Shown: positions 1 through 64,000 of the stretch, piece by piece
Numbering within the stretch: position 1 is the first letter of the stretch
Layout: each line of letters begins with the position of its first letter
Assembly: GCA_011772205.1 (NCBI GenBank)
Contig: WVZY01000010.1
Location: forward strand, 1 to 64,000
DNA length: 64,000 nt
Reading direction: 5' to 3'
Source: Candidatus Latescibacterota bacterium
GTDB taxonomy: Bacteria > Krumholzibacteriota > Krumholzibacteriia > WVZY01
The notes under the pieces: generated by a model
Databases searched by the model: none
What the model saw: the letters and a program-made list of their open reading frames with translations, nothing else
What the model was told of the DNA's origin: nothing
Made by a program: the position numbers and the translations under genes

Positions 1-164
1 CAGCAGGAGTACATACTTGACAGGCGCTTTCTATGGAAGCGGGAGCGTGGTGAGGAACCCCCGTCACGCAGCAGTCATACAACACGTGTGGGCGCCATCA
101 GGAGGCGCCCACACATTTCCATAGCTCACGATCTTTGTAATAGTCTTTTTTTATACTCCGATCC
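1..164. other. Intergenic edge with dispersed-repeat fragment
   Basis: No gene is visible here. On the minus strand, around positions 27-53, lies a 27-base stretch beginning GGGGGTTCCTCAC. It matches 23 of 27 bases of the sequence at 59163-59189. The neighbouring ACCCCCGTCACGCAGCA (56-72) resembles the core of the tandem repeat at 59.3-59.5 kb. I read it as a fragment of a dispersed intergenic repeat family. Confidence 0.4.
86..114 (-). terminator. Strong hairpin downstream of the first minus-strand operon
   Basis: Two perfect 11-base arms, GTGTGGGCGCC (86-96) and GGCGCCCACAC (104-114), flank a 7-base loop. The hairpin lies just past the stop of the lipoprotein gene ending at 165. No clear T-run follows on either strand, so it is terminator-like rather than a textbook intrinsic terminator. 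Confidence 0.5.
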
Positions 165-800
165 CTAGAACGGATCGGGAACATCGTACGCTTCGTCGAT
201 GAGCACTTGAATCTTAACACAGGCTATCCATTTGAATACGATGGGATCCGAAGTACTCGGCGGCGTGTTTCCAGGGCTACTTCGGGCGGTTCCGTTCTCC
301 ACTGTAAAAACGAGAACCGGATTATAAGTGCCTGCAATGTACTGCTGCAAGGCCTGGTTGATTATAGCAACCCCGTTACCGTTCAGGACGGCAGGGATGG
401 TTTCCCCAAGCGCCGCGGCAACGGATTGCTGAGTGTATTCGACTAGTGTGTCAGGACCTGCAGTAATGTCCTGTCTCTCAACAGTAATTGCACCGCTGAT
501 CATCCAATCGTGAGTTTGCGAGAAATCGGTAACGCTGTAGGATGCGCCCACCAACCAGGCATCCAGAATGGCATCCCTGGTTAAATCGTTGTCGGCAAGG
601 ATACGGTCGATCTCTTTGGCGTAGTCCACGACCGACGGCGTGCTAAACTGCTCGCTTTGGGAGTCTTCTTCAAACTCCTCGCTGCACGTTTCGCCTGTAG
701 CTACAATCTGTATTACTTTCTCATCGAGAATACAGCCGGCAATGAAGCCGACCAGGCTGACGAGAACACTCAAGAAGATGATCCCTAATACCTTTCTCAT
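165..800 (-). CDS. Hypothetical lipoprotein
   Basis: This 211-residue protein has no family I recognise. The ATG at 800 is preferred because AAAGGAG sits just upstream and translation from it begins with a clean lipoprotein signal: MRK, a hydrophobic stretch, then a lipobox ending IAGC. A longer reading from 848 would bury the signal. The mature part is acidic at its start (EEFEEDSQSE) and then mixed alpha/beta in appearance, with no obvious catalytic motif. It starts 25 bases after the stop of the beta-barrel gene upstream and is probably co-transcribed with it, which suggests an envelope partner. Function is unknown. Confidence 0.6.
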   Translation of the reverse strand: MRKVLGIIFLSVLVSLVGFIAGCILDEKVIQIVATGETCSEEFEEDSQSEQFSTPSVVDYAKEIDRILADNDLTRDAILDAWLVGASYSVTDFSQTHDWMISGAITVERQDITAGPDTLVEYTQQSVAAALGETIPAVLNGNGVAIINQALQQYIAGTYNPVLVFTVENGTARSSPGNTPPSTSDPIVFKWIACVKIQVLIDEAYDVPDPF

Positions 801-825
801 AGCATGACGCTCCTTTTTTCGTTGT

Positions 826-1746
826 TTAGTTACCGAAAGCCAGGCCAAAGGAAAAGCTATTTTGGCCCGCGACGCTGTACTCTGCGAAAGCTCTTGCGTA
901 AGTGAAATTGAACCCGAGCCCTAGCGTCAGGTGGAGCGTTGTATCCGTCTCGAATTCGAGATCAATGGACTGCGTCGTACCTAAAGCATCACTTTCATAC
1001 TCCACATCCATGGAGAACGTGTCGAAAGACACACCTCCGTATGGTTCGAACACCTGAAATCGCCTGCTTGCTTGAGCGCCGAATGAGAATGCGTTCGTCG
1101 AAATCAGATTGCCGCCCCTTTGATTTTCACCCAGAGTGAACCTTTGCCAGAAGAAGCCCGCGGCAATATACAGGGGAAAGGTCGGTGCAAGATACTGTGA
1201 CAAACTGTGGCGGAGGCCGAAGCCAACGAGACTGATGTCCCCGAGCTCGACGTCACCGGTATCGAACGCAATGTAGCGGATGAGCGCCTCGGTTCCCATA
1301 TAGGACCCGACGCGGATTTGCGGTACCGCAAGGGCAAACGAGTTGAGATTAAAGCCTCCCGGAAACGCAAATCTCGTTCCACCGGCTCCGTCGACGAAGA
1401 CGGCATTCCCCGATCCCACGACGGTTGGCGCTGCGACGGTTTGCTCGGGAGCGAACCCGCTTTCCGTCGTCGCCATGAAGGTCCTGTCATCATCCCCGAA
1501 GAGAACACCCATCACCCTGAATTCGACACTGATGTTGAATTTCATCCTTGGGATATACGCGGAGTGAAAAAGCCCGTCATTCAGATCGGCGCCAAATGCA
1601 TCCGCAAGAGGCTGGAGGTAACCGGAGGCATTTCTCCCCGTATAAGCCGATATCTGATCCTCGACCTGCGCCAGCAATGGCGATGCTAGAAGAAGAACTA
1701 GAACAGCAAATCCCATTCCTTTCAGAAAACGGTGTGGAACCGCCAT
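826..1746 (-). CDS. Outer-membrane beta-barrel protein (DUF6588-like)
   Basis: The 306-residue product has a Sec signal peptide ending near LLASPLLAQ. The rest alternates glycine and aromatic residues, as in outer-membrane beta-strands, and ends in a terminal strand (FSFGLAFGN). The overall pattern recalls the DUF6588 family of secreted or barrel proteins, but I make that match from memory only. GGAGG precedes the ATG. It is the first gene of a probable two-gene unit with the lipoprotein downstream. Its substrate or role cannot be told from sequence. Confidence 0.6.
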   Translation of the reverse strand: MAVPHRFLKGMGFAVLVLLLASPLLAQVEDQISAYTGRNASGYLQPLADAFGADLNDGLFHSAYIPRMKFNISVEFRVMGVLFGDDDRTFMATTESGFAPEQTVAAPTVVGSGNAVFVDGAGGTRFAFPGGFNLNSFALAVPQIRVGSYMGTEALIRYIAFDTGDVELGDISLVGFGLRHSLSQYLAPTFPLYIAAGFFWQRFTLGENQRGGNLISTNAFSFGAQASRRFQVFEPYGGVSFDTFSMDVEYESDALGTTQSIDLEFETDTTLHLTLGLGFNFTYARAFAEYSVAGQNSFSFGLAFGN

Positions 1747-1840
1747 GAGTCCTCCTTTACGAATGTTGTATAGCGGTTGGATCGATTGAGTGGGTACTCA
1801 GCCTATCATCCACTGGAACCGCAGGTCAAGGCTATATATA

Positions 1841-1858
1841 CGCCGCTCTTCGGCGGCG
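1841..1858 (-). terminator. Possible terminator of the PEP-synthase-like gene
   Basis: CGCCGC (1841-1846) and GCGGCG (1853-1858) form a 6-bp stem. It lies 78 bases past the stop of the 1936-4917 gene. An alternating TATATATA tract follows in that direction instead of a pure T-run. Weak evidence. Confidence 0.3.
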
Positions 1859-1935
1859 CAGCACAAGTCGATCGGAGCAGATGATGTTCCGTCGCATCTA
1901 AAGCGCCTCATGGCACGCGCGTAGTGGAATCCTTT

Positions 1936-4917
1936 TCAGGACGACCTGTTCGGCTTCTTGATGATGCCCTCGTGAGTATGTCCGTTCATAACAACGACGA
2001 GGGATTCGTCGAAATGGATATGGCGGGTATATTTCTTCTCGCTGGCAGCAGGCTGGCTGGCGAGCCAATCCCAATCCACTATTCCTTCCTTCATTGCGGT
2101 ATTCACCGTGAAATAACCAACTTTGGAAGCGATGATGTTCTGAAAGAAATGTGTGCCTTGCGAAGGAGTGACTTTGAGATCTTTGAGATCGCTCTCCACA
2201 ATTACGCGGGCGCCCCAAATGTCGTCCCACGTTACGGGTATTCCAAGCCACGGGTCAGCTGATCCCCACCGGCCCACGCCTATCAGAATATAAGGAGCGT
2301 TCTTAGCTGTGAGCTCGAGATTGAAAAGGGTGACCTCCCTGGCGGCAATTGCGCTTTCCGCCCGGTTGAAACGATTAGCATCGACCACAACGATGTCTTG
2401 GATCTCTTTTATAACTCCATTCCCGAGAACGCATGTGCTACGGCAGATGAGTTCTTCTGAATTCCGGATCTCGATTTTCACCTGCTCCCTTTCATGGCTG
2501 ACGACCATGGGTCGCAATTGGAGCAAATAAAACTCCTTCGGCGCCCCCGAAGGAACGGATAGGTTAACGGCGAACTCGATCTCTACTGGTGCGCTCATCC
2601 CACGACTGCCGAGTTCGAGCATCAGCTCCAGAATTTCTGAAATCGGGAAGTAATCGTTTTTGAGTATCTGTGCGAAAGTAACGACGCGGCTGCCGATCCT
2701 GGAGACACCGTCATAGACGGCATTGTTTTCGCGTGAGTAAGTGGAAGCAAGCAGCGAAAGCGTCCCATCCGCTTCCGCTACGTCCAAGCCGAATTGCGAC
2801 AGATTGAACTCCCTGCGCGGATCCGCTTTGGTTGTTTCGCTGGGAAGCTCCAGCACCCAGTAATCTCTCTGGGAATAATTCAGCGTATCTTCGATCGTCG
2901 AAAACTGCACGAGATGGCGAGGATACTTCGGACAGAACCGGACCGCCCGACCCCCCTCCACCACGGTTCTCCCCAGGCCGAGTGCCACCGCTGCAATGCC
3001 GTCGGCGGCTGTTGCTGGTGGTATGGGATAAAAGTTGTACGATCGTGCCACGCCCGCGAAATCGGGATAAAACCTGTCTTCATGACGCGTTCCGACGAGC
3101 TTTTGAATGATCACCGCCATCTTCTCTTCTTCCAACCTGTACGGTGTCGGTTCGATATACCGTTTGGCATGGGTGGAATATGTCGATGCAAACACTCGCT
3201 TGACCGTGCTGAGAAGCTCCTCGAGTCTTTTCTTTTTACTGCGATGGTTGTTGGGGATCATGTACGTTTGGTAAACGCCGGCGAATGGAATATATTGTGA
3301 ATCCTCCAGAAGACTGGAAGATCTTACGGATAATGGAAAATCGCTGTGCTCAACGAAAGAGGTGAGGGATTCGATCACTTTCGCCGGGAGCGGCGCTTCG
3401 ATGAATTTTCTACAAATCTCCTGATCGTCTTGCGTATTGATAGCGAAATCTTGCAGCCCGTTCTGATTGAGGAACTGCTCGAAGACATCGGTGCCGAGTA
3501 CTACGGACGGGGGAATCAAGATCCTTACTCCTTCGATCTTTTCTTTGATTTGATAGGTGCTGATGAGTGTACTCGCAAAACCCAGCCCTCTTCCCTTCCC
3601 TCCCAGCGAGCCCCCTCCAATACGGGCAACGCTCTCGGCTTCAACAAAAGTCTCCGGATCGTAGTCCACGACGATCCCCCGGTGCTGCTCGATCCGTAGA
3701 GCATGAAGGCAAGTGATGAGGTATTTCCTAATGTCTTCGACGGTTTCGTAATCCGTCACTTTGCGAGGCCTCAGCTGATGGGCGAGCCAGAACTCGGTCC
3801 TCGCTTTGAGCCAGTTCGAGAAATGGTTTCTCTCTCCGTGATAGAGAAGACTCTCGGCGGGTACTTTGTGCAGCTGTTCCTCCAGTGTTTTCAAATCCCT
3901 GGCTCTGCCCACTTCCGTTCCATCAGGCATCCGGAAAACAAAATCGCCGAAGCTGAAGTTGCTTTTCAAGAATTCCTCGAGCTCCTGGAGCAACAATGGC
4001 GAATCCTTGAGAAGAAAGGACGCCCCGATCTCATCGGCGATCTTTTTGTTTGTTGGATCCCGAGACTGCAGGAGGATCGGAATATCGGGGTGGGAGGATT
4101 TGACGTTGCGAGCAAATTCAAAACCCGCCTCCGGATCTGATTCGCCCCTGTGTGGGAATTCGATATCCGATATCACACCCAGAGTGTTTTCGTGATACCT
4201 CTCATAGTACTGCCACGCCTCCTCGTACGTTTCGCACAGAAGGATTTTGGGGCGAGCACGCATCCTCATCAGCATATGGGCCGGGTTGACGCCCTCGGAA
4301 ATCAAGCTTTGGGTGTGCCGCATCAGCTGGGTATAGATCATTGGAAGGTAGGAAGAGTAGAAATGAACGTTGTCTTCAATGAGAATGATCGACTGGACGC
4401 CCACGAGGTGTGTATCATAATCGACGTTCTCCCGATCTTCGATATATTTGATGATCGCGAGAAGAATACGGAAGTCCCCCTGCCACATGAACACCTTCTC
4501 GAACCCGGATAGATCGTGATTTTTCATCAGGTCTGCGAGTTCCCGGCTGTCGTAAGTGAGCAGCACGACCGGGATGTCGAGCTTGGATTTCTTGACCTCC
4601 TCGGCGAAATCGAGCGCGTGCATGTCTTCCAGCCGCATGGTGGTAATGATCAGGTTGAAACGGCCCAATTCCCGCGCCATCCTGATCGCTTCCCCACCGC
4701 TGGAAACTCTAGTGAGGCCGGGCATATGGGTCAGATTGAGCCCTATGTACTCGCTCAGGAGCTCCTCGTAGAGACGGCCGTCTTCGGAGAGGATGAAGGA
4801 ATCATAGAGGCTGGAAACGAGAAGGATCTCGCGCACCCGACACCGCATGAGGTCCTGAAACCGCTGAAACCGGTTTCCATAACCCAGTTCGAATTCTGCT
4901 TCGTCGAATATTTTCAT
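1936..4917 (-). CDS. Receiver-domain/PEP-synthase-like ATP-grasp protein
   Basis: This 993-residue protein looks like a two-component and phosphotransfer fusion. Residues about 28-155 form a degenerate receiver fold (ILLVSSLYDS, LIITTMRLED). Residues about 172-330 form a second receiver that keeps an acidic pair (ILIEDN), a candidate phospho-acceptor Asp (VISDIEF) and a Lys (LLKDSP). From about 430 comes a PEP-synthase/PPDK N-terminal ATP-grasp domain: GGGSLGGKGRGL, then SVRSSSLLEDS with the typical activation loop, ending at LLQLRPMVV. I do not see the TxGGxxxH phosphohistidine swivel motif, so it is unlikely to be a complete PEP synthase. Annotated relatives are usually called PEP/pyruvate-binding domain proteins of unknown role. 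It stands alone between gdhA and the lipoprotein pair. Confidence 0.75.
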   Translation of the reverse strand: MKIFDEAEFELGYGNRFQRFQDLMRCRVREILLVSSLYDSFILSEDGRLYEELLSEYIGLNLTHMPGLTRVSSGGEAIRMARELGRFNLIITTMRLEDMHALDFAEEVKKSKLDIPVVLLTYDSRELADLMKNHDLSGFEKVFMWQGDFRILLAIIKYIEDRENVDYDTHLVGVQSIILIEDNVHFYSSYLPMIYTQLMRHTQSLISEGVNPAHMLMRMRARPKILLCETYEEAWQYYERYHENTLGVISDIEFPHRGESDPEAGFEFARNVKSSHPDIPILLQSRDPTNKKIADEIGASFLLKDSPLLLQELEEFLKSNFSFGDFVFRMPDGTEVGRARDLKTLEEQLHKVPAESLLYHGERNHFSNWLKARTEFWLAHQLRPRKVTDYETVEDIRKYLITCLHALRIEQHRGIVVDYDPETFVEAESVARIGGGSLGGKGRGLGFASTLISTYQIKEKIEGVRILIPPSVVLGTDVFEQFLNQNGLQDFAINTQDDQEICRKFIEAPLPAKVIESLTSFVEHSDFPLSVRSSSLLEDSQYIPFAGVYQTYMIPNNHRSKKKRLEELLSTVKRVFASTYSTHAKRYIEPTPYRLEEEKMAVIIQKLVGTRHEDRFYPDFAGVARSYNFYPIPPATAADGIAAVALGLGRTVVEGGRAVRFCPKYPRHLVQFSTIEDTLNYSQRDYWVLELPSETTKADPRREFNLSQFGLDVAEADGTLSLLASTYSRENNAVYDGVSRIGSRVVTFAQILKNDYFPISEILELMLELGSRGMSAPVEIEFAVNLSVPSGAPKEFYLLQLRPMVVSHEREQVKIEIRNSEELICRSTCVLGNGVIKEIQDIVVVDANRFNRAESAIAAREVTLFNLELTAKNAPYILIGVGRWGSADPWLGIPVTWDDIWGARVIVESDLKDLKVTPSQGTHFFQNIIASKVGYFTVNTAMKEGIVDWDWLASQPAASEKKYTRHIHFDESLVVVMNGHTHEGIIKKPNRSS

Positions 4918-5007
4918 CGAGTCTCAATAGTGCCCGCTCATTCCCTTGAATGCGGGCAATGATACCGCTCCCTGCAGAAACGCGTCTCAAAATCCCGCCT
5001 TCAATAA

Positions 5008-5040
5008 TAAAAAACGGAGCGGACCTTCGTCCACTCCGTT
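5008..5040 (-). terminator. Intrinsic terminator of gdhA
   Basis: The arms 5013-5024 and 5029-5040 pair over 11 of 12 positions around a CTTC loop. A run of T on the minus strand follows (A-tract 5008-5014). It sits 33 bases beyond the gdhA stop, which makes it a convincing rho-independent terminator. Confidence 0.8.
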
Positions 5041-5072
5041 TTCCCAAGCAGGAGGCTTGTCAGAAACTAGAA

Positions 5073-6461
<1,389 letters not shown>

Positions 6462-6574
6462 CTAACAACGGATCCCAGCCATGCCATAAATGAGGAAAAA
6501 TAAAAAAGGAGAAACTGCGGATCTAAAAAAATCGAAGACAGAATCTCTCCTTATGGGTGAACGCTTTGCATGAA

Positions 6575-6602
6575 TCTATACCGCGGAACCCACAAAAGTC
6601 AA
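6575..6602 (-). promoter_or_regulatory. Sigma-70-type promoter of gdhA
   Basis: On the minus strand TTGACT (6597-6602) and TATAGA (6575-6580) are separated by 16 bases. This gives a leader of about 135 bases before the gdhA ATG. The surrounding 6435-6841 intergenic region is AT-rich near here and shows nothing else I can name. Confidence 0.65.
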
Positions 6603-6841
6603 CTTTTTTTTGGACGGCAAATAAGCGTCACCGCCGCTTCCAGTGGAGTTGTCCCCGATTCCGAACTCTGTAAATCCATGGATTAAGCGCGGCAGGCAGC
6701 TCGGAAGGAGCTTGTGGATCCGACGAGAACTCGCCCGATCCACAGCGCCTCAAGAAGTCGTTTACAAAATGATGCTCCTGGGGCAATATACAGGCTACCC
6801 GCGATACATTATTTACCAAAACAAGAGAGGAGAAGCCGGAA

Positions 6842-8962
6842 ATGAGACCAGCTGGATTCATCAAGAACACTCTTATCCTGGCCGTGACACTGGCCGCTGC
6901 CATCTTCTTCCTGGCTGCTTCTGATGCATTGAGCAGCGTTGTATTGTCCCCCGAGGACGTTTTGAGCATTAAAACGTGCACTTCGGCAAGAATCAGTCCC
7001 GACGGGAAATGGATTGCTTATACCGTTTCGGTACCGAGGGAACCGGGCGACGAGCCTGGTGGCAGTTACAGCGAGCTGCACGTTGTCTCCGTTAAAACGG
7101 AGGAATCACGTCCTTTTATAACAGGCAAGGTGAGCGTGAGCTCTCCAATGTGGAGCCCGGATGGCAGAACGATCGCTTTCCTTACGAGGCGAGGCGAAAA
7201 AGCAAAAACCCAAGTCTGGACGATCGCGGTGGATGGGGGCGAAGCGACCCAAGTCACCCACTCGAAGACGGGCGTTAGTACGTTTCGCTGGCACCCCAGC
7301 GGGAAGAGCATCGCGTACGTGGCGACCAGCCCCCAGAGCAAACGAGAAAAAGAACTAGAAAAGAAGGGATATGGCTTCGTCTTTCATGAAGAAAACCTTA
7401 AGCACCGGAATCTCTACCACATCGATATCCAAAAGGATGACAAAGCCGAGGCGAAACAACTCACCAAAGACATTACGATCTGGTCATTTGAATTCAGCCC
7501 GGACGGGAGAACAATAGCTGCAGGCGCATCGGAAAAGAACCTCGTCGACTACCGCTACATGTTCCAGAAAATCCATCTTATAGATGTCGAAAGCGGGAAC
7601 GTAAGGCAGCTAACGAATAATCCCGGTAAGCTTGGCAACTTCGCTTTCAGCCCGGATGGCTCGAAGATTGCCTACGCGGCGGCCTTGCTCAAGGAGGATC
7701 ACGCGGTCAGCCAGGCCTTCGTGATCCCAGTTGGCGGAGGCGCTGCTGAAAATCTCACTCCCGAAAAATTCCGCGGCCACGTTAATTGGGCAGGGTGGAA
7801 AGACAACAAGACAGTTCTTTATCGGTCCGGCGAAGAAGTTTGGAGCGTGCTCACCACAGTCCGCACGGACCGTAAAAAGCGGAAAGTGATACTACACGCG
7901 AACGATTCCAAAGGAAAAGGCGTTATATTTGGTTATCCCCACTATAGTAGGGATTTCCGGCATTTTGCTTTCATAGGAAGCACTCCCAACATCCCCGGGG
8001 ATGTTTTTTACTGGAGAGAAGGGAAGGATATCAAGCGTCTTACAAAGCTCAATCCATGGCTCGATGAGAGGAAGCTTGGAAAACAAGAGCCCATCTGGTA
8101 TACGGCGCGCGACGGTACGAAAATACAGGGAATCCTCATTTATCCCGTGGATTTCAAAAAAGGCGAGAAGCACCCTCTCATTGTGCACGTCCATGGAGGT
8201 CCGGAATCCCACTTCTACAACAGATGGATGGACCGTTATTTCGATCCCGCCCAGGTTCTTGCAGGAAAGGGATATTTCGTTTTTGCGCCCAACTACAGAC
8301 CCAGTACTGGATACGGTCTTGACTTCGTCCTTCCAACTTTGGGCGACGCCGCTGGCGTCGAATTCGACGATGTTGTCGACGGAATCGAGCATCTCGTCGA
8401 CGAAGGGCTCGTTGATCCCGAGCGTGTCGGACTGGGTGGGGGATCCTACGGGGGATTTGCAGCGGCTTGGTTTGCTTCGTACTACACGAGGTACGTCAAA
8501 GCGGTTTGCATGTTCGTGGGAATAAGCGATCTGATCAGCAAGCGCGGAACCACGGACATTCCGTACGAGGAACTCTTCGTCCACTCGGGGAAGCTGTTGG
8601 AAGAAATGTGGGAGTTCAGCCTGAAGAGGAGCCCGCTTTATTACGCCCATCAAAGCCGTACTGCCGTATTGATCACCGGCGGAACGAACGATACCCGTGT
8701 TCACCCTTCGCAGAGTCTCGAGTTTTACACACGGCTCAAAATGAACAACCATCCGGCAGTTCGTCTTGTCCAATACCCTGGTGAAGGGCACGGAAATCGC
8801 AAGCAGCCAGCACGTATCGATCTATTGCATCGTCATATCCAGTGGTATGACTGGTACGTGAAGGACAAAAAGCCTCTGGATGGGCCAATGCCGCCGCTGG
8901 ATATCAGCGAACAATACAGTATCGATATTGAGGAAGAAGAGGTTTCTTCAGATGCTCCATGA
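6842..8962 (+). CDS. S9-family prolyl oligopeptidase-like peptidase
   Basis: This 706-residue serine peptidase has an N-terminal signal sequence, so it is probably periplasmic or exported. The first 380 residues form a WD40/TolB-like propeller with repeated SPDG motifs. The alpha/beta-hydrolase domain carries the nucleophile in GGGSYGG (Ser535), the acid in GGTNDTRVHPS (Asp617) and the His in GEGHG (His650). HVHGGPESHF forms the oxyanion region. This matches acylaminoacyl-peptidase or dipeptidyl-peptidase relatives that cleave short peptides. AGAGGAG lies before the ATG. It is divergent from gdhA and appears monocistronic. Confidence 0.9.
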   Translation: MRPAGFIKNTLILAVTLAAAIFFLAASDALSSVVLSPEDVLSIKTCTSARISPDGKWIAYTVSVPREPGDEPGGSYSELHVVSVKTEESRPFITGKVSVSSPMWSPDGRTIAFLTRRGEKAKTQVWTIAVDGGEATQVTHSKTGVSTFRWHPSGKSIAYVATSPQSKREKELEKKGYGFVFHEENLKHRNLYHIDIQKDDKAEAKQLTKDITIWSFEFSPDGRTIAAGASEKNLVDYRYMFQKIHLIDVESGNVRQLTNNPGKLGNFAFSPDGSKIAYAAALLKEDHAVSQAFVIPVGGGAAENLTPEKFRGHVNWAGWKDNKTVLYRSGEEVWSVLTTVRTDRKKRKVILHANDSKGKGVIFGYPHYSRDFRHFAFIGSTPNIPGDVFYWREGKDIKRLTKLNPWLDERKLGKQEPIWYTARDGTKIQGILIYPVDFKKGEKHPLIVHVHGGPESHFYNRWMDRYFDPAQVLAGKGYFVFAPNYRPSTGYGLDFVLPTLGDAAGVEFDDVVDGIEHLVDEGLVDPERVGLGGGSYGGFAAAWFASYYTRYVKAVCMFVGISDLISKRGTTDIPYEELFVHSGKLLEEMWEFSLKRSPLYYAHQSRTAVLITGGTNDTRVHPSQSLEFYTRLKMNNHPAVRLVQYPGEGHGNRKQPARIDLLHRHIQWYDWYVKDKKPLDGPMPPLDISEQYSIDIEEEEVSSDAP

Positions 8963-9076
8963 TTGGTTTTGATACATCAATAATTATTGCAGAGAGCGTT
9001 TTGATCGCCCTGAGGAGTCTTCGGCAGTATTGCTATTCGATGGAAGAGCTTTTCGTTGCGAAATCGGTTCATTCGT

Positions 9077-9082
9077 TATAAT
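9077..9082 (+). promoter_or_regulatory. Possible -10 element upstream of PFK
   Basis: TATAAT (9077-9082) lies about 150 bases before the phosphofructokinase ATG. The best -35-like match, TTGCGA at 9056-9061, gives a short 15-base spacer, so this is only a tentative promoter. Confidence 0.35.
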
Positions 9083-9231
9083 ATATGCGTGGGAGAGGCC
9101 ATGGAAACCTCCATCTATCGGAGGCATTCGGGGAATTCCTCCCAGCTCAAATCATCTCAAATTCGGTTATTGATCCGTATTTATCCACCTGTTGTGTAGA
9201 TCGAGGTAATACACCAAGAAGGTACTTAATC

Positions 9232-10590
9232 ATGACAACGAATCCAAAGAGATTGGCAATACTGGTTGGCGGAGGCCCGGCACCCGGCGTCAACAGCGTC
9301 ATCGGTGCGGTGACGATCCGGGCCATCAATGGCGGCATCGATGTGATCGGCATCCGAGACGGATTCAAATGGATAATGAGAGGAGACATCTCGCATTTTA
9401 CTCGACTGTCCATAGAATCCGTCAGCCGAATCCATTTCAGTGGTGGTGCGCATATCGGCATCGCCCGCGACAATCCCACTAAAGACAAGAAGTATCTCGA
9501 AAGCGCGGTAACGTCGCTGCTTCGCCTCAATGTCGATAAGCTCATTACGATCGGCGGTGACGACACAGCCTACAGCGCAATGAGACTCGAGGAGATGGCA
9601 GCTGGAAGAATCCGCGTCGTCCATATTCCGAAAACAATCGACAACGATCTCGATCTTCCACTAGGTATTTGTACATTCGGTTACCAAACAGCCCGCCACG
9701 TTGGCGTCGAAATCGTAAAGCACTTTATGGTTGATGCCCTAACCACATCGCGCTGGTTCTTTGTCGTCTCAATGGGTCGCAAGGCCGGCCACCTTGCGCT
9801 CGGTATAGGCAAGGCTGCTGGAGCCACATTGACACTGATCCCGGAAGAGTTTCCACCGGGCCATATCCGGCTCTCTCATGTTGTGGACATTCTCGTAGGA
9901 GCGATTGTAAAGCGTCTTAGTTACGGTAGGCCAGACGGAGTGGTAATGCTCGCCGAAGGTCTTGTCGAAAGAATTGACCCAAAGGATTTGGACATTGTAC
10001 TGAGCCTCGAACGGGACGCTCACGACAACCTCCGCCTCTCCGAAATCAGTTTTGGTGAAATATTAAAGTACCACGTTCAGGAACGGCTGCAAAGCTTTGG
10101 GCTCAAAACAACCATCATCGCCAAGAATTTGGGTTACGAAATGAGATGTGCCGATCCGATTCCGTTCGATATGGAGTACACACGGGACCTCGGTTATTGC
10201 GCAGCGCAATTCATCTTGGAAGGCGGCAATGCTGCTATGGTATCCATTCAGGAGGGGCACTTTGTTCCTCTCTATTTCAAGGATATCCTCGATCCAGCAA
10301 CCAGCCGCGCCAGGGTGCGAATGGTCGACATCCGCTCTGAATACTATCAGATCGGAAGAAGCTACATGATCCGTTTGGACAAGGATGATTTCAACGATCC
10401 TCACGAGCTGGCGAAATTTGCAGCAACATGCCGAATTTCAATAGACGAGTTCCGGAAACGATTCAACTACCTGATAGAAAACGACCTGCTTTATACGGTA
10501 CTCGAGGAGAAAAAGAAAAAGAAGGAAGCTCCAGCTGAGGAGAATGTGAAGAATCAGGAGAAGGTGAGAAACCAGGAGAAAGTAAAATAA
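9232..10590 (+). CDS. 6-phosphofructokinase, probably PPi-dependent
   Basis: The product phosphorylates fructose 6-phosphate at C1 in glycolysis. The ATG at 9232 is chosen because AAGAAGG lies just upstream and the family's N-terminus (RLAILVGGGPAPGVNSV) begins immediately after it. A 49-residue upstream extension looks spurious. The phosphodonor loop reads GGDDTA instead of GGDGS, and the next motif is PKTIDNDL instead of PGTIDND. In this family the Asp and Lys at those positions mark pyrophosphate-dependent enzymes. MGRKAGHLALG binds the sugar phosphate. The 452-residue protein ends in a Lys/Glu-rich tail with repeated NQEKV units not needed for the fold. It converges with prsR. Confidence 0.88.
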   Translation: MTTNPKRLAILVGGGPAPGVNSVIGAVTIRAINGGIDVIGIRDGFKWIMRGDISHFTRLSIESVSRIHFSGGAHIGIARDNPTKDKKYLESAVTSLLRLNVDKLITIGGDDTAYSAMRLEEMAAGRIRVVHIPKTIDNDLDLPLGICTFGYQTARHVGVEIVKHFMVDALTTSRWFFVVSMGRKAGHLALGIGKAAGATLTLIPEEFPPGHIRLSHVVDILVGAIVKRLSYGRPDGVVMLAEGLVERIDPKDLDIVLSLERDAHDNLRLSEISFGEILKYHVQERLQSFGLKTTIIAKNLGYEMRCADPIPFDMEYTRDLGYCAAQFILEGGNAAMVSIQEGHFVPLYFKDILDPATSRARVRMVDIRSEYYQIGRSYMIRLDKDDFNDPHELAKFAATCRISIDEFRKRFNYLIENDLLYTVLEEKKKKKEAPAEENVKNQEKVRNQEKVK

Positions 10591-10609
10591 TAGAACCGGC
10601 GGGCCACTT

Positions 10610-12055
10610 CTACTCTTTCCCTTTGGCCGGTCGGTAGTCCTCCGGCTTGATACCGAGCTTCTTGAGTAAATCGTGCAAGGTAGGTCGACTTATATCGAGT
10701 TCCCTTGCCGCATTCGAGACATTCCCGCCAGATCTTAGTAAAGCACCGACGATGAGTGTTCGTTCGATCTCTTCGCGCGCTTCCTTGAGGGTGCGTGGTC
10801 CGAGGAGCACGGAATGCGTGTGAGCAGAAGCATGAAGTTCAACTTTTTCGCTGGAAGCAACACTCTCCTCCAACGGCAGCTTTACGAGGTCCAGATCTTC
10901 GGGCTGAATTACATTACTCGAAGCCATTATGACTGCGCGCTTCATCCGGTTTTCGAGCTCACGAATATTTCCAGGCCAGCGATGACGCTGGATGGCTTCG
11001 ATGGCCCCCGCACTAAATCCCCGGACGTTCCTGGAAAACTCCCCGCTGAATTTTTGAAGGAAATGCATCGCAAGGAGATATAGATCATCTCCCCGGCTTC
11101 GGAGCGGAGGAAGATCGATGCTGATAGCATTGATCCTGTAGAATAAATCCTCCCGAAAGCGGCCTTCCGATATCGTCTGATGGAGATTCCGGTTGGTTGC
11201 TGCAAGGATACGGACATCGACCTTCTGAGGTTCCCGCCCTCCGATTTTTTCAATCGTTTGATTCTGAAGGACGCGGAGAAGCTTGACCTGGAGCGATAGG
11301 GACAGCTCGCCGATTTCATCGAGGAAAACGGTACCACCGTCGGCGACCTCGAACTTGCCCGGCCTCGAGGTATGCGCTCCCGTGAAACTTCCTTTCTCGT
11401 GCCCGAAAAGCTCGCTTTCGAGGAGGTTTTCCGGAATCGCGCCGCAGTTGATTGGCACAAAAGGCCCGCTCCGTCTAAGACTTTTCTCGTGAATTGCCTG
11501 GGCAACCAGTTCCTTCCCCGTTCCACTCTCCCCGGTTACCAGGACAGGCACATCCGTTGGAGCAATCTTTGAAACAGTATCGAAAACAGCCTGCATCGGT
11601 GGAGAAACAGCGATGATTCCAGCAAATTCTTTTCCGGCTCCCTCTTTACTTCGAAAATTCTTGATCTCCTGTTCCAGATCGAACAAATAAGCAGCCCGTT
11701 TGAGAATCACTCTGAGTTCACTCACTGAAACCGGCTTGGTATAGAAGTCATAAGCGCCTCGTTCCACTGCGCGGATGGCATTCTCCCTCTCATCATGGCC
11801 CGTGATCACGATAACTTTGAGAAGAGGATTGACCATGAGCGCTTCTCCGAGAATCTGAAAACCTTCTAGGTGATCGAGGTTATCGGAAAGCGCCAGATCC
11901 AATGTCATGATAGCCGGGCGCTTTTGCTTCACCGCCGCCAGAGCTTCCTCCAGTGTTCTCGCTGTAACGATGTCGTATTCCTTCTTGAAGGCCCATTGGA
12001 GCTGCTTGACGATTGCTTCCTCGTCATCAACAATGAGCAGGGTCTTTGCAGGCAT
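10610..12055 (-). CDS. prsR: PrsR-type sigma-54 response regulator of the PEP-CTERM system
   Basis: This 481-residue protein is an NtrC-like activator. It has a receiver domain at residues 1-125 with acidic DDE and phospho-acceptor Asp53. The AAA+ domain follows, with Walker A GESGTGKE (175-182), the sigma-54 loop as GSFTGA (222-227) and DEIGE. A Fis-type helix-turn-helix closes the protein (NVSNAARELDISRPTLHDLL). The resemblance and position next to PrsK and an exosortase match the PEP-CTERM-box response regulator family. The GAFTGA motif carries Ser for the first Ala, a known tolerated variant. The gene follows prsK by 61 bases. The likely target in this window is the sigma-54 promoter at 19062-19077. 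Confidence 0.88.
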   Translation of the reverse strand: MPAKTLLIVDDEEAIVKQLQWAFKKEYDIVTARTLEEALAAVKQKRPAIMTLDLALSDNLDHLEGFQILGEALMVNPLLKVIVITGHDERENAIRAVERGAYDFYTKPVSVSELRVILKRAAYLFDLEQEIKNFRSKEGAGKEFAGIIAVSPPMQAVFDTVSKIAPTDVPVLVTGESGTGKELVAQAIHEKSLRRSGPFVPINCGAIPENLLESELFGHEKGSFTGAHTSRPGKFEVADGGTVFLDEIGELSLSLQVKLLRVLQNQTIEKIGGREPQKVDVRILAATNRNLHQTISEGRFREDLFYRINAISIDLPPLRSRGDDLYLLAMHFLQKFSGEFSRNVRGFSAGAIEAIQRHRWPGNIRELENRMKRAVIMASSNVIQPEDLDLVKLPLEESVASSEKVELHASAHTHSVLLGPRTLKEAREEIERTLIVGALLRSGGNVSNAARELDISRPTLHDLLKKLGIKPEDYRPAKGKE

Positions 12056-12116
12056 GATTTCCTCTTCTCAGAGAATGCACGACCACAACATTCGATGGCG
12101 AAGGGAGGCCAAGTGC

Positions 12117-14225
12117 CTATTCAGCACCGAAGGATAGAGCCGGCATCCGTATGGTAACGGTGGCTCCATGCCCTTTCTCGCTCTCGATAGCCAGGTCTCC
12201 CCCGTGGGCTCGAACGAGCGTCCTGCACATCAAAAGGCCGATACCCAGCCCGCCTTTTTTTGTGCTCCTGAAGGGCCGGTAAAGATGTTCCTCCAGGAAA
12301 ACCGGGTCGAAACCACTTCCCGTATCCTTTATGGCAATCTCAATCCAGCCTTCGTCCACGCCGTTGACGCTTGCCGACACTTTCCCGCCCTGACCTGTCG
12401 CATCCAGCGCGTTCATCAAAAGGTTTTCTACAACCCGCTCCAGTGCGGATGCGTCGACCTCTCCCGTAATGTTATCTGTCGCGGCCAATTCTATTTGAAT
12501 CCCGTGAGAATCGGCAACCGGTTTCAGGTCCGCGAGTGCCCTCTCTACAAGCTTAGTTATGTTTTCGGATTTTCTAGATATTCCAGTCGGTGCCTTGAGG
12601 GCATTCAGAGAATGGATCAGTCCTTTCATTTTATTGATCGAACGCTCGATCGTTGCGAAAGCGTCTCTTTGGAATTCTGGATCGCTGATGTTTTCTTTTG
12701 CGTTTTCCGCTGTGAGCGAAAGCATTCCAATTGCATTTTTCAAGTCATGAATGACAAACGATGATAGTCTGTTGAAACTCTCCATTTGCTTCGAATCCAG
12801 AATCTGCTCCTTGCTCAGTAGATTTTCGAGTGTCAGAGCTGCTTGATCTGAGAGAGTGGAGAGGCATTCTCTATCCTCTTCCCCATAAGCGATGTTCATG
12901 GATTTTTCGCCAAGCAAAATGATCCCGAACAATTCGTGCCCGCTCGCTATCGGCGCTGAGGCTCGGATCCATCCCGCTTCACTACCACCTCCCTCAACAG
13001 AAGCTTTGCCCTTGGAAGGTGTCTGTAGCGCAAGTCCGCTTTTAAAAACAGCAACTGAATCCCGCGGAGCAACGCTCGCGACCAGCTTTATAAAAGCGAT
13101 ATCCGGCTTTTCCCTGTCGAATCCATATGAGGCAATTTTGCCGCCTTTGATGTTCGCCCACACGATTCCGCGTTTGACCAGCATTGTTTCGCACAGCAAG
13201 CTGATGAAATTCGAGAGAAATTCGTCGATCGTTTCACTCGAACCCATTAGCTGTGCATATCGTTTCCACTCTTTCCGGTAGTCGTACCGGTTCGCATAAA
13301 AATTGGTCTCAATGAAGTGGCGAAGTCTCCGCTTGGCCCGGCCTGATATGAGAACGGCTATCAACAAAAATACGGCAAACATGCCTATGACAGTGGAAGC
13401 GAACCGATCGTAAGGGAATCCGAGCAGCCGGGCGAGGAACGAAATGAGGGCAAGCGCTGTTATATAGATACCCGAGATCGTAACTGTCAACACCGATGTG
13501 ACGAAGTCCCGCCCAATGTAAGCCTGTATATCGAACAGATGGTACCGGATTGTGGCATAGAAGAAGGAGATGCTCAACGCAATGAAGCCACATGAGTGGA
13601 TGGCAAGATAGCTCCTATCGGTAAGGGAGACGGCAAGAATTCTGCTGATGATGATGAACGTGAGTACCGTTATGGTCAGGATTCCGAGGAGCGGGTATTT
13701 CAAAGTGACCTTGCCAGCTACCGAAGCCGATCGGTAAGTATTTTCGAGAAAGAAAAGGCCTAAAACGTTTGCAAGAAGCAGATACGCCGCTGCTAGTTTG
13801 CCATAGCTCGTGAACGTCAGCCCCCAGAAGATGCTCTCCGAGAAATGGACTTCCCTGATGATGCTTCGTGGCGGCAGCAGGAGTACAGCGCTTCCTATGA
13901 GTATTGAAACCGCCGCGATCCAAATACCTGGCCCGCTGAGAATCCCTTTCTCCTCTCGCCTGCCAAAGAGAGAGAGAAAAGGCACCATTACTGCGGGAAC
14001 AAAAACGGAGAATCCAAGAAGAAATCTGAACGACAGGAGTGCCCTTTCTGGTGCGGTGCTGAGAAGCATCGCCCCGAGCGAGCTCTGGCTGGCACACAGG
14101 ATGAAGCAAGTCAGGATGAAATAAGTTTTTTGAGCTCTTCTATCACCCCTTCCTAGGTGGATCAGCCCAAGAGCGAGAAGAAGTCCCGCGGCGCAAAAAG
14201 ACAGGGTAGCGGGAAGGTAGATCAT
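12117..14225 (-). CDS. prsK: PrsK-type PEP-CTERM histidine kinase
   Basis: This is a 702-residue membrane sensor kinase. The start at 14225 overlaps the preceding stop by 4 bases (ATGA) and opens directly into the first membrane helix (MIYLPATLSFCAAGLL). About ten hydrophobic segments fill residues 1-300, followed by a GAF-like region. The phospho-acceptor box reads SFVIHDLKNAIGML. The ATPase domain shows an N-box (LLMNALDAT), DTGSGFDP and GGLGIGLLMC. HDLKN in place of HExxxP and the long multi-pass sensor are typical of PrsK. It lies directly before prsR and presumably phosphorylates it. The signal sensed is unknown. Confidence 0.88.
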   Translation of the reverse strand: MIYLPATLSFCAAGLLLALGLIHLGRGDRRAQKTYFILTCFILCASQSSLGAMLLSTAPERALLSFRFLLGFSVFVPAVMVPFLSLFGRREEKGILSGPGIWIAAVSILIGSAVLLLPPRSIIREVHFSESIFWGLTFTSYGKLAAAYLLLANVLGLFFLENTYRSASVAGKVTLKYPLLGILTITVLTFIIISRILAVSLTDRSYLAIHSCGFIALSISFFYATIRYHLFDIQAYIGRDFVTSVLTVTISGIYITALALISFLARLLGFPYDRFASTVIGMFAVFLLIAVLISGRAKRRLRHFIETNFYANRYDYRKEWKRYAQLMGSSETIDEFLSNFISLLCETMLVKRGIVWANIKGGKIASYGFDREKPDIAFIKLVASVAPRDSVAVFKSGLALQTPSKGKASVEGGGSEAGWIRASAPIASGHELFGIILLGEKSMNIAYGEEDRECLSTLSDQAALTLENLLSKEQILDSKQMESFNRLSSFVIHDLKNAIGMLSLTAENAKENISDPEFQRDAFATIERSINKMKGLIHSLNALKAPTGISRKSENITKLVERALADLKPVADSHGIQIELAATDNITGEVDASALERVVENLLMNALDATGQGGKVSASVNGVDEGWIEIAIKDTGSGFDPVFLEEHLYRPFRSTKKGGLGIGLLMCRTLVRAHGGDLAIESEKGHGATVTIRMPALSFGAE

Positions 14226-15745
14226 TTCGAACTCCGCATTCTCTCCAGCTGTCTCGACGCTTCGAACGCAGCGTCTGATCCAGGATATCGCGCGATACAA
14301 ATCTCGAGCGCCTGGAGGGCCCCGGCCTCGTCCTTGATTTTCTCCTCCAGAATGGAGGCAGCGGTAAGGAAATTTATTTGAAAACGAGTGTAACCGGGGT
14401 AACGATCCGGAAGAGCCATCAATAAATCGACGGCTTCCTTCCACTGCTCCAATTCGATCAAAGCGCGAACAATGTATTCTTCGGCGAGAATTTTTATCGT
14501 CGGAGGATATTGGGGCGACAATATTTGTTTATACAACTCGATAGCTCGTTGATAGGCGGCTTTTGCTGCGTCGTGCTCACCTTTTTCGCTGTACTTCTTG
14601 GCGATCCGAAGCGGCGCCTCGAAGCTCTGAATCGTACCGGGATACTCCTTAGCTATGGAGTTGTATCGGAGGGAAGCTTCCAACCAGTTCCCCTGCTCCT
14701 CATCGATCAGGGCGAGCTGCCAGTTTGCTTCTGCGGCCGCCGTAACAATAGACCGGTAGTTCTTAATGACCGATTTATACAATTCCTTCGCCTCGCCGGT
14801 CCTTCCAATTCGCTTCGCCAAATAAGCTGCGGACAGCAGCGCGCTCGGTGCCTCCGGAGACACCGGGTGCTCCTTCTGGACCTTTTTGAACAGATCGAGG
14901 GCTTTCGCAGGCGCATCGAGCCCGTCGGCCCAGATCTTTGCTTCGAGAAATTGGAGAGACCGTCGGTCCTCCTCGTCGGCGTACATGCTCATGAGCTCTC
15001 GGACCAAGTTCAACCCCTCTTCCCAACGGCGTCCTTGAAGGTATGTGGCGAGAAGGTTGTAGCGCACCACCTTCAGGATATCTGCGTCTTCGCCACGTGC
15101 AATGAGATCCTTGTAAAGCTTCTCCGCGTTCTCCAGCCATTTTTCTTTCGATCCCTCATCACCTGCATGGCCGTACAACTCCGCGATTTTGAGAGGCGTT
15201 GCAAGGTATTGCGAGTTCAATTTTATCGTCTGCTTGGCACTAAGGGGATCGAGGTACAATGAGTCGAAACGTTCGAATAAAGATAGTGCCTGCTGGTAGT
15301 CTTCGATCTCCTCCGAAAGATATGCAGCAGAGTAGAGCGCCGTTACCCTGGCCTCGGAGATGTTATCGGCGAGCTCGAAAGCCTTTAAGAATTCTTTTCT
15401 CGCCTGGGGGAGCATCGCGGCCTGATAACAAAGCTCAGCAATATCGATTTGAGCCGACACTACTATTTCCTCGAGACCCTCGATTTCCTTCATTTGGCTC
15501 TCATAAGATGAAACGATATCGCGATAAGCTCCGAGGGTTTTATCGAGAAACTCCGTCCCTGCGATTACCAACTTGTTGGCCAACTCGACCTTGAGCTTTC
15601 GTGCCTCGAAGAGCGCCTTTTCCGCCTGGAACCGGACGTCCGATCCCTTTTCACCGGAGCAGCCAACGATAAATACCCCTAAGGCCAAAATGGATAACCA
15701 TTGATTTAGTTTTGAAGCGCATCGTTCATTCTCGCCCAGCTTCAT
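14222..15745 (-). CDS. TPR lipoprotein of the exosortase locus
   Basis: This 507-residue protein starts with a lipoprotein signal (ILALGVFIVGC, lipobox Cys at about residue 29). The rest consists of tandem tetratricopeptide-like helical pairs (for example AYLSEEIEDYQQALSLFERF and AKELYKSVIKNYRS). It is probably a periplasm-facing scaffold. TPR proteins are regular members of PEP-CTERM/exopolysaccharide loci. It overlaps the membrane-protein gene upstream by 20 bases and prsK downstream by 4 bases, so the genes are translationally coupled. Its exact partner is not known. Confidence 0.75.
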   Translation of the reverse strand: MKLGENERCASKLNQWLSILALGVFIVGCSGEKGSDVRFQAEKALFEARKLKVELANKLVIAGTEFLDKTLGAYRDIVSSYESQMKEIEGLEEIVVSAQIDIAELCYQAAMLPQARKEFLKAFELADNISEARVTALYSAAYLSEEIEDYQQALSLFERFDSLYLDPLSAKQTIKLNSQYLATPLKIAELYGHAGDEGSKEKWLENAEKLYKDLIARGEDADILKVVRYNLLATYLQGRRWEEGLNLVRELMSMYADEEDRRSLQFLEAKIWADGLDAPAKALDLFKKVQKEHPVSPEAPSALLSAAYLAKRIGRTGEAKELYKSVIKNYRSIVTAAAEANWQLALIDEEQGNWLEASLRYNSIAKEYPGTIQSFEAPLRIAKKYSEKGEHDAAKAAYQRAIELYKQILSPQYPPTIKILAEEYIVRALIELEQWKEAVDLLMALPDRYPGYTRFQINFLTAASILEEKIKDEAGALQALEICIARYPGSDAAFEASRQLERMRSSK

Positions 15746-16562
15746 CTAATTGCCTCCAGAAGAATGTAACGGTAAGCCCGCCGATCAGTAAAAGCGCCGA
15801 CACGAATCCGAGCAACTCCCGAAAAACCTGTACATACGCGAGGACCTCTGGAGAAAAGCGAAGTGCCAGCATTTCGCTCTTGAACTCCAGCAAGATCCCC
15901 GGCAGCGTGATAATAAACGGTACGCTGACGAGGATCATCGTCTGATCGAAACTTATCATCGCGATCTTGATACTCTCTTTAACCGCCCTGAATATTGACC
16001 GCCCTTTCAGCAGAACGAGAGGTCCTGTGAAAATAAACAGTGCTTGAAACACTAGCCCCACAAAGGTGGTTGCTGCCCAACCGCCGGCACGAAACAGAAT
16101 GTTTCCGCCTTTCGGCAGCAGGAGAGCAGGAACATTGAAGCAAGCAAAAACAAACGCAGAAGCGATGATTGTCACCCCAACCAGAGGCACATAACGTCGA
16201 AACGTCCCTTTTAACGCTTCGGCCATTGACCCCGATCGTTTGCGAATGGCATCGGCAAAAAGAAATATCGTCACTCCTTGAAAAAACGCGTGCACGAACA
16301 CATCCAGAATGATATCCAACCTTCCTAGCACAACCGGCATGAGCAGTCGATGCTCCGGATAATGAGTGAGCGCTTCGCGAAATCCTTTTTTGAGGAACAA
16401 TGCCCAGAACGAACCAACGAACCCGCCTGGTGCATTCACATAGAGGGCTACCAAGATGACTTTGAGAGCCAAATAAAGAATGAGAGGGATCCAGATGTTG
16501 AATCGGCGCAGAAGCAAAAAGGTTTCGAAAAAAGCGAGCCATGCGGATCTTCTCCCTATCAT
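15726..16562 (-). CDS. Multi-pass membrane protein of the exosortase locus
   Basis: This 278-residue protein has about six hydrophobic segments (for example WIPLILYLALKVILVALYV and LVGVTIIASAFVFACF) and no enzyme motif I can see. The overall look is like the DUF975/glycerophosphoryl-diester-phosphodiesterase-associated membrane domain proteins, but I would not name it. It lies 60 bases after the EpsI-like gene and overlaps the TPR gene, which places it in the exosortase operon. A role in export, assembly or sensing is inference from context only. Confidence 0.6.
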   Translation of the reverse strand: MIGRRSAWLAFFETFLLLRRFNIWIPLILYLALKVILVALYVNAPGGFVGSFWALFLKKGFREALTHYPEHRLLMPVVLGRLDIILDVFVHAFFQGVTIFLFADAIRKRSGSMAEALKGTFRRYVPLVGVTIIASAFVFACFNVPALLLPKGGNILFRAGGWAATTFVGLVFQALFIFTGPLVLLKGRSIFRAVKESIKIAMISFDQTMILVSVPFIITLPGILLEFKSEMLALRFSPEVLAYVQVFRELLGFVSALLLIGGLTVTFFWRQLDEAGRE

Positions 16563-16622
16563 ATCGATCCTCGCGTGAACGTCAGGCGGCGTGGTAATTT
16601 CACAGAGCCGATCTTCCTTCGG

Positions 16623-17309
16623 TCACCTATCGATGTTGACCTCGCCCGCGCTGTTGCCCGATGAACCTCCCAGAGGTCCCTCCAGAGCAGAAACAACGTG
16701 CGGCGAAATTCCTTCAACAAAACTCAAGAGATCTACCAGCGTTCTTTCTTCCCCCTCATCCTCAGCGATTTCAGCTGAGAACCTTACAAAAGCGGTGCTT
16801 TGGGGTCTTCGCAGAAGAGAGTTTTTCATCTGGTCCCACTTCAGGCTGAACTCGTTCGTGATCAAGCCGCTTCGGGTTGCGAACCAGTAAAGAACCATCC
16901 TGCGGCTTACTCCATTGGTGATATATAATCTTTTTATGGTTCTCCTTCTATGTGCAATCTCGATCTCCTCTGCGCCTTCTTCATAGACGTTCCAACCCGA
17001 CCCGGGATAACAGTGCTTCGGCGAATGGATCTGCGAGTTCTCCTGGGCCGCGGAGAAATAGCCGAGGAAAAACCAGATTTTTCTCCCACCGGTGCGTTTA
17101 TAAACGCGAAAAATCGTTTCATCCGCGCCCAGAACCTGAAGCGTTCCGGGACCCAGATACTCATCTGAGCCAATGTAGCCATTGATCGAATACGGGATCC
17201 CGTCGGGTGACGGAGCCTCACTTGCTGCAACCGTTGTGAAACGCAGCAAATATGCATACGGTGTCAGCACCACGAGCAACAGCAGCAGGGAATAAATTCT
17301 CCACCTCAT
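16623..17309 (-). CDS. EpsI-like exosortase-associated protein
   Basis: The 228-residue product begins with one membrane helix (SLLLLLVVLTPYAYLL) and continues as a soluble extracytoplasmic domain. The motif HSPKHCYPGSGW (about residues 93-104) is the signature of the EpsI/DUF3485 family, which occurs next to or fused with exosortases. The start at 17309 overlaps the exosortase stop in an ATGA arrangement, which supports it over the upstream reading. EpsI proteins assist extracellular polysaccharide production or protein sorting; their biochemical role is not settled. The C-terminal 30 residues are Gly/Ser-rich. Confidence 0.85.
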   Translation of the reverse strand: MRWRIYSLLLLLVVLTPYAYLLRFTTVAASEAPSPDGIPYSINGYIGSDEYLGPGTLQVLGADETIFRVYKRTGGRKIWFFLGYFSAAQENSQIHSPKHCYPGSGWNVYEEGAEEIEIAHRRRTIKRLYITNGVSRRMVLYWFATRSGLITNEFSLKWDQMKNSLLRRPQSTAFVRFSAEIAEDEGEERTLVDLLSFVEGISPHVVSALEGPLGGSSGNSAGEVNIDR

Positions 17310-18160
17310 CTGATCTTCCTCAATATTCCAAGGGCAACGACCAGCAGGATCAGCCCCGTCAGAAAAACAATCAATCCGGAAATCTGGTGAAGGATGCCAT
17401 CGGCGAAATCTGGCCCCACAGTGTAAGCCCCGAGTGCGGTTACGACCAGTCTCAGTGTATTCGCCATGAAAGCGGCTGGGACGGCGCAAAGGACAAGTAC
17501 GATCCTCCTCGTCAGTGAGATATCCGAGAACAAAGCCAGGATGAGAGATAGCGTAACCATTGTCATCAGAGAGCGGAGACCGCTGCAGGCGGCAACGACT
17601 TCGAGAGTGTAATTCGGCAGGAGAAGAATATTTCCCCGACGGAGGATGCTCACGTGGAGGATTTCCAGGATGCCCGAACTCAACTTCGCGCTCATTATCT
17701 GAAGTGGAAATGTAATCTTATAATATATGATGTACGGAAGCGGGATCATCATATAGAGAAACAGAAGCGGGAATGCCGCCTTGCGAGTAAACTCCCACCC
17801 TCGCAAGAAAAGCGCTAGACCGATGAGGAATGTCGGGATTGAAAGCCGCATTGTGAAAAGCTCGGACGCGGCGGTCCCAGCCAACAGCAACACACAAGCG
17901 GCAATAATAAGGGCAATACCGGTGGTCGTTCCTCCGCCACTCCTGGCGTCCTTCAGAACTTCTCTCCGTCGATACAAGACGATGCCCGAGATAACCGGTA
18001 TGAGAAGACCATGACGGTAGTTCGAATCGTCGAGCCACTGAGCTAGGAGAGCATGAAGGACCGGTAGATACAGGACGAACAACAGAGTGCCCACCCCGAT
18101 CAAAGGAAGGCTATCGACCCACCCCCGGGGCTGACGGCTGAATCTCTGAGAACACTCCAC
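17306..18160 (-). CDS. xrt: Exosortase (PEP-CTERM sorting transpeptidase)
   Basis: This 284-residue inner-membrane enzyme has about eight helices. Exosortases cleave PEP-CTERM proteins after export, much as sortases process LPXTG proteins. The catalytic triad is present: Cys192 in AACSGLRSL, Arg237 in NTLRLV and His258 in LHQISGL. The family stretch IPLPYIIYYKITFPLQ is also seen. The start codon is GTG, with AGGAG six bases upstream. It heads a minus-strand run through EpsI, membrane protein, TPR, prsK and prsR. One probable substrate is encoded just upstream at 18310-18990. No polysaccharide polymerase genes adjoin it, which makes this a small version of the locus. The subfamily letter cannot be assigned by eye. 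Confidence 0.93.
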   Translation of the reverse strand: MECSQRFSRQPRGWVDSLPLIGVGTLLFVLYLPVLHALLAQWLDDSNYRHGLLIPVISGIVLYRRREVLKDARSGGGTTTGIALIIAACVLLLAGTAASELFTMRLSIPTFLIGLALFLRGWEFTRKAAFPLLFLYMMIPLPYIIYYKITFPLQIMSAKLSSGILEILHVSILRRGNILLLPNYTLEVVAACSGLRSLMTMVTLSLILALFSDISLTRRIVLVLCAVPAAFMANTLRLVVTALGAYTVGPDFADGILHQISGLIVFLTGLILLVVALGILRKIR

Positions 18161-18192
18161 AACACGCTCCTGCCGTACAGAGGCCAGATGGC

Positions 18193-18198
18193 ATTATA
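18193..18198 (-). promoter_or_regulatory. Possible -10 element of the exosortase operon
   Basis: TATAAT on the minus strand lies about 35 bases upstream of the exosortase GTG. A TTGTAA copy is found 19 bases further upstream, longer than the ideal spacing. It suggests that the processing machinery has a housekeeping promoter distinct from the sigma-54 element of its target gene. Confidence 0.4.
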
Positions 18199-18253
18199 AG
18201 GTTCGTTTACAAAGGGATTACAATGGTAATGAGGCAGCAAGATGGATGCCATG

Positions 18254-18280
18254 AAAAAGCGGGCGCCATAGACGCCCGCT
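18254..18280 (-). terminator. Intrinsic terminator after the PEP-CTERM gene
   Basis: Perfect 8-base arms AGCGGGCG (18258-18265) and CGCCCGCT (18273-18280) are followed on the minus strand by a T-run. The hairpin separates the PEP-CTERM gene from the exosortase operon, so the two are probably transcribed independently. Confidence 0.8.
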
Positions 18281-18309
18281 TGGAGTTTCAACGCACATCG
18301 AGGGAACGC

Positions 18310-18990
18310 TCAGCGGCGTTTCTTCTTTTTGAGAAAAGGAGCCAGTCCGAGAAGCCCTAACCCAAGTAAGCTCAACGTGCCGGGCTCCGGTGTGGCAAAT
18401 CCGGCACCACCCCTGTAATACCCTGCATCGTGGGTATCTGAGGTATAGTACAATCTCCCATACCTGCTTACGCCCAGCGCGCCGAAGTGGCTCCAAGTGA
18501 AGTTCTCTACGGCCACATTGAGGAGGATTTCATCCCCCCAGCCGGGTGTCTGGATGACGCCTCCGTTATAATGCCATGCACCTGTTTGATTATTATCGAT
18601 CATGCCGATGCCTTTGAGGTTGATCCTTGCATATTTCATAGGCATCTGGCCTGAGAAGCCGCTGCTTAGCAATCTCGAGGGTACGTTGTAAAACGAGGTG
18701 ATCTTGACGCCGTTGATCCAGACGGCACCGGTTTCGTTTTGGGGGACTCCGATCACCAGGCCCACACTCATGAAGTCATATCTGGGACGTGGCATGATGC
18801 CGGGCTGCCAATAGCCCGCCACTTTGAGATCAAAGGAAGAATTGTGAGTGACCCAAGAGTTATTATCTATGCCGTTAGAGCCGTACTCAGCTCCTACGAT
18901 ATAGGTCTGGAGCCTGGGGACTGCGCTGGCGCTGCCGGCGAGAAGCGCTGTGATGCTGATTACGAATATGATTGCTGCTAATCTTCGCAT
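18310..18990 (-). CDS. PEP-CTERM sorting-signal protein
   Basis: This 226-residue exported protein has a Sec signal peptide (MRRLAAIIFVISITALLAGS). It ends in a textbook PEP-CTERM tail: TPEPGTLSLLGLGLLGL, then a short hydrophobic end and the basic cluster KKKKRR. The tail directs it to the adjacent exosortase for cleavage and release to the surface or matrix. The body (about residues 24-195) is rich in Gly, Asn, Trp and Tyr and looks like a beta-rich extracellular domain. I recognise no family in it. GGAG lies upstream of the ATG. Regulation is probably by PrsR and sigma-54 through the elements at 19.06-19.13 kb. Confidence 0.92.
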   Translation of the reverse strand: MRRLAAIIFVISITALLAGSASAVPRLQTYIVGAEYGSNGIDNNSWVTHNSSFDLKVAGYWQPGIMPRPRYDFMSVGLVIGVPQNETGAVWINGVKITSFYNVPSRLLSSGFSGQMPMKYARINLKGIGMIDNNQTGAWHYNGGVIQTPGWGDEILLNVAVENFTWSHFGALGVSRYGRLYYTSDTHDAGYYRGGAGFATPEPGTLSLLGLGLLGLAPFLKKKKRR

Positions 18991-19061
18991 GTGTGACTCC
19001 TATCGTGTGTGTCGAAACTCTTTACACTTCTTAGGGATTACCCAATTTCCACCCTGGTAAC

Positions 19062-19077
19062 TGCAATCGCCATGCCA
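19062..19077 (-). promoter_or_regulatory. Sigma-54 (-24/-12) promoter of the PEP-CTERM gene
   Basis: The minus strand reads TGGCATGGCGATTGCA. It matches the sigma-54 consensus TGGCAC-N5-TTGCA at every position except the sixth, and the invariant GG and GC lie 12 bases apart. It stands about 70-85 bases before the PEP-CTERM start codon. A sigma-54 activator (PrsR) is encoded in the same locus. Confidence 0.8.
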
Positions 19078-19117
19078 GAATTCATTGTCCATTAATTCCT
19101 TGTTATCATATAAGTTA

Positions 19118-19131
19118 TGGCATTGCTGCCA
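19118..19131. promoter_or_regulatory. Palindrome upstream of the sigma-54 promoter
   Basis: TGGCA-TTGC-TGCCA is an inverted repeat with 5-base arms, centred about 50 bases upstream of the -24 element. This is a normal position for an enhancer site of a Fis-type activator. It is a candidate PrsR-binding site; no second copy was confirmed. Confidence 0.45.
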
Positions 19132-19202
19132 AGGAATCATTTTCGACCTTCAGATAGTGTAAAGATTTACGACAATGCTGAGGTGCAATGCGGATTTCCA
19201 GG

Positions 19203-20282
19203 TCATTTCAACCGGCTTTGCAGAATCACGCCCCCGACGATCAATGCCAGCCCGATGACGGATGATCGCATGATGTCCTCTCCAACGACGAAGTGAATGA
19301 ATACGAGCGAAAGAAACGGCGACAGGAAGATGAGATTGCTGACCTTGGCGGTCGACTCGGTGAGACGCAGCGCCTTCAACCAGAGAACGAACGTCGCACC
19401 CATCTCGAACAACCCGACGTACACGCAACCCAGAAGTCCCGCCCACGCAATCCGAGGTAGCACAATCCCTTCCCCATTGGATACGCCGGCCTCCGGGACG
19501 TCCAGAAGCGGAATACCATTCAGCGCCTCCAGTAGTCCGGTCCAGGCGATGACGGACCTGGCGATGAATATGTATAAGAATCCGAAGCAAAATCCGAGGA
19601 ACAGCTTCAGTACTTCGTCCCGATCGTCCTTCATATTCATCAGCCAGAATGAGGACCATATAAATGTGCTTCCGATGGCGAGCAGGGCTCCCGCAGGATT
19701 GGCAAACCGAAATCCGAGGACATCGCCCCGCGTAGAGATCACCACCACACCAGAAAAGCTGATCAGCAACGCAACCAAACTGAGTACTCGCAGCTTCTCC
19801 CTGAGCACGACAACTGCGAGGAGCGATAGTACCACGGGCCAGGCAAAATTCAGCGGCTGCGCTTCTTGAGCGGGCAAGAGCGAGTATGCTTTGAAGAGGA
19901 TCAAATAGTATAGAAACGGATTCAGAAAACCGGCGACCGCCGATCGCCCCAGCGCTCGAGTCGAATTGCCGGCCGTTTTCGAAAATGATTCCGAGCTCGA
20001 CGCGTTCTCATTTTGCGCTTTCTCACGAGGGATCTTTGATTTCTTCCCTGGGATCTTTCCACTATGGGATCTTCCCCGCAGCAGAATTGATTCCACCAGC
20101 AGGTTTGTTTTGCCCTGCACCAGAAGAACCAGAAGCAAGAATAGCGCGGAGACGAACGACGCATAGAAGACAAGTGTTATACAATCGACCCGCCGAAGGG
20201 TGAGTTTGAAAGCAGTAGCAACGGTCGACCAAAATAGAATCGCGCACGCGGCGTATAAATTGGCTTTCTTTTGTCGAGTCAC
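19203..20282 (-). CDS. EamA/DMT-family transporter
   Basis: This 359-residue inner-membrane protein is predicted to export or import small metabolites. Ten hydrophobic segments fall into two EamA-like halves (first ANLYAACAILFWSTVATAFK, second near SLVALLISFSGVVVISTRG). The two halves flank an unusual charged, Ser/Lys-rich loop at about residues 75-115. The start chosen is GTG at 20282, preceded by GAGG at 8 bases; a further GTG at 20339 would add 19 arginine-rich residues. The substrate cannot be predicted. It is alone on its strand, downstream of no clear operon partner. Confidence 0.8.
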   Translation of the reverse strand: MTRQKKANLYAACAILFWSTVATAFKLTLRRVDCITLVFYASFVSALFLLLVLLVQGKTNLLVESILLRGRSHSGKIPGKKSKIPREKAQNENASSSESFSKTAGNSTRALGRSAVAGFLNPFLYYLILFKAYSLLPAQEAQPLNFAWPVVLSLLAVVVLREKLRVLSLVALLISFSGVVVISTRGDVLGFRFANPAGALLAIGSTFIWSSFWLMNMKDDRDEVLKLFLGFCFGFLYIFIARSVIAWTGLLEALNGIPLLDVPEAGVSNGEGIVLPRIAWAGLLGCVYVGLFEMGATFVLWLKALRLTESTAKVSNLIFLSPFLSLVFIHFVVGEDIMRSSVIGLALIVGGVILQSRLK

Positions 20283-20612
20283 GCTTGACGCCTCAATCCG
20301 CGTATTCCCATGCGGCGCCGAGTTTCGGCGGCGTCGCACGGTGTGATAGGAGCCGACTGCATTCCGCCACGGTCATATCGCCCTATATCGTACCAAAGGA
20401 GCTCTGCCGCATCCGTAGCCTGATCAATATCCTCCGCTCAGAATACCAATCGATATCTGATGCCTCAACCCATTCTCCCTTGCCCTGTTCATATGTATCG
20501 ACTAGCATTAATGTGATCCGGAATCAGATTCGAATAACGCTCCTCCCAGATCCGGAAGCGTACGTACCCTCTCGACCGCAGCAATATTCTATATTGATGA
20601 CGGAGGCATGAA

Positions 20613-21302
20613 ATGAATCATAATCCTCGGACCCACAGCAACATGTTCTTGGGTTTCGTATTAATCATTCTCGGTGTTCTTTTTCTCCTCAGCCGATTCG
20701 ATATCTTCGATTTCGGCGATTTTGTCGCCACATGGTGGCCGATGATCTTGATCATCATCGGTCTCAAAAAGATGACCGCTCCTGGTGAGCCCCGGTTTGG
20801 CTCCGGTTTCATCCTTTTCCTGATCGGCGTTCTGTTCCAGCTGATCGAGCTTGATGTGCTCAGTTGGAACCGCCTGACCTACATCTGGCCCCTGATCCTC
20901 ATCATCATAGGGTTGAAGCTTATTCTCTCTCCCAGAGGAAGGGTCGCTAAACCTGGAACCGCTTTCGAGAAAGACGAGATCGATACCGTTGCCATATTTG
21001 GAGGGACGGACATCTCCGTCACGTCCCAAAACTTCAAAGGCGGCCAGGCGACGGCGCTGTTCGGCGCCGTTGAGATCGACCTGAGAGGCGCAAAACTGAG
21101 CGGGGGAAACGCAACGATCCGCGCCAGCGCTTTTTTTGGCGGCGTAGATATCAAAGTCCCCGAGGACTGGCAGGTTGAAGCGGAGGGAACACCCCTTTTC
21201 GGCGCTTTGGAGAGCAAATGCAAAGCTCCCGATTCGCCCGACGCACCTCGGCTGCACATCAAGGGTTCTGTACTATTCGGTGGAATCGAAGTAAAGCAAT
21301 AA
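20613..21302 (+). CDS. LiaF/DUF5668-like membrane protein
   Basis: The 229-residue product has four short hydrophobic segments at residues 10-110, in the paired pattern MFLGFVLIILGVLFLL...WWPMILIIIGL repeated twice. A soluble beta-rich domain follows at about 125-229 (TVAIFGGTDISV, ALFGAVEIDLRGA, FFGGVDIKVP, LFGGIEVKQ). These FGG repeats are typical of LiaF-type cell-wall-active antibiotic response proteins. In Bacillus, LiaF restrains an envelope-stress two-component system; no such pair adjoins here. GGAGG is present before the ATG. It converges with the GT-C-like gene. Confidence 0.75.
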   Translation: MNHNPRTHSNMFLGFVLIILGVLFLLSRFDIFDFGDFVATWWPMILIIIGLKKMTAPGEPRFGSGFILFLIGVLFQLIELDVLSWNRLTYIWPLILIIIGLKLILSPRGRVAKPGTAFEKDEIDTVAIFGGTDISVTSQNFKGGQATALFGAVEIDLRGAKLSGGNATIRASAFFGGVDIKVPEDWQVEAEGTPLFGALESKCKAPDSPDAPRLHIKGSVLFGGIEVKQ

Positions 21303-21346
21303 AAGAGGAAGCTGTTTCGAGGGCCGCTTGTTCATGAGGATCGGGG

Positions 21347-22519
21347 CTAATCGCCCCAAGAGACCGGACTGTCAGAATCCTCTCCCCTTTGTCCAAAATA
21401 CTTTGCCGCTACTACAGGGAGCGACCAGATAGCCAACGCGAGAAGCCGCATTTCTGGAGAAGGGCTTTGATAACCGCTCTTTATTAAGATGAGAACGAGG
21501 GGGATCAAGGCGTACCCCACCACCATCCACCGGGAAAGCTCCAGTTTCCTCGCTATTCTTCTCAATCCTTTCACTGCAAGCGGCACCACAACGGGAAATG
21601 CGAATACCAGCAACCTGTCGACGTTCACCGCAAAAAATGGCTGCATGTAAACCAGCGCCAAGAAAGGCAGAGAGCGCAGCGCAATGCCCCAACCTTCCCT
21701 TCCCGAGAAAAAAGGAAGAGCAAGCACGAGTATCCCCCAAGTGCCGACGGTTCCTCCCCGGACATACCCGACGAGGTCGCTCGTCAATCTACGGATGCCG
21801 ATATCAGACCACAGGGAAATGGGATTATACGCCGTCGTCGAATGGACTGCGAATCTGAGCACGAGAAACAGTGCCACGGGTGCAGCCCCAATGGCAAACA
21901 TTCGCAACAGCGCACGTGTATCGAAAAAGCGCCGGGCTTTCAACGTGTAAGCCAAGGGGATGAGGAAGAGTGCCGCTTCTTTGCTCAGCACGGCGAAACA
22001 AAGAGACAAACTCGCCCCCGTGCCTTTCCCTTTGATCAAAAGAAGGAGGTATAAAACGCTAAAGAAGTAAAGCGCCGGGTCCGTTAGCCAGAAATCGAAT
22101 ACAGCGAACTTCACTCCCCAGTTGAGCGAGTAAAAGAGGCAAACTCCAATGAGAGAATAAAAGCCGTTCTCTCCCATTTCACCGAGCAAATAATAGAGAA
22201 GGATCCCGGCACCGGTGATGAAAAGAAGCGTCAACATGTAGAAACTCACGGCCAAATCGAAAGGAAGAAGCCTCGCGATGGCCGGCACTAGCAACCGGTA
22301 ACAGTAAGGAGGCGAATGCGCCTCGGCCGGCGACCTCGCCATGTCAATGTATTCCAGATGATCCCCTCCCACGGCGAACATAGGATGTTCCTTTGTCAGC
22401 GGATCGACGTTCAGTGCCAGAAGCAGGACGAACAGGTAGGAAAAAAGAATGACGAGGAGAGGACTGTGCCTTCCTGGAGGTCCAGCGCGCTCGGATTTGT
22501 TTCCGCGCGGCGGAGTCAA
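21347..22519 (-). CDS. GT-C-like polytopic membrane protein
   Basis: This 390-residue protein has about ten hydrophobic helices. After the first helix comes an acidic extracytoplasmic loop (GGDHLEYIDMARS) resembling the catalytic loops of lipid-linked sugar transferases. Further on is a SKEAALFLIPLAY stretch, also seen in mannosyltransferase-like proteins. It may glycosylate a lipid or protein in the envelope, but acceptor and sugar are unknown. The start codon is TTG with no strong ribosome-binding site, so the N-terminus is uncertain. It lies 81 bases downstream of feoB on the same strand and may be transcribed with the iron operon, probably without functional link. Confidence 0.6.
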   Translation of the reverse strand: MTPPRGNKSERAGPPGRHSPLLVILFSYLFVLLLALNVDPLTKEHPMFAVGGDHLEYIDMARSPAEAHSPPYCYRLLVPAIARLLPFDLAVSFYMLTLLFITGAGILLYYLLGEMGENGFYSLIGVCLFYSLNWGVKFAVFDFWLTDPALYFFSVLYLLLLIKGKGTGASLSLCFAVLSKEAALFLIPLAYTLKARRFFDTRALLRMFAIGAAPVALFLVLRFAVHSTTAYNPISLWSDIGIRRLTSDLVGYVRGGTVGTWGILVLALPFFSGREGWGIALRSLPFLALVYMQPFFAVNVDRLLVFAFPVVVPLAVKGLRRIARKLELSRWMVVGYALIPLVLILIKSGYQSPSPEMRLLALAIWSLPVVAAKYFGQRGEDSDSPVSWGD

Positions 22520-22600
22520 CTCAACCGAGTGATCTTGGTAACGAATTCTCTCTACTCCCGCACTCTGCCAGTAATGAGGGACAGTTTTCTACTGATCTAA

Positions 22601-24847
22601 TCAACCAGACACTGTCCTCCAGATCTGCGCGACGAGAAAGCACAGCACGAGACCCATGCAAAGAGGGAGCAAAGCGGCCACAGCCGTCCACTTTCTCGAC
22701 CGGGTTTCCTTCCAGATGGTATAGATAGTCGTGCTGCAGGGATTGTGCACCAGGCTGAAGAGCATGAGGTTCAGCCCAGTGAGAAGCGTCCATCCCCCTG
22801 CTGACAGCAGCGACTCAACGGCGGAGATCGATTCCATTTCGAACATGACTCCCGGACCTTCGCCCATACCCGGGAGCTTGATGGACATTACCGTCAGCAT
22901 GAGGATTGTCGGGATAACGATTTCATTGGCCGGTATCGCTACAATGTAAGCAAGTAGAATCACCCCGTTCAAACCGATGAGGAGTCCAAAGGGGTTGATA
23001 AAACCAACGATATGTTCGGCAATGCTCGCGCTCCCGGCATTCACGTTTCCCAGCAGCCAAATCGCAGCACCCGCCGGCATCGCGAAAACGATGGCGCGCC
23101 AAAGCACGAAGATCGTCCGGTCGATGAGAGATGTGTAAAGGGTTCGCCAGAATCTTGGCGGTCTGTAGGGCGGCAGCTCCAGGCTAAAAGAGGATGGCTC
23201 GCCCCGGAGCATTGTTCGGGAAAGAAACCACGACACAACAAAGGTGAGCACGACTCCCAGAACGGCGACACCGACAACAGCACCGGCGGACACGAGACCG
23301 GCGAGGTGCGCCGGCGCCAGCGCGCCGATGAAGATCGTCGCGATCAGGATCTGGGTCGGCCAGCGGCCGTTGCAAAGCGCAAAATTGTTCGTAATGATCG
23401 CAATGAGACGTTCCCGACGACTGTCGATGATCCTCGTAGCGGTTACACCCGCAGCATTGCAGCCGAATCCCATGCTCATCGTGAGCGCCTGTTTTCCGTG
23501 AGCCCCAGCCTTCTTGAAAATACCGTCGAGATTGAACGAAACGCGGGCGAGGTATCCAAAATCCTCCATCAGGGTAAACAGCGGGAAAAAGATAGCCATG
23601 GGTGGGAGCATCACTGAAACCACCCAGGCGGTCGCTAAATAAACTCCGTCGAATAGAAATCCCGAAAGCCACCAGGGCATGTGGACCCATGTTCCGAATG
23701 ATTTCAATAGCGGATGAATCTTGTCCAGGAGGAGCGTGAAGAGCAAACTCGATGGGATGTTGGCCCCTGCTATCGTAATCCAGAGGACTATCGTGAAGAG
23801 CAATAGCATAAAAGGAAATCCAAGCAGCCGGCTCGTTACGATTCCATCGAGAACCCGATCCAGGTCGAAGCGGCGCTTCCTCTCGCTCAATGTCGTGGCG
23901 CGTTCGGCGATCCGTGCCGCATCGGTGTAGATCGATTCCATCAACCGGTCGTGGAAATCCATGCCGACTTCCCAGCGGAGAGCCTGAGCGGTTCCCAGAA
24001 TGTCTCTGGAGGCCGTGCTATCCGTTCTGCCTTTCTGCGAGCCGGCATCGCTTTCACGCTCTTCCGTCCGGATACCTCCGAGTTCGTTCAACTCGCCCTC
24101 CTTCACCGCGTCCGTGATTCGCTCGTCCCCGTCCAGCAAACGAAGCGCCACCCACCGGGCATTGGACAAACTCGGGTACGCGGCTTTGATCTTCCCTGAT
24201 AGGTTGTCAACGGCTCGGCTCACCCTTCCGCTGAGCTTGCCGGCTCTGTGCGGCTTGGGAATGTATTGTCCGGTTGCTACTTCGGCAATCGCCTCGAGGA
24301 GTTCATCGATTCCCTTGTTCTCACGCGCGATGGTGGGCACAACCGGAACACCGAGGTCTCTTGACAAGCGGCGTGGATCGATGGAGCGCCCGTGCCGTTT
24401 CGCTTCATCTATCAAATTGAGGCACACGACCGCGCGGTCGGTGATTTCCAGAACCTGGAGGACGAGATTGAGGTTTCGCTCCAAATGGTTTGCATCCACC
24501 ACCACCACCGTTACATCCGGTTGGCCGAAGAGGATGAAGTCTCTGGCGATCTCTTCATCTACGCTCGCCGACAGGAGCGAGTATGTTCCAGGGAGGTCCA
24601 CGAGCTTGTAACGGACGTCGCCGAGCGAAAAACCTCCTTCGGCCCGGGTAACGGTTTTCCCCGGCCAGTTGCCCGTGTGTTGCCGCAGACCGGTGATTGC
24701 ATTGAAAACGGTACTTTTCCCTGTATTCGGATTCCCGGCGAGAGCCACGACGTAATCGAAATGCTTCATATCCACGCCGAGCTTAACGAGATTTCCAATA
24801 TGATGAGCCGGGCAGGTGGCACATGCTTCAGTGGAACAATCCGTCAT
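22601..24847 (-). CDS. feoB: Ferrous iron transporter FeoB
   Basis: This 748-residue inner-membrane Fe(II) transporter has an N-terminal G-protein domain: G1 GNPNTGKST near residue 37, G3 DLPGTY and G4 NLID. The membrane domain follows, with two Gate-type halves (for example GFGCNAAGVTATRI and NPCSTTIYTIWKE). A short N-terminal Cys cluster (CSTEACATCP) precedes the G domain. The start overlaps the stop of the DtxR/FeoA fusion gene (ATGA). Together with the upstream DtxR-family gene it forms an iron uptake and regulation operon. Confidence 0.95.
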   Translation of the reverse strand: MTDCSTEACATCPAHHIGNLVKLGVDMKHFDYVVALAGNPNTGKSTVFNAITGLRQHTGNWPGKTVTRAEGGFSLGDVRYKLVDLPGTYSLLSASVDEEIARDFILFGQPDVTVVVVDANHLERNLNLVLQVLEITDRAVVCLNLIDEAKRHGRSIDPRRLSRDLGVPVVPTIARENKGIDELLEAIAEVATGQYIPKPHRAGKLSGRVSRAVDNLSGKIKAAYPSLSNARWVALRLLDGDERITDAVKEGELNELGGIRTEERESDAGSQKGRTDSTASRDILGTAQALRWEVGMDFHDRLMESIYTDAARIAERATTLSERKRRFDLDRVLDGIVTSRLLGFPFMLLLFTIVLWITIAGANIPSSLLFTLLLDKIHPLLKSFGTWVHMPWWLSGFLFDGVYLATAWVVSVMLPPMAIFFPLFTLMEDFGYLARVSFNLDGIFKKAGAHGKQALTMSMGFGCNAAGVTATRIIDSRRERLIAIITNNFALCNGRWPTQILIATIFIGALAPAHLAGLVSAGAVVGVAVLGVVLTFVVSWFLSRTMLRGEPSSFSLELPPYRPPRFWRTLYTSLIDRTIFVLWRAIVFAMPAGAAIWLLGNVNAGSASIAEHIVGFINPFGLLIGLNGVILLAYIVAIPANEIVIPTILMLTVMSIKLPGMGEGPGVMFEMESISAVESLLSAGGWTLLTGLNLMLFSLVHNPCSTTIYTIWKETRSRKWTAVAALLPLCMGLVLCFLVAQIWRTVSG

Positions 24848-25872
24848 GACGCCACCTCCTTCTCTCGGGAAATACCGATGAGCCGCGCTTGTTCGTCACG
24901 GAGCGCAATCACGGTGCCCCTTACGCGATAAGCAGTAAGCCCTCCAGAGGGACTCTTCCGATCGGTCGTAATCTCCGTGCCTGGTACGACGCCGAGATCC
25001 ATCAGACGCCGGCGTTCCAAGCCGCGGCATGCAGGACTAATGCGCGTGACTTTGGCGGTTTCGCCAACCTGGAGGGACGATAGCCATTCGAGATGCCCCT
25101 CGACTTCCTTCTCTGTGATCAATTCGACTGATATATTCGAGGCGATCAGTGGAGCAAGGACAAAGCTTCTCCCTTCGGATTCGACAAAAATGCGATCCTT
25201 GTTCTTCGACTGAACGTAAATCTCCATACCGAGGTGGACACCCAAGGCGATCAGCTGCTGGTAGACCGCAACAGGTTCATCCTCGATGTGAACAACTCGA
25301 ACGTGAGCGCCTGCTTCTATCTGCGCGAGGGATCGCACATGGAGCTCCGGCACGGTCCCGTCGGAAGTCGGGATCGGGTCCCCGTGAGGATCATATCGAG
25401 GATTTCCCAACCGGGTGGCGAGCGCATCGATCTCTTCCGGGGTCAGTTCGTGCTCCCTTCGCTCTGCTTTGATATGCCAAGACTTCTCATCCACGCCGGT
25501 TTCATAGGCGAGAAAGCGTTCCCAAAGACGATGCGCTCTGATAATCTGGAGCGCATATTTCCTCCCCTCCCTCGTCAAGAAGAAGCGTTCTTCCTGCGAA
25601 TATGCGAGCCCGTTCTTTTCCATCCATTGAGTCAATTCAACGATATGGCCTGGAGGTAGCCCGAGCGCTCCTCCGATACCCTCCAGGGTTGAGGGGAGGC
25701 CGCGCTCCTCACGGTGATAGAGGTGCTTCAGTGCATCCTCTACCCGGATCCGGCGCGTGGCGCCTCGAGATTCTCTCAAATGATGGAGCAGTCCCGTCCC
25801 CGGCCAGAAAAGGGCCACTGCTACGATTACTAAACCAAAAAATATCACAATGCTGGTGGTCGGATCTGTCAT
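24844..25872 (-). CDS. Membrane-anchored DtxR-like/FeoA fusion protein
   Basis: This 342-residue protein joins three parts. A single N-terminal helix (SIVIFFGLVIVAVALFW) comes first. A DtxR-type winged-helix and dimerisation region follows, with metal-ligand pattern RAHRLWERF and HIKAERREHEL. The C-terminus holds two SH3-like FeoA domains (about 185-265 and 268-342). The ATG at 25872 has GAGGAG nine bases upstream. FeoA normally helps FeoB at the membrane, so this may tether iron sensing to the transporter. Whether it binds DNA is unknown. It couples to feoB by a 4-base overlap and follows the soluble DtxR gene by 66 bases. Confidence 0.8.
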   Translation of the reverse strand: MTDPTTSIVIFFGLVIVAVALFWPGTGLLHHLRESRGATRRIRVEDALKHLYHREERGLPSTLEGIGGALGLPPGHIVELTQWMEKNGLAYSQEERFFLTREGRKYALQIIRAHRLWERFLAYETGVDEKSWHIKAERREHELTPEEIDALATRLGNPRYDPHGDPIPTSDGTVPELHVRSLAQIEAGAHVRVVHIEDEPVAVYQQLIALGVHLGMEIYVQSKNKDRIFVESEGRSFVLAPLIASNISVELITEKEVEGHLEWLSSLQVGETAKVTRISPACRGLERRRLMDLGVVPGTEITTDRKSPSGGLTAYRVRGTVIALRDEQARLIGISREKEVAS

Positions 25873-25938
25873 TGCGTTGATCTCCTCGCCAGTCATTGGC
25901 CGTCCCACATCGCAGGGACATGAGCCGGTCAGCACAGG

Positions 25939-26589
25939 TTACTCTGTGACGAGTATCTCCTTAGCCGCCCCTTGGCCCAGCTGCACGTCCCTCCCATCGA
26001 CCCGGAGAACGAGCGGACCCCCATACGGCTCTATCGAGACCACATCGATCTTTGTCCCCGGATATAGGTTTAGCATCCCAAGGTATCTCAGCAGCTCTGG
26101 ATCTCTGTCTCCGACTTCGAGCATTTCAACACGATTTCCCGGTTCCACATCCGTCAGCCTCCGCCGTCCCACCCGATGGATGCTCCCATCCTTGGATGGG
26201 ATCGGTGCCCCGTGCGGATCCACGGTTGGATTTCCGAGAACAGCGCTGATCCTGTCTTCCAGGTTTTCGGAGAGTACATGTTCCAGTTTCTCCGCTTCTT
26301 CGTGAACGCGATCCCAAGGAACATCCAGCGCCTCGGCCAGGTAGAGCTCAAGAAGACGGTGATGACGGATGATCTCCAAAGACGCCTTCTCACCGACTTT
26401 CGTTAGGGACACCCCTTGGTACGGAGTGTGTGTGACGAGTCCCAAGTCGGCGAGCTTCTTGATCATGGACGTAACAGAAGGTGAGGCGATTCCCATCTGC
26501 TCGGCGATCATAGAAGTGGTTGCACGTTCGTGGCGTTCCAGGATCTCGTAGATCACTTTGAGATAATTCTCCATTGCATGGCTGAGCAT
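25939..26589 (-). CDS. DtxR/MntR-family metal-dependent repressor
   Basis: The 216-residue regulator has an N-terminal winged helix (ATTSMIAEQMGIASPSVTSM), a metal-binding dimerisation region (RHHRLLELYL, HEEAEKLEHVL) and a C-terminal SH3/FeoA-like domain from about 140. In this family Fe(II) or Mn(II) activates DNA binding and represses uptake genes. It heads the feo operon, so autoregulation and control of FeoB are likely. A large inverted repeat just upstream (26601-26646) is the probable operator. The metal cannot be assigned firmly: the ligand set (H, E, E-H) fits both iron and manganese sensors. Confidence 0.9.
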   Translation of the reverse strand: MLSHAMENYLKVIYEILERHERATTSMIAEQMGIASPSVTSMIKKLADLGLVTHTPYQGVSLTKVGEKASLEIIRHHRLLELYLAEALDVPWDRVHEEAEKLEHVLSENLEDRISAVLGNPTVDPHGAPIPSKDGSIHRVGRRRLTDVEPGNRVEMLEVGDRDPELLRYLGMLNLYPGTKIDVVSIEPYGGPLVLRVDGRDVQLGQGAAKEILVTE

Positions 26590-26600
26590 ATTAACCCTGC

Positions 26601-26646
26601 CTAATATAATATTTAGATATGCCTACAAATCTGAATATAATATAGG
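26601..26646. promoter_or_regulatory. Inverted-repeat operator of the feo operon
   Basis: Arms 26601-26618 and 26629-26646 pair at 14 of 18 positions across a 10-base spacer; the inner core is TTTAGAT...ATCTGAA. The element is very AT-rich and overlaps TATATT-like -10 sequences. It ends 11 bases before the DtxR-family start codon. It is the expected place for a DtxR/MntR binding site, though it does not match the classical DtxR box exactly. Confidence 0.6.
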
Positions 26647-27026
26647 TTCTCGAAAACGTCAAGCTCCGGCAGGAGAATCATATCTTTAAAAATTACAATG
26701 AATTATAAAATAGATGGCCGCTTGGAACCCATCTTTCCAATCGCACCTTCGAATTCTACTGGCGGTCGGCACCATCGGAGTGACTAGCAGGGCATCGCAG
26801 CTGCCCATGATTCCAGCGAAATCTTTTTCGTGAAAAGGGGCCAATCATCCCCGATTGTGGAACTTTTGCTCGTTCCATCCGTCTATATTACCAACATCAG
26901 GCTGACTGTCAGGAGCTCGGCAGGTCTGGCATCTCAAGTCATCTTCCATACGCATAAAAACGCACGGGCAGCAATGATACTGGGCAGAATGAACATCCTT
27001 CCCGATATCCAGGAGGGCGTTTCATA
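26647..27026. other. Intergenic region, no gene seen
   Basis: This stretch lies between the divergent feo operon and the DUF5916 gene. A 65-codon open frame at 26830-27027 lacks a ribosome-binding site and family resemblance. AGGAGG at about 27011 serves the downstream gene. Confidence 0.5.
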
Positions 27027-29351
27027 ATGGCTGTTCCCATTCGATACAAGATTTTAACTCTAACACTCTCAATTCTCGGCCTCACTGCCTGGCCGCTGGT
27101 TCCCTCTGCTGCCGGTCAAAACAACAAAGATGATAAATCCTCCACATCGGACGGCGGATCGATTCCCCCTTTTGCGCCGAACACCAACCTGACGTTCTCG
27201 ATACCGAAGATTTTGCGGACAGTGAAGATCGACGGGAAGCTCGATGAGCCGATCTGGAAACGGGCAGCAAGACTCGACAACTTCGTCGAAATCAGTCCCG
27301 GTGACAATGAGAGACCAAAAGTCAAAACAGAAGCCTTTTTTGCGTATGACACCGAAAATTTCTATTTAGGTTTCATTTGCTACGATCACGACACCAACCA
27401 GATCCGTGCATCGATTTGTGACCGTGACGAGATTTTCGATGACGATTTCGTCGGAATCATACTCGACACATTCAATGACCAGCAAAATGGTTACGAGTTC
27501 TTCGTCAATCCGCACGGTATCCAAGGGGATTTGAGCCGAACACCCAGTGTTGAGGACGAGAGCTTCGATACGATATGGGAGGCCGCCGGCGAGATCAACT
27601 CTGTCGGATGGACCGCAGAAATGGCGATTCCATTTAGAAGCCTCCGCTTCCCCGATGCAGAGGAGCAGGAGTGGCGTATCCATGTCCTTAGGATTCGCCC
27701 TCGCGACAGCAGGGAGCAGATCTCCTGGGCGCCGATATCACGAGATGATAACTGTCTCTTCTGCCAGGCCGGCACGATGAAAGGTATCGTAGGCGTGAAC
27801 AAGGGGAGGAACCTCGAGTTTCTACCGTACGCGATCGGTACCCAAGCGAGCAGCCTCGAGGACGCACGCGATCCCGACTCGAGATTTGTCGATGGTAAGG
27901 TCAAGGGTGACTGGGGACTCGGAGTAAAATACGGCATCACGTCGAACCTCACAGCGGACCTCACATACAATCCGGACTTCAGCCAGGTGGAATCGGACGC
28001 CGCTCAGATCGACGTCAACACGACGTTTGCCCTTTTCTTTCCAGAAAAAAGACCTTTCTTCCTCGAAGGATATGACATCTTTCGCACGCACTACAATGTC
28101 GTTTATACGCGCACCATCAACGATCCCACCGTTGCAGCCAAGCTAACCGGGAAAATGGGCAAATACACAATCGGCTACGTTCTTGCTCGGGATGAAATAT
28201 CGCCCTTCATCGTCCCGTTCGATGACTGGACCGAGCTGGCCGCCGGCGGCAAGTCCATTTCGAACATCCTGCGCATAAAACGCGATATCCTTTCCGACTC
28301 TTATATTGGGATTCTCTTTACGGACAGGCATCATACGAACGGCTCCAGTGCATCCAACACCACATTCGGAGTGGACTGGACCATTCGATTCAAGGAAAAC
28401 TACTACATCGACACGCAGATCGGGGGGAGCTACACGAGGGAGCCGGATGACCTGGATCTGTCATCGAGTTTCACGGATACCACTTTCAGTGACGGCAAAT
28501 ACACTTCCATATTCGACGGTGAAAACTTTACCGGAACTTCGCTCTATGCGCAGTTCAGGAGAAATGCAAGGCACTGGAATGTATTTTTGGCGTACCAGGA
28601 TCTCTCCCCAACGTTGAGGGCCGAAAATGGATTCGTCACAGGCAACAACTACCGGCTTGGAACTCTGTGGAACGGTTTTCTCCTTCAACCGAACAATAAG
28701 GTCGTCGATCTCATCGAACCGGCCTTCAACGCGGGCCTCAAGTACAACCACGAGGGGATTTATAAAGACAGCTGGTTCCGGTTACAGAACTTCATCCGTT
28801 TCAAGAAGCAAACGAGCCTTTTTCTTGCATATCTTTGGAGTGCGGAACGGTTCCGGGATGTGCTCATCAAGGGGATCAGCCGTCTAGAGGGAGAGGCATA
28901 TACAGAGTTCTCCGAATTCCTGTCCGGCGGCTCATCGTGGAGAATCGGCCGCTCGGTAGCCAGGAGCGAGACTCCGACCGTTCTCGGGCGCGAGAGAACG
29001 ATCAGCCTGTGGACGACCGTGAAGCCGACATCCCAGCTGAGAATCCACATCAATTACGACTACGCGAAGATGCTGGCGCTCCATTCGAACACCGAATTCT
29101 ATAGCGGCTTCGTCGCCCGATCCAGGCTGACTTACCAGTTTACAAAACGCCTCTACCTGAGATTGATCACCCAGTACAACGATTTCGCAAAAGCATTCGA
29201 AATCGATCCACTCTTGAGTTACAAGATCAATCCATTTACCGTGTTCTTCATGGGATCCACTCACGACCTATCCGATTTCGGAAGGGATGTCGGTTACAGA
29301 CAAACAGACCGGCAGTTCTTCGTGAAGTTCCAGTATCTGTTCAGGGTGTGA
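27027..29351 (+). CDS. DUF5916 outer-membrane protein with CBM9-like domain
   Basis: The 774-residue exported protein begins with a signal peptide (ending near PSAAGQ). A carbohydrate-binding-module-9-like domain covers about residues 55-240 (VKIDGKLDEPIWKRA, AFFAYDTENFYLGF, WTAEMAIPFRSL). The remainder is DUF5916, a beta-rich region likely to form an outer-membrane barrel (VESDAAQIDVNTTFALFFPE is its family stretch). It ends with an aromatic residue pattern (FQYLFRV) typical of barrel C-termini. Such proteins are common in Bacteroidota and related phyla; their ligand is unknown. It is monocistronic and converges with the dehydrogenase operon. Confidence 0.85.
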   Translation: MAVPIRYKILTLTLSILGLTAWPLVPSAAGQNNKDDKSSTSDGGSIPPFAPNTNLTFSIPKILRTVKIDGKLDEPIWKRAARLDNFVEISPGDNERPKVKTEAFFAYDTENFYLGFICYDHDTNQIRASICDRDEIFDDDFVGIILDTFNDQQNGYEFFVNPHGIQGDLSRTPSVEDESFDTIWEAAGEINSVGWTAEMAIPFRSLRFPDAEEQEWRIHVLRIRPRDSREQISWAPISRDDNCLFCQAGTMKGIVGVNKGRNLEFLPYAIGTQASSLEDARDPDSRFVDGKVKGDWGLGVKYGITSNLTADLTYNPDFSQVESDAAQIDVNTTFALFFPEKRPFFLEGYDIFRTHYNVVYTRTINDPTVAAKLTGKMGKYTIGYVLARDEISPFIVPFDDWTELAAGGKSISNILRIKRDILSDSYIGILFTDRHHTNGSSASNTTFGVDWTIRFKENYYIDTQIGGSYTREPDDLDLSSSFTDTTFSDGKYTSIFDGENFTGTSLYAQFRRNARHWNVFLAYQDLSPTLRAENGFVTGNNYRLGTLWNGFLLQPNNKVVDLIEPAFNAGLKYNHEGIYKDSWFRLQNFIRFKKQTSLFLAYLWSAERFRDVLIKGISRLEGEAYTEFSEFLSGGSSWRIGRSVARSETPTVLGRERTISLWTTVKPTSQLRIHINYDYAKMLALHSNTEFYSGFVARSRLTYQFTKRLYLRLITQYNDFAKAFEIDPLLSYKINPFTVFFMGSTHDLSDFGRDVGYRQTDRQFFVKFQYLFRV

Positions 29352-29380
29352 GAAACGGTTGCAAGGCTCCCGCACGGTGA

Positions 29381-30421
29381 TCAATTCTTATCGCCCACCC
29401 GCAGGACGATTTTTCCCGCTACGCTTCTGCTTTCCATCAGCCGGTGTGCTTCTGCGGTTTCCTCGAGATCCATCACGCGGTCGATCGCCGCTTTTATTTC
29501 GCCTCTAAAGAGGAACTGGAGGGGGGCAAGGAGATCGTTTTTGGAGCCCATCGTCGAGCCGATGATTTGGAGCTGTCTGAAGAAGATATGCCTCAGGTCG
29601 GTTTGAGGATCGTAACCGGTCGTTGCCCCACAGGTAACGAGGCGCCCGCCACGGGCGAGGCTCTTCAGGCTGTTCACCCATGTGTCCTTCCCAATGTAAT
29701 CGACGCACACATCGACGCCCTTTTTGTTCGTTTCGGATTTGATGCGCTTGACAAAATCCTCTTCCGCATAGTTGATCACCACATCTGCGCCGAGCCGCCG
29801 GCACAGTTCGAGCTTTTCCTCGCTGCTCGCAGCCGCGAACACGCGGGCACCGGCCCTTTTGGCGATTTGTATGCAAGCGGTCCCAACTCCGGAAGCGGCG
29901 CCGAGTATGAGGACGTCCTCGCCCGGTTGAAGGGCAGCACGAGTGATCAACATTCTCCACGCGGTGAGGAATACGAGGGGAACGGCCGCGGCGGCCTCGA
30001 AAGAAATATGGGCGGGGATTTTGATCACGTTCTCCGCCGGGACCACGATCTTCTCACAGCAGGTGCCATTAACGGTTTCCCCCATGATGTGGTACGTCCG
30101 GCACAATGACGCATCTCCCCTGATGCAGTATTCACACTTGCCGCAGCTCAGAGACGGATTGAGAAGAACACGATCACCGGCTTCGAAGCCGCCGACGTCT
30201 TCTCCCAGACCGGCAACGACACCCGAGGCATCGCTTCCCGGGATGTGAGGAAACTCGATGGAAAATCCCGGCATCCCACGCCGGACGAACAGGTCGAGAT
30301 GATTCAAAGAGGCGGCTCTCACCTCCATGAGCACCTCGCCCCTTCCGGGTTCCGGATCGGGCAGATCCCCGAACTTCAAAACTTCGGGGCCGCCGTGCTC
30401 TTCGAAATAGATCGCTCTCAT
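29381..30421 (-). CDS. Zinc-type alcohol dehydrogenase/quinone oxidoreductase family
   Basis: This 346-residue MDR-superfamily oxidoreductase has a GroES-like N-terminal half with a zinc-binding lobe (NPSLSCGKCEYCIRGDASLC) and a Rossmann half (ILGAASGVGTACIQIAKRAG). The catalytic-zinc ligand region is present only partly: NHLDLFVRRG carries Asp where alcohol dehydrogenases use Cys, as in many quinone-reductase-like members. It is the last gene of the sod-pterin dehydratase operon, 19 bases after the dehydratase. This suggests a role under oxidative conditions, but the substrate is unknown. Confidence 0.88.
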   Translation of the reverse strand: MRAIYFEEHGGPEVLKFGDLPDPEPGRGEVLMEVRAASLNHLDLFVRRGMPGFSIEFPHIPGSDASGVVAGLGEDVGGFEAGDRVLLNPSLSCGKCEYCIRGDASLCRTYHIMGETVNGTCCEKIVVPAENVIKIPAHISFEAAAAVPLVFLTAWRMLITRAALQPGEDVLILGAASGVGTACIQIAKRAGARVFAAASSEEKLELCRRLGADVVINYAEEDFVKRIKSETNKKGVDVCVDYIGKDTWVNSLKSLARGGRLVTCGATTGYDPQTDLRHIFFRQLQIIGSTMGSKNDLLAPLQFLFRGEIKAAIDRVMDLEETAEAHRLMESRSVAGKIVLRVGDKN

Positions 30422-30440
30422 TCCACAGAACGCAAAGAGA

Positions 30441-30770
30441 TCAATAAAGCGTATCCGCCTTGGCGGCGAGTATGAAATCGCTCTCCGTCAAACCGTCTAT
30501 TTTGTGGGTCCAGATTAGCAGCTTCACTTTTCCCCATGCAAGATAGATGTCGGGATGGTGCCCCTCCTCCTCAGCGAGCTCTCCCACTTTGCTCGTAAAA
30601 TCGAGGGCCTGGCGAAAGTTCTCGAACGGATATTCCTTTTCGAGATGGTGTTCGTCCACTATTTTCCAACCCTTACCGAGCTCCTCGTGAAGCGATTCCA
30701 GCTCATCACCTTGCAGCGGAGGAACTCCTCCCCTGCAGGGAACACACTTTTTCTCGGTGAGATTGCTCAT
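30441..30770 (-). CDS. Pterin-4a-carbinolamine dehydratase
   Basis: This is a 109-residue enzyme of the PCD/DCoH family that dehydrates 4a-hydroxytetrahydrobiopterin. The ATG at 30770 has GGAG six bases upstream and gives the normal size. The active-site motif EEEGHHPDIYLAW followed by WTHKIDGLTESD is intact. A Cys pair near the start (KKCVPCRGG) is typical of the bacterial group. No aromatic amino acid hydroxylase is encoded nearby, so it may recycle another pterin cofactor, or its link with the flanking sod gene may lie in oxidative stress. Confidence 0.9.
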   Translation of the reverse strand: MSNLTEKKCVPCRGGVPPLQGDELESLHEELGKGWKIVDEHHLEKEYPFENFRQALDFTSKVGELAEEEGHHPDIYLAWGKVKLLIWTHKIDGLTESDFILAAKADTLY

Positions 30771-30816
30771 TATTATCTCCTTTCCAGAAGTCCCGCTCAG
30801 CAGACGCTCAACGAGC

Positions 30817-31428
30817 TTAGCCTGCGGCAGAAAAACGCCGGGCAACCTCATTCCAGTTGACAACGTTCCACCAGTTGGTGATGTACTCCGGCCGCCGGTT
30901 CTGGTACTTGAGGTAATAGGCGTGCTCCCAAACATCGATCGTGAGAATCGGGGTCATCCCTTCGGAAAGCGGTGTATCCTGATTGGCCGTCGAAGTCACG
31001 ATCAGCCCTCCATCCGACTTCCGGCTCAACCATGCCCAACCACTTCCAAAACGGGTCTTGGCCGCTGTCTCGAATTGATCCTTGAATTTGTCGAAGCTTC
31101 CGAATGCGGCCTCTATTGCAGTGGCCAGCTGTCCCTGAGGCTGTCCGCCGGCTTTTGGTCCCATGACCGTCCAGAACAACATATGGTTGGCGTGTCCGCC
31201 ACCGTTATTGCGGACGGCCGTGCGGATATCCTCTGGGATGCTCGAGAGATCTTTGAGAAGATCTTCGATCGGCTTCCCGTCGAGATCCGCATATTTCTCC
31301 AGCGTCGCATTGGTGTTATTCACATAGGTCTGGTGATGCTTGCTGTGATGAATTTCCATCGTGCGGGCATCGATATAGGGTTCGAGCGCATCGTAAGCGT
31401 ACGGCAGAGATGGTAGTTCATAGGCCAT
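30817..31428 (-). CDS. sod: Fe/Mn superoxide dismutase
   Basis: This 203-residue enzyme converts superoxide to hydrogen peroxide and oxygen. The start at 31428 has GAGG upstream and gives the canonical N-terminus ([19 protein letters not shown]). Metal ligands are visible in [19 protein letters not shown] and DVWEHAYYL. The signature alone does not decide iron from manganese. No signal peptide is present, so it is cytoplasmic. It heads a three-gene operon with the pterin dehydratase and a dehydrogenase, driven by the promoter-operator at 31.60-31.64 kb shared in design with the Fe-S carrier gene. Confidence 0.95.
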
Positions 31429-31595
31429 TTTTGATTCCTCCAGATAAATGGGTTCAGTTTGTAGATGAACCAAGTAGTGAACGTACCATGCGGTTCATCA
31501 ACCGATAACGCATGATTCACAATTAATGAGAAACGAGTAGCTGCCAGCCCAGCGAAGACGTAACTGCGAGTCATATTTTCGAATGGCGAATCATG

Positions 31596-31608
31596 GACCA
31601 ATTTGGTC
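31596..31608. promoter_or_regulatory. Operator overlapping the sod promoter start region
   Basis: GACCA-ATT-TGGTC is a perfect 13-base palindrome lying 6 bases downstream of the -10 element. The same GGACC-N5-GGTC arrangement, at the same distance from an identical -10, is found before the Fe-S carrier gene. A common repressor, perhaps of the Rrf2/IscR family, is inferred. Confidence 0.65.
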
Positions 31609-31614
31609 TTAGTT

Positions 31615-31643
31615 ATTATAATCAGCGAGGAAGCCCCAGTCAA
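31615..31643 (-). promoter_or_regulatory. Sigma-70 promoter of the sod operon
   Basis: TTGACT (31638-31643) and a perfect TATAAT (31615-31620) lie 17 bases apart. The leader to the sod ATG is about 180 bases and includes a small GGTTCA/TGAACC hairpin near 31450-31470. Confidence 0.85.
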
Positions 31644-31784
31644 ATGGGAAAATCAGATTGGGCTGAAACCTCGATGATGCTGTCCCAGCTCCGGGTAAGC
31701 CCCCGGAAACGCCCTCCAATAAATCCTTAGGCCACTCTCAGGCTTTCGCAGAGCTTCTGCATCGCCGCTCAGTGAAGACAGGAA

Positions 31785-33230
31785 TTATGCGCCCGGCTTA
31801 GGCCGGAAGGCCCCGAGCACCTCGATGGTTTGCTCTCGATTCATCAGCAGATTCAATACAAAGTAGATTGCCACCCCCGCTGCGACACCCGTGGTCAGCG
31901 TCCACAGATCGCCCAGCTGCCGGCCCAACAGCAGTTCGAGCGATTTGACGGCACCGAACATGACGAGCCCTGTCAGGAGCGGCATGGAGATGGATTTCAA
32001 CAATCGGGTCATTTTCAAGCGGATCAGGCTGAACGGAATAGCAAGGGTTGGGTAGGCGAGAAGAGCTATAGCGATAGTATAGCCGCTTGCTACTCCGATA
32101 ACTCCCCACCGAAGCCCGACAATGTATGCGGTGATGCGAACGGTCGAGCCAACGATGGACCAGCGAAACATCCAGTCGGTGCGTCCTTTGGCCTTATAGA
32201 TCGAGCCTGCATTCATTAGAATGGACGAAATCATGCTAGCCGGCGCCAGAATCATGATCAACGGAACCACAGGACCCCATTGGTCGCCAAAAACGGTAAA
32301 AACAAACGGTCTTGCAAGAGCGAAGACACCGAGCATCAGGGGGAACATTACAAGAGCAACAGAGGAGGCCGTCTTCAAGAAGGCGCGCTGGAAGCGATCT
32401 TCGTAGTCTTGTAGTTTCGATAGCACAGGAAATATCACGCGACCCATCAAGACCGAGACACTCTGCAATGGATACAGCATTAACCTGTAAGCAATCGTGT
32501 AATACCCCAGCGCATCCGCACCCAGGTATCTCCCGACGAGCAAGTAGTCGGCAGACCGAGCGAAATAATTGAGCACGCTGAATGCTGTTAGATTCACGCT
32601 GTAGCTCCAGATCTCTTTTACCGCCTTAATGCGGAACACAAGCCGCGGCCTCCACTTGCTCAGAATCCACAAAAGAGCAGTGTTCAAAACAATACTGCTC
32701 AGCGACTGGCACACGAGGCTGTATACGCCAAACCCGAGGAAAGCCATCGAGATACCAACTGCGGAACCCACGAGCACCGAAGTGGCTTCGATCCTTGCGA
32801 GCTTTCCGAAGGCGAGGTCTCTCTCGAGTAGGGATTGCTGCAGGATTCCCAGGCTTGCGAAAAGAAACGTGAGGGACAGAAGCTGCAGGATCGGCGTTAG
32901 ACGCACCTCTTTATAAAATGAGGCGACCAACGGCGCGGTGAAATAAATAATGAGAGTCACGCAAAAGCCAAAACTCAAATTGATCCAGAAAACGCTGGAT
33001 AGCATTTCCTCTGTGAGATCTTTTCTCTGGATAACCGCCGCCGAGGTTCCCAGATCTCTGAACAATATGGCAAAGCCGATGACCACCATTGCCATTCCCA
33101 GAAGGCCAAAATCGGAGGGTTCCAGCAGTCGGGCGAGAACGAGCGTCGTCAACAACTGCACGATCTGCCGGGTCCCCTGTGATGCGGCGGACCATTTGAG
33201 TCCCGAAGTCGCCTGCTCTTTCAGATCCAT
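31785..33230 (-). CDS. Polysaccharide flippase (MOP superfamily, Wzx/MviN-like)
   Basis: This 481-residue inner-membrane protein has 12-14 hydrophobic helices. The N-terminal stretch LKWSAASQGTRQIVQLLTTL and the following VLARLLEPSDFGLLGMA are typical of the lipopolysaccharide/teichuronic flippase branch (WzxC/TuaB-like). Members move lipid-linked oligosaccharides across the membrane. The gene lies 137 bases downstream of a glycosyltransferase on the same strand, so the two probably contribute to surface polysaccharide synthesis. Only these two such genes are found here, so the rest of the pathway must lie elsewhere. ATG at 33230 with GAGG upstream. Confidence 0.88.
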   Translation of the reverse strand: MDLKEQATSGLKWSAASQGTRQIVQLLTTLVLARLLEPSDFGLLGMAMVVIGFAILFRDLGTSAAVIQRKDLTEEMLSSVFWINLSFGFCVTLIIYFTAPLVASFYKEVRLTPILQLLSLTFLFASLGILQQSLLERDLAFGKLARIEATSVLVGSAVGISMAFLGFGVYSLVCQSLSSIVLNTALLWILSKWRPRLVFRIKAVKEIWSYSVNLTAFSVLNYFARSADYLLVGRYLGADALGYYTIAYRLMLYPLQSVSVLMGRVIFPVLSKLQDYEDRFQRAFLKTASSVALVMFPLMLGVFALARPFVFTVFGDQWGPVVPLIMILAPASMISSILMNAGSIYKAKGRTDWMFRWSIVGSTVRITAYIVGLRWGVIGVASGYTIAIALLAYPTLAIPFSLIRLKMTRLLKSISMPLLTGLVMFGAVKSLELLLGRQLGDLWTLTTGVAAGVAIYFVLNLLMNREQTIEVLGAFRPKPGA

Positions 33231-33367
33231 TTGACCTCAATTACTGAATAAGGATTGCGTATCGAAAAAGAGTTTCGCTCATTCGCTGGTAGAATACTGG
33301 GTACTTGGAATGCTCAAAGCCATCGCTTCGATATGCGGGCCCAAAAGCACCGCGGCGGGAATTGAAG

Positions 33368-34570
33368 TCAGCACGGCGCTATCGGGTCCTTCTGCCCACT
33401 GAGCGCTCTGTCATATATTTCCAGGAGCTTTCCGTTCTGGACGTCCAAGTTGAATTTTGATTTCACCTTCTCAGCAGCACGGCGGCCAAACGCATCGGTG
33501 CACTCCAGCGCGCTGCCAAGAGCCGACAGATATCCCTCGATATCCCGCTCCTCGACCAAGAATCCATCAACACCATGATCGATGATTTCGGGAATTCCGC
33601 TGTGTCTCGTGCTCACAACGATCAAGCCTGTAGACATCGCTTCGGCAATCACCGTGGGCAGCCCCTCCTGATCCCCTGCTTCCGATATTACGCTGTGATG
33701 AACAAAAATATCTGCGTTGCTCATCAGCCGTATCGCTTGATCAGTTGTAACTCTTCCAACGAAACGGACGCGATCTTCAATATTCATTCTTCGGCATAAG
33801 GCTTCCATCTCCCCGCGGAGCGGGCCATCACCGGCAAGCGTGAGATTGCAATTTGAATATCTCGAGAACAGCTTTGAAAATGCTTCGATCGTGTAGCGAT
33901 GTCCTTTCTTTTCAACGAAGTTTGATACCTGAAGAAATTCGATTGGCAGCCCCTCTTTTACTTTTTCAGAGGGCGCCTTTCTCTCCACATACCGGAAGTT
34001 CTCCACTGGAGCCCCGATGTAGTGCACGACCAGCCGGGATCGGTCGGCGCCAACGCCGATAAGTCGTTCCGCCACTCCTCTAGAAACCGCAATAATAATT
34101 GCGTAATCGAACAGTTCCCTCAGCTGGGCGACATATATCGGATTTCTCAGCAGCATCGAAGCTTCAAAACCATGGAAAGTTGCTACAAGGGGAATTCTCA
34201 TCGCCCGCGCCACGGGGAGAATTTCGAGCGCATACGGACCGAAGTGCGCATGTATCAGACGGACTTTTTGCTCCCTGACAATCCGTTTCCAATACCGAAT
34301 ATGAATCGGGGGAAGCGCGGCATATTTCCGTTTCAAAAGTCTTTCCAAGCGACTTTGAACCCTATCGAAAAAATTCCATTCCTTTGCATAGATAGGTTCA
34401 TACGGGAAGATGTCGAGATTGGAAAGCGATGATGTGAGAACAATTGGACGAAATCGGCTGGCAGCGCCGTGCAGCTGACGATAAACAAAAGTCATAGATA
34501 TCGAGAGATAATATCTCAGATAAACGGCTATCGCCTGTTTCTTATCGTCGTTTGACATGGAGCTAACCAT
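33368..34570 (-). CDS. Group 1 glycosyltransferase (GT4-like)
   Basis: This 400-residue GT-B enzyme transfers a sugar from a nucleotide donor. The N-terminal domain includes VRLIHAHFGPYALEILPVAR and LVATFHGFEASML. The donor-binding C-terminal domain has LEFLQVSNFVEKKGHRYTIEAF, NLTLAGDGPLRGEMEALC and EAGDQEGLPTVIAEAMSTG with the E-x7-E motif. A colanic-acid/amylovoran-type enzyme is the nearest look-alike; donor and acceptor are unknown. The reading from 34594 uses TTG, so ATG at 34570 (or 34558) is more likely. It lies directly upstream of the flippase. Confidence 0.9.
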   Translation of the reverse strand: MVSSMSNDDKKQAIAVYLRYYLSISMTFVYRQLHGAASRFRPIVLTSSLSNLDIFPYEPIYAKEWNFFDRVQSRLERLLKRKYAALPPIHIRYWKRIVREQKVRLIHAHFGPYALEILPVARAMRIPLVATFHGFEASMLLRNPIYVAQLRELFDYAIIIAVSRGVAERLIGVGADRSRLVVHYIGAPVENFRYVERKAPSEKVKEGLPIEFLQVSNFVEKKGHRYTIEAFSKLFSRYSNCNLTLAGDGPLRGEMEALCRRMNIEDRVRFVGRVTTDQAIRLMSNADIFVHHSVISEAGDQEGLPTVIAEAMSTGLIVVSTRHSGIPEIIDHGVDGFLVEERDIEGYLSALGSALECTDAFGRRAAEKVKSKFNLDVQNGKLLEIYDRALSGQKDPIAPC

Positions 34571-35079
34571 AGTTTTCCCAATAACCAAAGTCAAATAAAT
34601 AATACCTCAAACCTGCAAGCGATCTGAATCTCATCTTATTGTTGTGATGCAGCAAACAGGCCGGTCTGCAGGAACTTCATAACCGCTCCAACAGAATTGA
34701 CGTAGTGAATAAATAGATCTCAGGAGTTCCGCAATGAGCGGATAGCATTGTGCAAGCAGGAAACGCCACGAAAGCATATGGTGCACATTGAATCCGTGGC
34801 GGTGATTTGACGGGAAAACTCGGTTATCCCAAGACCGGCGTTTGGCTCTCGATTATGACGAAAGCAGTTCGGTTTTTCTTCGACAGGATACGCTCTATTG
34901 CAGTTTGGGATTCCGATCGTACTAAGCGGCTTGGATAAGTCAGTGCTCTCTCTTTTACCCTTTCTCTTCAATCTTTAATCATCTTCTTGAGGACGACCTC
35001 GCATAAACATCGGGGTTCCCCTAAGCTTTATTGTCTACACCGGTTCTAATTGTCTCTCCTCATGCCTTCCGGAAACATC
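34571..35079. other. Intergenic region, no gene seen
   Basis: About 0.5 kb between the glycosyltransferase and the Fe-S carrier gene. An 83-codon frame on the minus strand (34720-34971) lacks a ribosome-binding site and protein-like composition. A small GGGG-TT-CCCC palindrome at 35012-35021 is too short to interpret. Nothing else is recognised. Confidence 0.5.
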
Positions 35080-35409
35080 TCAAGCACTGAACGACTGCCC
35101 ACAACCACACGTCCCAACAGCGTTCGGATTGCTGAACACAAAACCTTTCCCGTTCAAGCCTGATGTATAATCCAGCGTCAGCCCCATCAGAAAGAATTTG
35201 CTTTTGCCGTCGATGAGCAGGCTTATTCCACCCTGCTCGACGATCGCGTCGTCTTCAGCGCGCTCCTTTTCGAAGGACAGATTATAGGAAAGTCCCGAGC
35301 AGCCTCCCCCCGTAACACCGATCCTCAGATAAGTATCCTCCGGGGACAAATTCTCTTCTTCCAGGCTGCTTTTGATCGCTCTTATTGCTTTTTCAGTAAG
35401 GTGAATCAT
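35080..35409 (-). CDS. A-type iron-sulfur carrier (ErpA/IscA/HesB)
   Basis: The 109-residue protein binds and passes on Fe-S clusters during cofactor assembly. The three conserved cysteines are present: GGGCSGLSY and the C-terminal GTCGCGQSF. Length and the opening MIHLTEKAIRAIKSSL fit the family. ErpA and IscA cannot be told apart with confidence here. No isc or suf scaffold gene adjoins. Expression is probably controlled by the promoter and operator at 35.52-35.57 kb, which closely resemble those of the sod operon; this suggests a common iron, Fe-S or redox signal. Confidence 0.93.
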   Translation of the reverse strand: MIHLTEKAIRAIKSSLEEENLSPEDTYLRIGVTGGGCSGLSYNLSFEKERAEDDAIVEQGGISLLIDGKSKFFLMGLTLDYTSGLNGKGFVFSNPNAVGTCGCGQSFSA

Positions 35410-35522
35410 CTTCGAACTCCCTTTGACGACTGGATCGATACCGTCTTTAAGCCCTTAATCATCAAATTGTTATGGATGTGCTGGAAGGCCTCGACCCGCT
35501 TTTCCACAATAGGTCTCAAAAT

Positions 35523-35543
35523 ATAGGACCTATCTGGTCCTAT
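35523..35543. promoter_or_regulatory. Operator of the Fe-S carrier gene
   Basis: ATAGGACC-TATCT-GGTCCTAT is a perfect inverted repeat with 8-base arms. It lies just downstream of the -10 element, where a bound protein would block transcription. A further half-site-like AATAGGTC occurs at about 35508. The shape and length recall Rrf2/IscR-family sites (ATA...GACT-N-AGTC...TAT type), though the core differs. Confidence 0.75.
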
Positions 35544-35545
35544 TT

Positions 35546-35574
35546 ATTATAATCACGTCCGGCCGTCGAGTCAA
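35546..35574 (-). promoter_or_regulatory. Sigma-70 promoter of the Fe-S carrier gene
   Basis: TTGACT (35569-35574) and TATAAT (35546-35551) lie 17 bases apart, exactly as in the sod promoter. The sequence GTGATTATAATAA around the -10 is almost shared with that promoter. The leader is about 130 bases. Confidence 0.85.
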
Positions 35575-35819
35575 AGTGGAAGTGTTGCCCGGGAAATTTC
35601 GTGTAAGGGCCCGGTGACGCACCGCTCAGCCCCGCCGAATCCCGGACCGGACTAGCCTCCGCTCGGTTGACACCAGACTCATCGGGAATTAACCTCGAAG
35701 TGCCTTGGCATATCAATGTACAGAAGAATACGGAATAATGGACGACTTGCGCGTGTTGATCCTGGTTCAAAAAATCCCTTTCAAGTTCGACCGGGCGCCT
35801 GGAAAATCGGGCTAACTGT

Positions 35820-35846
35820 GTAACTTTCCACATTTCCTGGACGTTA
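35820..35846 (+). promoter_or_regulatory. Possible ECF-type promoter of the first sigma cassette
   Basis: GTAAC (35820-35824) and CGTTA (35842-35846) are 17 bases apart, a pattern like the -35 AAC and -10 CGT of autoregulated ECF promoters. It would place transcription start only a few bases before the ATG at 35857, and no clear Shine-Dalgarno is present there. Confidence 0.4.
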
Positions 35847-35856
35847 GTAAAGACAG

Positions 35857-36369
35857 ATGAAACGTCGTTTCAGAAAGCTGGTCGACCAGCACCGGCATCG
35901 CATCTATACCTTTGCGTATTACCACCTGGGTAACCGGGAAGAAGCCGAGGATGTCTCTCAGGAAGTGCTCATGCGAATGTGGAAAAACTGGGAAGAAGTC
36001 GAGCCTGCTACACTCCCCGCATGGATCACGCGGGTGACCCGGAATGCCTGCATCGATGCTCTCAGGAAGCGGACCCGGTACCAGGCAATGGTAATACCGG
36101 AGGAAGACTGCGAAGCCAGTGTGCGCTCTGCCGCCGATCGAGGCGGGCAGGAAACGGTTCTCGATGCAATCGATATCCGGGAGCGGCTGGAAAAGGCGCT
36201 GTCCGCGCTCGAGGAGCCGTACCGGGCAATCGTTATCCTTCGCGAGATCCAGGGTATGACGTACGAGGAGATCAGCGAAGTTCTCGACATACCGCTAGGC
36301 ACGATTAAAGTGTATCTCCATCGCGGCCGGCGCAAGCTGCGCAGACGGCTGGTGGAGGGAACTGTTTAG
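35857..36369 (+). CDS. ECF-type RNA polymerase sigma factor
   Basis: This 170-residue alternative sigma factor has region 2 (RIYTFAYYHLGNREEAEDVSQ and MRMWKNWEE) and region 4 (ALEEPYRAIVILREIQGMTY, then a helix-turn-helix with IPLGTIKVYLHRGRRKLRRR). No region 3 is present, as usual for the ECF group. The gene stands 13 bases before an anti-sigma gene, which in turn precedes two DUF4252-type genes. This order suggests an envelope-stress regulon whose targets include the genes behind it. No start-proximal ribosome-binding site is obvious. Confidence 0.93.
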   Translation: MKRRFRKLVDQHRHRIYTFAYYHLGNREEAEDVSQEVLMRMWKNWEEVEPATLPAWITRVTRNACIDALRKRTRYQAMVIPEEDCEASVRSAADRGGQETVLDAIDIRERLEKALSALEEPYRAIVILREIQGMTYEEISEVLDIPLGTIKVYLHRGRRKLRRRLVEGTV

Positions 36370-36382
36370 CAGAGGCTATGGG

Positions 36383-37036
36383 ATGTCACAGTCCGATCAA
36401 CATGACAATTCCTGCGAATGGGCACTCGAGAGGTTGGAGGCACACCTCGACGGGGAACTTCCCGCCGATGAAGCCCAAGCGATCGAGGTCCATTTGAAAT
36501 CGTGCCATCTATGCGCACAAGAATGGGCGCTGGCGGGACAGGTGAAAAAGGCTCTCGGCAGCCTCCCTCAAAAAACGTGTCCCGATCGCGTCCTCGAAGC
36601 TGTATTGGAGGGAATCGCAGAGGATGCCGGCACAGCGAGAAGGCCCGCAGGCCTTTGGCCGGCGCGATTGCGCTGGGGCATCCTCCGGCCGGCAACCATT
36701 GCGACGGCCCTCATCGTCGTGCTGGCCCTCACTGTTTTTATAAGCAGGCAGGGGCGGTTACCGGTGCTCCCCGACGAGAAAACCGAGGAAATGGAAGAGA
36801 TAAGCCCCGAAGCAGTCGCCATCGCGAAAGAGGAAGTCAAATGGACTTTCGCCTACATTGGCGATATTGGGCGTCGCGCCGGGCTTGCCGTCCGTGACGA
36901 CGCCATCTACCCCCATGTGGTCACTCCCGTGCAGCATGCCGTCGACGAGGCCATTTACCCCCGTGTCGTGGCTCCCGTGCAGCATGCCGTCAAGGAAGCA
37001 TTCGACGGGCGAAAGCCAGATCGGCGTTCGCGATAG
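36383..37036 (+). CDS. Anti-sigma factor with zinc-finger domain
   Basis: This 217-residue membrane protein probably sequesters the upstream sigma factor. The N-terminus holds a zf-HC2/ZAS-type motif (HLDGELPADEA...VHLKSCHLCAQEW). One membrane helix follows near residues 110-128 (ATIATALIVVLALTVFI). The outside part ends with a near-perfect 16-residue tandem duplication: AIYPHVVTPVQHAVDE followed by AIYPRVVAPVQHAVKE. The repeat is also visible in the DNA at about 36903-36998. Release of the sigma factor on an envelope signal is the usual mechanism; the signal is unknown. Confidence 0.82.
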   Translation: MSQSDQHDNSCEWALERLEAHLDGELPADEAQAIEVHLKSCHLCAQEWALAGQVKKALGSLPQKTCPDRVLEAVLEGIAEDAGTARRPAGLWPARLRWGILRPATIATALIVVLALTVFISRQGRLPVLPDEKTEEMEEISPEAVAIAKEEVKWTFAYIGDIGRRAGLAVRDDAIYPHVVTPVQHAVDEAIYPRVVAPVQHAVKEAFDGRKPDRRSR

Positions 37037-37073
37037 GCAGCTCTATCAACCAACCGATATGAGGAGGTTTTCA

Positions 37074-37649
37074 ATGAGAGTGAAGATTGCAGTGCTTGGA
37101 ATGATTTTGGTCATGGCTTTTTCCGCCACATCCATGGCAGAAGAGGATTACAAGAAGCATCCAGGATATGTTGACTTCGAAACGATGGGGATTTTCGGCA
37201 AAGTGGAGTCGACTGTGGAAGTTTTTCTGAAAGGCCCGCTGCTCTCTCTTGTGTCTGCGGCCACCGAAGAAGAAGATCCGGAGCTTTCCGACGCGATAAG
37301 CAAGCTCAAGTACATCCATATACAGGCTTTCCCTCTCGAAGATGTGGATGTCTCGAAAGTCGCAGGGAAAATTAAAGATGTTGCCAAACAGCTCGAGCAG
37401 AAGGGCTGGGAAACGGTCGTTCGCATGCGCGACGATGAAGAAAACGTTCACGTGTATCTCCTTCCGACGAAATCTGGAGAGGAAATCAACGGGCTGGTCG
37501 TCATGGTGATCGAAGAAGACAATGAAGCCGTATTCATCAACATTGTTGGGGAGATCGATCCGAAGCAGATCGGTAGATTGGGCCGCAAGTTCGATATCAA
37601 GACGTTGGAGAACATCCAACGCGACATGGACGAAGACGATGATGATTAG
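37074..37649 (+). CDS. DUF4252 domain protein
   Basis: This 191-residue exported protein has a signal peptide ending near SATSMAE. The ATG at 37074 has GAGGAGG just upstream; the longer open frame is not needed. The mature domain (about 85-185) includes LKYIHIQAFPLEDVDVSKVA, WETVVRMRDDEENVHVYLLP and GLVVMVIEEDNEAVFINIVG. This is the pattern of DUF4252 proteins, which are frequently encoded behind ECF sigma/anti-sigma pairs. The C-terminus is very acidic (DMDEDDDD). Role unknown; probably an envelope protein of the stress regulon. Confidence 0.82.
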   Translation: MRVKIAVLGMILVMAFSATSMAEEDYKKHPGYVDFETMGIFGKVESTVEVFLKGPLLSLVSAATEEEDPELSDAISKLKYIHIQAFPLEDVDVSKVAGKIKDVAKQLEQKGWETVVRMRDDEENVHVYLLPTKSGEEINGLVVMVIEEDNEAVFINIVGEIDPKQIGRLGRKFDIKTLENIQRDMDEDDDD

Positions 37650-37781
37650 ATTAAGGTTCGCACCAAAGGGAAAAATGCGGCCCGAGTCATCGACGAGGAT
37701 TGAGAACTCCCGATGGTGCGCAGAACTAGAATACTCAAACGTTATCACCTCCGCATGTGAAGATTAGGAGGCGAACTCACT

Positions 37782-38354
37782 ATGTCAAAACGCCACTTAT
37801 TCGCAGCTGCCGTTCTTTCGATCGGGATGCTGCTCTTCTCAGGCTGCCTCTGGGCGCCGAGCCTCGAAAGACTCAAAAAGGAAATCGAAAACCAGATTCC
37901 CGAAGCCCGTTTCGACAAAGAGGTGGCGTTGACACTCGGTCCTGTATCGATCGGAATAGCAAGGGTGGTAACTCGCTTCATCCCGGAGACCAAAGAAGCG
38001 AGACCTTATTTGAAAAATGTCCGCAAAGTGGAGCTCGCCGTTTACAATACCAAATCGCTCCCCCCACTGGACGGCCTCCGCTTTCCAGCCCGGCTCAAAT
38101 CGCTGGTCGAGCAGGATAACTGGGACGTCGCCGTAAAGGTCCGCCAGGAAGACGAGCTGGTTTGGATCCTTGTCCATGAGAGGAGAAATCAGATCGACGC
38201 TGCTTTCGTTGTAGTGATAAATCATGAAAACCTCGTCCTTATGCGTCTCAAGGGGCAATTGAACGAGATTGTTCTCAGAAGCTTGAAAGAAGCCGATGTG
38301 CTGCCAGCTCCGGAAGCCCAGCTGCCGGAGACAGCGCCAATCGTTCATAAATAA
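37782..38354 (+). CDS. DUF4252-like lipoprotein
   Basis: The 190-residue protein has a lipoprotein signal (LSIGMLLFSGC, lipobox Cys22). Its layout follows the preceding DUF4252 protein: a helix-rich start, then KVELAVYNTKSL, WDVAVKVRQEDELVWILVHE and AAFVVVINHENLVLMRLKGQ. It is therefore read as a diverged paralogue in which one copy is soluble and the other membrane-anchored. It is the last gene of the first sigma cassette and is followed by a strong hairpin at 38355-38384. Confidence 0.7.
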   Translation: MSKRHLFAAAVLSIGMLLFSGCLWAPSLERLKKEIENQIPEARFDKEVALTLGPVSIGIARVVTRFIPETKEARPYLKNVRKVELAVYNTKSLPPLDGLRFPARLKSLVEQDNWDVAVKVRQEDELVWILVHERRNQIDAAFVVVINHENLVLMRLKGQLNEIVLRSLKEADVLPAPEAQLPETAPIVHK

Positions 38355-38384
38355 ATGCAGCGCCGGAATGTGACGGCGCTGCAT
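38355..38384 (+). terminator. Hairpin ending the first sigma cassette
   Basis: ATGCAGCGCCG (38355-38365) and CGGCGCTGCAT (38374-38384) form an 11-bp perfect stem with an 8-base loop, directly after the stop codon. No T-run follows. Confidence 0.6.
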
Positions 38385-38452
38385 ATGGCGATGGGAGCTC
38401 ACTACGTTCAGCAGCAGTCTCATCACCATTTATCTTACTCTTACCGCTTGCC

Positions 38453-38494
38453 AAAAAGAGAGGGGCATCCATCCGCGTTAGAGAATAGATGCCC
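38453..38494 (-). terminator. Intrinsic terminator of the DUF4097 gene
   Basis: GGGCATC (38463-38469) pairs with GATGCCC (38488-38494). On the minus strand the stem is followed by CTCTCTTTTT. It lies 36 bases past the stop of the DUF4097 gene. Confidence 0.65.
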
Positions 38495-38529
38495 TGTTCT
38501 GTTATTATCCGGAATATTAATCTGCTTGC

Positions 38530-39855
38530 CTACCGGAGCTTCTTGATATGGATGTCACCGTTGACCGTATAGAGCCGGATTGGCGATCCACCGCCGTTGA
38601 TGTCCCCAGTGGCAGTGATGCTTCTTCGACCTTTTTTGATATCCAGAGGAAAGTCCGAAATGATATCGTACTCTTCCTCGTCGGCCCACCGTGACAGCTC
38701 CAGCTCGACATCGAACGTAGCGGCGAGATTACGGGGGAGCCATATGGTGATCTCTCCGCCCGAAGATTCCAGTGTGCAGTGCGTATCGATATCTTTGTCG
38801 GCAACCATCATCTTCGCCTCGATACTCCCGCCCTTCGTCCTCGCTTCGATATACCCGTGCGCATCGTCTATCGTGATGCTACCACCGGCAGTTTTGACCT
38901 CCACCGGCCCTCCGGAGCCCTCCACAGAGATGCTCCCACCTGAGGTTTGCGCCATCACAGTACCACCACATTGATCAATGCGGATAGATCCGCCGGCCGT
39001 CTGCACCTGGACGTCCCCCTTGGCGGGCCCCACGCTGATGCTCCCACCGGCTGTCCTGACGTCCGCTTTCCCGCTGACATTTCCCACACGGATACTTCCA
39101 CCAGATGTCTTGGCAAGCAGATCGTCGCCGCTGCTCTCGATACTGATGCTGCCGCCTGCCGTTCTGGCATCGACGGTCTTTCCGATGTTCGCCAGATCGA
39201 TGCTTCCTCCGGAAGTCTTCACTTCCAGCGCGCCGGTGACATCCCCAACCGAGATGCTGCCTCCCGCAGTCCGCGCCTTGCAATCGCCATTTTCAACGCC
39301 CCCGATCGAAATGCTGCCCCCCTTCGTGTGGACATCAACATCACCATTGGCAATCTCGCCAACTTTTATGCTGCCTCCATACGTTTCGGCAAGGACGTTC
39401 CCTTCGAGATCGCTTATATCAATGCTGCCAGCTTTGGTCTCCAGATCGAGATTGTATGCGTTCGGAACGGTTATCTCGAATGAAATCCCCATGTGTCTCT
39501 CGTGTCTTTCCCCGGCGGCTTCCATGCGGACCTGGATGTCTTTTCCATTTCCTTCGATATAAACTTCATAGTCGTCAAAAGCCGTCTTCGCCTTGCTTTC
39601 CGATGAACCACGGTATTCCTTTTCTACAACCACCCGGACCTCATTCCTGGTCCATGTTTCCACTTCTATGGATCCAAGATCCGATTCGACCAGAAGTTCC
39701 CCTCCCTTCTTCGCTTTCAAAGTCTTGTCAATCAACTCTACATACTTGCTCCCCTTGCGCTCAATTTGCCCTTTCTCTTGAGAAGCAACCGCTATTGAAA
39801 AAAGAAGCAGAGCGGCTGCAATTACAGAGAGAATCAAACGGTTTCGACGTTTCAT
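38530..39855 (-). CDS. DUF4097 beta-repeat protein
   Basis: This 441-residue exported protein has a signal peptide (LSVIAAALLLFSIAVAS). The centre consists of twelve repeats of about 19 residues built on T-x-G-G-S-I (for example VKTSGGSIDLANI and VRTAGGSISVGPA), which would stack into a right-handed beta-solenoid. Before the repeats is a short beta domain, and after them a closing region (ITIWLPRNLAATFDVELELS). It matches the DUF4097 family. Members commonly sit beside ECF sigma cassettes; this gene converges with one. Ligand or function is unknown. Confidence 0.85.
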   Translation of the reverse strand: MKRRNRLILSVIAAALLLFSIAVASQEKGQIERKGSKYVELIDKTLKAKKGGELLVESDLGSIEVETWTRNEVRVVVEKEYRGSSESKAKTAFDDYEVYIEGNGKDIQVRMEAAGERHERHMGISFEITVPNAYNLDLETKAGSIDISDLEGNVLAETYGGSIKVGEIANGDVDVHTKGGSISIGGVENGDCKARTAGGSISVGDVTGALEVKTSGGSIDLANIGKTVDARTAGGSISIESSGDDLLAKTSGGSIRVGNVSGKADVRTAGGSISVGPAKGDVQVQTAGGSIRIDQCGGTVMAQTSGGSISVEGSGGPVEVKTAGGSITIDDAHGYIEARTKGGSIEAKMMVADKDIDTHCTLESSGGEITIWLPRNLAATFDVELELSRWADEEEYDIISDFPLDIKKGRRSITATGDINGGGSPIRLYTVNGDIHIKKLR

Positions 39856-39959
39856 GTGTGCCCTCCTTTACTCACGGCCAAAAGACTCAAAACCTGCCTC
39901 TCCCGAGTCCAGAATCGAATCCCGATGGAAAAACGGCTTGCTGCTGCATATAGGATCTG

Positions 39960-40080
39960 GCTCTGGTGACCTGGGCTATCCTCTTAGCTCATTCGTACGG
40001 TAAGTACCCGGATTAGGTTTCACTGGCATCACCCGAGGCCATCAGCCGACCCTCGTCTCTCTTATGGCTGAGAGATCGGC
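39960..40080 (-). ncRNA. Candidate structured 5' leader of the DUF4097 gene
   Basis: The minus-strand RNA upstream of 39855 can form a two-part hairpin (CCGA/TCGG with inner TCTCTC/GAGAGA, 40046-40079) and a TGGC/GCCA stem-loop (40024-40041). It then has a stretch AACCTAATCCGGGTACTTACC that partly resembles the 3' half of a TPP riboswitch. The matching 5' half (CTGAGA core) is not convincingly present, so no class is assigned. The rest of 39856-40240 shows nothing else. Confidence 0.3.
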
Positions 40081-40240
40081 ATGCGACCCATCACGGAAAC
40101 AAACCTACAAAGAGGCGTATTTTCAGGCATGCAAAAGCTATCTTGAATGATAACAATAAGTTAAATTGACGGGTGGGTGGAGGACAATCGAAGGGATCCC
40201 TCTGAGGATGAGAGGCTCAGCGGATTTGGAAATCCCGGGA

Positions 40241-40723
40241 TTAGACGAACGTCTTCAGGATTTCGTTCTGGATCTTCTGCAGGTCCGAGTAGGCGCCGTT
40301 GATTTCGTTAATCTTTTCCTGAAGATCTTTGAGAAGCTTCTGCTTCTCCAAGCCGTTTCGGATAATGATGAGAAGGTCATCGTTATCCCACGGCTTTTCG
40401 ATGTATTGAAAGAGACCAACTTCGTTGATTGCCTTTATGGCGTTTTCCTTATCCGCATATCCAGTCAGAATGATCCGCGGTATCTGTGGTTTCAATTCTC
40501 GCACCTTTGCAAGGAAGCTTATGCCGTCCATTTCGGGCATCAAATAATCTGAGATGACGAGGTCCACATCATTGCTCTCAATGTACTGGAGAGCTTCCCT
40601 CGGGGAAGTGTGCGAAACCACGTTGTAACTCGTCTCCAACCCCAAGATCGAGTTGAGACTTTGCAGTACCATTTCCTCGTCGTCCACGATGATGATAGTA
40701 GGTTGGTCTTTACCGTTATCCAT
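40241..40723 (-). CDS. Response regulator (receiver plus coiled coil)
   Basis: This 160-residue protein has a full receiver domain (residues 8-125). It contains acidic VDDEE, phospho-acceptor Asp in LVISDYLMPEMDG, Thr in IILTGYA and Lys in IEKPWDN. This subgroup precedes HD-GYP or GGDEF domains in larger proteins, but here the receiver is followed only by a short coiled coil (QKLLKDLQEKINEINGAYSD) and a stop. It probably acts by protein contact. AGGAG lies upstream of the ATG. It follows the PAS kinase by 93 bases, its likely partner. Confidence 0.9.
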   Translation of the reverse strand: MDNGKDQPTIIIVDDEEMVLQSLNSILGLETSYNVVSHTSPREALQYIESNDVDLVISDYLMPEMDGISFLAKVRELKPQIPRIILTGYADKENAIKAINEVGLFQYIEKPWDNDDLLIIIRNGLEKQKLLKDLQEKINEINGAYSDLQKIQNEILKTFV

Positions 40724-40816
40724 GCTTATCTCCTGTTTGTTGTTCTTATACGGTTACAAAAATCCCCTTCTGTGGCCGGACGCCTCTGGAGAACGTATGC
40801 AACACTCTAAAATCGT

Positions 40817-42400
40817 CTACCTCTCTCGTGCAATCGGAAGAATAATCCGAAATGTCGAGCCTTTGCCCACTTCACTTTCGACTTCTATTTGTCCTTTATG
40901 ATCTTCGATAATCTGATACACGATCGACAACCCCAATCCCGTCCCAACACCAGTACCCTTGGTCGTGAAGCCGGGATCGAAAATCCGTTTTAGATTCTCC
41001 TTGGGGATGCCCCTACCGCTATCGCGAAACTCTATAACGATGGACCCATCTCTTTGATAGGTACGAATGAAAACATCTCCCTTATCTTCTATCGCCTGGC
41101 TGGCATTCACGAGAATGTTCATGTAAACCTGATTCAGCTGGTTAGGATAGCATGTAACTTTGGGAATGTCTCCGTATTCTTTATGAACCTCCACACGATT
41201 TTTCAGCTCGTGATGGACGAGTGTCAACGTGCTGTCCAAACCTTCGTGCACGTTTACAGTATCGAGTTCTGCTTCATCGAGCCTGGCGAATCTCCTCAAA
41301 CTGTTGACGATCTTCGAAAGACGCCTTCCAGCAGTTCTTGTGACCACGCTCATTTCATCGATGCATTCGAGGAGCTTTTGTATCTCCTCATGTTCGTGAA
41401 TCATCGAAGCTACCTCTGGTTTATCAATAATGCCATGAAGTTTCTCCATGGATCGGATGGTCACATCATTATTGCTGATCATCGCGCCGAGTGGTGTGTT
41501 GATTTCGTGGGCAACGCCCGCAACCAAATTTCCGAGAGCAGCCATTTTCTCTGCTTGTATGAGCTGAGCTTGCTTTTGCCGGAGCTCCTTCGTCCGCTCT
41601 TCAACCTTATCTTCCAATTCTTCATTCGCCTTTATCAGCTTCTCCTGCAGTCGCTTGCGACTGGTAATGTCTTGCGCAATCGCCACCTCGCACCACGATC
41701 CTTCTTCATTCATAAAATAGTTCAATGTGAAAAGAAATATCCTGCCATCCGGGTAGGAGCGTTCTTCCGCATAGGCTCCCGTCTCCTCGAGATACGATTT
41801 CGTGGGTACGGCCATCAAAGCCGGAGATTGATGCCACCGAATATGAAATGTGTCTTCGAGGTCCCCATAAAACATGTCCCTTAGCATTTTATTCTCGAAA
41901 TCCACCTTTGGGTCCGTATCTACATCCTTTTTCACACCCAGACCAATAGGCACCAAATCAAAAATCTGCTCGTAATACCTACGTTGAAATTCGTTCTTTT
42001 TCTCCAATTCTCTTCGGCTTGTGACATCCCGGCAGATTCGTTGAATAACCTTCTTATCATCGTAGGCAACGACGGATGCGCTGATATCAACGACCACTTG
42101 CGAACCGTCTTTCTTCAGGAAATGGAGCTCGTTGCATTCACCGACGCCGGTTTCCGATACGCGATCAAATAACTCCTTAACGGCTCCTTCTTCCTCTGGA
42201 GGATGAACATCCCAGACATTCATTCCAACCAGTTCCTCCACCGCATAGCCCGTTATTTCTTCAGCTTTCGGGTTGGCTTCCAGGATTTTCGCAGTGGACG
42301 CATCAACGGTGAAGATCGCATCGTACGCTTTTTCGATCATCTTGCGATACTTTTCCTCCGATTCTTGGAGGAGCTTCATTTCTTTTTTGCGTGAAAACAT
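40817..42400 (-). CDS. PAS-domain sensor histidine kinase
   Basis: This 527-residue soluble kinase has two PAS domains at residues about 12-130 and 150-260. A coiled coil (LEDKVEERTKELRQKQ) leads to the phospho-acceptor box GNLVAGVAHEINTPLGAM. The ATPase domain has N-box VYMNILVNASQAI, DSGRGIP and GTGVGTGLGLSIV. No membrane helix is present, so it senses a cytoplasmic signal or works with a partner. The ATG at 42400 is preferred over a 39-residue upstream extension. It lies between the cyclic-nucleotide-fold protein and the response regulator. Confidence 0.92.
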   Translation of the reverse strand: MFSRKKEMKLLQESEEKYRKMIEKAYDAIFTVDASTAKILEANPKAEEITGYAVEELVGMNVWDVHPPEEEGAVKELFDRVSETGVGECNELHFLKKDGSQVVVDISASVVAYDDKKVIQRICRDVTSRRELEKKNEFQRRYYEQIFDLVPIGLGVKKDVDTDPKVDFENKMLRDMFYGDLEDTFHIRWHQSPALMAVPTKSYLEETGAYAEERSYPDGRIFLFTLNYFMNEEGSWCEVAIAQDITSRKRLQEKLIKANEELEDKVEERTKELRQKQAQLIQAEKMAALGNLVAGVAHEINTPLGAMISNNDVTIRSMEKLHGIIDKPEVASMIHEHEEIQKLLECIDEMSVVTRTAGRRLSKIVNSLRRFARLDEAELDTVNVHEGLDSTLTLVHHELKNRVEVHKEYGDIPKVTCYPNQLNQVYMNILVNASQAIEDKGDVFIRTYQRDGSIVIEFRDSGRGIPKENLKRIFDPGFTTKGTGVGTGLGLSIVYQIIEDHKGQIEVESEVGKGSTFRIILPIARER

Positions 42401-42491
42401 TATAACTGGTTCCTTCTGTCCATGAAATGGACGAAAAATTGGAGGTTTCTTGGTGACGATGGGGTTTATCGAAGCGAGCGCTCGTCGAACG

Positions 42492-42938
42492 CTAGGATGT
42501 GCCCTGCGGCGGTTCAACCCTCACCCGCTCGATCAAACCCCGAAGTCGCCGCACCATCGTTCTTAAAACAGCTCGGGTGATCTCCACGTTATCCGCAAGA
42601 AGCTCATAGAAATCATCGTGATCAATACGGAGGAGCCTCGTATCCTCGATGGCCGTGGCCGTCGCCACCCGGGGCTCCTCGTCGAACAGCGCCCAGGTTC
42701 CGAAAGCATCTTTCGAACCGGCTGTCGTGATCTCCTGACCCTTCCGGTGTAGACGAATGCTCCCATCGAGAATCAGGTAGAGTGCATCAGAAGGATCGTT
42801 TTGATTATAGACAACTTCGTCCTTCAAAACTGTAATCTCCTCTGCAATCGCGGCCAAATAGGTGAGTTGCTCGGTTGGCACTTGAGAGAAAACATCCACA
42901 TTTTGCAGGAATATCACTTTTTCGATCGTGGTAAACAT
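42492..42938 (-). CDS. Cyclic-nucleotide-binding-fold protein
   Basis: This 148-residue single-domain protein follows the CRP/PKA beta-roll pattern (KVIFLQNVDVFSQVPTEQL, DALYLILDGSIRLHRKG). There is no DNA-binding domain. The phosphate-binding cassette reads FGTWALFDEEPRVATATA. The Arg of PRVAT is kept, but the Glu of the usual FGE-x-AL is Thr, so cAMP binding is doubtful. Many relatives of the upstream transporter carry such a domain at their own C-terminus after HEAT repeats; here it is a separate gene 71 bases downstream, probably acting with the transporter. A TTG start overlapping the transporter stop is possible but less likely. Confidence 0.82.
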   Translation of the reverse strand: MFTTIEKVIFLQNVDVFSQVPTEQLTYLAAIAEEITVLKDEVVYNQNDPSDALYLILDGSIRLHRKGQEITTAGSKDAFGTWALFDEEPRVATATAIEDTRLLRIDHDDFYELLADNVEITRAVLRTMVRRLRGLIERVRVEPPQGTS

Positions 42939-43009
42939 TTTTCGATCCTCTCTGATTCCTAAACATACGATGCTACCCACCCGCTGTGAAGGCTGGTTCT
43001 CGGAGCGTT

Positions 43010-45784
43010 TCAACCGCGCACACGGGCGATTGCATAACCGGCGGTCTCGCGGACGATCGGATCCGGATCTTTCCGAGCTTCTTCAGCCAAATCCAAAAGA
43101 TTCTCTCGAGGCGACTCCCCTAGAGCAAACAACGCGCAGGACTTGAGCCATGGATCGTCTCCTCGGATCAAGCATTCGAGGCCGTGATCCAGATCTTTTA
43201 TCTCGAGCTGAAAAAGATCCTGCCCCTTTCGTACGGTAACCTCAATAGAAACTTGGTCGAGTATCGGGATAAGATACTTCTTGAGATTTTTGCCCAACAC
43301 ATTATCGAGAAATTCAATGGCACTGGCCCTAAGCTCTTTTCTCCCGCTTATGATACCAAGATAGGCACTGTATATGTCCGACGGCCCGTACCGCAGAGCC
43401 AGCAAACGGAATATGCGTTCGAGATTCGAGTCGAGCTTCTCTTCCAATGCTTTCCCCAGGAGCCGGGAAGCAGGATCGTCATCTGTTTTGCGATGAACGT
43501 GTAGTATTTGAAGAATCTCGTAGTATGATTTGGTTTCTTCAATCAGCGCTTCCAGAACCTTGTCTTCCTTAAAGCGTAAATCCGGGAATTTGCTTCTCAA
43601 ACTGCTGAGGGCCCTGACAACATGATATTTCAGCTGAGGATGAGTAACATCAAGGTTTATTGTAAGAGTATCCACTGCTAACTGAGTTGGAATTTCCCTC
43701 ATTACGCGCGGAACGCTGCGGCGCACAGCGAGGGACACCCTATCGTCGCGGAAATGGTCGCTCAGCGTTCCCAGGATGCGATCCCCGTAAGCGGCCAAGG
43801 CTCCGCGCGCATCCGCGCGATATCTACTATCAGAAAGCTTCACCAACAGACTCGGAACGAGATCGCGATCCTGAGTTTTGCCGATGCTTTCGATGGCTTG
43901 TTTCACGACCGCCGGGGAGGAATCATCAAGGAGCTCGAGCAGCAACTTTCTCAAGGCGGGAGAACGAACCGATGCCAGAGCTTTCGCCGCCTGGATCCGG
44001 CAGGCTTCCCCTTCTTTACCTTCTCGTGCGATCAAAGATTCAACTGCACCCGTCTCTGCGAGGCGATCCTCATCGAAACCATCACACTCTGCCGCGCAAA
44101 CCACCGCAGCGGCTTGTACGAGAGGATCGGAATCTTTGAGGTAACGGTCAAGGACCTCTACAGCGCCATCGGGAGAGTTGTAACACAAGAATTGCATTGT
44201 CCGGAGACGGACTTCGGAATCTTTGTCTTTCAAAAGAGGCTCCATTTCCGGTACCAGGTCGCCGTTCTCCTGGTTGTGAAGGACCTGGATTGCTTTGATG
44301 CGAACCTCCGTTGACGCGTGTTTCAGCAGGGGTTTGACTGCAGATACAAGGTCTCTATCCCTCACCGAGCTCAACATGTTCAAAGCATAGGCTACCTGAC
44401 GATCATTATCGCTCTGGAGAGCCGCTATCAGAGTTTTCAATGTGTTCGACTCCTCCGGATTGATCCGGAGTTCATCGAGATTGATCGCGCGCTTCTCCAA
44501 CGCGCTCCTGAACGCGTTCACGTATTCCTTTCGAATGAAAAGTGCCAGAGTCATCCAGACGCCAAGCAACACGAACACGACGATGCTGATTTGCCTGACA
44601 GAAAGATGGAGAACCAGCGTGAAAAGCAACAGGAACGCACCCGCAAGACCGCGGAACCATCTGTCCACGAACATGTCGATGAAAAGCTTTGTTCTTTTTT
44701 TGATCTCGAGCGGCACCGGCAGAAAGAGAAGTTCGCGTCCAGTTTTATCAATGGAATACCGGAAGCTGCCGTCCGTTCCCCGAAGCAGAACACCGGATAA
44801 CAAACCCGGGTACAAAAACACCATTATCGATCCGAAGAGAAGGCCTCCCGGAAGGAAGAAAATAGCGCCACCGACCCCGAGGAGACGAATGAATCTATTG
44901 GTGAACAAAAATTGAAGCAGCAGCGACACGATGCTCAACCGCCCATAGAACTTACCGAGGAAGGACGTGAGATCCTCTTTTGCAGGGAAAGCGTCCACCG
45001 ATATTGCTTTGAACTGAAAATCCACAAAAGACGCGGTCATCATGGCCGTCGCTATAATGCCGACAATAAATACCAGATGCCTGGAACGGCGAACCATCCG
45101 AAACATATCTGCGAAACTTTCCTTGCGTTTCTCTTCGCCGTATCTCGACTTACGCACGGGCGCCTTTCGAGGTTCTCCCTCCCTCCGCTTGACCGCCCAT
45201 ATGACATTCAACAGCACCAGAGTGAGAGACAATACTCCCATGCAGATGAACAGGAGATTCTCGGTCTTGACATTGAAGTTCCGGATTATGAGGCTGGTGA
45301 CTTCCCCCCCCGTCGTTGCGCCGAGTATGCCTCCAAGGCCAATCAGCGCGAATATACGCTTCGCCTGCCCTGCATCGAAAATTGCGTTTGCAAAAAGCCA
45401 GAACTGGGATGTTGTCAACGCCCCGTATAGGCTCACCCAGATGTAAAACAAGTAGAAAATCCAGCCCTGCTCCAATGTCAGAAGCCATCGAAGGATGATG
45501 AGATTCAGAATCAGAACAATCGTTGTCCACGCGAGGAGCTGATTCAGTCTGAGGGACCTGCTGGCCTTCGAATAGATCGTTGTAATGGGAACGACGACAA
45601 TTGCGATGAGAATGAATACCAAGGGGAGCTGGCTCGCACCCAGCTTGACCAGAAAAAGGCTGTCCCTGGCCGGTTTGAGGAAGTAATACGTTACGAGAAT
45701 AAAATAGTAATAAAAGACCATCAGCAGGGCGAGCGTGTACTCACCCTTGCGTATATCGAAAAATGATCTCAGAATCCGATTCAC
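43010..45784 (-). CDS. ATP/ADP translocase-like (NTT) transporter with HEAT repeats
   Basis: This 924-residue protein has an N-terminal MFS-like membrane domain of about 12 helices (residues 15-430). The opening EYTLALLMVFYYYFILVTYY and PARDSLFLVKLGASQLP are typical of the Npt/TLC nucleotide transporter family. Parasites use members to exchange host ATP for ADP; roles in free-living bacteria are poorly known. From about 445 to the end lie HEAT-type alpha-repeats (for example DSEVRLRTMQFL, DSSPAVVKQAIESIG). The start overlaps the metallophosphoesterase stop by 4 bases. Coupling to a phosphoesterase and a kinase-like lipoprotein suggests nucleotide delivery to the periplasm; this is inference. 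Confidence 0.88.
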   Translation of the reverse strand: MNRILRSFFDIRKGEYTLALLMVFYYYFILVTYYFLKPARDSLFLVKLGASQLPLVFILIAIVVVPITTIYSKASRSLRLNQLLAWTTIVLILNLIILRWLLTLEQGWIFYLFYIWVSLYGALTTSQFWLFANAIFDAGQAKRIFALIGLGGILGATTGGEVTSLIIRNFNVKTENLLFICMGVLSLTLVLLNVIWAVKRREGEPRKAPVRKSRYGEEKRKESFADMFRMVRRSRHLVFIVGIIATAMMTASFVDFQFKAISVDAFPAKEDLTSFLGKFYGRLSIVSLLLQFLFTNRFIRLLGVGGAIFFLPGGLLFGSIMVFLYPGLLSGVLLRGTDGSFRYSIDKTGRELLFLPVPLEIKKRTKLFIDMFVDRWFRGLAGAFLLLFTLVLHLSVRQISIVVFVLLGVWMTLALFIRKEYVNAFRSALEKRAINLDELRINPEESNTLKTLIAALQSDNDRQVAYALNMLSSVRDRDLVSAVKPLLKHASTEVRIKAIQVLHNQENGDLVPEMEPLLKDKDSEVRLRTMQFLCYNSPDGAVEVLDRYLKDSDPLVQAAAVVCAAECDGFDEDRLAETGAVESLIAREGKEGEACRIQAAKALASVRSPALRKLLLELLDDSSPAVVKQAIESIGKTQDRDLVPSLLVKLSDSRYRADARGALAAYGDRILGTLSDHFRDDRVSLAVRRSVPRVMREIPTQLAVDTLTINLDVTHPQLKYHVVRALSSLRSKFPDLRFKEDKVLEALIEETKSYYEILQILHVHRKTDDDPASRLLGKALEEKLDSNLERIFRLLALRYGPSDIYSAYLGIISGRKELRASAIEFLDNVLGKNLKKYLIPILDQVSIEVTVRKGQDLFQLEIKDLDHGLECLIRGDDPWLKSCALFALGESPRENLLDLAEEARKDPDPIVRETAGYAIARVRG

Positions 45785-47061
45785 CGTGATCCTTCCCTAC
45801 CGGCGATCTGGGCTCTTTCCAGTTGAAACTTTTCCAGCAATCTGATCGGTTGCTCAGGGTCCCCGGTTACTGCGAATGTCTCTACTGTCAAGTTCTCAGT
45901 GGAGACCTCAGCCAGGCAGTAGTGATGCACTTCTGCCACATTGACGAGCTGACAGCTCACTACCTGCTCATTATAGCGCTGATGGCACTCCTCGACTACC
46001 CTTTCAGAGACCTCACGAATCGGAGCCCCTCCACCGCTGCTCACAACGAGGTGTATCACCTCATTTTCTCCGCTTTTATCGCCAGCGCTTCCGATAACTA
46101 TGTGCTGATAGAAGTGATCGTGTCCGGAGAAGACCAGCTGAACGCCTTCTCGTTGGAACAGCTCGATTAGCCTCTTTCGCTTCTCACCGAGGTTTCGGCC
46201 GCAAGAGGGATTTGTCCAATCCGAATTGTGTTCTCCAAACGATAAGATAGAATGATGAAAGGCCACTATTTTGAAGACGTTCTTGCGCGCGCGCAGCTCG
46301 CGCTCCAACCATGCGGGCTCACCGGAAGTGACGTCGGAAACAAACCACTTCTCGAAAAGCGCATCCTGAGTATCGTCGTCGACTTCCTGCTCCTGGTCGA
46401 GAATGAAATTGGAATCCGTCACAAAAAGCGCCGCATCCGGAAAATCCACCACGTAAAACCGCGGATAATCGAATATCGCCCGGTAGTTGGGCAAACCATA
46501 AATTTCATCGTTGGTGCGATCGTGGTTTCCCGCGGTGGGGAGATACGGTACTTCCTCCAGCAAGGGATGCTTTTCCTTGTTTTCCTGCAAAAACATTTTC
46601 CAGTGGCTGGGTCTGCGCCCGTCGTGTGCGGCGATATCCCCCACATTCAAAATGAAATCCACCTTCGAACGCTTCGCTTCGGCATAAATCGCATCGCGAA
46701 CCATCAAACGCTCTTTCTTACCGTAGTCCGGCGCGTGTCTCCACCAGTTGACGCCTCCCACAATCCCGTTACCTATCAAGTACAACTGATAGAATGGGAT
46801 AATGGCCATTTTCCACGTGGCCCAGTTTTTCTTTCTGACGAACTTCTCCTTGCCGCGCCAGCCCGCCTGGTTGTCTCCGATGACAACGAATTTCGGATTG
46901 TTCTTCTGAGGACCGTCCGGCAGGAGCTTTGGAACGCGGTAAAACTCTTCCGGGTACTTTTCCCGAACGAGCCCTTTGCTTGCGCATCCGGCGCTTCCCG
47001 CAAGTAGAAGCGAAGCGATGATGATCGTTACAATTTTCCGATGCACTGGCTGTGTTCTCAT
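45781..47061 (-). CDS. Lipoprotein metallophosphoesterase
   Basis: This 426-residue protein starts with a lipoprotein-like signal (IIIASLLLAGSAGC, Cys26). The calcineurin-like phosphoesterase motifs are all present: VIGDNQAG, NVGDIAAHDG, TAGNHDRTND, VAFHHSIL and FSGHDHFYQH. The first motif lacks the usual D-x-H histidine, as in purple-acid-phosphatase-like members. It therefore hydrolyses phosphate esters or phosphoproteins outside the cytoplasm. It follows the kinase-like gene by 12 bases and overlaps the transporter gene by 4, so the three products are probably made together. It could reverse the reaction of the kinase-like protein. Confidence 0.88.
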   Translation of the reverse strand: MRTQPVHRKIVTIIIASLLLAGSAGCASKGLVREKYPEEFYRVPKLLPDGPQKNNPKFVVIGDNQAGWRGKEKFVRKKNWATWKMAIIPFYQLYLIGNGIVGGVNWWRHAPDYGKKERLMVRDAIYAEAKRSKVDFILNVGDIAAHDGRRPSHWKMFLQENKEKHPLLEEVPYLPTAGNHDRTNDEIYGLPNYRAIFDYPRFYVVDFPDAALFVTDSNFILDQEQEVDDDTQDALFEKWFVSDVTSGEPAWLERELRARKNVFKIVAFHHSILSFGEHNSDWTNPSCGRNLGEKRKRLIELFQREGVQLVFSGHDHFYQHIVIGSAGDKSGENEVIHLVVSSGGGAPIREVSERVVEECHQRYNEQVVSCQLVNVAEVHHYCLAEVSTENLTVETFAVTGDPEQPIRLLEKFQLERAQIAGREGSR

Positions 47062-47073
47062 TCGAGCACCCGG

Positions 47074-48798
47074 CTATTCCTCGCGTTCCAACCCCAGCAA
47101 GACGTATTCGCCCGACGCCCGATCGAATTCGATAAACACTTTCACCCATTTGCTCCATCCGGCATTGCTGCCTCTGCGGGTTTGGATCTTGGCTTCGAAA
47201 TAAGTCTCGTCCGAACCCGGGTCGACCGGCAATTCGAGGCATGTTGAAGCCGCCATTTCATCATTGGAGACGATGGTTTGCCCACCTTTCAGCAGTTCGT
47301 ACTTATATCGGGTCTCCGATCCGGATTCGAGTCCCCCTTCATTAGCAAGGTCGGCGAAGCACAATTCGCTTTTACCGCTGGAAGCGCTACGAATCTCGAA
47401 CCCGTCCAGGGGATTCATCCGGCTGAACCAGTACCGTCCCACGAGGTTCCGGCGCTCTATTAGCATACGCAGAATGTATGCAGCGGCGTTCGGGTCCGAG
47501 TAGTCGCCTGCAGCGACGGCTGCTTCCAGCTGCTCGTCCGTGAAAGACATCACGATCTTTGCCGCCCAAAATCCGTCGTTTCCGGTGAGGTTTTCGAAAG
47601 CCGGGTTGGGTACGTATGGCTTGTACTTGTGCGGGTGAAACAGCTCCGCATCATAACGACCCACAGAGGGATACTCCGGATCGGGGGCTTTTTCATATGG
47701 CCGTACATACAGGCCCAAGGTGAAAACGTTCTTTGTTATTTCATGCGGATCGAAAAAGTTTTCATGTCCGGTGGGCCTTTTGACGGGTCCACGAGCTCCC
47801 GCCCCAAGCGTCGAGCCGAAATCAATGAGATAATGCCTCACGTAACTCCGGCCGCCTTCGGTGACGTACATGTCGAGTGAGTTGCTGGACTTCGTATCGA
47901 AGTGCGCCAGCCATGCGGCAATTACTCTGAGCCCACGAAGCTCGCGCCGGTGGTGATGCGGTATGATGTCGTTCGGATCGTCCTTGCGGATTCCTTTGTA
48001 TTTGAAAGGGCCAAGCGGTTTTCCCTTCAAGAACTTGCTCGCAACAGCGCGAATACGGCCGTCCGGTAGACGATCCAGTCTTTCGATTATCTCATCGAGA
48101 TCGGCCTGGGTCATAAATCGCTTTCTTCCCTTTTTGTCGGTGAATTTCACCTCTTCTTTGAGTCGGAGGATCCTGGGATGGAAATACACCACATAGTTCT
48201 CCGGAACATGATACCCAGCCGCGTAGAGAAGTTTGGTCGAAACAACCTCGGCGCCGGTGATCAATTCCGGATGACCCGGGGGATCGAACTTGATCAAATA
48301 ACGATCGCCCCGGCCGTCCACAATTTGAAATCCCGGGGTAACACCTTCCGCTTTCGCGCTGACCACATTCCAGACATTTTCCATATCCGGGCCCGTGCCC
48401 GTGTCCGGGCCCCGCTTGATCTCCTCGATGGTCATTCGGTGCACGGCATTACGATTGGTGAACCAGCTCGAACTGGGTACCTCGCCAAAGGCATCTGCGT
48501 TCATCGACTGCTTTGGCCGGCCCGCCAATTTTCTGAAGTGTCGCGAAAAATCCAGGAGTTGATCGAGTTGCTCCGTAACCTGCATGTCGAAGGAATCGGC
48601 CACTATGTTTATCTCGCTCTCCCTTGGTTGGGGGATATCCATGCGGTCATCGGGAAGGGCTGGCGGAGGCTGAAAGCGCGACGGCCCACCACACCCCACT
48701 GAGATCGTCAAGAGCAGCAATAGTGCTCCGTACAGAGCGATAGTCCCGCTGTAATCGAGAACTTTCAAAACACTCTTTTTCATGTAATTCTTCATCAT
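47074..48798 (-). CDS. Lipoprotein with a protein-kinase-like core
   Basis: This 574-residue protein has a lipoprotein signal (LLLLLTISVGC, Cys36). No named family came to mind, but the order of kinase-fold residues is striking. DRYLIKFDPP gives a beta-3 Lys (Lys170) and TGAEVVSTKLLYAAGYHVPE a helix-C Glu (Glu184). AAWLAHFDTKSSNSLD follows as a catalytic loop (Asp301, Asn306) and HYLIDFGSTLG as a metal-binding DFG (Asp326). This resembles HipA/PI3K-like atypical kinases. Residues about 480-574 form a separate beta-rich C-terminal domain. Activity outside the cytoplasm would need exported nucleotide. It lies 13 bases after the Omp85-like gene. Confidence 0.7.
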   Translation of the reverse strand: MMKNYMKKSVLKVLDYSGTIALYGALLLLLTISVGCGGPSRFQPPPALPDDRMDIPQPRESEINIVADSFDMQVTEQLDQLLDFSRHFRKLAGRPKQSMNADAFGEVPSSSWFTNRNAVHRMTIEEIKRGPDTGTGPDMENVWNVVSAKAEGVTPGFQIVDGRGDRYLIKFDPPGHPELITGAEVVSTKLLYAAGYHVPENYVVYFHPRILRLKEEVKFTDKKGRKRFMTQADLDEIIERLDRLPDGRIRAVASKFLKGKPLGPFKYKGIRKDDPNDIIPHHHRRELRGLRVIAAWLAHFDTKSSNSLDMYVTEGGRSYVRHYLIDFGSTLGAGARGPVKRPTGHENFFDPHEITKNVFTLGLYVRPYEKAPDPEYPSVGRYDAELFHPHKYKPYVPNPAFENLTGNDGFWAAKIVMSFTDEQLEAAVAAGDYSDPNAAAYILRMLIERRNLVGRYWFSRMNPLDGFEIRSASSGKSELCFADLANEGGLESGSETRYKYELLKGGQTIVSNDEMAASTCLELPVDPGSDETYFEAKIQTRRGSNAGWSKWVKVFIEFDRASGEYVLLGLEREE

Positions 48799-48811
48799 GC
48801 CTGGCCACCTG

Positions 48812-50125
48812 CTAGTTGAGGTTGAAATGGAACCGGAATTTATCGAGTCCTTTGCCCAATTCGATTCTCATTACGAGCCCTTCACCGGACCATATCCGGA
48901 ACCCACCGCCATAGGCGTATTGGAGATCACCTTTTGATAGATCATCGAACATATCGGGTGCTACTTTTCCCGCATCGAAAAACAAAATGGCATCCATTCG
49001 TTGCCATATTGGGTAGCGATATTCCACAGAGCCAAGTATCAGATCATTATCACGGAATCGCCCCCGGTCGTACCCCCGGATGGTCTCCTGGCTCCCGAAC
49101 TCACTAAGATAGAAAAAAGGTACCTCCCGGTCCGACAGGGATTCCGTCATCTCGCTTGCTATCCTGAAAACGAGAACCCGGTTATAAAAGAGATGGAGAT
49201 ACCGAGTGAGATCCACAGTCGCTCTCCAGAAGCCAAACCGGTCATCATCAACCTCGCGGTACAGATCGCCGCGGATCATTGCTTCGGCGCCCGTTGAAGG
49301 ATTTCCCATCCGGTTCTTCGAATCATATTGCAGTACCAGGCCGGCCCACCCCATCCGGATTTCCGTTTCCATACCGGGAAGCGTGTCTCTCGTAAACAGA
49401 TCCGTTGTGGATGGAAGGCTCTTGTCGTGACCCGGCAATATGTTGTTATGATCGAAACCGAACTGGAGACCGAGGTTGACTCTCGCACCCAACTCCGCCG
49501 ATAGCGACGCCAGCGCCTCGACCCGCTCGTGGGCAAAGTTGCTCTTGTCACCATCAATGGTCTCCGGACCGATTCCAAAAAAGTTTTCATCGGAGAGCAT
49601 CCTGTACCTGCCGCGAATTTCCCCGCATACGGGGCTGCCGAAAAGCCTGACGCGCTTCAGGTATATCTCATAGAGCTGCCGGCTCCTCAAACCGACCGTT
49701 GCCTTCATCTGGAACCTCGATCCTTCGGTAAACAGATCCTTTTGAAAGAATTTGACTCCGGCCCCGGATCGGGAGGAGTACGTCGGATATAGACCCCGCT
49801 TTCCATCATCTGACGTCAGAAAGTCAACCGTCTTTGGAATGATCTTGCTGTCATCCACCCAGCCGGCCAAACCCGATCCTCCCTTGAAAACGATTTTCAA
49901 TGGCAAATAGATTATCCTTCCCGGAAACGAAACAACGCGTTCCCAACCGCTCCGGCTCGATCTCTTCTTCGGATAGGCTTCTGTGCTGTCTGGATTTTCG
50001 ACTTCGGAGCGGGCCGCTTTCTGCTCCTGAGCAGATCTTGCAGCTTGGACCTGAGCCCCGAATACGAGCAGCCCGGCGATGAGTGCCACGGACCGGCCAA
50101 CGTGAATGCGCATGTACTTTTTCAT
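48812..50125 (-). CDS. POTRA-less Omp85/BamA-family outer-membrane protein
   Basis: This 437-residue protein has a signal peptide (ALIAGLLVFGAQVQA). A short periplasmic segment follows (residues 25-110) that is too short for POTRA domains. The rest is a surface-antigen-type beta-barrel. The conserved Omp85 motif of the sixth loop is seen as ETIRGYDRGRFRDND. The protein ends in an alternating strand (FRFHFNLN). It is the first gene of the kinase-phosphoesterase-transporter operon. It could export or anchor the operon's lipoproteins, or simply form a pore. The ATG at 50125 is better than an upstream frame that lacks a signal peptide. Confidence 0.85.
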   Translation of the reverse strand: MKKYMRIHVGRSVALIAGLLVFGAQVQAARSAQEQKAARSEVENPDSTEAYPKKRSSRSGWERVVSFPGRIIYLPLKIVFKGGSGLAGWVDDSKIIPKTVDFLTSDDGKRGLYPTYSSRSGAGVKFFQKDLFTEGSRFQMKATVGLRSRQLYEIYLKRVRLFGSPVCGEIRGRYRMLSDENFFGIGPETIDGDKSNFAHERVEALASLSAELGARVNLGLQFGFDHNNILPGHDKSLPSTTDLFTRDTLPGMETEIRMGWAGLVLQYDSKNRMGNPSTGAEAMIRGDLYREVDDDRFGFWRATVDLTRYLHLFYNRVLVFRIASEMTESLSDREVPFFYLSEFGSQETIRGYDRGRFRDNDLILGSVEYRYPIWQRMDAILFFDAGKVAPDMFDDLSKGDLQYAYGGGFRIWSGEGLVMRIELGKGLDKFRFHFNLN

Positions 50126-50211
50126 GGTCAACTCGCCTGAATTAGGATTACCAAGGGTAACGCCAACAATTGATAAGATGATATTCGAACAATTCAAGAT
50201 GTGAGCTTAAT

Positions 50212-50240
50212 AAAATACATTATCGCATCAATCTTGTCAA
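50212..50240 (-). promoter_or_regulatory. Sigma-70 promoter of the Omp85-kinase-transporter operon
   Basis: TTGACA (50235-50240) and TATTTT (50212-50217) are 17 bases apart on the minus strand. A second TTGACA lies 11 bases further upstream. The leader to the ATG at 50125 is about 80 bases. No other promoter of similar quality was seen before the downstream genes. The remainder of 50241-50505 shows nothing else. Confidence 0.7.
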
Positions 50241-50505
50241 ACACTTGTCAAAAAGTAACTTGCAAGGCATCTATAGCGGCCACCAGGCATCCGCTTCCAC
50301 CGCTCAGCGCCTTCTGAAAGCTGAATTCCCATTGCCCGCTCCGACCGGCTTCTGAGAAAGCGCCTCGCCGGAGTGATGGGCATCCGGCCGAGGGGAGTTT
50401 CGGTATTGCCGATTACCGGGCAATCCCATATCATCAGGCGGTAACCGTCGACAGAGAATTTCCCTTGAGCATAGAAACCGAAACTCTAATAGGCCGAGCG
50501 GCTCG

Positions 50506-51648
50506 ATGAATCTTCTGGCTATTGCACTCGTATATCTTTGTCTTCCACTTTCTCCGGAGAAGGCCATGCATGACAAAAACAACGACCGGCCAAGATGCCG
50601 GAACGTGGGGATCACTCCCGGCATCCTCCAGCCCGGCAAATGGAATGCTATAACCGACGTGCAGGGCGTGCGCGTCGGCTCGGTAACGGTATGGAAAAAC
50701 GATGACGTTCGAACCGGCGTTACCGTCGTCATACCGCACGAAGGAAACGTATTCAGGGAAAAAGTGCCTGCCGGAGTCTATGTGGGTAACGGCTTTGGCA
50801 AGGCGATGGGATTTCTCCAGGTCGATGAATTGGGAAATCTCGAAACGCCGATCGCCCTCACGAACACCTTGAATGTCGGCCTCGCAGCCGACGCACTCAT
50901 CTCCAGCGTAATCGAACAGCGAGGGAATGAGGATGTCTTTTCCGTAAATGCGGTAGTTGGTGAAACCAACGACGGATTCTTGAACGACATTCGTAAGCGA
51001 TCCGTCACACAGGTGCACGTATTCGACGCCCTAAAGAAAGCCTCCAGCGGACCCGTGGAGGAAGGGAGCGTAGGTGCGGGAACCGGGACGCGGTGCTTTG
51101 GATTCAAAGGCGGCATCGGGACTGCTTCGCGAGTGCTTCCGGAGTCCAGAGGTGGATATACAGTAGGAGCGCTCGTCCAGGCGAATTTTGGCGGTGTCTT
51201 GACAATCGACGGTGTCCCTGTAGGGCAGGAACTCGGACAATACTATATGAAAAATGATGTCGAGCCCCAGGAAGAGGGCTCTTGCATGATCATTGTCGCC
51301 ACAGACGCCCCTGTTTCGCCGCGGAATCTGAAGCGAATGGCAAAACGCGCGATGTTCGGTCTTGTACGAACAGGTGGTTTCGCGAGCAACGGAAGCGGCG
51401 ATTTTGTCGTGACGTTTTCAACTGCGAAGGAAAATCGGATCCCTCACGCGTCGAAAGATCCAACACAAAAATCAACACTTACAAGAAACGACCAGATGTC
51501 GCCCCTTTTCCTCGCTACCGTTGAAGCGGTGGAGGAAGCGATCTACAACGCCCTGTTCCGTGCCACAACGGTTTGTGGTTTCAAAGGCCGGTGCGTCGAA
51601 GCGCTCCCCATAGAGCGTGTCAAAGAGATTTACCGGAAGTACCGCTAG
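50506..51648 (+). CDS. S58-family (DmpA-like) aminopeptidase
   Basis: This 380-residue Ntn-type hydrolase cleaves itself into two chains. The self-cleavage site is EEG-SCMIIVATDAP, with Ser259 as the new N-terminal nucleophile. Family stretches NAITDVQGVRVGSVTV, GVTVVIPHEGNVF and VGAGTGTRCFGFKGGIGTAS are all present. Members release N-terminal D-, L- or beta-amino acids from peptides. The first 18 residues are hydrophobic (MNLLAIALVYLCLPL), which suggests export, unusual but known in the family. The ribosome-binding site is weak and an internal ATG at 50566 is the alternative start. It lies 48 bases upstream of an M14 peptidase gene. Confidence 0.9.
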   Translation: MNLLAIALVYLCLPLSPEKAMHDKNNDRPRCRNVGITPGILQPGKWNAITDVQGVRVGSVTVWKNDDVRTGVTVVIPHEGNVFREKVPAGVYVGNGFGKAMGFLQVDELGNLETPIALTNTLNVGLAADALISSVIEQRGNEDVFSVNAVVGETNDGFLNDIRKRSVTQVHVFDALKKASSGPVEEGSVGAGTGTRCFGFKGGIGTASRVLPESRGGYTVGALVQANFGGVLTIDGVPVGQELGQYYMKNDVEPQEEGSCMIIVATDAPVSPRNLKRMAKRAMFGLVRTGGFASNGSGDFVVTFSTAKENRIPHASKDPTQKSTLTRNDQMSPLFLATVEAVEEAIYNALFRATTVCGFKGRCVEALPIERVKEIYRKYR

Positions 51649-51696
51649 CTCATACGGAAAACCCATTTCCACCAAATGTATCCGAAAGGAGCCGAT

Positions 51697-54531
51697 GTGA
51701 ATAAGATAAGCGCACTGCTCTCCTTAATGCTTTTACTGCTGCTGTCGCCATCTTTCAATGCTCAGACTCAAAGGACGCACACCGCACCCGGCCTGGGTGA
51801 CTATGATGTTCCATTCTATCCAGACGGAACTTATCTCAAAGGCATCCAATCTCCCGGTGAATTTCTTGGTCTCGAAATCGGATCGAGGCCGGTCACTCAT
51901 GAAGAAGTCATTCGCTATCTCTCATATTTGGCCGAAACATTTCCCAACGCAGGCCTTTACGAATACGGCGAAACGTTCGAGGGACGTAAACTTCTCTATA
52001 TGACAGTTACCTCGGAAGAGAATGCGAATGATCTAACGGCAATTCGAGAGCGAATTGCGAAAATTGTCGATCCGCGGCTCCTCGAGAGCGAAAACGAGGC
52101 AAAGCGAATCATCGACGACACACCGGCGGTCGCTTGGATGGCTTACTCGATTCACGGGGATGAGCTATCAAGCACCGACGCAGCGATTCAACTGGCCTAC
52201 CAGCTTCTCGCCGGCACCGATGAGACCTCGCGAAGGATTCGAGACAACACCATCGTTTGCATCGACCCCCTCCAAAATCCGGATGGACGGACCCGATGGA
52301 TTGCCCAGCTCAACGCCTGGAACAGCGCGATCCCAAGCACGGATATCCAGAGTCTGCACCACAGGGGTGTGTGGCCCTCGGGCAGGGGCAATCACTATCT
52401 TTTCGACCTCAACAGAGATTGGTTCGCGCTCGTCCACCCGGAAACCCGAGGCAAAGTGCCCGAGATGCTCGAATGGCATCCCCAGCTCGTGGTTGACTCT
52501 CATGAAATGGGGCCAACGGCCACATATCTCTTCTCGCCGCCCCGCGAGCCTTTCAACCCGTTCATGATCCGTCACATCCACAAATGGTGGGACATTGTTG
52601 CCAGGGATCAGGGTGCCGCCCTCGACCGGTACGGGTGGAGCTACTACACGCGTGAGTGGAACGAGGAGCTTTATCCCGGTTACGGCAGCTCATGGTCGAT
52701 CTACATTGGTGCGGTCGGGATGCTCTACGAGCAGGCTGGAACGGATGGTTCACAGATCAAACGTCCGGATGGCACTGTCATGACATTTCGCGAATCGGTG
52801 CATCACCAGTTCGTGAGCTCGATGGCAAACATCGCAACGGTGGCTTCGAATCGCAAAACGCTGCTCGAGGACTTCTACCGAGAGAAGAAAAGGGCAGTCG
52901 GTGGAACGATAGGCAAGAAAAGCAGCCCGAAAACCGATGCGTTTCTATTCCCTCCCGGACCGAATAAGAGCCGGCTTTCCCGCTTTGCCGAAACACTGCA
53001 ATACCAGAAGATAGAACTACTCGAGGCGAAAAGCGAGTTTGAAGTCCAGCGCGCGCAATCCAGCACCGGAGTGGAAAAGCGAGGGCTCAAACTTCCCAAG
53101 GGAACATTGATCGTACCTCTGAACCAACCACTCCGTCACTTGATCGAAACGATCCTCACTTTTGACATCCGGCTCCAAACCGGTTTCCTAGAGAAAGAGA
53201 GGAAAGAGATCCTCAAACATAATGATACCAAACTGTACGAAGTAACCGCGTGGTCGCTGCCGCTCGCATACAACCTCGAAGCCTACTACGCCGAAAAACT
53301 GCCCCGGTTAAAGACGGAGCGATTCGTTCTTCCCCAGCGTATCGGCAGTGTCAAAGGGAAATCGCCGGGCTACGGCTATGTGTTCGATGGAGCGGACGAT
53401 CGCTCTTACCGCGCGCTGTCCAAGCTGCTCGACCGGGGCTACAAGGTGTGGTGTGCGAAAAAACCGTTCGAGGTAGAAGATACGCAGTTTCCCAAGGGGA
53501 GCTATCTCATCCGGCTCGAGGCGAATCCCAATTTGAAGGAGGAATATCTGGAGGAAATAGCGGCGGATGAAGGCGTTGTATTTCATGGCGTGAACACGGC
53601 ACTCGCCGCATCAGGCGCCGATCTCGGAGGAGACGAATTTACCCTTTTGGAAAAGCCGAGAATCGCGGTTCTGGGGGGCGGCGGCATTTCCACCGCGAGC
53701 TTCGGTGCAGTCTGGCACCTGCTCGACGTCGGGCTCAGCCTCCGGTCCTCGACGCTGGATGCATCTTCGATCTCTCGAATTGATCTCGGAAAGTACAATG
53801 TGCTCGTCCTTCCATCCGCTTGGGGTGGCCCGGAGGTATACAAGAGGATGTTTGGGGATGACGAAATCTCAAAGCTCAAAGACTGGTTGAAAGATGGGGG
53901 AACGCTCATTGCGCTGGGCGCCGGCACGGCTTTTCTGGCGGACACATCGGTAGCCATCAGCTCTGTAAGACAGAAGCGCCAGGTGCTCAAGGATATCTCC
54001 TCCTATGAATCGGCGCTAGAAGCGGAAAAAGAAGCCGAAGCTCCCCGCGTGGACAGCCTGGATGTGTGGGAAGCGCGGGAAGACAAGCCGGAAGAGAGCA
54101 AAGATGAAAAGCCAACGATCGACTTCGAAGCCCTCAAACTGTCGGACGAAAAAGCACGCAAGTTGTTTCCCCGGGGATCGATATTGTCTGCCGAAATCGA
54201 CCCGGAGCACTGGCTGGCTTATGGATGCCGATCGACTGTGCCTGCGCTGGTTTATTCGAGCTATGCCTACCTCGCCAAAGGGGCAACGCAGGTTGCAGGG
54301 AGGTTTGCCGGACCCGGCCACCTGAGATTGTCCGGCCTTCTCTGGCCCGAAGCGAGAGACCGCTGGAGCCAGACTGTTTACGCGGCACGGGAATCGCTGG
54401 GCAAAGGGCAGGTGATCCTGTTCGCCACACAACCGAATTATCGTGGTTACTTCCATGGTGGTGAACGCATGCTGCTGAACGCGCTCCTTCTTGGGCCGGG
54501 CTTCGGGACACGCCGGTCGATCGAGTGGTGA
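51697..54531 (+). CDS. Large secreted M14-family zinc carboxypeptidase-like protein
   Basis: This 944-residue protein starts at GTG 51697, with AAGGAG five bases upstream; the ATG at 51676 has no such site. A signal peptide ends near SPSFNAQ. The M14 domain covers residues about 50-380: zinc ligands HGDE (His153, Glu156) and SHEMG (His269), and catalytic Glu345 in YEQAGTDG. The C-terminal half includes a GATase-like Rossmann domain (KYNVLVLPSAWGGPE) and an acidic linker. Such multi-domain M14 proteins are common in secretomes of Bacteroidota relatives and probably trim peptides. With the S58 gene upstream it may form a peptide-use operon. Confidence 0.88.
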   Translation: MNKISALLSLMLLLLLSPSFNAQTQRTHTAPGLGDYDVPFYPDGTYLKGIQSPGEFLGLEIGSRPVTHEEVIRYLSYLAETFPNAGLYEYGETFEGRKLLYMTVTSEENANDLTAIRERIAKIVDPRLLESENEAKRIIDDTPAVAWMAYSIHGDELSSTDAAIQLAYQLLAGTDETSRRIRDNTIVCIDPLQNPDGRTRWIAQLNAWNSAIPSTDIQSLHHRGVWPSGRGNHYLFDLNRDWFALVHPETRGKVPEMLEWHPQLVVDSHEMGPTATYLFSPPREPFNPFMIRHIHKWWDIVARDQGAALDRYGWSYYTREWNEELYPGYGSSWSIYIGAVGMLYEQAGTDGSQIKRPDGTVMTFRESVHHQFVSSMANIATVASNRKTLLEDFYREKKRAVGGTIGKKSSPKTDAFLFPPGPNKSRLSRFAETLQYQKIELLEAKSEFEVQRAQSSTGVEKRGLKLPKGTLIVPLNQPLRHLIETILTFDIRLQTGFLEKERKEILKHNDTKLYEVTAWSLPLAYNLEAYYAEKLPRLKTERFVLPQRIGSVKGKSPGYGYVFDGADDRSYRALSKLLDRGYKVWCAKKPFEVEDTQFPKGSYLIRLEANPNLKEEYLEEIAADEGVVFHGVNTALAASGADLGGDEFTLLEKPRIAVLGGGGISTASFGAVWHLLDVGLSLRSSTLDASSISRIDLGKYNVLVLPSAWGGPEVYKRMFGDDEISKLKDWLKDGGTLIALGAGTAFLADTSVAISSVRQKRQVLKDISSYESALEAEKEAEAPRVDSLDVWEAREDKPEESKDEKPTIDFEALKLSDEKARKLFPRGSILSAEIDPEHWLAYGCRSTVPALVYSSYAYLAKGATQVAGRFAGPGHLRLSGLLWPEARDRWSQTVYAARESLGKGQVILFATQPNYRGYFHGGERMLLNALLLGPGFGTRRSIEW

Positions 54532-54533
54532 TG

Positions 54534-54566
54534 GCTGAGCGACATATTTATCTATCCTCGCTCAGC
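54534..54566 (+). terminator. Hairpin after the M14 peptidase gene
   Basis: GCTGAGCGA (54534-54542) and TCGCTCAGC (54558-54566) form a perfect 9-bp stem with a 15-base loop, immediately past the stop codon. No T-run follows. The rest of the gap to 54849 shows no gene or clear promoter. Confidence 0.45.
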
Positions 54567-54849
54567 GAATATCGATCTTTGCGTTCGGTGCCATAAGCCC
54601 AACGACCCCACGGATTGAAGACAGCGTGTACGAAAACCATCACCCGGGCCTTTTCGGTCGGCATCCCGAGCCGGTGGATCCTTCGGGCCCCCTGGCCTCA
54701 ACTCATTGCCACATCCGAACTCCGTCGGATCGGCCTCATCCGCAAGGTCCCGTGCAAGAAAACAATTAATATTTGCGCGTCCAGTTCGTTATACCAATTG
54801 TAAAAGGCAAACGCCGATTCGATTCAGCCAGCGGAAAGAAAGAAGCCTC

Positions 54850-55374
54850 ATGCAGAGCGATGCCGCCCGACCGCCGAATTTCCCGGAAATCGTGGTGCGG
54901 TATCAGCGCCGGATCTTGAGCATCGCGCACCGAATGCTCGGGGACCTGGAAGAGGCGAAAGACATGGCTCAGGAGACGTTCGTTCGATTCTGGGAAAAGA
55001 AAATCAGCTTTGTCGAGGAACGAAAGGTTTTCGCCTATCTCGCCCGAACAGTGACGAACCTGTGCATCGACCAATTGCGGAGACGAAAAAGGTTTCGGTG
55101 GCTCTCACTAAGTTCCGGGGAGCTCCAGAGAGAGTCCATCTCTCCGATCGATCCAGAACGAGCTGTAAGTGACCGCGAGCTTGCCCGATTTGTATTGAAG
55201 ATGGCAGAGCGCTTGAAGCCGAGACAAAAAGCCGTATTTGTGCTCCGCGATATCAAAGGCCTCTCGGTCAAAGAGACGTCGGAGATCCTCGGCTGTTCCG
55301 AAGCCAACGTACTCGTCACGCTCCATCAGGCGAGGAAGAACCTGAGAAAATGGCTCGGCCCGAAACTCCGCTGA
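54850..55374 (+). CDS. ECF-type RNA polymerase sigma factor (second cassette)
   Basis: This 174-residue sigma factor starts at ATG 54850 with an A/G-rich site upstream. The 48 residues read before it look non-native. Region 2 is VRYQRRILSIAHRMLGDLEE with MAQETFVRFWEKK. Region 4 is LKPRQKAVFVLRDIKGLSVK followed by the helix-turn-helix ETSEILGCSEANVLVTLHQA. It differs clearly from the sigma factor at 35.9 kb, so the two are not recent duplicates. An anti-sigma gene follows 33 bases later. Confidence 0.93.
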   Translation: MQSDAARPPNFPEIVVRYQRRILSIAHRMLGDLEEAKDMAQETFVRFWEKKISFVEERKVFAYLARTVTNLCIDQLRRRKRFRWLSLSSGELQRESISPIDPERAVSDRELARFVLKMAERLKPRQKAVFVLRDIKGLSVKETSEILGCSEANVLVTLHQARKNLRKWLGPKLR

Positions 55375-55407
55375 ATTTCAAATAGTTCGAAGAAAGCAGG
55401 ATATCAA

Positions 55408-56193
55408 ATGAAATGTGCGCAGGTTGAAGAGCTGTTGCCGCTGCTTGCAGGCGGAGAACTGGATCCCGATGAGCGCCGCCGGGCGGAGGCTCACCTCTCG
55501 AATTGCCCGAAATGCCAAAAATTGGCGAAAGAATATGGAAAGCTCCTCGAGCTTTCGCGCCAGGTGCCGCCACTGGACTTGCCGCAAGAGTTCCATGAGC
55601 AATTCCTGCGGGAAGTTACCGATCGTGTGAAGGATAACGGTCATTCAACATCCGGTCGTAAATGGATAGCATCACGCCGGATTGGTTTCCGAGCTCGGTA
55701 TGCCATTGTCGGCGCTACCGCCGCTGTGGCCGTCGCTGCTCTTGCCGTTTTTCTCGCGATCAGCACGCACCACACGCGTTTTCACAGAGGCCCCACAATA
55801 GAGGATTATCTTCATCGGTCTGACTTCCAGGGGCTGACCACTGCACTGATGAACGAACGTTCGCGAGAGATGATGTTAAGAGAATCCGTCTCTGTGGACC
55901 TGCTCATCAATACGGTGAAACATATGAAGCGGGCTCACACCCGGCACGGACATATCGCTCAACATCTCGCGCGGACGCTATCGCAGCTGAAGTCGGAGTT
56001 GCCCAGCATGGGGATGGCAGTGACCGGAGAAACGATCTACGGAGCCGCCGGTTATTCGCGGCGAACTGGAGTCGGAGAAAATGAAGTTGATTTCGACAGT
56101 GCGCTCCATACTCTCCGCAGATACCGGCAGAGCAGTGAGAGAATCCCAATAGGAACGCTGCTTCTCGCACTCGAATCCCACCAAGATGCTTAA
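55408..56193 (+). CDS. Anti-sigma factor with zinc-finger domain (second cassette)
   Basis: The 261-residue protein has an N-terminal zf-HC2 motif (MKCAQVEELLPLLAGGELDP, then HLSNCPKCQKLAKEYG). One membrane helix follows at residues about 96-118 (YAIVGATAAVAVAALAVFLA). The extracytoplasmic part has a His-rich stretch after the helix (THHTRFHRG) and a helical region (NTVKHMKRAHTRHGHIAQHL). It is the likely partner of the sigma factor just upstream. The His cluster might sense metal or acidity, but that is only a guess. Confidence 0.82.
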   Translation: MKCAQVEELLPLLAGGELDPDERRRAEAHLSNCPKCQKLAKEYGKLLELSRQVPPLDLPQEFHEQFLREVTDRVKDNGHSTSGRKWIASRRIGFRARYAIVGATAAVAVAALAVFLAISTHHTRFHRGPTIEDYLHRSDFQGLTTALMNERSREMMLRESVSVDLLINTVKHMKRAHTRHGHIAQHLARTLSQLKSELPSMGMAVTGETIYGAAGYSRRTGVGENEVDFDSALHTLRRYRQSSERIPIGTLLLALESHQDA

Positions 56194-56208
56194 AAAGGAG
56201 GTAGCAAA

Positions 56209-56784
56209 ATGAAATGGGTATTGCTCCTCATGATAGTCGGGCTGATGCCGATGTCGGTGGGTTGTCTGGCAGTCGACTCACTTGAAATGCACATCGAGTA
56301 TCAAGGCGAGGATAAACCGGCGAATGTCACAATCGTGTACCGAGACATCACATCTGTCGAAGAGTCCATCGAAGCAGTAAAAAAGGACTTTGAATCGCTC
56401 ATCAAGGATTTTGAGGGAGACGAGTATCTCCTCGACCGGTCTGAGGAAGGCTTTTTCATAAAAAAGCGCGAGCTCTTCATCGAGGAAGGCAAAATTGTCG
56501 CTCGATCTCATGGCATCGTCAAGGATCTGGATGAAGTCCATTCCATTTGGGTCAAGAACGGCGAACTCATCTTGCTGTTCGAGGAAGATGAGGACTTCGT
56601 TCTCGTGGAATCGAATGGAGAGGTTTTCAAAACTCCAAAAAACACGCTGATTGTATGGCCGGAGAACTCGACCAAATTGTATTTCAAACAGCGGGTTAGG
56701 GAAAGGTGCGAGCCGTGTGAGAAGAACCGGCCCCTGATGGTGAAGATGTTGGAGGGGTATCTGGAACAGAAAAAACACAAATAG
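56209..56784 (+). CDS. Hypothetical lipoprotein of the second sigma cassette
   Basis: This 191-residue protein follows the anti-sigma gene by 15 bases, with GGAGG before its ATG. A lipoprotein signal (LMIVGLMPMSVGC, Cys19) is clear. The mature part is acidic and mixed alpha/beta (ITSVEESIEAVKKDFESLI, VHSIWVKNGELILLFEEDED) and ends with a CEPC motif near residue 168. I recognise no family. Its place parallels that of the DUF4252 proteins behind the other sigma cassette, so it is probably an envelope target or sensor of this regulon. Confidence 0.65.
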   Translation: MKWVLLLMIVGLMPMSVGCLAVDSLEMHIEYQGEDKPANVTIVYRDITSVEESIEAVKKDFESLIKDFEGDEYLLDRSEEGFFIKKRELFIEEGKIVARSHGIVKDLDEVHSIWVKNGELILLFEEDEDFVLVESNGEVFKTPKNTLIVWPENSTKLYFKQRVRERCEPCEKNRPLMVKMLEGYLEQKKHK

Positions 56785-56786
56785 AT

Positions 56787-56840
56787 ATTGAGTGCGGTGA
56801 CCCTTGATCAACCTCGGTTGATGGTCATCGCGCGCTCAAT
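56787..56840 (+). terminator. Long imperfect hairpin after the second sigma cassette
   Basis: The outer arms ATTGAG/CTCAAT and TGACC/GGTCA and the inner ATCAAC/GTTGAT nest into one 54-base stem-loop that begins two bases after the stop codon. It probably ends the transcript. The rest of the gap to 57146 holds nothing I recognise. Confidence 0.45.
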
Positions 56841-57146
56841 GCGATTGCACAACCTGGCTTGTTCCAGACCAAGGTAAGGGGAATGGTTTTCAGTCGCTTT
56901 CTTATCTGGTTCCTGGATTCGCCCCCATATTTTGCAGGGAAATGAACTTGAATATGGGGCGTCCCCCGTAGCTACGCAATCATTAAGCCCCACCACGATT
57001 TCGTCTCAAGGAGACGCCCTTTCTATCATGTATCAAAGCACTTCGGCGGTAGATCATCTGTATTTGCCATTACAATATTGAGCGATTCGACGCTTGCAGC
57101 CAGAAAGCGCTTGCAAGCACAACGCCCGGTCACTTAAATCGATCAT

Positions 57147-58286
57147 ATGAAACGTCACCGTGCGAAATATGAAATGGCATCGACGACCAGAAAAGCCCTC
57201 AGAAAGAGCCTGGCGCGCTGGTTTTCGAGGAGCCGGCGCGAATTACCTTGGCGGCAAACGAGGGATCCCTACCGGATTTGGGTATCCGAGGTCATGCTTC
57301 AGCAGACACAGGTGCAGACTGTCCTCCCCTATTACAGTAAGTTCACCAAGAGATTTCCCAACGTAGAATCGCTCTCGGAGGCAAGTTTGGATTCGATATT
57401 AAAGAGCTGGGAGGGACTGGGTTACTACGCAAGGGCACGAAACCTCCACCGCGCAGCAAAGATTGTGTCTTCCGAAATGGATGGCAACCTGCCCGACAAC
57501 TATGAAGCCTTGCGCGCCCTTCCAGGCGTCGGGGATTACATCGCCTCTGCCGTTCTGAGCGTTGCCTTCGATCGGGCTTATGCTGTCGTCGACGGAAATG
57601 TCAAGCGGGTGCTGGCCCGACTGCTCACGATCGATGAGCCGGTCAACAAATCGTCTTCATCAAAAGTGTTCAAAGCCGTCGCGGAACAGCTCCTCGATGG
57701 GGAGAGCCCCGGTGATTTCAACCAGGCAATGATGGAGCTGGGAGCGATTGTTTGCCGCTCATCCAAACCGAACTGTGCTGCTTGCCCGGTGAATAAGTTC
57801 TGTAAGGCCTTCGAAACAGGAATGCAGGATGCGTTTCCAGTGCGGATTCGAAAACGTCCCGTTCCGACCTATCATATCGCCGTGGGCGTTGTCCGGAGAA
57901 GCGGCCGCATTCTCATCACCAGGCGGAAACCGACGGGATTCCTCGGCGGCTTGTGGGAGTTCCCCGGGGGAAAGGTGAAACCCGGGGAATCACCGGAGGA
58001 GGCCTGCAAGAGGGAGATCAAAGAAGAGATGAATCTTTCCATCGACGTCGGGAAACATCTGACCAAAGTCAAACATGCCTACAGTCATTTCAAGGTGTCG
58101 ATCGATGTATTCGACTGCCGGTACAGAGCAGGAAGCGTAAGACTCAACGGTCCGGAGGATTACCGCTGGATCGTCCTCGAGGAAATCGATGACTACGCCT
58201 TCCCCGGTGCGAACCACAAATTCATACCGTTGTTGAAAGAGAAGAAACTATCCCCATCATCCAACAAGGAACTCCCGAAAGCGTAA
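57147..58286 (+). CDS. mutY: A/G-specific adenine glycosylase
   Basis: This 379-residue base-excision enzyme removes adenine mispaired with 8-oxoguanine. The helix-hairpin-helix glycosylase domain has SEVMLQQTQVQTV (catalytic Glu), PGVGDYIASAVLSVAF and VVDGNVKRVLAR (catalytic Asp). A 4Fe-4S loop follows with Cys spacing C-x6-C-x2-C-x5-C (CRSSKPNCAACPVNKFC). The C-terminal NUDIX-like domain (GGLWEFPGGKVKPGESPEEA) reads 8-oxoG and keeps a full Nudix box, more complete than in many MutY proteins. ATG at 57174 is an alternative start; neither has a strong ribosome-binding site. The nfo gene follows 12 bases later. Confidence 0.94.
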   Translation: MKRHRAKYEMASTTRKALRKSLARWFSRSRRELPWRQTRDPYRIWVSEVMLQQTQVQTVLPYYSKFTKRFPNVESLSEASLDSILKSWEGLGYYARARNLHRAAKIVSSEMDGNLPDNYEALRALPGVGDYIASAVLSVAFDRAYAVVDGNVKRVLARLLTIDEPVNKSSSSKVFKAVAEQLLDGESPGDFNQAMMELGAIVCRSSKPNCAACPVNKFCKAFETGMQDAFPVRIRKRPVPTYHIAVGVVRRSGRILITRRKPTGFLGGLWEFPGGKVKPGESPEEACKREIKEEMNLSIDVGKHLTKVKHAYSHFKVSIDVFDCRYRAGSVRLNGPEDYRWIVLEEIDDYAFPGANHKFIPLLKEKKLSPSSNKELPKA

Positions 58287-58298
58287 GAAAGGGACCGC

Positions 58299-59135
58299 AT
58301 GCTTTTCGGTGCCCATGTGTCCATCCAAGGCGGGATTCACAAAGCTCCGGAGCAGGCGGCAGCCCTCGGATGCGAATGCTTCCAGATATTTTCCCGTTCC
58401 CCCAGAGGCGGACCTGCAAAAATCCTCACAAGAGAGATCATCCGAGAATTCAGAGCAGCCTGCGACCGGCATGAACAAAAAGCGTGGTACATCCACGCCC
58501 CATATTACGTCAATCTCGCCTCTCACAATCCCCGCATACGCAACGCCTCGATCCGCGCCGTCAGAGAGGAGCTCGAAAGAGGCCGCGCCATAGGAGCCAC
58601 GGCGGTGATGACCCATTTGGGAAGCGCGCGGGAAACTCCGAAGACAGATGGGCTGCGACGAGCAATGGAAAGCGTTCACATCGTCTTGCAGCGATATAGG
58701 GGCAAGACGAAACTGCTTGCCGAGATCGCCGCTGGTTCGGGAGGAATCATTGGAGACTCGTTCGAAGAGCTTGCTCAGATGGTCCGGCACACGGGCGGCC
58801 GATGTGGCATCTGCTTCGACACGCAGCACGCATTCGCGTCCGGATACGACCTCAGAACAACTGATACGGTAAAAGAAACGCTCGATGCGTTCGATGCAAT
58901 CATCGGTCTCGAACATCTCGAGCTGTCCCACTGCAGCGATTCCCTTACCACTTTGGGGAGCAGAAAAGATCGCCACGGCTACATTGGTGAGGGAGAGATT
59001 GGCAAGAGAGGATTTCGCGCGATTCTTGCTGAACCGCGCTTCCGGATGATCAATTTCGTGCTCGAAACGAAGCTCGAAGACGTGCCGCAGGATCTTCGCA
59101 TCCTCAAGCGGATCCGGCGTTCGCTTGGCTGCTAG
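58299..59135 (+). CDS. nfo: Deoxyribonuclease IV (AP endonuclease 2 family)
   Basis: This 278-residue endonuclease IV cuts DNA at abasic sites. The fold motifs are present: MLFGAHVSIQGGI, YIHAPYYVNLAS, MTHLGSARE, LLAEIAAGSGG, GICFDTQHAFASGY, LELSHCSDSL and DRHGYIGEGEIG. These carry the His/Glu/Asp ligands of the three-zinc centre. The IHAPYYVNLAS stretch has Ala-Pro in the usual H-x-P-Y position. It follows mutY by 12 bases: MutY creates the abasic site and this enzyme incises it, so the pair forms a base-excision unit. No terminator precedes the repeat region downstream. Confidence 0.93.
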   Translation: MLFGAHVSIQGGIHKAPEQAAALGCECFQIFSRSPRGGPAKILTREIIREFRAACDRHEQKAWYIHAPYYVNLASHNPRIRNASIRAVREELERGRAIGATAVMTHLGSARETPKTDGLRRAMESVHIVLQRYRGKTKLLAEIAAGSGGIIGDSFEELAQMVRHTGGRCGICFDTQHAFASGYDLRTTDTVKETLDAFDAIIGLEHLELSHCSDSLTTLGSRKDRHGYIGEGEIGKRGFRAILAEPRFRMINFVLETKLEDVPQDLRILKRIRRSLGC

Positions 59136-59199
59136 CCATATCGATTTATAGGTCGGCTCCGTGGGGGTTCCTCACTGCACGCCCGCTTCGCTCGGCTAT

Positions 59200-59515
59200 C
59201 CTCCTGCGGCGGAGGATCCTCGCTCGCTCCGCGTAACGGTTCGTCACCCCCGCAGAGCCTCCCTGCTTGCTTCCGCGCAATTGTTCATTACCCCCATCAC
59301 GCGGCACTCTTTGCTCGCTCCGCGTAAAAATTCGTTACCCCCACGGAGCCTTCCTTCATGCCTCAACGCAAGTGCTTGTCACCCCCATCACGCAGCACTC
59401 TTTGCTCGCTCCGCGCAAAAATTCGTTACCCCCATGGAGCCTTCCTTCATGCCTCAACGCAAGTGCTTGTCACCCCCATCACGCGCACCGCTGCTTGCCT
59501 CTGCGGAGCCATTTC
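59200..59515. repeat. 91-bp tandem repeat array
   Basis: The motif ACCCCCATCACGC recurs at about 59290, 59381 and 59472, giving two full 91-base units (59291-59381 and 59382-59472) and partial copies on both sides. Each unit falls into two related halves of about 45 bases, one with CGCTCCGCG and one with CAACGCAAGTGCTTGTC. Unit sequences differ at only a few positions. All frames across it are low-complexity, so it is read as non-coding. A related fragment is found at the window's left edge. Confidence 0.85.
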
Positions 59516-59610
59516 TATAGCACATCGAACAATAATCGTGCGAGACTGTTTGTGACTATTTTCACAACCAACACTTTATTTATTTGGCTATGGATCTCCA
59601 AAAAATATGC

Positions 59611-59638
59611 TTGATCCTTTTTGCTGCGGGTGCATATT
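59611..59638 (+). promoter_or_regulatory. Possible promoter of the YceI gene
   Basis: TTGATC (59611-59616) and CATATT (59633-59638) are separated by 16 bases, with a TG step just before the -10. The leader to the ATG at 59692 is about 45 bases and carries AAAGGAGG. Confidence 0.45.
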
Positions 59639-59691
59639 TCCAATACTCAGCTTTTATTTAAAAGAAACCTCATAAGAGGAAAGGAGGCCCC

Positions 59692-60303
59692 ATGCGACAT
59701 CCGAGAAGAGCCAGAAAGGCTATGGTTGCCGTCGCCGTCGCAAGTCTTTTGGCGGTGCCGATGAGCGCAGCTCTCGCCGCAGACAAATACGTCATAGACG
59801 CGTCTCATACATCCACCGAATTTTCCGTCCGCCACCTGGTTATCAGCAACGTCAAGGGCAACTTTTCTGACATCTCCGGTGTGATCATGTACGACGAGAA
59901 CGATGCAACAAAATCATCGGTGGACGTCACTATTAAGGTGGCAAGCATCAACACCAACAACGAAAAGAGAGACGATCATTTACGATCGCTTGAATTCTTC
60001 GACGCCGAAAAATACCCTGAAATCACTTTCAAAAGCAAAAAAATCGAGAAGACCGATGACGGTTTAAAGCTTGTCGGAACGCTCACAATCCGGGGCGTGT
60101 CCAAAGAAGTCGCCTTCCCCTTTGAACTGACCGGGAAGATCACCGATCCATGGAAAAACGTCCGCATCGGGGCCGAGGCGAATCTAAAGATCAACCGCCA
60201 GGATTTCGGCGTTTCCTGGAACAACGTGATGGAAGGCGGCGGTTTGGTCGTCGGCAACGATGTGAAGATCACCATCAACTTGGAGGCGGTCAAGCAGTCG
60301 TAA
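59692..60303 (+). CDS. YceI-family periplasmic protein
   Basis: This 203-residue lipocalin-like protein has a Sec signal ending near SAALAADK. The mature domain has the YceI pattern: YVIDASHTSTEFSVRHL, GVIMYDENDATKSSVDVTIK, NEKRDDHLRSLEFFDAEKYP and GVSKEVAFPFEL. YceI proteins bind long isoprenoid or amide lipids in a hydrophobic tunnel; their cellular role is only partly known. It has its own promoter-like sequence and a strong terminator, so it is probably a single-gene transcript. Confidence 0.93.
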   Translation: MRHPRRARKAMVAVAVASLLAVPMSAALAADKYVIDASHTSTEFSVRHLVISNVKGNFSDISGVIMYDENDATKSSVDVTIKVASINTNNEKRDDHLRSLEFFDAEKYPEITFKSKKIEKTDDGLKLVGTLTIRGVSKEVAFPFELTGKITDPWKNVRIGAEANLKINRQDFGVSWNNVMEGGGLVVGNDVKITINLEAVKQS

Positions 60304-60356
60304 CTGCGCCTTGTTTGGAAAACAGGCGTGATCACTCATCCGATCTGAAACGCGTG

Positions 60357-60385
60357 AAAGGGAGCGCTGGCGCGCTCCCTTTTTT
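60357..60385 (+). terminator. Intrinsic terminator of the YceI gene
   Basis: AAAGGGAGCGC (60357-60367) and GCGCTCCCTTT (60372-60382) form an 11-bp perfect stem with a 4-base loop, running into six T residues. Textbook rho-independent terminator. Confidence 0.92.
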
Positions 60386-60425
60386 ACTTTCGATGCCCAA
60401 GAGCTACGCAATTCCAGCAGCCCAC

Positions 60426-60455
60426 TTGAATTTTTGCCCGTAAGTATGCTATAAT
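60426..60455 (+). promoter_or_regulatory. Promoter of the sorting-tail protein
   Basis: TTGAAT (60426-60431) and TATAAT (60450-60455) lie 18 bases apart, with an extended TGC step before the -10. The ATG at 60484 follows after a short leader with GGAGG. Confidence 0.75.
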
Positions 60456-60483
60456 TTTGCTATACGCTTCAATGGAGGTTGTT

Positions 60484-62154
60484 ATGATCTTTTCTTCTCG
60501 TAGCGCAAATTCGCGGCTTTTCCTTGTCTTTTTCGTCCTCTTTTTACCATCCATGGTGATCGCTCTAAACGCTCTCGATAGGGATAGCGATCCCGTCATT
60601 TTGAGCGGATCCGATCTCCCCGACCTTCTTGGGGTGTCTCCCGGGCAGGTTGTTGCTTTCAAATACGAAGCCGGCTGGATCCAGGTGCCCGTCCAGATCG
60701 ATGAGCGGGCCGTCGTAGATTTTGGCGCCGTATACAACGAAAGCCCGATTGGCATCACCACATGGACGTATACGGACACGTCCACATTTGCCGGAGCTGA
60801 TCCCGACACCACGTTCGACGCGGATGACGAACTCGTATTCATGGCGAAAGACGCCGGGAATCAGGTTCCGCCCGCTACTATTGATCCCCCGGGCGTCGTT
60901 GGTGGGAGCCGTCATGAAGTGATGGTCTCGAACCCGTTGAGCGGGATGCACGCATTTATCTACATTTTCCAGACAGACGGAAGCCTTTCTCCCGGCGCGG
61001 GCGCGGACTACGTCAACTACAATTTCAACTTACTCTCCGGGCATTATAAAACAACGTACAGTTTCATGTCGGGTCCGAATCCGGAAAATTCCGAGGCGAC
61101 GACGAGCTACTACCGGACTCACTTCTCGGACAGATGGATCCGAGACGAGGTGAACGTGCATGCGGGCGCTTCGACGGGCGCGGACATCCTCGATCGCCAC
61201 AAGAACTTGTTCAGCCCGGGTAATTGCGCTCGGTCGGAGAATACATTCAGCGGTGGTGAGGGCGCTTTCTTCATCAATAAGGACGGCCCGGTTCGGGCGA
61301 TCCGGTCGTACATGGGCGCGAACAGCGGACCTCTCACCCAGCGGGAACACATCTTCTATGAGAGGAGACAAGACATCCGGACGTTTCTCCGGGTTCACGC
61401 CATCTCGGGCGTCATGGATTTCTACGATTACAGTCCCGCGGCTTCGGGCTTGACGTATTGCAACGATATCAACCTGAGCGGTGTTACGATCGACGGATTC
61501 CCGGACGTTGTCACCAAGGGCGCCATCGTGTGGGAAATGGTGACGGGCCCCCAGGGAACGCTCGTCATCGCCCATGACATGGACACGGATATTCCCGGAT
61601 TCGCCTATACGAGTTACTATGCTGATGACAGCACAACTTCCGTCACGCAGTGCACGGGGGACGATTTCGAATACGGCTCGAGCGGCCCCTGGATCGACCA
61701 AAGCATTCCAAACACGGATCCATATATGAGCCCGTACTACAAGCTCATTTCCGACCGTATCGTTTATTATGAAGGTCCCAACCAGACGATATCTCTTGCC
61801 GAGCTACTCTACGATCAGGCAACGAATCCCCCAACCATTAGCGTCTCAACCGCCGTGGCAAAGATCTCTGTGCCCCATTCATTTGAACTGTCAAGAAACT
61901 TCCCGAATCCCTTCAGTAACGAAACAACGATTCAATTCACCTTACCTGAAGCATCCGAAGTGTCGCTTCGCATTTACGACGTCACAGGCAGACTGGTGAA
62001 AACACTTTTGGAAGGCATGGCCGGCAAAGGCACTACCCCAATCGTTTGGAACCGAACGAATACAAATGGACGCCGCGTTCCTTGCGGTGTCTACTTCTAC
62101 CGCCTAGAGTCCAACACGCGGTTGGCTACACGCAAATTGGTAGTCATCGACTAA
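60484..62154 (+). CDS. Secreted protein with FlgD/T9SS-type C-terminal tail
   Basis: This 556-residue exported protein starts at ATG 60484 (GGAGG upstream) with a signal peptide (LVFFVLFLPSMVIA). The large body (about 35-450) is beta-rich with many Tyr, Asp and Gly; I recognise no enzyme motif. The last 85 residues form an Ig-like sorting domain: FELSRNFPNPFSNETTIQF, VSLRIYDVTGRLVKTLLEG and GVYFYRLES. This is the FlgD-Ig/type IX secretion tail common in FCB bacteria. It implies that a second surface-sorting route exists beside the exosortase. No type IX machinery gene is in the window. Confidence 0.85.
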   Translation: MIFSSRSANSRLFLVFFVLFLPSMVIALNALDRDSDPVILSGSDLPDLLGVSPGQVVAFKYEAGWIQVPVQIDERAVVDFGAVYNESPIGITTWTYTDTSTFAGADPDTTFDADDELVFMAKDAGNQVPPATIDPPGVVGGSRHEVMVSNPLSGMHAFIYIFQTDGSLSPGAGADYVNYNFNLLSGHYKTTYSFMSGPNPENSEATTSYYRTHFSDRWIRDEVNVHAGASTGADILDRHKNLFSPGNCARSENTFSGGEGAFFINKDGPVRAIRSYMGANSGPLTQREHIFYERRQDIRTFLRVHAISGVMDFYDYSPAASGLTYCNDINLSGVTIDGFPDVVTKGAIVWEMVTGPQGTLVIAHDMDTDIPGFAYTSYYADDSTTSVTQCTGDDFEYGSSGPWIDQSIPNTDPYMSPYYKLISDRIVYYEGPNQTISLAELLYDQATNPPTISVSTAVAKISVPHSFELSRNFPNPFSNETTIQFTLPEASEVSLRIYDVTGRLVKTLLEGMAGKGTTPIVWNRTNTNGRRVPCGVYFYRLESNTRLATRKLVVID

Positions 62155-62314
62155 AGGGGCAAGGGCAAGAAGTCGAGATTCGAGAGCGATCGCAAACAAA
62201 TCATCCAAATCATCCTCCACCTCAAATTAAACGATCCCGACGAGGTTTGCGCGTGTCCGCCGCTGAACGATTGTAAGTTGCAAGGCGAGCTGTTGATCTG
62301 CTACCCTCCGTATC

Positions 62315-63880
62315 ATGAAAACTAGCAGGAAAGCTCCTCCAAAGAAGAAACTCCCAAAAAACATTGAACGTCAGCTGCTTCCCGGATTTTTGCTCGTTGT
62401 TCTCGCCGTGGTGATCATCATTTGCTTCCACCCACTCACGGATTACTTTTTTGCTCAAGATGACTTTACCCTCATTTTCAACTCAACATACGACAGCGCA
62501 TCGCATTTCCTCAGCTTCCTCGATTCATCGCCAGGGCAGTTCCGGCCGCTCACAAAATCATTGTATTTTACGATCATGTCCAACTTATTTGGCCTCAACC
62601 CATTCCCATATCATGTCGTATCAATCCTATTTCACATTCTCAACACGTTGCTTTTCTACAAGCTCCTGAGACGGATGGGCATCGCTTCCCTGCCGGCTCT
62701 GACGACCACGGCCCTCTTCGGACTCAGTGTAGCTTTTTTGAACGTCATCGCCTGGATCTCGTGTATACAGCAGCTACTCGGATTGTTCTTCATGCTCCTG
62801 GCTTTGCTGCTTGGAATAGAGGCACTGGAGAAACGCAACATGCGCTCAATGCTCCTATCATCGTTGGCTTATCTGCTGGCGCTGATGAGCCTGGAACAGA
62901 CTTACGGGGTCCCCCTCATTCTTATTCTATACGGCTACAGTTGCTCGCTGACATCAACAGGCATAAACAAGCCTTGGAGATCCATAACGAGGACGGCGAT
63001 TCCGCATCTGGTGCTTCTTGGCCTGTACATGATATTCATGCTCATCTGGAAGCACATTCCAGAGGGCGGTCCCTATGAATTTCACTTCGGCACAAATATT
63101 TTAGCCAACCTCTTCACGTATTTCGATCGCGTGTTTCATTTTTCCACCGTATTCCCCTTTGTGAGCAGCAAAGCAGATTCGGGATTGACCGTGTTTCACC
63201 TTTTCATATTCGCTCTCATCATATATAACATCGCCCGGGGCAGGGCGAGGCAGGTCCTCTTTGCCCTTTCGTTCTTCTTGCTCACAATCTTCCCTTTGCT
63301 TTTCCTGAAAGATCATGCATTTCACAACCACCTGTATGTTCCGGCGTTTGGGATGTTGTATCTTCTCGCCCTTGCTATCCAGGATCTTACCGACATGCTT
63401 TCCGCATGGAACCAGCGGTATACCGGTTACTCAACAGCGGTATTCATTATTCTGCTCTCGCTAATGTGCTACACCATCGTTCGGGTAAACGAGAGAAATT
63501 TCGTGAGGCAGGATTTTCCCCTGCCGCAAAATTTCGTATTTAGGAGGGCAATTATCGCCAAGAACACGTACGATGACATCAAGCGAAAAACATCATGGCA
63601 CCCCCAAAATGGTACACTTTACATGATTTCCACAGGTAACGTCACGAGCTGGTACGGTACTAACGTCATCTCGAGCTTGGGCAAAGGAGATGCGCTGAAA
63701 CTGTTTTTCAATGATCCCGAGTTGGATGTATTCTTTTTGAGCCGGGGAGACACTATTCAGCACTATGATCCGACTAGATCGCTAGCACTCATTTTCGATG
63801 ACATGGGTTACTGTTACACGGAGCAGGAGGTGAGAGAGCAACTGCAGCGACCGGCATTGGAGCAGTTGCAGGCGAAATAA
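62315..63880 (+). CDS. GT-C-like polytopic membrane protein
   Basis: The 521-residue protein has a basic N-terminus, then 10-12 hydrophobic helices up to about residue 400, and a soluble C-terminal tail of about 120 residues. After the first helix comes FFAQDDFTLIFNS, an acidic DD loop in the position used by GT-C transferases (O-mannosyl or dolichyl-phosphate-sugar dependent). Further on, FRPLTKSLYFTIMSNLFGLN also resembles this class. It may glycosylate a surface protein or lipid. There is no close neighbour on its strand, and no hit beyond fold class is claimed. Confidence 0.65.
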   Translation: MKTSRKAPPKKKLPKNIERQLLPGFLLVVLAVVIIICFHPLTDYFFAQDDFTLIFNSTYDSASHFLSFLDSSPGQFRPLTKSLYFTIMSNLFGLNPFPYHVVSILFHILNTLLFYKLLRRMGIASLPALTTTALFGLSVAFLNVIAWISCIQQLLGLFFMLLALLLGIEALEKRNMRSMLLSSLAYLLALMSLEQTYGVPLILILYGYSCSLTSTGINKPWRSITRTAIPHLVLLGLYMIFMLIWKHIPEGGPYEFHFGTNILANLFTYFDRVFHFSTVFPFVSSKADSGLTVFHLFIFALIIYNIARGRARQVLFALSFFLLTIFPLLFLKDHAFHNHLYVPAFGMLYLLALAIQDLTDMLSAWNQRYTGYSTAVFIILLSLMCYTIVRVNERNFVRQDFPLPQNFVFRRAIIAKNTYDDIKRKTSWHPQNGTLYMISTGNVTSWYGTNVISSLGKGDALKLFFNDPELDVFFLSRGDTIQHYDPTRSLALIFDDMGYCYTEQEVREQLQRPALEQLQAK

Positions 63881-63962
63881 AGACGATACCAGTCAAGCAG
63901 CGTCAGCATCAAAATCCTAACTGCGCAATAATGCATGCAGCGCGGCCCTGCAGCAATAATGT

Positions 63963-63992
63963 ATGGAGCGATTGTATCAGCGGCCGCTCCGT
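63963..63992. other. Hairpin at the window's right edge
   Basis: ATGGAGCG (63963-63970) pairs with CGCTCCGT (63985-63992) with one G-T wobble, about 80 bases past the last gene. It may be a terminator; the sequence is cut off by the window. Confidence 0.3.
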
Positions 63993-64000
63993 ATTCCCAA

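Follow-up and report, generated by a model that had tools for sequence, protein, structure and literature searches.

A minus-strand operon in the stretch of DNA analysed here (64,000 nucleotides, the window) encodes a predicted exported lipoprotein with a protein-kinase-like fold (KIN), together with an Omp85-type barrel, a lipoprotein phosphoesterase and a nucleotide transporter of the ATP/ADP-translocase type (NTT). We favour, with moderate confidence, the reading that this operon forms an extracytoplasmic phosphorylation module, in which KIN is tied to the Omp85 barrel and would receive its ATP from the NTT.

Organization of the operon

The genes lie on the minus strand throughout and are given below in the order of transcription, preceded by a promoter-like site.

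50212..50240, minus strand: promoter-like site TTGACA-17-TATTTT, just upstream of the barrel (consensus scan, 10/12)
48812..50125, minus strand: Omp85 barrel (PF01103; longest open reading frame from 50197, TTG)
47074..48798, minus strand: KIN, predicted exported kinase-fold lipoprotein, 574 aa (predicted structure, invariant motifs, export signal)
45781..47061, minus strand: lipoprotein metallophosphoesterase of purple-acid-phosphatase type (PF00149)
43010..45784, minus strand: NTT-HEAT transporter (PF03219 and HEAT_2)
42492..43013, minus strand: cyclic-nucleotide-binding domain (cNBD) protein (PF00027, E 8e-20)
40817..42517, minus strand: PAS-domain histidine kinase (PF13426, PF00512, PF02518)
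40241..40723, minus strand: stand-alone response regulator receiver protein (PF00072, E 2.7e-28)

The first four genes are contiguous, with intergenic spacings of 13, 12 and -4 bases, in exact agreement with the original prediction. The four-gene operon proposed there nevertheless ends too early, as the cNBD gene and the stop of the NTT-HEAT gene overlap by 4 bases; translation of the cNBD protein may in fact begin at an in-frame ATG located about 25 codons downstream. The PAS histidine kinase, which adjoins the cNBD gene in the related loci L027 and L030, is probably regulatory and on the same transcript, and the response regulator is kept in L026, L027 and L030 with 69-72% identity. For the barrel, the longest reading frame opens at a TTG (50197) and ends at 48812, whereas the ATG at 50125 is the likelier true start because a signal peptide follows it. 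A single promoter had also been proposed: the TTGACA-17-TATTTT site is indeed present upstream of the barrel, but such matches are no commoner in the region than expected by chance (8 observed versus 8.5 expected in the consensus scan), and the site is therefore positional evidence only.

KIN has a predicted kinase-like fold and an invariant active site

Sequence searches with KIN gave no Pfam, NCBIfam or PDB match. Its AlphaFold2 model (pLDDT 92.8, pTM 0.91) shows the strand and helix order of kinases, with an N-lobe sheet carrying alpha-C, a catalytic loop and a metal-binding loop. When this model was compared with the PDB using Foldseek, Fam20C was the best match (E 6.9e-5, prob 1.00), followed by CtkA, Rio2 and PI4K2A; matches at E <= 0.001 were exclusively kinases, FN3 proteins ranking lower and covering the C-terminal domain, and kinases were matched again in an independent (viral) structure library. 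TM-scores were low (0.26-0.50), owing to divergence and additional domains. The protein divides into an export signal (residues about 1-35) followed by the lipobox Cys36, a conserved N-terminal extension (about 45-140), a kinase-like core (about 143-460) with Lys170, Glu184, HFDTKSSN (299-306) and DFG (326-328), and a C-terminal FN3-like beta domain (about 496-572).

In an alignment of 83 relatives, K170, N306 and D326 were present in 83/83 and D301 in 82/83, while the alpha-C glutamate E184 was found in 67, with Gly, Ala or Asp at this position in the other 16. No part of the family is better conserved than this series, mostly HxDxKxxN with DFG or DFA. The Lys, Glu, HxDxxxxN and DFG series that had been read from the sequence in kinase order is thus real, and the two checks proposed alongside it, on the fold and on the conservation of Lys170, Asp301 and Asp326, both came out in its favour. 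A protein-kinase-like fold of KIN is well supported by the model; the invariant active site makes a pseudokinase less likely, and KIN would be expected to catalyse phosphotransfer with ATP as donor.

The same fold might instead carry out another chemistry (AMPylation, glutamylation, or glycan or lipid phosphorylation), with the NTT still supplying the nucleotide. The fold relatives of KIN do include the lipid kinase PI4K2A besides protein kinases, and the substrate phosphorylated by the Fam20 relative Fam20B is a sugar (PMC5865150). However, HxDxKxxN and DFG are ordinary phosphotransfer motifs and the KIN sequence bears no sign of a flipped nucleotide, and we consider such a chemistry quite unlikely.

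KIN compared with known kinases

A comparison with HipA, Fam20C and PI3K folds had been suggested. Fam20C ranked first, with CtkA and PI4K2A also matched; sequence homology to HipA was not significant. Fam20C (the Golgi casein kinase), the nearest solved fold, is likewise an exported kinase that works outside the cytosol, where ATP is supplied to it by a carrier. KIN, by contrast, is a lipoprotein of bacteria that carries an FN3-like domain at its C-terminus and has an Omp85 partner, and PDB and Pfam searches revealed no Fam20 sequence membership; the FAM20 cluster has been described as eukaryote- or Metazoa-specific (PMC9758233). The HipA profiles PF07804 and PF20613 gave nothing above cut-off for KIN, and its relatives gave sub-threshold HipA_2 and HipA_C matches (best E 0.065-0.097). 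HMM-HMM comparison (hhalign) with HipA of the same phylum aligned only the beta3-Lys/alpha-C stretch (p 0.008, probability 5%), which was not taken as evidence of homology. In addition, the operon contains no HipB-type antitoxin gene and the home genome no HipA_C gene. HipA and CtkA, the latter from H. pylori and the second-best solved fold, are cytosolic, in contrast to the exported KIN.

The spore-coat kinase CotH finds ATP at its site of action, the mother-cell cytoplasm of Gram-positive spores. It is an atypical bacterial kinase whose target is an assembled outer structure (PMC7821199). Unlike the KIN operon, its system comprises neither transporter nor barrel, and the CotH profile did not match KIN. 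LpxT, a PAP2-type enzyme unrelated to KIN, uses undecaprenyl pyrophosphate and not ATP as donor. It adds a phosphate to lipid A in the periplasm (PMC2229476).

KIN is paired with a POTRA-less Omp85 barrel

All 75 testable KIN relatives carry an export signal (51 a lipobox, 24 a signal peptide), and export of KIN is a well-supported prediction. These signals support the extracytoplasmic location assigned to KIN in the original prediction. The lipoprotein assignment fits KIN itself (lipobox Cys36), but not the roughly one third of relatives that have a signal peptide without lipobox.

The barrel matches PF01103 (E 2.9e-14), and its AlphaFold2 model (pLDDT 88.7) has 16 strands preceded by N-terminal helices, a segment that is conserved. 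Foldseek returned TamA/BamA barrels (E 1e-13), and within the [VIL]RG[FY] loop motif R350 and G351 are present in 63/64 sequences. The 16-strand barrel and the RG[FY] motif are thus shared with the Omp85 family (TamA, BamA). In contrast to BamA and TamA, the operon barrel is devoid of POTRA domains (none in the model, which has helices instead, and no POTRA Pfam match) and has KIN as its partner, not BAM lipoproteins or TamB.

A genome scan yielded 481 stretches encoding KIN relatives, the best 80 of which span many phyla and provide the locus counts given here. In 68 of these 80 loci the barrel gene immediately precedes KIN, tandem barrel-KIN/barrel-KIN pairs also occur, and the barrel is an obligate-looking partner of KIN. 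The proposed gene set does recur across phyla; its core, however, is barrel plus KIN, with the NTT as a near-constant genomic companion and the phosphoesterase as an accessory gene.

Such a pairing bears on another reading, in which the barrel carries KIN to the surface, where it would act as an ectokinase on ATP from other cells or on secreted ATP, the NTT serving nucleotide recovery. A POTRA-less Omp85 barrel paired one-to-one with an exported protein resembles a dedicated translocation partner, and KIN is predicted to be a lipoprotein or secreted protein. Free extracellular ATP is unreliable for most such environmental bacteria, however, and a surface location by itself leaves the close co-occurrence of NTT and KIN unexplained; we regard this reading as unlikely.

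The phosphoesterase is accessory

The third gene, predicted as a lipoprotein phosphoesterase, was confirmed as such by its PF00149 match (E 1.6e-13) and by Cys26, which is invariant across 16 sequences. Its profile matches TRAP/plant purple acid phosphatases (E 1.9e-11) and is related also to diphosphonucleotide phosphatase. In the same alignment the motifs common to purple acid phosphatases, GNH[DE] and GHxH, are invariant at G178, N179, H180, G313, H314 and H316, but the usual Tyr iron ligand of GDxxY is missing (GD-I-A-A here, Tyr in only 1/16 sequences). The gene is found in only 24 of the 80 loci and is therefore regarded as accessory; the part of opposing enzyme that the original prediction gave it is at most putative.

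An enzyme of this type would suit nucleotide or phosphate scavenging, whereby the NTT imports, the phosphoesterase trims, and KIN is a phosphotransferase or a pseudokinase that senses or salvages envelope nucleotides. Consistent with this, PAP2 phosphatases adjoin the barrel-KIN pair in some related loci, and in some a Na/Pi cotransporter and PhoU sit between KIN and the NTT; these phosphate-handling neighbours fit the favoured phosphorylation module as well. The low frequency of the phosphoesterase, the invariant KIN active site, which speaks against a mere sensor, and the dedicated outer-membrane barrel, which scavenging leaves unexplained, make this reading improbable.

The NTT-HEAT transporter and its linkage to KIN

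The fourth gene belongs, as predicted, to the nucleotide-transporter family, with a PF03219 membrane domain (about 1-430, E 1.2e-23) followed by HEAT repeats (about 430-924). It matches the solved NTT1 9j3n (E 1.5e-12), and its signature E351-x4-P356-x5-K362-x3-K366-x3-D370, found also in both solved NTTs, is conserved in 20/20 sequences. It is the sole PF03219 gene of the home genome. Operons of the same kind, with the NTT-HEAT fusion and a downstream cNBD gene, were described in 2017 (PMC5381601), and the cNBD neighbour recurs in many relatives of the present operon. There, roles in ATP exchange are suggested for a subfamily that has no proven substrate, and the passages retrieved mention no connection with an exported kinase or Omp85 barrel; the word 'kinase' is absent from its text. 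The earlier statement that no such system had been described hence does not hold for the NTT-HEAT/cNBD part, but our literature search found no exported kinase together with an NTT or Omp85 protein.

Within loci, an NTT is present in 41 of the best 80 of 481, many with a single-domain NTT, with or without NTT-HEAT. Across genomes, an NTT is encoded in 48/50 KIN-bearing genomes, which come from many phyla. PF03219 was found in 31/32 KIN genomes versus 1/46 others of the home phylum (31/1/1/45, Fisher p 1.9e-19), in 29/33 versus 29/165 in the acidobacterial phylum (29/4/29/136, p 1e-14) and in 26/31 versus 8/168 in the class of Fodinibius (26/5/8/160, p 9e-21), where the NTT lies within 10 kb of KIN in 23/26 genomes. 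No NTT was detectable in 10 KIN genomes (1, 4 and 5 in the respective groups); in 4 of the 5 from the Fodinibius class, the only KIN is of a divergent subtype. Genome size was rejected as the source of the association, which persists in genomes of at least 3.2 Mb (26/1/1/17, p 3e-10), as was a richer transporter set: in the home phylum, the family-stratified CMH test gave p 1.2e-12 for KIN-NTT versus 0.12 for the SulP control transporter family. The linkage of KIN and NTT is thus well supported both within loci and across genomes.

Discussion

The bacterial envelope is generally regarded as devoid of ATP, and the periplasmic phosphorylation known so far draws on other donors, e.g. undecaprenyl pyrophosphate. 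In the phosphorylation module that we favour, KIN would act together with its dedicated Omp85-type barrel, either in the periplasm or at the outer membrane; the barrel may place KIN at the surface or serve as its scaffold or substrate. Since the envelope lacks its own ATP, an inner-membrane exchanger of the NTT type would feed ATP to it and return ADP, under cytoplasmic control possibly exerted by the HEAT repeats, the cNBD protein and the two-component pair. Removal of the phosphate or degradation of leaked nucleotide could fall to the lipoprotein phosphoesterase. What KIN phosphorylates, in which direction the NTT transports, and what the barrel and the phosphoesterase do are inferred. The well-studied NTTs all either import host ATP or supply plastids, and none is known to export ATP into a periplasm. 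The broader proposal, that in many Gram-negative phyla an NTT exports ATP to the periplasm for a new Fam20C-like family of secreted kinases with a dedicated Omp85 barrel, is put forward tentatively, at slightly less than even chances.

Taken together, the conserved cluster of kinase-like protein, barrel and NTT suggests that some bacteria phosphorylate outside the cytoplasm. It offers a concrete, testable role for NTT-HEAT transporters in free-living bacteria, which are uncharacterised and are raised as a question in PMC5381601, and the cultured Fodinibius roseus and F. salsisoli are organisms in which the model could be tested. F. roseus has a locus with NTT-HEAT, barrel and KIN, and Fodinibius type strains are halophiles from the environment and not pathogens. 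If true, a widespread exported kinase family served by a transporter of the ATP/ADP-translocase type would overturn the view of an ATP-free envelope in many phyla and would give bacteria a counterpart to the kinome of the secretory pathway.

Genomic organization of the operon

All genes of the operon lie on the minus strand and are listed here in order of transcription; the spacings of 13, 12 and -4 bases given in the original prediction for the first four of them were confirmed, and Pfam families could be assigned to four of the first five.

Operon genes and adjacent downstream genes in the window
48812-50197, minus strand: Omp85-type barrel (PF01103)
47074-48798, minus strand: kinase-like lipoprotein, hereafter KIN (no Pfam family)
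45781-47061, minus strand: lipoprotein metallophosphoesterase (PF00149)
43010-45784, minus strand: NTT-HEAT transporter (nucleotide transporter domain PF03219 fused to HEAT repeats)
overlapping the NTT-HEAT gene by 4 bases, minus strand: cyclic-nucleotide-binding domain (cNBD) protein (PF00027)
40241-42517 together, minus strand, directly downstream of the cNBD gene: PAS histidine kinase, then response regulator

The true start of the barrel gene is probably the ATG at 50125, which yields a signal peptide. Within the 4.13 Mb home genome, no PF03219 gene other than that of the operon was found. The PAS histidine kinase and response regulator (40241-42517) are conserved alongside NTT-HEAT/cNBD genes in sister genomes and are likely to form a control circuit for the transporter.

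KIN is a widespread family with a predicted kinase fold

Sequence searches with KIN returned no match in Pfam, NCBIfam or the PDB. KIN is present in 20 of 58 related genomes, and a single scan of 84,980 species genomes identified 481 stretches encoding relatives, the best 80 of which come from Poribacteria, Zixibacteria, Calditrichota, KSB1, Latescibacterota, Gemmatimonadota, Acidobacteriota, Nitrospira-type, Balneolota (Fodinibius) and other records. KIN is a new, widespread family. Among 83 aligned sequences, K170, N306 and D326 (KIN numbering) are invariant, D301 is retained in 82 and the alpha-C Glu in 67; most have a catalytic loop of the form HxDxKxxN, followed by DFG or DFA.

An AlphaFold2 model built from the family alignment (pLDDT 92.8, pTM 0.91) comprises strands 143-149, 156-160 and 166-171, the last containing K170, and helix 179-194, a predicted order that fits a kinase N-lobe, followed by a C-lobe and a C-terminal beta domain, for which Foldseek returned FN3 proteins. 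The top Foldseek match in the PDB was Fam20C/Golgi casein kinase (E 6.9e-5, probability 1.00), followed by CtkA, Rio2, Fam20C1 and PI4K2A, and a fold search of a viral library again returned kinases. As TM-scores were low (0.26-0.50) because of the extra domains, fold membership is judged jointly from hit ranking, probability and the positions of the motifs. All 75 testable relatives begin with a hydrophobic segment for export, 51 of them with a lipobox, indicating that KIN acts outside the cytoplasm. We regard the kinase fold and export of KIN as nearly certain.

Nine genomes of the class of Fodinibius (G475, G476, G479, G480, G483, G484, G487, G488, G489) carry a divergent subtype of KIN (E about 1e-103 to 1e-124), alone or as a second copy; where it is alone, no NTT (PF03219 nucleotide transporter) was detected. 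In the acidobacterial phylum, a shorter related family of about 350-410 residues (L141:637-1680, L142:331-1380, L143:1321-2478, L145:585-1829; L-numbers denote DNA stretches around relatives) has no Pfam match, carries an N-terminal hydrophobic segment in most members and keeps the Lys, Glu, DxxxxN, Asp series; the L141/L142 proteins align to KIN with an hhalign E of 8e-17. These are probably additional exported kinase-like proteins.

An Omp85-type barrel as the partner of KIN

Within the best 80 of the 481 loci, the gene directly upstream of KIN encodes an Omp85-superfamily barrel in 68; of the other 12, at least five begin at a contig end and three have a barrel fragment or overlapping frame. 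The modelled barrel has 16 strands and a conserved N-terminal helical segment, without POTRA domains; its nearest folds are the TamA and BamA barrels (E 1e-13), and it retains the RG[FY] loop motif (R and G in 63 of 64). It is of Omp85 type, but is neither BamA nor TamA. Two barrel-KIN pairs occur at each of three loci (L081, L100, L090), in tandem in L081 and L100 as expected for cognate partners, suggesting that the pair duplicates as one unit.

KIN and nucleotide transporters occur together

NTT genes lie within 41 of the best 80 of the 481 KIN loci, commonly as a single-domain NTT, then NTT-HEAT, then cNBD. Genome-wide, PF03219 was detected in 48 of 50 genomes that carry KIN, drawn from many phyla, and in none of 14 named control genomes. 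Co-occurrence was significant in three separate groups, with kinship handled by family strata only and some genomes incomplete.

Genomes with both KIN and NTT, KIN only, NTT only, neither
Home phylum: 31, 1, 1, 45 (Fisher 1.9e-19)
Acidobacterial phylum: 29, 4, 29, 136 (p 1e-14)
Class of Fodinibius: 26, 5, 8, 160 (p 9e-21)

In the home phylum the association persists when tested within families (CMH p 1.2e-12) and when only genomes of 3.2 Mb or more are counted (p 3e-10); the control transporter family SulP gave a CMH p of 0.12. In the class of Fodinibius, KIN and NTT lie at most 10 kb apart in 23 of the 26 genomes with both, and four of the five KIN-only genomes carry only the divergent subtype. 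A functional link between KIN and NTT is highly probable. The NTT domains show matches to ATP/ADP translocases of solved structure and retain the signature E-x4-P-x5-K-x3-K-x3-D common to both solved proteins.

Phosphoesterase and other neighbours

Cys26 of the phosphoesterase is invariant in 16 aligned sequences, which identifies it as a lipoprotein. By profile it belongs with the purple acid phosphatases, with TRAP among the matches (E 1.9e-11), but 15 of the 16 sequences lack the Tyr ligand. Since it was found in 24 of the best 80 of the 481 KIN loci, it is an accessory component.

At several loci, PAP2-superfamily membrane phosphatases are encoded just upstream of the barrel-KIN pair (L096:5447-6433, L057:5473-6468, L063:5659-6603, L101:5576-6490, L097:5486-6421, L117:176-1135). 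At L068:1488-3245, KIN is separated from an NTT gene by genes for a Na/Pi cotransporter and a PhoU protein, as if to recover released phosphate. A recurring protein of about 420-450 residues follows KIN and precedes a PAP2-type gene in three Zixibacteria-type loci (L093:9674-10942, L102:6586-7935, L105:9779-11128); the L093 copy has no Pfam match.

A proposed model for phosphorylation outside the cytoplasm

The simplest reading that covers every tested feature, and the most likely one, is an exported kinase coupled to an ATP/ADP-exchanging transporter: KIN would require ATP in a place without ATP, and NTT could carry it through the inner membrane in exchange for ADP. Sequence or structure prediction supports the gene set, the kinase fold, the conserved catalytic residues, export, the pairing with the barrel and the linkage of KIN to NTT, whereas phosphotransfer, the use of ATP as donor, the export direction of NTT, the substrate and what the barrel and the phosphoesterase do are inferences. 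The whole chain, an exported kinase fed by NTT, appears moderately probable.

Among the components, the fold class, the NTT-HEAT-cNBD operons and the Omp85 barrels were known before; Major et al. 2017 (PMC5381601) described NTT-HEAT fusions with a downstream cNBD gene, with no demonstrated function. In the open-access literature searched, there was no account of the KIN family, of its pairing with the barrel or of its dependence on NTT. KIN may work like the secretory-pathway kinases of animals, although by sequence it is a member of neither Fam20 nor HipA. Judged part by part, the system would amount to a new family within a known fold class; taken as a whole, and if it is a phosphorylation system at all, it would be categorically new.
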